Positions 1 to 17,958 of a stretch of DNA of 17,958 nucleotides are shown here, piece after piece. The notes under the pieces are model-generated. The model was not told the origin of the DNA, made no database searches, and saw nothing but the letters and a program-made list of their open reading frames with translations. A program made the translations under genes and the position numbers. The stretch's first letter is position 1. The number at the start of each line of letters is the position of its first letter. Source of the DNA: Halodesulfurarchaeum sp. (GTDB lineage Archaea > Halobacteriota > Halobacteria > Halobacteriales > Halobacteriaceae). The DNA lies in contig JAGXLJ010000002.1 of NCBI GenBank assembly GCA_018334775.1, positions 1 through 17,958 on the forward strand, read 5' to 3'.

Positions 1-222
1 GAGGAGATACCCTGTGGGGAGCCGCGGCACCGCGCTTCCGAGCCCTGCGAGTGTCGCGATCAGCCCGACAGTCGCTTCGCCGGCGTCAAACACCCGAATG
101 AACTGATCCAGCAGCGGGGCAAAGACCACGCGGCCGAAATTGACCAGAAAAACCAGCACCAAAAGCGAGGAGAAAACCTGCAGACGTTGACGTTCGACGA
201 CGTCCGATTCCGGAGGCTGCAC
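1..222 (-). CDS. MFS transporter, N-terminal part (cut by window edge)
   Basis: This is the first 74 codons of a Major Facilitator Superfamily membrane transporter; the rest lies beyond the left edge. The frame opens at a GTG (222-220) four codons after an in-frame TAA, so this is the first possible start. A short polar N-terminus is followed by a hydrophobic segment (about residues 16-36) that runs into RVVFAPLL. A second hydrophobic stretch (about 51-66) ends in the motif PRLPTGYLL, typical of helix 2 and the following loop in haloarchaeal MFS proteins. The gene starts 25 bp after the stop of the preceding minus-strand gene, so it is probably the distal gene of the leftward operon. The substrate cannot be inferred from this fragment. 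Family assignment rests on motif recognition alone. Confidence 0.75.
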   Translation of the reverse strand, partial: MQPPESDVVERQRLQVFSSLLVLVFLVNFGRVVFAPLLDQFIRVFDAGEATVGLIATLAGLGSAVPRLPTGYLL

Positions 223-247
223 AGTTCTGATTTACCCATCTCGCCCA

Positions 248-745
248 TCAAGGTTTGCGATTCGGTCCGTCCGACAGAGCCACCCGCAATCGGACGTATT
301 CCCGGACCGGAAACGGCGCCTCGGCCTCGATTTTGGAGCGCAACGTTTCCGCATCGCCGAACCCGTACCGAGAGGCGACTGTATCGACGTCAATCGGACC
401 CCGACTCATCTGAACGATGAGGTGATCGCGAATCCGTCCTCGAACGGAAACAGGCCTGTAGGACGATTCGATGGCGAGAATGGCAGCGACCGTCCGAAGT
501 GATAGCTCGTCGATCGGGTCGGTCCCACTCGCTGGCACTTCCCCAATGGCTTCGACCTGTTCGGGTTCGAGTCCGGTCGCTGTTGCCACCTGCTCCACCC
601 CTTCCGAACGAACAATCGGTGCGAGAACGGCCCCCAATCGACGTTTCAGTCTCGTGACCTCGTCCCACTCAGCGTTGGTTCGATTTCCGTCTGACACCTG
701 GGATTCGGGAGCGGCCAGAAACCTGGCAATCAATGGCCGCGTCAT
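248..745 (-). CDS. Haloarchaeal helix-rich conserved protein (DUF5791-like)
   Basis: A 165-residue soluble protein with no signal peptide or membrane segment. Residues about 45-70 read like a helix-turn-helix (VATATGLEPEQVEAI). They are followed by a helical LSLRTVAAILAIE block and a second conserved-looking part, IRDHLIVQMSRGPIDVDTVAS. This order resembles the haloarchaeal DUF5791 family as I remember it; the match is tentative and the function is unknown. The ATG lies 6 bp after the stop of the large surface-protein gene and has a GGTGGTGA Shine-Dalgarno-like stretch just upstream, so it is probably translated from the same leftward mRNA. A regulatory or adaptor role is only a guess. Confidence 0.7.
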   Translation of the reverse strand: MTRPLIARFLAAPESQVSDGNRTNAEWDEVTRLKRRLGAVLAPIVRSEGVEQVATATGLEPEQVEAIGEVPASGTDPIDELSLRTVAAILAIESSYRPVSVRGRIRDHLIVQMSRGPIDVDTVASRYGFGDAETLRSKIEAEAPFPVREYVRLRVALSDGPNRKP

Positions 746-751
746 CGCGCT

Positions 752-3625
752 TCACCACCCTGGAGAGGTTTCGACGGCCTGTCCATCTGTATCACCAACG
801 CCAGTTCCGCCTGGCGGGACCACAATGACGACTCCCGTTCGAGCCTCGAGGGAGAGTGCCCGGTTCGTCCCCAGAACCTCTGGCGTTCCGTCGGCATCGA
901 TGTCAGTCCTGATATGCGTGTTCTCTCTAACGTACTCGACGGTACCGTTTGCTCCACGGCCTGGCGCTGCCCGGCGGCTACGGACAGCAAACCGGTCGTA
1001 TGTCCCCTGAACTTCGACCGTCCACGCGTTAGCTGTCGCGTACCAAGACCCCGGAACAGGCAGGAGCGGCAATCCGGCTGGGAGGCTTCCGACGGTCTTT
1101 CCTGTCCCCCCACTCCAGGCTCGCTTGCCAGCGGCCGTGCCCGCTGCTTTCGCCGATTCCTCAACCACCCCACTGGTCTCTGTGGTGACCTCGGTCCGGG
1201 CAGCCTCGACAAGCGATTGGGACACCTGAACGTCGGTCTCGGAGCGGGCTTCGGCACTCGCGATACGAAGCGCAACCCGAAGCCGGTCTCGCTCAGTTGC
1301 TGGGAGGCTCCGGGGAAGCCGCTCCGCCACAGCAGCCGCCAGCCTTCCGTCGGCCACAGCCAGCGCCTGCGAGTGGACGTCCGACCACTCGGTATTCGCC
1401 GACTGAACCAGTTGGTGGGCCTGTCCGACCCCCACTGACGGGGCAAGCACCGAGCGGAACCGGTCGTTCGCATAATCGACCGATCGGTCAAGGTCCCGTC
1501 GCAACGACCGAACCGCCTGTCGGTCACCGTGATCTGTCCGCTCCGATGCTGCGAGTGTCTGTGCTCCCGTCCGAATCGAAACCGACTGGCTGTCACCAGC
1601 ACCGACCCGCTCGGCGATTCCATCAGCCGCATCACCGTAGGGCACGGTAAAGAGGTTCACGTTCCTGGCGGCGAGTGTGGGGTCGTGTCCGCTTGGCGGT
1701 TCGACTGAGAGATACGCCGGGCCACCGTCCACCGACGAAACATAGGCATCGGCTGAGGGCTGGGAGCGTTCAGGAGGGTCGGTCGGAACCATTTGGGACT
1801 GCAGTTGGTCCGCGAACGCGTTCTGAGCCCGTTGCACCAGCGGTGTTCGAGATTCCAGTTGTTCGGTGACCCGATCGAAATACGAGTGTCGGGCCGCGGT
1901 GACAGCGCGCTCAGCGGCTGACCCGTATCGGTTCGGTGTGTCCAGCAGATCGTGACGGTTTGTTTGGATGGCACTCGCGAGTTCCGCCGCAGGATTCGTG
2001 GAACTGGCGACCGACCGGGTTTCAACCGAGACCGAGACCTCCTGAACGGCCCGTCGGAGGTCGGCTGTTCGGCTGGTCGCCCGATCCGTTACCGCCTCCG
2101 GGGGCTCGACATGGACGGTTCGCCACCCAGAATCACCGCCCCCAGACACGGCCGCCAGGGACCGCTCCTCCACCGCCGATCCGGAGAGAAGTCGGGCCGT
2201 CCCAGCGGACCGCAGGCGGTCCGTCGCTACCTCTCCAAACGGACACTGACCATCGGGCCGGTTCGGGGCTACCCCGGGGGCTTGGTACCGACAGTCCAGA
2301 TCGAGAGTAACCTGGTAAGTCGTCCGCTTCAAATCCTGAGTCGTTTCGAGGGTTCCGTTGCCGGACCAGTAGTGAGTCGTTACCTGTTCCTCAATGACTC
2401 GCCCTCGGTAGGTCCGCAGCGTCGAACCGTGCCCGGGCCAAAAGTCCCCACCATCGTGCCATCGCTCCGTGCTCGTGTCCGCAAACAGTTCAGTCGCGTT
2501 ATCTGGGCGCGATCCGAAGGACGTATACTCTGTCTGTTGACGCGATGCTCGGCTTTGGACACGCACGTCCCCACGGTACACCCTCTCGACCGTGTCTGCG
2601 AGACTGCGGCCATCTCGCCCATCGACAAATGCCAAATAGGCAGTGTCAGCAGCATGATCGGCGTCGACTGACTGTTCAGAATCGACGACACTCGGGATCG
2701 GAACGTCCGGCGAACCAGCAGGCTCGCCTGCTCCTGTCGGCTCGCCTTGGGGCTTGCCTAACTGGGACTTCACGGTTTCCTCGGCCCCGAGGAACACGTC
2801 CCGAGCAGCGACTTCCGTGGCAGCCACTGTTGTTCCGTTCCGCCCGTCCGGGTCTTCAACTCCGAAAACTGCCGCCTGCTGGGCAAGCAAGGCGTCGTTC
2901 GCCATCACCTCCACGTGCCGGTTCGCCAGCACGTTCTCGATCGGTGCGCCCCCGTACTGCGCATAACCACGCATCCAAACGATTGGGAAGAGTCGCGCAG
3001 TCAGGTCCTGGGTCAGGCCCGATTTGGTGATCCCTGCGTTCAGTCGGCTTTCGTACCGGTTCGTTCTGTCGTGGAGTTCGAGGGCTGGCATCGCCATTGT
3101 TAGCGTGGCGTTGTACCGAAAGCGGTCGATAAGCCGGTCGTGACGGGTCACGGTTACCTGCAGGCCCTCGACCCGAACCCGATACCGATCCGCCGAAACT
3201 GACCGAACCGAAACGTTCGACAGCGCCTGTCGGGCCGTTTGAGGATCCGTTATCGGCGGCAGTGTCACGGTTGCCTCGACGCTGTCGCGGCTGGCGTTCG
3301 TCTCGGCGAGTGCCGTCCGAGCACCACTGGCGATTCGTAGTTCCAATGCGTCACGAAAGGTATTCTCGTTCGAAAGGATCGTGCCGTACCCCGTGTCACT
3401 GGGTTCGAGTACCGGTTCGGCCGCGGCTGCACGGCCTGCGTCTCGCACCGCCGCATCAAGTGCCAGCCGTGCTTCCAGTTCGACGTCGGACACCACCTCA
3501 TCCGTCACCGGTTCCGTCGCCGGCGGTGGTGCAAACGAAACAGCATAAAACGAACTCGAAAGTAACAGCAAGGCCCCCAGAAATGCAAACGGGATCCGGC
3601 CTCGCTTGTCACTGGCAAAGGTCAT
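752..3625 (-). CDS. Large pilin-like surface protein (DUF7286-type)
   Basis: A 957-residue protein with one N-terminal hydrophobic helix (about residues 10-31) directly after a basic stretch (DKRGR), then a long polar, Ser/Thr/Asp/Arg-rich body with no other clear membrane segment. It is therefore probably anchored by its N-terminus with the body outside the cell. Seven N-x-S/T sequons are visible (near residues 110, 137, 172, 263, 376, 423 and 893). The only two cysteines, Cys445 and Cys461, are 16 residues apart and could form a disulfide. The start chosen is the ATG in an ATGA overlap (3622-3625) with the upstream stop, preceded by GGTGG at a 5-nt spacing; an in-frame ATG 12 codons upstream is less likely. 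Its place at the end of the pilin-like series suggests a tip or adhesin-like component, comparable in layout to bacterial TadG, but that is inference. Confidence 0.85.
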   Translation of the reverse strand: MTFASDKRGRIPFAFLGALLLLSSSFYAVSFAPPPATEPVTDEVVSDVELEARLALDAAVRDAGRAAAAEPVLEPSDTGYGTILSNENTFRDALELRIASGARTALAETNASRDSVEATVTLPPITDPQTARQALSNVSVRSVSADRYRVRVEGLQVTVTRHDRLIDRFRYNATLTMAMPALELHDRTNRYESRLNAGITKSGLTQDLTARLFPIVWMRGYAQYGGAPIENVLANRHVEVMANDALLAQQAAVFGVEDPDGRNGTTVAATEVAARDVFLGAEETVKSQLGKPQGEPTGAGEPAGSPDVPIPSVVDSEQSVDADHAADTAYLAFVDGRDGRSLADTVERVYRGDVRVQSRASRQQTEYTSFGSRPDNATELFADTSTERWHDGGDFWPGHGSTLRTYRGRVIEEQVTTHYWSGNGTLETTQDLKRTTYQVTLDLDCRYQAPGVAPNRPDGQCPFGEVATDRLRSAGTARLLSGSAVEERSLAAVSGGGDSGWRTVHVEPPEAVTDRATSRTADLRRAVQEVSVSVETRSVASSTNPAAELASAIQTNRHDLLDTPNRYGSAAERAVTAARHSYFDRVTEQLESRTPLVQRAQNAFADQLQSQMVPTDPPERSQPSADAYVSSVDGGPAYLSVEPPSGHDPTLAARNVNLFTVPYGDAADGIAERVGAGDSQSVSIRTGAQTLAASERTDHGDRQAVRSLRRDLDRSVDYANDRFRSVLAPSVGVGQAHQLVQSANTEWSDVHSQALAVADGRLAAAVAERLPRSLPATERDRLRVALRIASAEARSETDVQVSQSLVEAARTEVTTETSGVVEESAKAAGTAAGKRAWSGGTGKTVGSLPAGLPLLPVPGSWYATANAWTVEVQGTYDRFAVRSRRAAPGRGANGTVEYVRENTHIRTDIDADGTPEVLGTNRALSLEARTGVVIVVPPGGTGVGDTDGQAVETSPGW

Positions 3626-4119
3626 GGCGACCACCGTCTGAGGACGACGACCGGTTGGCACTCAGTCTCGTTAATCCCAATCGGTTGTGGCAATTCGTAC
3701 ACAGTTGCCCGAATTGGTCGGTCGCCAGGCGGCGTTCGCCCTGCGAGAAGGGGGTCGGCCTCCTGAGTGCCCCGACAAACTCCGATCACCTGTACGGGTG
3801 CGCCATGTGTTTCGACGTGATCGGTGATCGCGGCTCTGGTTGCCTGCCGGTATGCGACCTTCCTGCTCGAGTTCGCTCCATCTCCCGCGAGTGCTGCATC
3901 TGCAAGGTGTCCCCCGACCGTTTCATGCACCGTCCAATTACTCCCCTCACTCTCGAATTCGACGGTGAGTGAACTGCCCAAGATAGCAGCTTGCCCACCA
4001 TCAGAAGGTGTCTCGATCGGCGCCGGGACCGCTGTCGCGACGACACCGGTGGCGATCCCAACCAAGAGTAATCCCAGCACCACGTCGATTGGAGTGCTGA
4101 TGGCTCGATCGGCGGTCAT
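3622..4119 (-). CDS. Pilin-like membrane-anchored protein (DUF7284-type)
   Basis: A 165-residue protein. MTADRAISTPIDV is followed by a hydrophobic helix (about residues 12-32) and then a polar domain rich in Thr, Asp and Gly, with two cysteines (in GVCRG and ETECQ) in the C-terminal half. The layout, a short basic N-terminus, one hydrophobic helix, and an outside domain, fits a minor pilin or pseudopilin. The start is the ATG that overlaps the upstream stop as ATGA (4116-4119) and has GGTGG just upstream; a longer in-frame reading of 35 codons would run deep into the preceding gene and has Arg/Pro-rich shadow-like composition. It matches my memory of the haloarchaeal DUF7284 family. Its partners are the neighbouring ATPase and TadC-like genes. 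Confidence 0.82.
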   Translation of the reverse strand: MTADRAISTPIDVVLGLLLVGIATGVVATAVPAPIETPSDGGQAAILGSSLTVEFESEGSNWTVHETVGGHLADAALAGDGANSSRKVAYRQATRAAITDHVETHGAPVQVIGVCRGTQEADPLLAGRTPPGDRPIRATVYELPQPIGINETECQPVVVLRRWSP

Positions 4120-4487
4120 GCATCCACCCGGAGGACTCCTGGAACTTCGCCTCGCTCGCTTCGGATGAGGACGTGCCGCAGGCGGGTCCGTTGTGCATCG
4201 TCCGGTGGTGTTCCCCAGTGCCAAGTTCGCCCATCTGCCCGAAGGGTTACGGCCATTTCCTGTGGCAACGCACCGTCGAGGTCATCCAATCGGTCGGGCA
4301 CGACCACGGAGCCCTCGCTCAGGATCCCCACAGTCCGGGTCATCGTCGCGTCCGAAATCCTGGTATCCGTGGGGAGTGTTTGGTCTGCCAGCGTGCCGCC
4401 ATAAAGTGACACCCCGATCGCAAAGACGGCAAGCCCCAGAAGCGCAGGGAGCGGTTCGACTTGGGCCCTACGTGGCGACGAGAACAC
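4116..4487 (-). CDS. Pilin-like protein with RRAQVEP N-terminus (DUF7285-type)
   Basis: A 123-residue protein. The N-terminus (FSSPRRAQVEPLPALLG) places two arginines and Ala-Gln-x-Glu directly before a hydrophobic helix (about residues 14-32), then a short outside domain. This resembles a class III prepilin signal, which prepilin peptidase would cut before the Gln; that processing is inferred. The start codon is GTG, 20 bp inside the preceding gene, and is supported by a perfect GGAGGTGA Shine-Dalgarno (4491-4498, minus strand) 3 nt upstream. No ATG precedes the signal-like region. It matches my memory of the haloarchaeal DUF7285 family. It overlaps its neighbours on both sides, so translation is likely coupled. 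Confidence 0.82.
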   Translation of the reverse strand: MFSSPRRAQVEPLPALLGLAVFAIGVSLYGGTLADQTLPTDTRISDATMTRTVGILSEGSVVVPDRLDDLDGALPQEMAVTLRADGRTWHWGTPPDDAQRTRLRHVLIRSERGEVPGVLRVDA

Positions 4488-4935
4488 CGCTCACCTCCCC
4501 ATAGTGGACCTGTTTGATCCGGAGTGTCTCACCGGCAGGCCGCCATTCTGGCGGTTGTATCCGGGCTTGATGCATCGCTGCGCCGAACCGTCCCGGGTTC
4601 ACGAACACGGACTTGGGCGAGTGTCCATCAAGAACGTACCCCAGCGAGGAGTTCGGGGGCACCGGTGTGATAGGGCCGTAGCGAATCGATGCATGTGACC
4701 TACCGCCCGAGCCGCGGAGTCCGATCCGCTCGGGACCGAGCCGAACGGTCTGCGCCCTGAGATCCACGACGGCTTCCCCTCCATGCTCGCTGACTGCGAC
4801 GTCTTCGATGGCCGTTGCTGCTCGATCTGCATCGGGTGCGGCGGTTGGGACGCCCAATACGACACCCAACATCACTGCCGATCCAACCGCCAACCCGACC
4901 CAAACCCAGGTCGTTTCGGCGGGCATTCCGAACAT
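4468..4935 (-). CDS. Membrane-anchored surface protein (DUF7283-type)
   Basis: A 155-residue protein with an N-terminal hydrophobic helix (about residues 9-29, after MFGMPAETT) and a polar domain of about 125 residues that contains PVPPNSSLGYVLDG and ends in SGVLVAT. The layout is again that of a small single-anchor subunit facing outward. The start is the first ATG, 26 bp after the stop of the TadC-like gene; a second ATG three codons in is possible. It matches my memory of the haloarchaeal DUF7283 family, whose members begin with a similar MF-x-x-P-x-[DE] stretch. The role in the machine is unknown; a pilin-like or assembly subunit is inferred from position. Confidence 0.82.
   Translation of the reverse strand: MFGMPAETTWVWVGLAVGSAVMLGVVLGVPTAAPDADRAATAIEDVAVSEHGGEAVVDLRAQTVRLGPERIGLRGSGGRSHASIRYGPITPVPPNSSLGYVLDGHSPKSVFVNPGRFGAAMHQARIQPPEWRPAGETLRIKQVHYGEVSGVLVAT
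4491..4498 (-). promoter_or_regulatory. Perfect Shine-Dalgarno fixing a GTG start
   Basis: The minus strand reads GGAGGTGA, the full complement of the archaeal 16S rRNA 3' end, 3 nt before the GTG of the DUF7285-type gene. It lies inside the coding end of the preceding gene and decides the start codon, since no ATG is available before the prepilin-like signal. Confidence 0.8.
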
Positions 4936-4961
4936 GGGCGGGCTTGGTCCGGTTCTGGTAC

Positions 4962-6479
4962 TTAAAGGTACACCAGCGACCGGGCGGCGAGAAAGGAGAG
5001 CGGATACACAAGCCCGCCGACAGCCAGTGCGATGGCGCTCTGATAGCCCATCCGAACCGGGTCAAATCCGCGAGCGAGGACGACAGAAAGCGACGGGAGG
5101 ATTGCAGCTAAGAGGAGCACATAGACGCCGATGACCTGGCCCAATGCTGCGACATCCAGGGCCTGCCCGGAGCCGTCTACGGCCTTCATTCCAGTTGCAA
5201 GCGCCACCGTGACTCCGGCAATTGCCGGGGCAAACACCACGGCGGTCTGCCGAAGCGTACTCGTGGTTTGGGCAAGTTCACGTCGCGCAACCCGCTCGAC
5301 AGCGAGCAGTTCGTCGAGGTACGTCCCGACCGACACGAGAGTTTGGCCGCCGGATTTCCCGTAGTCCCCGGCCGTCATCACGAGGGCGAGTCCCGCTTCT
5401 ACCCGTTGGCTCGGAACGTCCGTCAAAAGCCCATCGTCGCCGAGAAACACCGTCGCCATGGGTTCGCCCGATTGCTGCTGTCGAGTTGCGCCTCGGGAAA
5501 AGAGCGCTCCGATCGGGCCGTCAAAGCGGTCCGCAACCGAGGCGACCGTCGTTTCCACGGGATTCCCTTCTTCGAGGCGCTGGCCGACTATCCTCAGCGC
5601 GTCTGGAAGTCGGGCTTCGAGACGGTCCAGCCGGCTCTGGGTCTCGATAACAGGCTGGAGCCAGACGAACACCCCCGTTCCACTGCCGACACCGACAGCA
5701 GTGATCGGTGCGGTCCACTCAGGTGCAACGAGCGAGATTCCCACCCCCGCGAAACCGGCTGCTCCAAACCCGGCCCCAATAGCCCAGGAAACGGGTCTCG
5801 CGTCGGAAAGCAACCCAAGGTCGAACGCCGTATCACTCACGGCCGGACGACTGGCCCACAGCCAGAATCCGCTCCCGGCCAATCCGATCGGGATGAGGAA
5901 GTCGTACATGACCCCAAGAGCCACCGTGGACACGCCACCACCCGAGGAAGCAAGCACCGGGAGCAATCCGACCAGCGCGAGGGGAAGCATCACTCCAAAC
6001 GCGTAGATCCCCATTGCCGGGCCACGAATGGCCGTCGAAAATTCGACTACCCGTTCGCGAGCGCCCTCGAGTACGGCGTCGAGCGCATCTTCCAACGTTT
6101 CCTCGCGCCGTTCGCGCGGGGCGTCCATTGCAACGGCCATGAGTGTGACCGCCCGCTGCAGCGACCGGTCCTCACTCACCCACTCGGCGGCAAAGGCTTC
6201 AAACGCCCGCTCGCCCGAAACCGCTGCGACACGATGCGCACGAAGCGAACGGCTCAAACGCCCCTCGACGGCCTCCGTCGCGAAATCCGCTGCCCGTTCC
6301 AGGGACGGTGTGAGTGTGAGTTGGAGGATCGCGAAGGCCAAAAGGTCAGGTGCGCGGCCGACGGCACGACTGCGGGCGAACGTTTCGAGCAACTCAGCAC
6401 CACGAGGACAGAGTACCTGCAGTGTAAGCCGTGCTCGAACATGGCGGACCCAGGCTCGGTCGGTCGACTGCTCACCCAT
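4962..6479 (-). CDS. TadC/GspF-like type II secretion F-domain membrane protein
   Basis: A 505-residue polytopic membrane protein expected to form the inner-membrane platform for a pilus or secretion ATPase. After about 140 mostly polar, helical residues come hydrophobic pairs near residues 154-178 and 184-209, another pair near 231-251 and 256-276, a cytoplasmic helical part (about 285-410, including RLPDALRIVGQRLEEGNPVE, typical of T2SSF/TadB/TadC domains), then three hydrophobic segments near 412-432, 444-468 and 480-500. Two F-type domains in one chain are usual for archaeal forms. Of three possible starts I chose the ATG at 6479, because AGGAGG lies 9 nt upstream; the ATG at 6485 would have only 3 nt spacing. 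It overlaps the ATPase stop by 8 bp. Confidence 0.88.
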   Translation of the reverse strand: MGEQSTDRAWVRHVRARLTLQVLCPRGAELLETFARSRAVGRAPDLLAFAILQLTLTPSLERAADFATEAVEGRLSRSLRAHRVAAVSGERAFEAFAAEWVSEDRSLQRAVTLMAVAMDAPRERREETLEDALDAVLEGARERVVEFSTAIRGPAMGIYAFGVMLPLALVGLLPVLASSGGGVSTVALGVMYDFLIPIGLAGSGFWLWASRPAVSDTAFDLGLLSDARPVSWAIGAGFGAAGFAGVGISLVAPEWTAPITAVGVGSGTGVFVWLQPVIETQSRLDRLEARLPDALRIVGQRLEEGNPVETTVASVADRFDGPIGALFSRGATRQQQSGEPMATVFLGDDGLLTDVPSQRVEAGLALVMTAGDYGKSGGQTLVSVGTYLDELLAVERVARRELAQTTSTLRQTAVVFAPAIAGVTVALATGMKAVDGSGQALDVAALGQVIGVYVLLLAAILPSLSVVLARGFDPVRMGYQSAIALAVGGLVYPLSFLAARSLVYL

Positions 6480-8307
6480 CCGCATGTGCCTCCTGTGGTG
6501 ATGGGCCGCCATGGAGTGTAGACCGTTGGAGGGTCTTTGCTCGTTCTTCGATGTGTTGTCTCGTGTCGGCGTAGGTTTCGTCTGGCCGAGTGAGCGAGGT
6601 CACGATCTGGCTATTGCCCCGCTCGAGTCGCGGCGAAGCGTCGAGCGCCCCGTCATCGTACTCGAAGAGTGTCGCACTGCCGCCCTCGAGAACTTCCTCA
6701 ATCTTCGTAACCCGTTTGCCCGACGGGGCCGGCGCTATGGTCACCAGCAGATCCGTCGCCGCGAACGAGGATTCTGGAACACCGAGGTCGGCCACGACCC
6801 GCTCTTTCACGCCATCGTATCCGTCACCGTGAATGGTCCCGATGACCGTATCACTGGCCGCCCCAACCCGCATCGCCTCGTACAGCACGGCTGCTTCTTC
6901 ACCCCTGACCTCGCCGACCGCTAGCGCACCGTTCCCGAATCGGAGTGCCGTCCGGAGCGCCGTCGCCGGATCGATAGCAGCGTCCGGGCCGGAGGCGGCT
7001 TCGAGTCGCTGCACGTCCCGCCCGGCTGTTTGGAGAGCACGGACGGGCAGTTCTGGCGTGTCTTCGATAGCAAGCAGTCTGGTTTCTGTCGGAAGTTCCC
7101 AGAGCAGTGCGGAAGCCATCGTGGTTTTGCCCGCCCCTCGCGGCCCGGCAACGAGCATAGCCGCCCCGCGAGCCATTGCGACCGAAAGAAGTGCTGCGGC
7201 CTCAGCTGAGACCGTCCCGTTGTCGACCAGTCGCTGCAACCGCCACTGAGCCGTTCCCTCAGCTCTGAGCGCGAAGGCGTACCCGTCGCTTGCGGGTTCC
7301 CTGACACCAGCCACGCGAATCGAATCAGCCTGGCCGATTCCCGACAGTGTGGCGTCGATGGTTGGCGCCGCACGGGAAAACGCCACTCCACTTACCGTCC
7401 GTAGCCCGGCCGCGAGCCGATCAGTCCCGCGCTCAGTGAGTGTGACGTTCGTTCGAAGTTCCGCCCCGTCGACACGGACGTAGAGTGGGTTCTCGGTCGC
7501 CGGGGCGTTGACGAAGACTTCTGAAAGGCGGTCATCGCTGAACAGGTCCTCGAAGACGCCGTATCCGGCGGTGTGTTTTTTCAACACCTCCGTGAGCGTA
7601 TCGACCGGGCAGTTCGAGCCCGCAACCCCCGAAATGGCGGCGCGATAGTCTGTCGGAGAGCCCGCCTCCGTGGAGACCAGTCGATCTTTTGCACTTGCAA
7701 GTGTGGCGAGTGCGTCGTCGTCAAGGGTGTATTCGAGCGGTTCGAGCTGGTATACCGAGCGTTGGTCCGGTCGGTCGTAAATCCGAACAGTCGCCCCGGA
7801 GTCGACGACTCGTGAGACCCGCAGTTGTCCATCCTCCGGTGGCACGGTGTCGAGGTAACTGGCAGTTATCCGCGGGATTCGTCGGGGTTCGAGGAAGGCC
7901 GCGGTGGTTTCGGAACGATCGTTAAAGCGCGTGAGCCCGGTCGTCTTGGCGACCTCCCCAACAAGTCCAGCCCGGCCACTTGCTTCCGCAGCCGCGCCAA
8001 TCGGGTCTTCACGTGCAAGGGTAGCAAGTCGGTTAGCACGGCCGGAGACCCGGCTGGCGAAGTGGCTTGCTGCTCGAAGCACGTCGACGGCCTCACCCTC
8101 GTACAACCGGTCGACGCCACGAGCGCTGAGCGTAATGCGTTCGATTGGAGCCGAGCCGATGGCTTCGATGACCGTTCGACGACACGCACTGTGCTCCTTC
8201 AGGATTCCATCCAATGGGCACTCCGCGGTGTCCACCTCCAGCGTGGTTCCCCGAACAGTGGGAGTGCACCCACATTCGGGATTCTCTGAGTCGGATCGGC
8301 CGAACAT
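6472..8307 (-). CDS. Type II/IV secretion system ATPase (archaeal TadA/VirB11-like)
   Basis: A 611-residue motor ATPase. In the 611-residue numbering the hallmarks are Walker A GPRGAGKTT at 388-396, the Asp box IEDTPE at 414-419, Walker B-type ALAVGEVRGEE at 461-471 and the His box GTIHGDG at 490-496, all in family order. The N2-type domain before Walker A contains LFSDDRLSEVFVNAP (about 255-270). The N-terminus carries four cysteines (12, 14, 30 and 42) that could bind a metal. The start is an ATG at 8307; the open frame extends 14 codons further to a TTG inside the upstream gene, which is less likely. The gene lies 22 bp after the upstream stop and overlaps the TadC-like gene, the usual ATPase/platform pair. 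No clear Shine-Dalgarno is seen. Confidence 0.93.
   Translation of the reverse strand: MFGRSDSENPECGCTPTVRGTTLEVDTAECPLDGILKEHSACRRTVIEAIGSAPIERITLSARGVDRLYEGEAVDVLRAASHFASRVSGRANRLATLAREDPIGAAAEASGRAGLVGEVAKTTGLTRFNDRSETTAAFLEPRRIPRITASYLDTVPPEDGQLRVSRVVDSGATVRIYDRPDQRSVYQLEPLEYTLDDDALATLASAKDRLVSTEAGSPTDYRAAISGVAGSNCPVDTLTEVLKKHTAGYGVFEDLFSDDRLSEVFVNAPATENPLYVRVDGAELRTNVTLTERGTDRLAAGLRTVSGVAFSRAAPTIDATLSGIGQADSIRVAGVREPASDGYAFALRAEGTAQWRLQRLVDNGTVSAEAAALLSVAMARGAAMLVAGPRGAGKTTMASALLWELPTETRLLAIEDTPELPVRALQTAGRDVQRLEAASGPDAAIDPATALRTALRFGNGALAVGEVRGEEAAVLYEAMRVGAASDTVIGTIHGDGYDGVKERVVADLGVPESSFAATDLLVTIAPAPSGKRVTKIEEVLEGGSATLFEYDDGALDASPRLERGNSQIVTSLTRPDETYADTRQHIEERAKTLQRSTLHGGPSPQEAHADG
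6489..6494 (-). promoter_or_regulatory. Shine-Dalgarno choosing the TadC-like start
   Basis: The minus strand reads AGGAGG. It is 9 nt before the ATG at 6479 and only 3 nt before the ATG at 6485, so it favours 6479, two codons further in. It lies within the last codons of the ATPase, 18 bp before the end of the ATPase open frame, consistent with coupled translation. Confidence 0.65.
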
Positions 8308-8329
8308 GGACACGGGTGGGCTGGTCCCC

Positions 8330-8803
8330 CTACTTGAACCCTCGGGCAACCGTAATGACAGCAGTGCCGTCGACTCGGCGATAGTGAAGGGTCAGTTCGG
8401 TAGATTCCCGAACAGTGAGTGAATCGTTCCAGCTGACGGCTCCGTCGGGTCCATGTGGTCTGATCGTTTCGTTGAGCACTGTGTGCCCAGGTGGGTCACC
8501 AGGAACCATCGTCCGAATCTGACTGCGCCCCGAGGTGTCGCCATCCGCAGGCGGTCCGATTGTAATTCCTGCATCGGCCGGTTTGTCAGGAAGCGAAACG
8601 CGCACCCGACGAGTGGCTGCTGGCACCCCAGGCGGAACTGGGTCACTCTGTCGAACAAGGGCCATTGCCGCCGTATTAAGGTCATCTACCGTCGTCGAAA
8701 GCTGGCGATCGGCCTGTGTCCGTTGGGCGGCCTGGATCGCCGGCATGGATGCCGCGACGAGCGCCCCCGCGAGAACAACCGCAAGCAGGAGCCGGAGACT
8801 CAT
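8330..8803 (-). CDS. Small exported or membrane-anchored protein (DUF7311-type)
   Basis: A 157-residue protein beginning MSLRLLLAVVLAGAL, a strong signal or anchor helix (about residues 3-25) ending AIQAAQ, followed by a helical segment (about 28-50) and a mostly beta-type polar domain with VRVSLPDKP, SLTVRESTELTLHYRR and a C-terminal TAVITVARGFK. The ATG overlaps the stop of the coiled-coil gene as ATGA (8800-8803). It matches my memory of the haloarchaeal DUF7311 family, found just upstream of the secretion ATPase. The pilin-like layout (hydrophobic N-terminal helix continuing into an amphipathic one) is suggestive, but the molecular role is unknown. Confidence 0.82.
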   Translation of the reverse strand: MSLRLLLAVVLAGALVAASMPAIQAAQRTQADRQLSTTVDDLNTAAMALVRQSDPVPPGVPAATRRVRVSLPDKPADAGITIGPPADGDTSGRSQIRTMVPGDPPGHTVLNETIRPHGPDGAVSWNDSLTVRESTELTLHYRRVDGTAVITVARGFK

Positions 8804-9234
8804 CGGAGTGATCGAAGGCGGTCGATGAGGCTGGACTCCGGTTGCGTTTCAGCGTCCTCGTCAGGTTCAGCGGTCGCCGTGGACGCTGATTCGGCAGATT
8901 GCTGTTTGGCTGTGGCGATCGGCGGTGGTGTTTTCGGGGCGGATTCGAGTCGCTCGACGGCTGCAAGCGCGGCATCCGCCCGCCGTTCGACGGTCTCATT
9001 GACATGTTCGACGGTCCCGACGTACCCTCGCACAGCCTTGAGACCCGCTTCGAGTTCGGCGACCGTTGATTCGAGGGTCTCGATTCTGTCGCGGAGGTCG
9101 GCGTGGTCGGAACGTGTCCCCGATTCCCCGGCCGGTGGCTCACTCCCGGTTGTCTTGGCCGTGTCTGCCGGCTCCGCAGACAGCCGTCGTTCCAGTGCGC
9201 CCACCCGCTCGTCAATACTCCGTCGCTCTGGCAT
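8800..9234 (-). CDS. Acidic coiled-coil protein (DUF7310-type)
   Basis: A 144-residue soluble protein with no membrane segment. A short N-terminal helix (IDERVGALERRL) is followed by a linker rich in Thr/Ser/Gly, a heptad-like coiled coil (about residues 46-98, through RIETLESTVAELEAGL and VNETVERRADAALAAVERLE), an Ala/Glu/Ser-rich low-complexity tail and a final SSLIDRLRSLR helix. It is the first gene of the leftward operon, with a TATA-like box about 30 bp upstream and no Shine-Dalgarno, which suggests an almost leaderless mRNA. It matches my memory of the haloarchaeal DUF7310 coiled-coil family. A cytoplasmic accessory or scaffold role for the ATPase is inferred from position only. Confidence 0.83.
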   Translation of the reverse strand: MPERRSIDERVGALERRLSAEPADTAKTTGSEPPAGESGTRSDHADLRDRIETLESTVAELEAGLKAVRGYVGTVEHVNETVERRADAALAAVERLESAPKTPPPIATAKQQSAESASTATAEPDEDAETQPESSLIDRLRSLR

Positions 9235-9260
9235 CGCTCAAAGGTGGGCCGGGGCTCCGG

Positions 9261-9267
9261 GATAAAG
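9261..9267 (-). promoter_or_regulatory. TATA-like box for the pilus-like operon
   Basis: On the minus strand this reads CTTTATC, close to the TTTAT-type archaeal TATA box of halophiles. Its centre is about 30 bp before the ATG of the coiled-coil gene at 9234, which would give a leader of only a few bases. All ten genes to the left follow with small gaps or overlaps and I see no equally good box between them, so this could drive the whole unit. Confidence 0.55.
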
Positions 9268-9294
9268 GTCAGGACGGGGCGAACTGGGAACGAG

Positions 9295-10641
9295 TTACGC
9301 CAAACTTTCGCCGTCGAATTCGCCCGACTCGTAGTCTATCTCCATCAGGTCAAGAATCGTCGGCGTGATGTCGAGCAGATCGGTGTCAGCCGGGACACTG
9401 AGATCCGAATCATCGATCAACAGGGTGGCTTCAGCGAAGGTGTGCATGCCGTTCCGGGGCCCCGAGTCGAAGACGGAATCGTGGCCCGAGAAGCCTGATT
9501 TCAGATCGAAGCCGTCGTTCGGAATGGCCACCAGATCGGGTGCAATGTCGTCGTGCGGGCCCGAGAAGGCGTCTTCCTTGGGAACCACACGTTCGACGAC
9601 CTCCCGACCGTCCGGCCCAGTGAGGGTCTCGAGCGCCTCTTTGAGTTCCGTTCGAACCGACTCGTACTCGGCCTCGGGAACCGACCCACATGGATCGCGC
9701 CCTTCCAAGTTGATGTAGAAGCGCCCGGGGATGAACGAATATGCCCTCGTCTCTGCGTCGATGTCCGCGAGGTCTTCGGGGTCGTGGGACGAATACGAGA
9801 GCCAGCCTTCCGCCTCAAGCCACGCATTCAGATGGACTTCGTGGTGGAGCGTTGTGAAGCCATGGTCGCTCGCGACGAGCATCGTGGCATCATCCGGGAG
9901 TTCATCGCGAAGGGAGCCCAAATGTTGGTCGACAGTCTCGTAGAACTCGAGGAACTCCGCCTGGTACTCGCCGTCCGCCTCGTAGTGTTCGAAAAGGAAG
10001 TGATTGACCCGATCGGTCGTCATAAAGACGCCGAAAAACAGGTCCCAGTCGTCTCCTGTGAGGTAATTCTTGAAGGCCTCGTACCGTGCATCGAGGGTCT
10101 CGTGAGCGTCCTCGATGAACGCCGACTTGTCCGCTTCGTGGCCCAGTTTCGCGTTCACGTCGATCCGGTAGTCCATGGACTCCAGTTCCGACGCGAAGGA
10201 CTCGGGCACAGCTGCCTTCTCGACCGATGGTGACAGAAATCCTGACACCATCCGATTCGGTTCTCTGTCCGGCGGGAAAGTCACGGGCACGTTCATGACC
10301 GTCGTGTCACGACCCGCCTCTTGGACGCGGGACCAAAGTCGGGTCGACTGCACGTCGTTCCCCATGGGAACATAGGTGTCATACGAACCGACTTCCCGGT
10401 CCTGGAAGCCGTACACGCCAGTTTTCCCCGGATTCGTGCCCGTTGTCAACGCGGGCCAACACGCGCTTGACTCCGGCGGAACGATACTCTGCATCGGCCC
10501 GCCAGCGCCTCCCTCCGCCAACTCGGTGAGGTTCGGGAACCGCTCAGGATTGTCCTCGATGAGCGACCACGGAACGCCGTCGATGCCCAGAAACGCGACG
10601 CGTGGACCTTCGTCCCCGCGTAACCGGTCGAACAGACCCAT
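9295..10641 (-). CDS. Alkaline phosphatase superfamily phosphodiesterase/nucleotide pyrophosphatase-like protein
   Basis: A 448-residue soluble enzyme of the alkaline phosphatase superfamily (type I phosphodiesterase/nucleotide pyrophosphatase fold), expected to hydrolyse phosphate mono- or diesters using two metal ions. Visible residues are Asp21 in FLGIDGVPW, the nucleophile region PPESSACWPALTTGTNPGKTG (positions 55-75, written here as the 21-residue span's key residues Ser58, Ser59 and Thr67), Asp210 and His214 in TTDRVNH, Asp259 and His260 in ASDHGF, and a late His400 in GMHTF. There is no signal peptide, so it is probably cytoplasmic. The ATG at 10641 was chosen because MGLFDRL precedes the first strand; the 28 codons upstream are Cys/Arg-rich and atypical. 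The stop is 60 bp before the pilus-like operon. The substrate is unknown. Confidence 0.88.
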   Translation of the reverse strand: MGLFDRLRGDEGPRVAFLGIDGVPWSLIEDNPERFPNLTELAEGGAGGPMQSIVPPESSACWPALTTGTNPGKTGVYGFQDREVGSYDTYVPMGNDVQSTRLWSRVQEAGRDTTVMNVPVTFPPDREPNRMVSGFLSPSVEKAAVPESFASELESMDYRIDVNAKLGHEADKSAFIEDAHETLDARYEAFKNYLTGDDWDLFFGVFMTTDRVNHFLFEHYEADGEYQAEFLEFYETVDQHLGSLRDELPDDATMLVASDHGFTTLHHEVHLNAWLEAEGWLSYSSHDPEDLADIDAETRAYSFIPGRFYINLEGRDPCGSVPEAEYESVRTELKEALETLTGPDGREVVERVVPKEDAFSGPHDDIAPDLVAIPNDGFDLKSGFSGHDSVFDSGPRNGMHTFAEATLLIDDSDLSVPADTDLLDITPTILDLMEIDYESGEFDGESLA

Positions 10642-10773
10642 ATCAGGCTGGGACTTCCGCTTTGACACCCAAGAAACTTCGTATCCGCGTCCGAGACAGT
10701 GGTTGCATCGAACGAAGAATCCCACTGGTGCACCGAACCGAAGGTCACTCCTAACCGGCCGACCGAAAAATCC
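10642..10773. other. Intergenic region before the phosphodiesterase-like gene
   Basis: A 132-bp gap between two minus-strand genes. Apart from the T5 tract at 10766-10770 I see no strong TATA box or Shine-Dalgarno for the gene starting at 10641. A weak AT-richer patch, AAGTTTCTT on the minus strand at about 10672-10680, is 30-40 bp upstream of it and is the best promoter candidate. Confidence 0.4.
10766..10770 (-). terminator. T5 tract after the small acidic gene
   Basis: The minus strand has TTTTT three bases after the TAG of the 42-residue gene. Archaeal RNA polymerase stops at short T tracts without needing a hairpin, so this may end a short independent transcript. Confidence 0.45.
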
Positions 10774-10902
10774 CTAGTGCTCCGCTGTCTCGGAATCCGA
10801 GTCCGACTCATCGTCCGCGGATTCGGCCTCGATTCCGGGCTCGAAGTTCGTCGGGACCACGGTCAAATGACGGATCCCGACTTGCGGTGATCGTGCGGCC
10901 AT
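10774..10902 (-). CDS. Small acidic protein, 42 residues, unknown function
   Basis: A 42-residue protein. The first half (PQVGIRHLTVVPTNFEP) is ordered-looking and hydrophobic; the second half is a strongly acidic tail of Asp, Glu and Ser. Such composition is typical of real haloarchaeal proteins and unlike the Arg/Pro/Ser-rich shadow sequence found further upstream in the same frame. I chose the ATG at 10902. A longer in-frame ATG at 10932 would overlap the likely TATA box (TAATTA, 10934-10939). The gene is followed almost at once by a T5 tract, which supports its own transcript. I do not recognise the family. It sits between inorganic pyrophosphatase and the phosphodiesterase-like gene, both on the same strand. 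Confidence 0.6.
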   Translation of the reverse strand: MAARSPQVGIRHLTVVPTNFEPGIEAESADDESDSDSETAEH

Positions 10903-10933
10903 CACAATTATACCTATGTGACCGACCCCCATG

Positions 10934-10939
10934 TAATTA
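10934..10939 (-). promoter_or_regulatory. TATA-like box for the small acidic gene
   Basis: TAATTA, which reads the same on both strands, is centred about 34 bp before the ATG at 10902. It would place transcription start roughly 5-10 nt before that ATG. Confidence 0.35.
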
Positions 10940-10997
10940 CCCATACGCATAATACATCGGAGGGTCGAACGCATATGTCCACGACTCATCACCCTGC

Positions 10998-11058
10998 GTT
11001 TCGGCGTCGTGACACCCAGTGTTCCGGTGTGAGGACACCGGGGTTTCGGCGTCTTGAC
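10998..11058. repeat. Direct repeat pair flanking a hairpin
   Basis: Two copies of a 16-bp sequence, GTTTCGGCGTCGTGAC (10998-11013) and GTTTCGGCGTCTTGAC (11043-11058), differ at one base. Between them lies a perfect 7-bp inverted repeat, CCGGTGT (11024-11030) and ACACCGG (11035-11041), with a GAGG loop. The block lies in the 181-bp gap between inorganic pyrophosphatase and the small acidic gene. It could be an mRNA 3'-end structure of the pyrophosphatase transcript or an operator; its role is not clear. Confidence 0.7.
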
Positions 11059-11064
11059 CGACCC

Positions 11065-11069
11065 AAAAA
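11065..11069 (-). terminator. T5 tract after inorganic pyrophosphatase
   Basis: The minus strand has TTTTT 14 nt after the pyrophosphatase stop. It overlaps a 6-bp inverted repeat, CCAAAA (11063-11068) and TTTTGG (11075-11080). A T-tract archaeal terminator for the pyrophosphatase transcript is plausible. Confidence 0.5.
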
Positions 11070-11083
11070 CCCGATTTTGGCCG

Positions 11084-11617
11084 TTATTCGAACTCAGCTT
11101 CGTAGAGGTCTTGGGCGTGTTCGATAGCCTCGAAGGCTGCCTCCCGGTTTTCCCACCCCAGGGTTTCGACTTCCTTGCCCTCCTCGAGGTTCTTGTAGGT
11201 CTCGAAGAACTCGGAGATTTCATCGAGGGTCTGCTGGGGCACGTCATCGATGTCCTCAAAGTGGTCGTAGCGCGGATCCTCGACGGGGACGGCGAGGACT
11301 TTGTCGTCCTGTTCGCCGTCATCGTCCATCCGCATCAAAGCGATCGGTCGGGCTTCGATGACACACCCTGGGAAAGTCTGGTCTTCGACCAGTACGAGCA
11401 CGTCGAAGGGGTCACCGTCATCGTAGTAGGACTTGGGGATAAACCCGTAATCACCTGGATAGTGGACGTTGCTGTGAAGGACCCGATCGAGAACCACACC
11501 AGGAATGTCCTTGTCGTACTCGTACTTGTTCCGTTCGCCCTCGAGACACTCGATGACCGCATAGATGGTCTCTGGCGGGTTCGGTCCCGTTTCCAGGTCT
11601 TCGAAGAGATTCGCCAT
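11084..11617 (-). CDS. ppa: Inorganic pyrophosphatase (family I)
   Basis: A 177-residue soluble family I inorganic pyrophosphatase, which splits pyrophosphate to two phosphates with Mg2+ and so drives nucleic acid, tRNA-charging and lipid synthesis forward. The family signature is present as DGDPFDV (residues 67-73), with active-site residues in NKYEYDKD (Lys31, Glu33) and the acidic MDDDGEQDDKV region (near 95-105). Length and sequence are typical for haloarchaea. The start was set at MANLFEDLETGPNPPE; two ATGs further upstream in frame would overlap the likely promoter. A TATA-like AAATCTA lies about 30 bp upstream. It is divergent from the PadR-like regulator, with 131 bp between the two starts. 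Confidence 0.96.
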   Translation of the reverse strand: MANLFEDLETGPNPPETIYAVIECLEGERNKYEYDKDIPGVVLDRVLHSNVHYPGDYGFIPKSYYDDGDPFDVLVLVEDQTFPGCVIEARPIALMRMDDDGEQDDKVLAVPVEDPRYDHFEDIDDVPQQTLDEISEFFETYKNLEEGKEVETLGWENREAAFEAIEHAQDLYEAEFE

Positions 11618-11643
11618 ACCCAGACCTGTTGTGGTCCGGGACA

Positions 11644-11650
11644 TAGATTT
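11644..11650 (-). promoter_or_regulatory. TATA-like box for inorganic pyrophosphatase
   Basis: The minus strand reads AAATCTA, preceded by further A residues, about 30 bp before the ATG at 11617. It lies in the 131-bp divergent promoter region shared with the PadR-like gene, which also holds an 8-bp palindrome CAGCGCTG at 11660-11667. Confidence 0.35.
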
Positions 11651-11719
11651 TTCGTCTTCCAGCGCTGAACAATTCGAACCCAATGACCAGAAATCGGCTC
11701 TCAGTACATTTGGGAAGGG

Positions 11720-11725
11720 TTAAAT
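11720..11725 (+). promoter_or_regulatory. TATA-like box for the PadR-like regulator
   Basis: TTAAAT, preceded by the purine-rich GGGAAGGG that could act as a BRE, is centred about 26 bp before the ATG at 11749. This spacing predicts a leaderless mRNA, in line with the absence of a Shine-Dalgarno before the ATG. Confidence 0.5.
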
Positions 11726-11748
11726 GAGTCACTGGCTTTCGGCCATTC

Positions 11749-12099
11749 ATGTCAAAGGGACGCCGAGTTAGTCTGACGGCTGCACGCGAGCTGACGGCCT
11801 TTCAAAAGAACATCCTTACCGTCCTGGCCGAAGAGCCCCGGTACGGGCTCGCCATAAAGCGGGAACTGGAATCGTACTACGACGATGATGTAAACCACGG
11901 TCGTCTGTACCCGAATCTAGACGATCTTGTCGAGGAGGGCTTTGTCGAAAAAAGTGCTCTCGACAAGCGAACAAACGAATACGGGCTCACCGAGGCCGGG
12001 CATGAGGCCGTGCGTGATGATCTTCGTTGGTCCCTTGAGCACTTCCTGACGGACGGAAACCGAGCCGATTTCGTCGAGTCGATGCTCCAGGACGAATAG
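11749..12099 (+). CDS. PadR-like winged-helix transcriptional regulator (RosR-like)
   Basis: A 116-residue DNA-binding protein. The winged helix-turn-helix spans about residues 14-85: LTAFQKNILTVLAEE, then YGLAIKRELESYY, the recognition-helix region HGRLYPNLDDLVEEGFVEK, and the wing KRTNEYGLTEAG. The HGRLYPNLD stretch and the pattern are typical of the PadR family. A C-terminal helix (about 88-114) would provide dimerisation. It resembles RosR, the reactive-oxygen-response regulator of Halobacterium salinarum, in size and start (MSKGRRVSLTAARELTAFQ), but I could not align it, so the name is not assigned. It diverges from inorganic pyrophosphatase and may regulate the shared promoter and itself. 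Confidence 0.88.
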   Translation: MSKGRRVSLTAARELTAFQKNILTVLAEEPRYGLAIKRELESYYDDDVNHGRLYPNLDDLVEEGFVEKSALDKRTNEYGLTEAGHEAVRDDLRWSLEHFLTDGNRADFVESMLQDE

Positions 12100-12131
12100 C
12101 TGAACAGGTTTCCGGGTCGGCGAGTGCGAAC

Positions 12132-12701
12132 TCAGCGATTATCAGTATCGACAGGCTCAGGGTAGGATTCGCCAGCGACGGCAAACAGTTTCTCGATAGA
12201 GGACTCGATCACCGCCGCCTGGGCTGGTGGCGGCCACGTGTTTCGCGGATAGTACTTTGATAGAAAGTGGTCGACCGCTGCTGCCGTCGCGGCCTCGACC
12301 CGTACCTTGTGGTGATTCGCCATGTACGTTCCAAACGCTGCGGCGTTCGCGCCGTGCGTGTCACCGAACTCCCGCGTCACTTTCGCGGCTAACTCGGTAT
12401 TGTGGGCCTGAATCGCGTCCCATCCATCAGCAGGGGGATCAGAGAACAGTGGCCGTTCGACAGCGTTCGCCGTCGATTCCAGTTGGTCGGGTTGGAAGAC
12501 CCCCTTTTCGAGCCACGATTCTGGATAACAGATCAGCACCGGACCGTCGTCGTCTGCACGAAGACGGGCCGAATAGCCATACGATTCCAAGAGTGAGTCA
12601 CGTCTCGAGCGAAGCGCACTCGAATCAGGATGGGTGTCCCGTCGTGCCGCCAGAGTCATAGCCCGAGCGGTTTCGACGACTGAATCAGGAAGGTCAGGCA
12701 T
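12132..12701 (-). CDS. Haloarchaeal conserved protein downstream of rnhA (DUF7108-type)
   Basis: A 189-residue soluble acidic protein of unknown function. The N-terminus MPDLPDSVVETARAMTLAARR is helical. A central part contains PVLICYPESWLEKGVF, then ERPLFSDPPADGWDAIQAHN, and the C-terminal half has GDTHGANAAAFGTYMANHH followed by FLSKYYPRNTWPP. It resembles the haloarchaeal DUF7108 family as I remember it, commonly found next to ribonuclease HI. The chosen ATG overlaps the rnhA stop by 8 bp (12694-12701), so translation is coupled; the in-frame extension further upstream is rnhA shadow. There is no membrane segment. It ends convergently, 32 bp from the PadR-like gene. Confidence 0.85.
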   Translation of the reverse strand: MPDLPDSVVETARAMTLAARRDTHPDSSALRSRRDSLLESYGYSARLRADDDGPVLICYPESWLEKGVFQPDQLESTANAVERPLFSDPPADGWDAIQAHNTELAAKVTREFGDTHGANAAAFGTYMANHHKVRVEAATAAAVDHFLSKYYPRNTWPPPAQAAVIESSIEKLFAVAGESYPEPVDTDNR

Positions 12702-13290
12702 GGTCCAGGGCTTCGTTTGCCAGGTTATCGGCACGGTCGTTCGTCTCCCTGGGAACGTGGGTAATCGAGTAATCCTCGAACTCGGCGAGTAGTTCGTGGA
12801 CGCGGACCCGATACTCCCGTAGTGTTGGATCGTTTGCATTCCAGGCCCCCGTCACCTGGTTGACGATGAGTTCCGAGTCCCCACGGATTTCGGCCTCGTC
12901 GTACCCGTATTGGACCGCGACTTCCAGACCGTGGATGAGAGCCTCGTATTCGGCCTGATTGTTCGTTGCGCGGCCGATTGTCTCCCCGCCTTCGTCGACG
13001 ATTCCATCCTCGTCAATGAGAACCCAACCCACCGATGACGGGCCGGGATTCCCGCGACACGCGCCGTCGAAATAGACATGAACGCGGCCGCTCCCGTCAT
13101 CAGCGACTACAGCCGTGATATCGACTGGGCGGGTCCCCTGAACCACGAGGGAGTCATCGTAGGCCACAGCATGTGCCCCTCCGAGGTCGGCGTGGTATCG
13201 TTCGTGCTCCGTCTTGCCCGGCGTAATCTCCGCACCTTCGTCTTCGAGAGCTGCCCGCGCCGCCTCGACATCACAATCCAAAACCGGCAT
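12694..13290 (-). CDS. rnhA: Ribonuclease HI
   Basis: A 198-residue ribonuclease H type 1, which cuts the RNA strand of RNA-DNA hybrids (R-loops, primer removal). The catalytic domain covers about residues 70-198. All four acidic catalytic residues are visible: Asp75 in YFDGACRGNPG, Glu114 in NNQAEYEAL, Asp138 in RGDSELIVNQ and Asp188 in NDRADNLANEAL. The first 65 residues form a separate acidic N-terminal extension seen in haloarchaeal members. The ATG at 13290 (MPVLDCDVEAARAAL) is preferred over a GTG six codons upstream. It is the first gene of a two-gene unit and is divergent from tfb, with 172 bp between the starts. Confidence 0.94.
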   Translation of the reverse strand: MPVLDCDVEAARAALEDEGAEITPGKTEHERYHADLGGAHAVAYDDSLVVQGTRPVDITAVVADDGSGRVHVYFDGACRGNPGPSSVGWVLIDEDGIVDEGGETIGRATNNQAEYEALIHGLEVAVQYGYDEAEIRGDSELIVNQVTGAWNANDPTLREYRVRVHELLAEFEDYSITHVPRETNDRADNLANEALDHA

Positions 13291-13427
13291 TGGAAGTATC
13301 TCGGGCACCGATGCTCAAGTAATCCTCGAAAAAGCCCGAAAACGACCGGAAAGCGACCTATCTATCAGGGATACTAACGGTATGTTTTATTCTGTCGTTT
13401 ACCAGAGGTTACAATTGAGGCAATGAG

Positions 13428-13458
13428 TTTAAGTCAATCGAGTAAACTACTACTTAAA
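13428..13458 (+). promoter_or_regulatory. tfb promoter: TATA-like box within nested inverted repeats
   Basis: TTTAAGT at 13428-13434 is a good TATA-like box about 32 bp before the tfb ATG. It is repeated in inverse as ACTTAAA at 13452-13458, just before the start codon. A second inverted pair is AGTTTA (13426-13431) and TAAACT (13443-13448). The symmetry over box and start site suggests a possible operator. A further AT-rich TATGTTTTATT lies at 13381-13391. The rest of the rnhA-tfb gap shows nothing else I can name. Confidence 0.5.
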
Positions 13459-13462
13459 TGCG

Positions 13463-14422
13463 ATGACACGGTCTACCCGCCAGCGGGAACAACAAGCGGC
13501 CGAGACCGAGGAGTCTAAAGAGGACGTCAGGGAGTGTCCAGAATGTGGCTCCGAGGATCTGGTCAAAAGCTCCGACCGGGGCGAGCTCGTCTGTAACGAG
13601 TGCGGGCTCGTGCTGGAAGAGGAGAAGATAGACCCAGGCCCCGAGTGGCGTGCCTTCAACCACCAGGAGCGCCAGGAGAAGTCCCGCGTGGGGGCCCCCA
13701 CAACCCAGACGATGCATGACAAAGGGTTGACAACCACTATCGACTGGAAGGACAAAGACGCCTATGGCCGGTCTATTTCCTCGAAAAAGCGCAGCCAGAT
13801 GCATCGACTGCGGAAATGGCAGGAACGGATTCGGACCAAGGACGCCGGCGAACGGAACCTGCAATTCGCCCTCTCCGAGATCGATCGGATGGCAAGCGCA
13901 CTCGGCGTTCCCCGGTCTGTCCGGGAGGTCGCATCCGTCATCTATCGACGTGCACTCAAGGAAGATCTCATCCGCGGGCGCTCGATAGAGGGGGTCGCCA
14001 CATCGGCGCTCTACGCGTCCTGTCGAAAGGAAGGGATTCCTCGAAGCCTCGAAGAAATATCGGAGGTATCGCGGGTCGAACGCAAAGAAATCGGTCGAAC
14101 GTATCGCTATATTTCTCAGGAACTCGGGCTCGAAATGAAACCGGTCGATCCGAAAAAATACGTGCCCCGCTTTAGCTCCGAACTCGAACTCTCCGAAGAG
14201 GTCCAGTCCAAAGCCAACGAGATCATCGAAACGACGGCGGAGAAAGGCCTGCTCTCCGGGAAATCACCCACAGGCTACGCCGCCGCCGCGATCTACGCTG
14301 CCTCTCTGCTTTGTAACGAGAAAAAGACCCAACGAGAAGTTGCCGACGTGGCACAGGTCACTGAAGTCACGATCCGGAATCGGTACCAGGAACAGATCGA
14401 AGCGATGGGAATCCATCACTAG
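13463..14422 (+). CDS. tfb: Transcription initiation factor IIB (TFB)
   Basis: A 319-residue general transcription factor that binds the TBP-promoter complex and recruits archaeal RNA polymerase. The N-terminal zinc ribbon has Cys25 and Cys28 (CPECG) and Cys44 and Cys47 (CNECG). A B-finger/linker region follows (about 50-115, with [11 protein letters not shown] and the charged [15 protein letters not shown]). Two cyclin-like repeats make up about residues 125-210 and 220-315, the second ending in a helix-turn-helix ([18 protein letters not shown]) that contacts the BRE. Length is standard. Haloarchaea usually have several TFB genes; which paralogue this is cannot be decided here. The start is ATG 13463; an out-of-frame ATG lies 5 bp earlier. 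Confidence 0.96.
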
Positions 14423-14443
14423 GACGTAGACTGAAGCGAAGCC

Positions 14444-14450
14444 ATTTTAG
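14444..14450 (+). promoter_or_regulatory. TATA-like box for the GGGP synthase-family gene
   Basis: ATTTTAG is centred about 27 bp before the ATG at 14474, in the 51-bp gap after tfb. There is no Shine-Dalgarno before the ATG, so a leaderless transcript is likely. The T4 run could also help end the tfb transcript. Confidence 0.45.
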
Positions 14451-14473
14451 CCGGGCCAAGAGTCCAGTGGACC

Positions 14474-15172
14474 ATGAGCGGGCCGTGGACACACTGGGAT
14501 CACGTCCTCAAGGTCGATCCCGACAAAGAACTCGTGGCTGGGGACACCTTCGAAGACGTCTGTACGAGCGGGACGGACGCCATCGAAATCGGTGGAACGA
14601 CCGGCATGACCGAAGAAAAGATGGAACGGGTCGTAAGTGCCTGCAAGGAGTACGATATCCCGTTGTATCAAGAGCCCTCGAACCCGGGAGTGGTCATCGA
14701 CGACCCGGGTCTGGACGGATATCTCATCCCGACTGTCTTCAATGCCGGTGACCCGTTCTGGATCACTGGCGCACACAAGGAATGGGCCCGGATCGGCGAG
14801 GTGGAATGGGGGAGAACGCACACCGAAGCTTACATCGTTCTGAATCCTGACGCATCGGTCGCGTCATACACCGAAGCGAACTGTGACCTCGGCCCTGAAG
14901 AGGTGGCTGCGTACGCCTCGATCGCAGAGCGCCTTTTCGGCCAGGATATCATCTATCTGGAGTATTCGGGAATGTTGGGCGACCCGGAAACCGTGTTGGC
15001 TGCCACCGAGGCACTCTCCGAGTCGACATCGTTCTACGGTGGGGGCATTCACGATTACGAATCGGCCCACGAGATGGGGGCGGTCGCTGACGTCGTCGTC
15101 GTGGGCGATTTGGTTCACGAAGCGGGTGTCGAGGCCGTCGAGGAGACCGTCCGCGGAGCAAAAGACGCCTGA
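14474..15172 (+). CDS. Phosphoglycerol geranylgeranyltransferase (GGGP synthase family)
   Basis: A 232-residue TIM-barrel enzyme that joins glycerol-1-phosphate to geranylgeranyl diphosphate, the first ether-bond step of archaeal membrane lipids. Seen in sequence: a Mg2+/diphosphate-binding Asp candidate at 15 in [19 protein letters not shown] (35-44), LYQEPSNPG (64-72), [11 protein letters not shown] (161-171), the phosphate-binding [11 protein letters not shown] (188-198) and [10 protein letters not shown] (207-216). These follow the order of the GGGPS/PcrB family, and the length is typical for the haloarchaeal group. It is on the same strand as tfb and aspS, with its own TATA-like box. Specificity for the C20 prenyl chain is inferred from the archaeal context. 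Confidence 0.9.
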
Positions 15173-15197
15173 GTTCCACCCAGGCGAAATACGGATG

Positions 15198-15204
15198 TTT
15201 AAAA
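15198..15204 (+). promoter_or_regulatory. TATA-like box for aspS
   Basis: TTTAAAA is centred about 28 bp before the aspS ATG at 15229, in the 56-bp gap after the lipid gene. Transcription would start within a few bases of the ATG, so the AGGTG at 15219-15223 would probably not be part of the leader. Confidence 0.6.
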
Positions 15205-15228
15205 GCGGTCCGTTGCCTAGGTGCCTTC

Positions 15229-16533
15229 ATGCGAGACCGGACACATGCTGCAGACGCCGAACCCGGCATGGAGGCGACGATAGCCGGATGGGTACACGAG
15301 ATCCGTGACCTCGGCGGAATCGCCTTTCTCATTTTGCGCGATCGAACCGGCCGAATCCAGGTCAAGTTCGAAAAGGACGACCTCGACGACGAACTCGTCG
15401 AAAGAGGCCTCTCGGTCCATCGCGAGAGCGTCCTTCAGGTAACCGGCAAGGTTTTCGAAGAAGACCGGGCCCCGACGGGTGTCGAAATCGTCCCCGACTC
15501 CCTGGAAATCGTCGCGGAAGCCGACCCAGAACTGCCACTCGATCCCTCCGGAAAGGTCGGCGCGGATCTCTCGACCCGACTTGACAACCGAACATTGGAT
15601 CTCCGCCGGGCGGAAACCCGCGCCATCTTCGAGATTCGCAGTGCCGTACTCGAAGCCGCTCGTGACACGTTCCGCGAATTGGGTGGCACCGAGATCACGA
15701 CGCCGAAGATCGTCGCAACCGGGACCGAAGGCGGTACGGAACTCTTCCCGATCACCTACTTCGGTCGCGAGGCGTTCATGAACCAATCGCCCCAACTCTT
15801 CAAACAGCTTCTGGCAGCCTCCGGCCTCGAACGCGTCTTCGAGATCGGCCCGATCTTCCGCGCCGAGGAACACAACACGCCCCGACACCTCAACGAAGCC
15901 ACGAGTATCGACTTCGAGAGCGCGTTCATCGACGCTGAGGAGGCCATGGACGTGGCCGAAACCTTCCTTCGCTCAGTCTACCAGGCCGTCGAATCGAACT
16001 GTCAGGACGAACTGGAAACGCTCGGTCTCGCTGCGGACTTTACCGTTCCTGAGGCCGATTTCCCCCGTATCACGTACGAGGAAGCGATCCAACGGGCGAA
16101 CGCCACTGGCGTCGTCGACGAGCAACTCACCTGGGGCGATGACCTCCCGACTGAGGCCGAGAAGGCGCTGGGCGAGGCAATCGACCAGCATTACTTCATC
16201 ACGAACTGGCCCGCGGAAGTCAAGCCGTTTTACATCAAAGACGAGGACGACGATCCCGAGGTCTCCACCGGCTTCGACCTGAACCATCCCCGCATGGAAC
16301 TCGTCTCGGGTGGGCAGCGCGAACACCGCTATGACCAGCTCGTCGAGGGCTTCGAGGCTCAGGGCCTCGACCCGGCCGCCTTCGACTATTACACTAAGAT
16401 GTTCAAGTACGGCATGCCACCCCACGCAGGCTGGGGGATGGGTGCCGAGCGACTCCTCGTGACAATGCTCGACCTGGACAACATCCGGGAGGCCGTCCTC
16501 TTCCCGCGAGACCGTAAGCGGCTGTCGCCATAG
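15229..16533 (+). CDS. aspS: Aspartyl-tRNA synthetase, archaeal type, predicted non-discriminating
   Basis: A 434-residue class IIb synthetase charging tRNA with aspartate in the cytoplasm. The N-terminal OB-fold anticodon-binding domain spans about residues 1-100, the catalytic domain 125-434. Motif 2 is [14 protein letters not shown] with Arg211, the flexible loop is [10 protein letters not shown] (165-174), and motif 3 is GMGAERLL with Arg408 near the C-terminus [11 protein letters not shown]. In the anticodon domain, His23 (GWVHEIRD) and Pro82 (DRAPTGVEI) stand where discriminating archaeal enzymes have Trp and Lys, so this form is expected also to make Asp-tRNA(Asn). The stop is 3 bp before the pantoate kinase ATG, so the two are co-transcribed. 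Confidence 0.97.
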
Positions 16534-16536
16534 GGG

Positions 16537-17373
16537 ATGACCGACCGGACTGTCGCCGCAGCGTTCGTCCCGGGTCACATAACCGGGCTGTTTACGGTAA
16601 ATCAAACAGCGGATCCAGCCACGACCGGCTCCAGAGGGGCTGGTTTCACGCTCACAGATGGGGTCACCGTTACCGTTCGACCGGCCGACGAGCGATCCCT
16701 CTCTCTCGACGGGGAACCGACAGATATCGAATCAGTCAGGAGAGTTCTCGACGAACTCGCTATCGATGCGGCAGTCGAAATCGTCACCGATCTTCCCATC
16801 GGCACCGGATTCGGACTTTCCGGAGGAATGGGGCTTGGAACTGCACTTGCAGCAAACGAAGGCTTCGAGTTAGGGCGAACGGAAACAGAGTTGATACGAG
16901 TTGCCCATATTGCCGACGTGGAGGCCGGAACTGGGTTGGGCGACGTGGTCGCCCAGGCAAGGGGCGGGATCGTCCTCCGTCTCGACCCAGGGTCACCCCC
17001 ACACGGACGCTTGGACGGGATTCCAGGGACCGAACGTGTCGAGTTCCTCACACTCGGGGAGCTGTCGACGCCCGCTGTGCTGACCGACCACCCAGAGACG
17101 ATCACCAATGCAGGGACCCGTGCGCTCGAGAAACTCCAGTCCGATCCAACCAGCGAGCAGTTCATCGAAACCGCCAGTGAGTTCAGCGCCGAGGTCGGTC
17201 TTGCGACGCCCCGTTTGCAATCGATTCTTGCCGACGTCGAGGCCGCTGGTGGCGTCGCATCGATGGCGATGCTCGGTGAGACGGTGTTTGCCTTCGGCCA
17301 CGATCTGAGCGAGGCTGGCTACGAACCCACGGTCTCCCAAATCGACCCGAGCGGGGCCCATGTCTGCGAGTAG
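16537..17373 (+). CDS. Pantoate kinase (GHMP family)
   Basis: A 278-residue GHMP-superfamily kinase that phosphorylates pantoate with ATP to 4-phosphopantoate, the archaeal route to CoA. Seen: the N-terminal substrate motif AFVPGHITGLF (residues 9-19) and the glycine-rich ATP loop PIGTGFGLSGGMGLGTALAA (87-106), then AHIADVEAGTGLGDVVAQARGG and a C-terminal MAMLGETVFAFG motif 3. The pattern is that of archaeal PoK (COG1829), not of bacterial homoserine or mevalonate kinases. It follows aspS after only 3 bp and precedes phosphopantothenate synthetase, the next enzyme in the same pathway, by 35 bp; that neighbour makes the call firm. Confidence 0.92.
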   Translation: MTDRTVAAAFVPGHITGLFTVNQTADPATTGSRGAGFTLTDGVTVTVRPADERSLSLDGEPTDIESVRRVLDELAIDAAVEIVTDLPIGTGFGLSGGMGLGTALAANEGFELGRTETELIRVAHIADVEAGTGLGDVVAQARGGIVLRLDPGSPPHGRLDGIPGTERVEFLTLGELSTPAVLTDHPETITNAGTRALEKLQSDPTSEQFIETASEFSAEVGLATPRLQSILADVEAAGGVASMAMLGETVFAFGHDLSEAGYEPTVSQIDPSGAHVCE

Positions 17374-17378
17374 CGAAG

Positions 17379-17383
17379 TTTTT
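17379..17383 (+). terminator. T5 tract between the two CoA genes
   Basis: TTTTT lies 5 nt after the pantoate kinase stop and about 28 bp before the next ATG. It could be an archaeal T-tract terminator or part of a weak promoter for the following gene; the sequence does not decide. Confidence 0.3.
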
Positions 17384-17408
17384 CCCACCCGATTGCCTAC
17401 ACCAATCC

Positions 17409-17958
17409 ATGACTGATGCCGCCGGAATCCCCGCCGATCACCCGCGACACGATTCGCTGGTGACCAGACACCGCATCGAAGCCGGTGTCGAGGCCGGGAT
17501 CACGAGCCAGCAGGGCCTGATCGCGCAGGGCCGGGGCGAAGCCTTCGATTACTTGCTTGGTGAACAAACGATTCCCAGTGCGGACCGGGCGGCTCGGGCA
17601 GCCGCGGCCGCACTACTTGATGCCGACCAGCCCGTTTTGAGCGTTAACGGGAATGTAGCGGCACTCGTTCCCGAAGAGATAGTCGACCTCGCCGACGCGG
17701 TCGATGCAGCCCTCGAAATCAACCTCTTCAACCGGGGCAAGGATCGGATGGCTGCCATCGAGGCCCACCTCCGGGAACACGGAGCCACCGAGGTCAAAGG
17801 GCTGACTGCCGACGCCAGAATACCCGGGCTCTCCCACGAGCGAGCGAAAGTCGACGCCGATGGGATATATGCCGCCGACGTGGTTCTCGTCCCGCTGGAG
17901 GACGGTGACCGGGCGGAAGCCCTCTCCGACATGGGGAAAACCGAGATCGTCATCGATC
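17409..17958 (+). CDS. 4-phosphopantoate--beta-alanine ligase (phosphopantothenate synthetase), N-terminal part
   Basis: The first 183 codons of archaeal phosphopantothenate synthetase (COG1701), cut by the right edge. The enzyme joins 4-phosphopantoate and beta-alanine using ATP, directly after pantoate kinase in archaeal CoA synthesis. The fragment runs from an ATG at 17409 with no stop to the window end. Its family features are HPRHDSLVTRHRIEAGVEAG near the N-terminus, SVNGNVAALVPEE (78-90), ALEINLFNR (101-109), DADGIYAADVVLVPLEDGDR (149-168) and MGKTEIVID at the edge. The usual length is about 250 residues, so roughly a quarter is missing. The frame has no competing start upstream in the 35-bp gap. 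Confidence 0.92.
   Translation, partial: MTDAAGIPADHPRHDSLVTRHRIEAGVEAGITSQQGLIAQGRGEAFDYLLGEQTIPSADRAARAAAAALLDADQPVLSVNGNVAALVPEEIVDLADAVDAALEINLFNRGKDRMAAIEAHLREHGATEVKGLTADARIPGLSHERAKVDADGIYAADVVLVPLEDGDRAEALSDMGKTEIVID

Follow-up and report, generated by a model that had tools for sequence, protein, structure and literature searches.

The closest described relatives of the locus studied here come from surveys of archaeal type IV pilus genes. A pilB2/C2 regulon has been reported beside cetZ2 (PMC9856176); according to the accessible sections of that paper, the regulon stands away from cetZ2 in 13 species; cetZ2 is an accompanying rather than a defining gene. Methanococcus cannot be transformed without its pilus genes, nor without MinD-like and TctA-like genes (PMC10133366). 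The available part of that study calls the DNA transporter of competent archaea unknown, and whether Haloferax imports large DNA was left open by PMC3929857.

By gene content and flanks, the operon analyzed here matches both the "pilB2/C2" regulon (PMC9856176) and Makarova subclade 4F (PMC4858521), as far as the available text of these papers describes them. As a type IV pilus machine of haloarchaea, it had thus already appeared in surveys of gene content. The original prediction, which is supported in part, regarded the surface structure or cargo as not established; the locus has been described in these two papers, and no function for it was found in the accessible portions of the literature.

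Gene content and conservation of the locus

The window is a stretch of 17,958 nucleotides from Halodesulfurarchaeum sp. Its relevant features, all on the minus strand, are as follows.

9295..10725, minus: type I phosphodiesterase, upstream flank (Pfam PF01663, E 5e-51)
9245..9266, minus: possible promoter 1, TTTAT-N9-CCGGCCCA, 10 nt upstream of the DUF7310 start (weak, 2 mismatches)
8800..9234, minus: DUF7310 coiled-coil protein (PF23991, E 3.1e-21)
8330..8803, minus: DUF7311, one N-terminal membrane anchor (PF23993, E 7.9e-29)
8322..8338, minus: possible promoter 2, TTCAAGTAGGGGGACCA, whose TATA-like part lies 31 nt upstream of the ATPase ATG at 8307
6472..8349 (alternative start ATG 8307), minus: VirB11/PilB-type secretion ATPase (T2SSE, E 1.4e-15)
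4962..6512 (or internal start nearer 6479), minus: TadC/PilC-like membrane platform (sub-threshold T2SSF)
4945..4966, minus: promoter 3, TTTAAGTACCAGAACCGGACCA, 9 nt upstream of the DUF7283 start (1 mismatch)
4468..4935, minus: DUF7283 membrane-anchored protein (PF23954, E 1.9e-43)
4116..4487, minus: DUF7285, pilin-like leader RAQ-VEP (PF23956, E 1.5e-16)
3622..4119, minus: DUF7284, PilA-like leader RAIST (PF23955, E 2.3e-9)
752..3625, minus: DUF7286, large (~957 aa) anchored protein, leader KRGRIPFAF (PF23957, E 2.2e-257)
248..745, minus: DUF5791, probable ninth gene or conserved flank (PF19104, E 6e-16)

All eight tightly packed open reading frames predicted between 752 and 9234 are present, and the Pfam search recovered six DUF families, T2SSE and a sub-threshold T2SSF, so that DUF families cover six of the eight genes. 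The predicted ATGA overlaps at 8800, 4116 and 3622 were confirmed, while those at 6472 and 4468 hinge on the choice of start codon. The four anchored proteins had been described as rising in size; their lengths are about 155, 123, 165 and 957 aa (DUF7283, DUF7285, DUF7284 and DUF7286, respectively), and therefore there is no steady rise.

Co-conservation across haloarchaea held up well: of 80 named loci, 69 have all eight genes on one strand and in one order, led by DUF7310, and 6 of the 11 non-matching loci are truncated at a contig end. Since order and strand are kept to this extent, the arrangement is not due to chance. The operon marker DUF7286 was found in 151 of 194 genomes sampled from the haloarchaeal class. 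In two genomes (G012 and G067) the operon is reduced to a relic and, going by these relics, it has been lost in some lineages.

The flanks are also conserved to some degree. DUF5791 (745-248), probably arCOG04674, a putative transcription factor, begins 6 nt past the end of DUF7286 and ends within 1.5 kb after it in 71/80 loci; it also occurs in 19/20 genomes without the DUF7286 marker. The phosphodiesterase, whose homologue is on the same strand as the operon in 31/80 named loci, is probably arCOG01377 of the cetZ2/pilB2 region. A gene with FtsZ motifs accompanies 44/80 named loci, and three matched the FtsZ model below its cut-off.

ATPase, platform and anchored subunits

The ATPase scored 57.3 bits against T2SSE (Pfam cut-off, 24.9), and its relatives in the PDB are 2oap, CpaF, FlaI and VirB11. 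The motor motifs mentioned in the original prediction are in place, with GPRGAGKT as Walker A; the Asp, Walker B and His boxes were identified by visual inspection. Its N-terminal part is Cys-rich (CxC...C...C), in the window as well as in relatives. In a quickly built tree without bacterial rows, which carried a long-branch warning, 15 of the 69 rows fell on one side of a branch with an SH-aLRT of 100; of these 15, 10 are haloarchaeal and the other 5 belong to the same phylum but not to the class. The platform was expected to have two domains, but gave a single T2SSF match of 22.1 bits, under the Pfam cut-off of 25.2, and no match in the PDB. Among the loci examined, its gene adjoins that of the ATPase both in haloarchaea and in five genomes from beyond the class.

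Three of the anchored families carry pilin-type leaders, counted with our own patterns rather than FlaFind. The leader is present in 75/80 DUF7285, in 53/80 DUF7284 (absent in 27/80) and, with an unusual R at +1, in 77/80 DUF7286. The DUF7284 of the window is a short form of a protein usually of ~300 aa. DUF7286 has a conserved C terminus (DxDxDG...PPG..GVGD.DG...S.GW) and is a candidate tip or initiator protein; fold comparison of its model gave no significant match. A class III motif was not seen in DUF7311 and was found in 0/80 DUF7283. Profile comparison of five of the six pairs among DUF7283, DUF7284, DUF7285 and DUF7311 gave nothing significant. To judge by gene content, DUF7310 may correspond to arCOG07564 in the 4F system. 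The prediction that the locus encodes no prepilin peptidase stands, although in 8/9 genomes searched one (PF06847) is encoded outside the locus; it was not found in the window's own genome, which is 72% complete.

The ATPase relatives in the PDB, the leaders on three anchored families and the synteny together support the type IV pilus half of the proposed "Tad/type-IV-pilus-like" machine.

A shared promoter type and a stand-alone pilin

Upstream of DUF7310, the ATPase and DUF7283, many relatives have the same promoter type, a TATA-like box followed by GNGRCCA, 8-9 nt and the start codon. GNGRCCA occurs 6-12 nt before the start in 41/69, 42/73 and 57/80 cases, respectively, vs 2/69, 3/77, 1/80, 1/80 and 2/80 for the other five operon genes; the TATA-like box (-36 to -21) was found in 22/69, 28/73 and 62/80, and in none for the other five. 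Within the window, only the DUF7283 site comes near the pattern (1 mismatch); the other two have 2 and 3 mismatches, and in possible promoter 2 the box is shifted by 5.

The strict pattern also lies upstream of DUF7382, a stand-alone pilin gene often divergent from a HerA-like ATPase, in 5/6 genomes examined; two genomes from the same genus as the window have it there with one mismatch. In some genomes the same promoter type precedes HerA-like, MinD-like, TctA-like and PLD-nuclease genes, and NucS-like and Cas4-like genes carry it as well. A stretch of ~18 kb in Halosimplex aquaticum contains genes for a MinD-like protein, DUF7382, an ATPase of the type found in the operon and DUF7283, and the pattern precedes each of them.

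DUF7382 and the operon marker agree in 188/194 genomes (148 both, 40 neither, 3 marker only and 3 pilin only; raw counts, kinship ignored). G012 retains DUF7382 despite its relic operon, and the gene was not found in the 72% complete genome of the window. The original prediction saw no recognizable pilin, which is correct for a major pilin inside the locus; nevertheless, DUF7285 and often DUF7284 have leaders, and DUF7382 co-occurs. The missing main pilin is probably encoded elsewhere in the genome. DUF7382 is the best candidate, and we consider it quite likely to be the filament subunit.

Outside the class, a 19-kb stretch of one genome (G209, L278) holds together the ATPase, TadC, a DUF7382-like pilin (35% identical to its Halobacterium counterpart, under Pfam's DUF7382 cut-off), a HerA-like ATPase (37% identity), a Peptidase_A24 gene (E 4.8e-11) and, overlapping the latter, a DUF7311 homologue (26.6 bits, just below the Pfam cut-off of 27). 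The order DUF7285-7284-7286 is kept in four genomes outside the class (L207-L210).

Possible function of the pilus

Taken together, the locus is fairly likely to be the assembly machine of a single haloarchaeal type IV pilus (pilB2/C2 = subclade 4F) whose filament is mainly DUF7382. The ATPase with its Cys-rich head would drive assembly together with the TadC-like platform; DUF7285, DUF7284 and DUF7286, with DUF7283 and DUF7311, would make up a complex of minor pilins or for initiation, anchored in the membrane, with DUF7286 as its large, tip-like member, and most of the filament would be the DUF7382 pilin encoded elsewhere, often beside the HerA-like ATPase. The individual roles given to the minor subunits are about evenly balanced between right and wrong.

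A rather unlikely alternative is a pilus for adhesion or biofilm formation like PilB1-C1 and PilB3-C3, sharing PilA-type pilins supplied in trans, with DUF7382 and the promoter type incidental. PilB1-C1 and PilB3-C3 are involved in adhesion of H. volcanii, where the latter can substitute for the former (PMC6491452, in the part available), and Pilin_N (PilA-type) genes were present in 9/9 genomes searched. However, these genes persist in G012 and G067, where the operon is a relic, and the agreement between DUF7382 and the marker, like the DUF7382-like pilin and HerA beside the same ATPase type in G209, also counts against this alternative. It is improbable that the machine is a non-filamentous device for secretion or sensing (an endopilus, or bindosome-like) whose anchored proteins never polymerize outside the cell: the literature found assigns no filament to the system and two anchored families have no prepilin motifs, but the operon closely co-occurs with a pilin that is encoded elsewhere, and this and the Peptidase_A24 gene within the G209 locus argue against it. 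Acquisition of a bacterial-type Tad locus, suggested by the order ATPase, platform and small anchored proteins and by TadA as the top NCBIfam match of the ATPase, is highly implausible. The TadA score is 117.7 bits against a cut-off of 373.15, a single platform gene replaces separate TadB and TadC, Flp, TadV and secretin families have no match among the eight genes, and the ATPase clusters with archaeal ones in the tree without bacterial rows. With the single platform gene and the TadA score, the Tad half of the original assignment is not supported.

As for what the DUF7382 pilus does, a role in DNA uptake is conceivable but somewhat doubtful. We tentatively propose that haloarchaea carry a natural-transformation regulon under the shared promoter type, centered on this pilus. 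Besides pilB2/C2 and DUF7382 as its filament pilin, it would include a DNA translocase (HerA-like), an ATPase for positioning (MinD-like), a membrane channel (TctA-like), a PLD nuclease that is secreted, and further nucleases of NucS-like and Cas4-like type; external DNA might be bound by the filament, processed by the surface nuclease and admitted by the TctA-like protein. TctA-like genes are present in 194/194 genomes, with or without the operon, which counts against the specificity of this reading. Archaeal DNA-uptake machinery being largely unknown, the promoter-defined gene set names a candidate filament subunit and its partner genes, and offers deletion targets in a genetically tractable halophile.

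Comparison with known systems

With the bacterial Tad/Flp pilus, the locus shares a likeness in gene order and a TadA-related ATPase; it differs in the platform count, the Flp and secretin families and the TadA score. According to the accessible text of PMC6668835, Tad derived from archaeal pili, and most archaeal type IV pili have a single longer platform protein. Subclade 4F, as far as PMC4858521 is available, shares the Cys-rich ATPase N terminus, a halobacterial coiled-coil subunit, the ftsZ-like neighbor, relatives outside Halobacteria and a mostly stand-alone major pilin, although the available part of PMC6491452 puts H. volcanii PilB2 in 4C, not 4F. The pilB2/C2 regulon of Haloferacales and Halobacteriales shares the ATPase, TadC, predicted pilins, a surface protein and the phosphodiesterase and putative-regulator flanks (PMC9856176, available sections); unlike in that regulon beside cetZ2, no FtsZ-motif box was found in the window when six frames were scanned. 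The same sections call their data consistent with recent acquisition, whereas the relics in present genomes favor loss in some lineages and thus bear on that suggestion of a recent arrival.

In the accessible parts of the Methanococcus papers, the Epd pilus (PMC4371748) has leaders of the RAQ/KGQ type, as in DUF7285; its ATPase, unlike the haloarchaeal one, is most probably a member of clade 1 (PMC4858521). The nuclease is a thermonuclease in Methanococcus and a PLD nuclease, with a putative role in uptake, in haloarchaea. The MinD-like and TctA-like genes required in Methanococcus (PMC10133366) have haloarchaeal counterparts behind the same promoter pattern as the pilus operon.

Gene content and conservation

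The source genome of the window (G000, haloarchaeal, 72% complete) carries the eight genes as one set, with a phosphodiesterase gene 60 nt upstream and DUF5791 6 nt downstream:

9234 to 752, minus strand, in this order: DUF7310 coiled coil, DUF7311, T2SSE ATPase, TadC-like platform, DUF7283, DUF7285, DUF7284, DUF7286

The original prediction had correctly spotted a type IV pilus locus, and its three ATGA overlaps are real when checked in the sequence; the system was already known, and the proposed likeness to Tad loci was wrong. The complete set, on one strand and in the same order, was found in 69 of 80 named haloarchaeal loci, and a contig end interrupts six of the other 11. DUF7286, used as the marker of the operon, is present in 151 of the 194 genomes drawn from the class and also in phylum members beyond it (76/294 genomes, a draw that includes haloarchaea), as well as in Methanosarcina acetivorans, among the control genomes. 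Outside the class, the order DUF7285-7284-7286 is retained (loci L207, L208, L209, and L210), and the ATPase/TadC pair lies apart from DUF7286 in all five genomes examined, at least 20 kb off or on another contig. In a quick tree of 69 secretion ATPases, to be read with a long-branch warning, a branch with an SH-aLRT support of 100 set the window ATPase, nine other haloarchaeal ATPases, and those of the same five outside genomes apart from the rest.

Modularity was visible in rearranged operons (L066/L067 of genome G033, L062 of G057, and L054 of G050), in which the motor genes occupy the ancestral site and the pilin-like genes lie elsewhere, the two halves face apart, or the gene order is altered. 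In G397, outside the class, separate DUF7286-matching genes follow downstream of a full-length DUF7286, among secreted-looking proteins of ~200 aa (YYND..LLPGK; L214:13588-17425).

Anchored subunits

Pilin-type leaders were scored in the 80 named loci by our own patterns plus a hydrophobic stretch, and were found in DUF7285 (75/80) and DUF7284 (53/80) and in none of the 80 DUF7283 proteins. The DUF7285 leader is similar to the RAQI/KGQV of Methanococcus pilins in the table of PMC4371748. DUF7286 has the leader RG/RA-R-[VI]PF in 77/80, with an unusual R at +1, and a strongly conserved C terminus with the motifs DxDxDG and PPG..GVGD.DG..(E).S.GW, which we interpret as candidate calcium-binding sites. 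The AlphaFold model of DUF7286 reached fair confidence (mean pLDDT, 78.1) and gave no significant match to solved folds.

Promoters within the operon and across genomes

A GNGRCCA box precedes DUF7310 (41/69 relatives), the ATPase (42/73), and DUF7283 (57/80), against 2/69, 3/77, 1/80, 1/80, and 2/80 for the other five genes. Its distance to the start codon is 6 to 12 nt, nearly always 8 to 9. A TATA-like box at -36 to -21 accompanies the same three genes (22/69, 28/73, and 62/80) and none of the others (0/69, 0/75, 0/80, 0/80, and 0/80), with a background of 0.4% at random positions. The consensus, TTYAW-N9-CGSGRCCA, 8 to 9 nt, start, has a spacing that suits leaderless transcripts. The site of DUF7283 in the window has one mismatch to it; the DUF7310 site has two and the ATPase site three, and these two sites taken alone are no proof. 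The boxes before these three genes in relatives suggest that the operon probably comprises three coregulated units, at least in many of them.

The strict pattern occurs at 2 to 17 sites per genome in 16 genomes (0 to 2 for the reversed pattern). We inspected 62 sites in six genomes, mostly hand-picked, and 30 of them were followed, 7 to 10 nt downstream, by the start of an ORF of 45 codons or more; at least one gene of each recurrent kind was tested against family models. Behind the pattern were genes for a MinD/ParA-like ATPase (4/6 genomes), a TctA-like membrane protein (3/6), a protein with a signal-like N terminus and two PLD stretches (3/6; NucT models matched below cut-off), NucS-like (3/6), Cas4-like (3/6; match below cut-off), and HerA-like proteins (2/6). 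In Halosimplex aquaticum, a second pil copy of ~18 kb (G445:C1 3546478-3564300; L381-L384) unites a MinD-like protein (at least 511 aa), DUF7382, an ATPase of the window's type (E 9e-207), and DUF7283 (E 1e-59), each of the four genes preceded by the pattern. The TctA-like gene has the pattern with one mismatch in G001 and G007, both of the window's genus; in the genome of the window, the site before this gene deviates by two mismatches and has a gap of 10.

At 18 of the 62 sites, with G196 and G003 accounting for 16, the start codon downstream is separated from a stop by a single codon (e.g., GTG ACC TGA; L333, L334, L337, L338, L340, L342, L350, L352, L353, L355-L359, L361, L362, L371, and L389); these sites may mark small RNAs or minimal leader ORFs. 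Helicase-like ORFs (GACGTGKT) begin 15 nt past the pattern in L374 and L388 (Haloferax gibbonsii and Halobellus). The TctA-like gene gave a two-place match with a weaker best score in relic or operon-less genomes (G060, G067, G073, G134, G165, and G184) and in DUF7286-positive ones (G087, G121, G152, and G175); possible causes are broken genes, contig ends, and paralogues.

A stand-alone pilin

In five of the six genomes, the pattern also precedes the stand-alone pilin DUF7382 (assigned once by Pfam, E 2e-30, and otherwise by BLAST), whose leader is of the RAIEGLPVRLV type and whose head is Ig-like. In two of the six, its gene and that of a HerA-like ATPase are arranged divergently. Two genomes of the window's genus, G001 and G007, have the same divergent pair, as does G055 (L390, L391, and L399 for the three). 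In G209 (L278), outside the class, a DUF7382-homologous pilin (35% identity; 16.8 bits for DUF7382, under cut-off) adjoins TadC and the ATPase, with a HerA-like homologue (37%), a Peptidase_A24 gene, and a DUF7311 homologue on the opposite side.

With presence defined as a best E of ≤1e-5 (151 genomes, the same number as over cut-off), DUF7382 and DUF7286 occur together in 148 of the 194 genomes; 3 have DUF7286 without the pilin (G067, G089, and the incomplete genome of the window), 3 have the pilin without DUF7286, and 40 have neither (Fisher, 2.7e-34, uncorrected for shared ancestry). Of the genomes positive for the marker, G012 and G067 retain no more than relics of the operon; reckoned as operon-less, they change the counts to 147, 2, 4, and 41. 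The pilin is retained in G012 and absent from G067. We propose DUF7382 as the probable filament subunit of the pilus of this locus.

Probable loss of the operon in some lineages

The relics of G012 and G067 lie at the same position, between the phosphodiesterase and DUF5791. The former is a single ORF, with the start of DUF7310 fused to the C-terminal 216 residues of DUF7286 (85% identical to G003); in the latter, DUF7310 is followed by the end of DUF7286. In G044 and G073, of one genus, ~155 residues of the Cys-rich part of the ATPase run in frame into DUF5791.

Probable deletion relics
L068:7443-8321
L069:7109-8427
L281:868-1878
L282:1495-2874

We read the remnants in these four genomes as remains of deletions, which would imply loss in some lineages. 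A fused relic may explain the earlier annotation of arCOG04674 as a VirB11 component. In G057, a DUF7310 ORF overlaps DUF5791, and the operon may have moved, because most of its other genes sit elsewhere (L061 and L062). No operon remains were seen within 1.5 kb of DUF5791 in 17 of 19 loci of genomes without DUF7286, so the loss reading does not extend to these. According to PMC9856176, its data are consistent with recent acquisition.

A possible role in DNA uptake

We propose that the locus may encode a DNA-uptake pilus, because the pattern-headed genes agree with the transformation genes of Methanococcus in the study by Fonseca and others (PMC10133366), consulted after MinD-like and TctA-like genes had been found behind the pattern. 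According to that study, Methanococcus maripaludis strictly requires a type IV-like pilus, a MinD-like ATPase, and a TctA-like protein for natural transformation; the last is essential in Methanoculleus thermophilus as well. The study also identified a thermonuclease. Against this role, TctA-like genes are present in 194/194 genomes, with or without the operon, half of the pattern sites are unexplained, and the Methanococcus transformation pilus most likely belongs to another clade than that of the window. H. volcanii grows on external DNA according to PMC3929857, which does not demonstrate import of large DNA. Among the literature matches listed, we recognised no paper tying pilB2 or DUF7382 to DNA uptake. 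DUF7382 as filament subunit and the DNA-uptake role were not found in print in the literature searched, and both are testable in Haloferax.

Published counterparts

Our literature search found no paper on DUF7286 or on DUF7283/7284/7285/7310/7311/5791, and PMC4858521 was the sole paper found for arCOG07564. In Brown and Duggin (PMC9856176), the pilB2/C2 type IV regulon adjoins cetZ2, and genes in its vicinity encode a phosphodiesterase (arCOG01377) and a putative transcription factor (arCOG04674); the flanking genes of the window agree with that description. As for cetZ2, an FtsZ-motif gene occurs in 44 of the 80 named relatives' loci (in the three checked, the FtsZ model matched under cut-off, as expected of CetZ), while no FtsZ-motif frame was found in the window. 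Subclade 4F of Makarova and others (PMC4858521) has an ATPase with a Cys-rich N terminus, a halobacterial coiled-coil subunit, an ftsZ-like neighbour, Methanocella members, and a major pilin that is mostly a stand-alone gene. Legerme and Pohlschroder (PMC6491452) assigned H. volcanii PilB2 to subclade 4C, which conflicts with the 4F placement. The window has both the Cys-rich ATPase N terminus and the coiled-coil subunit described for subclade 4F.
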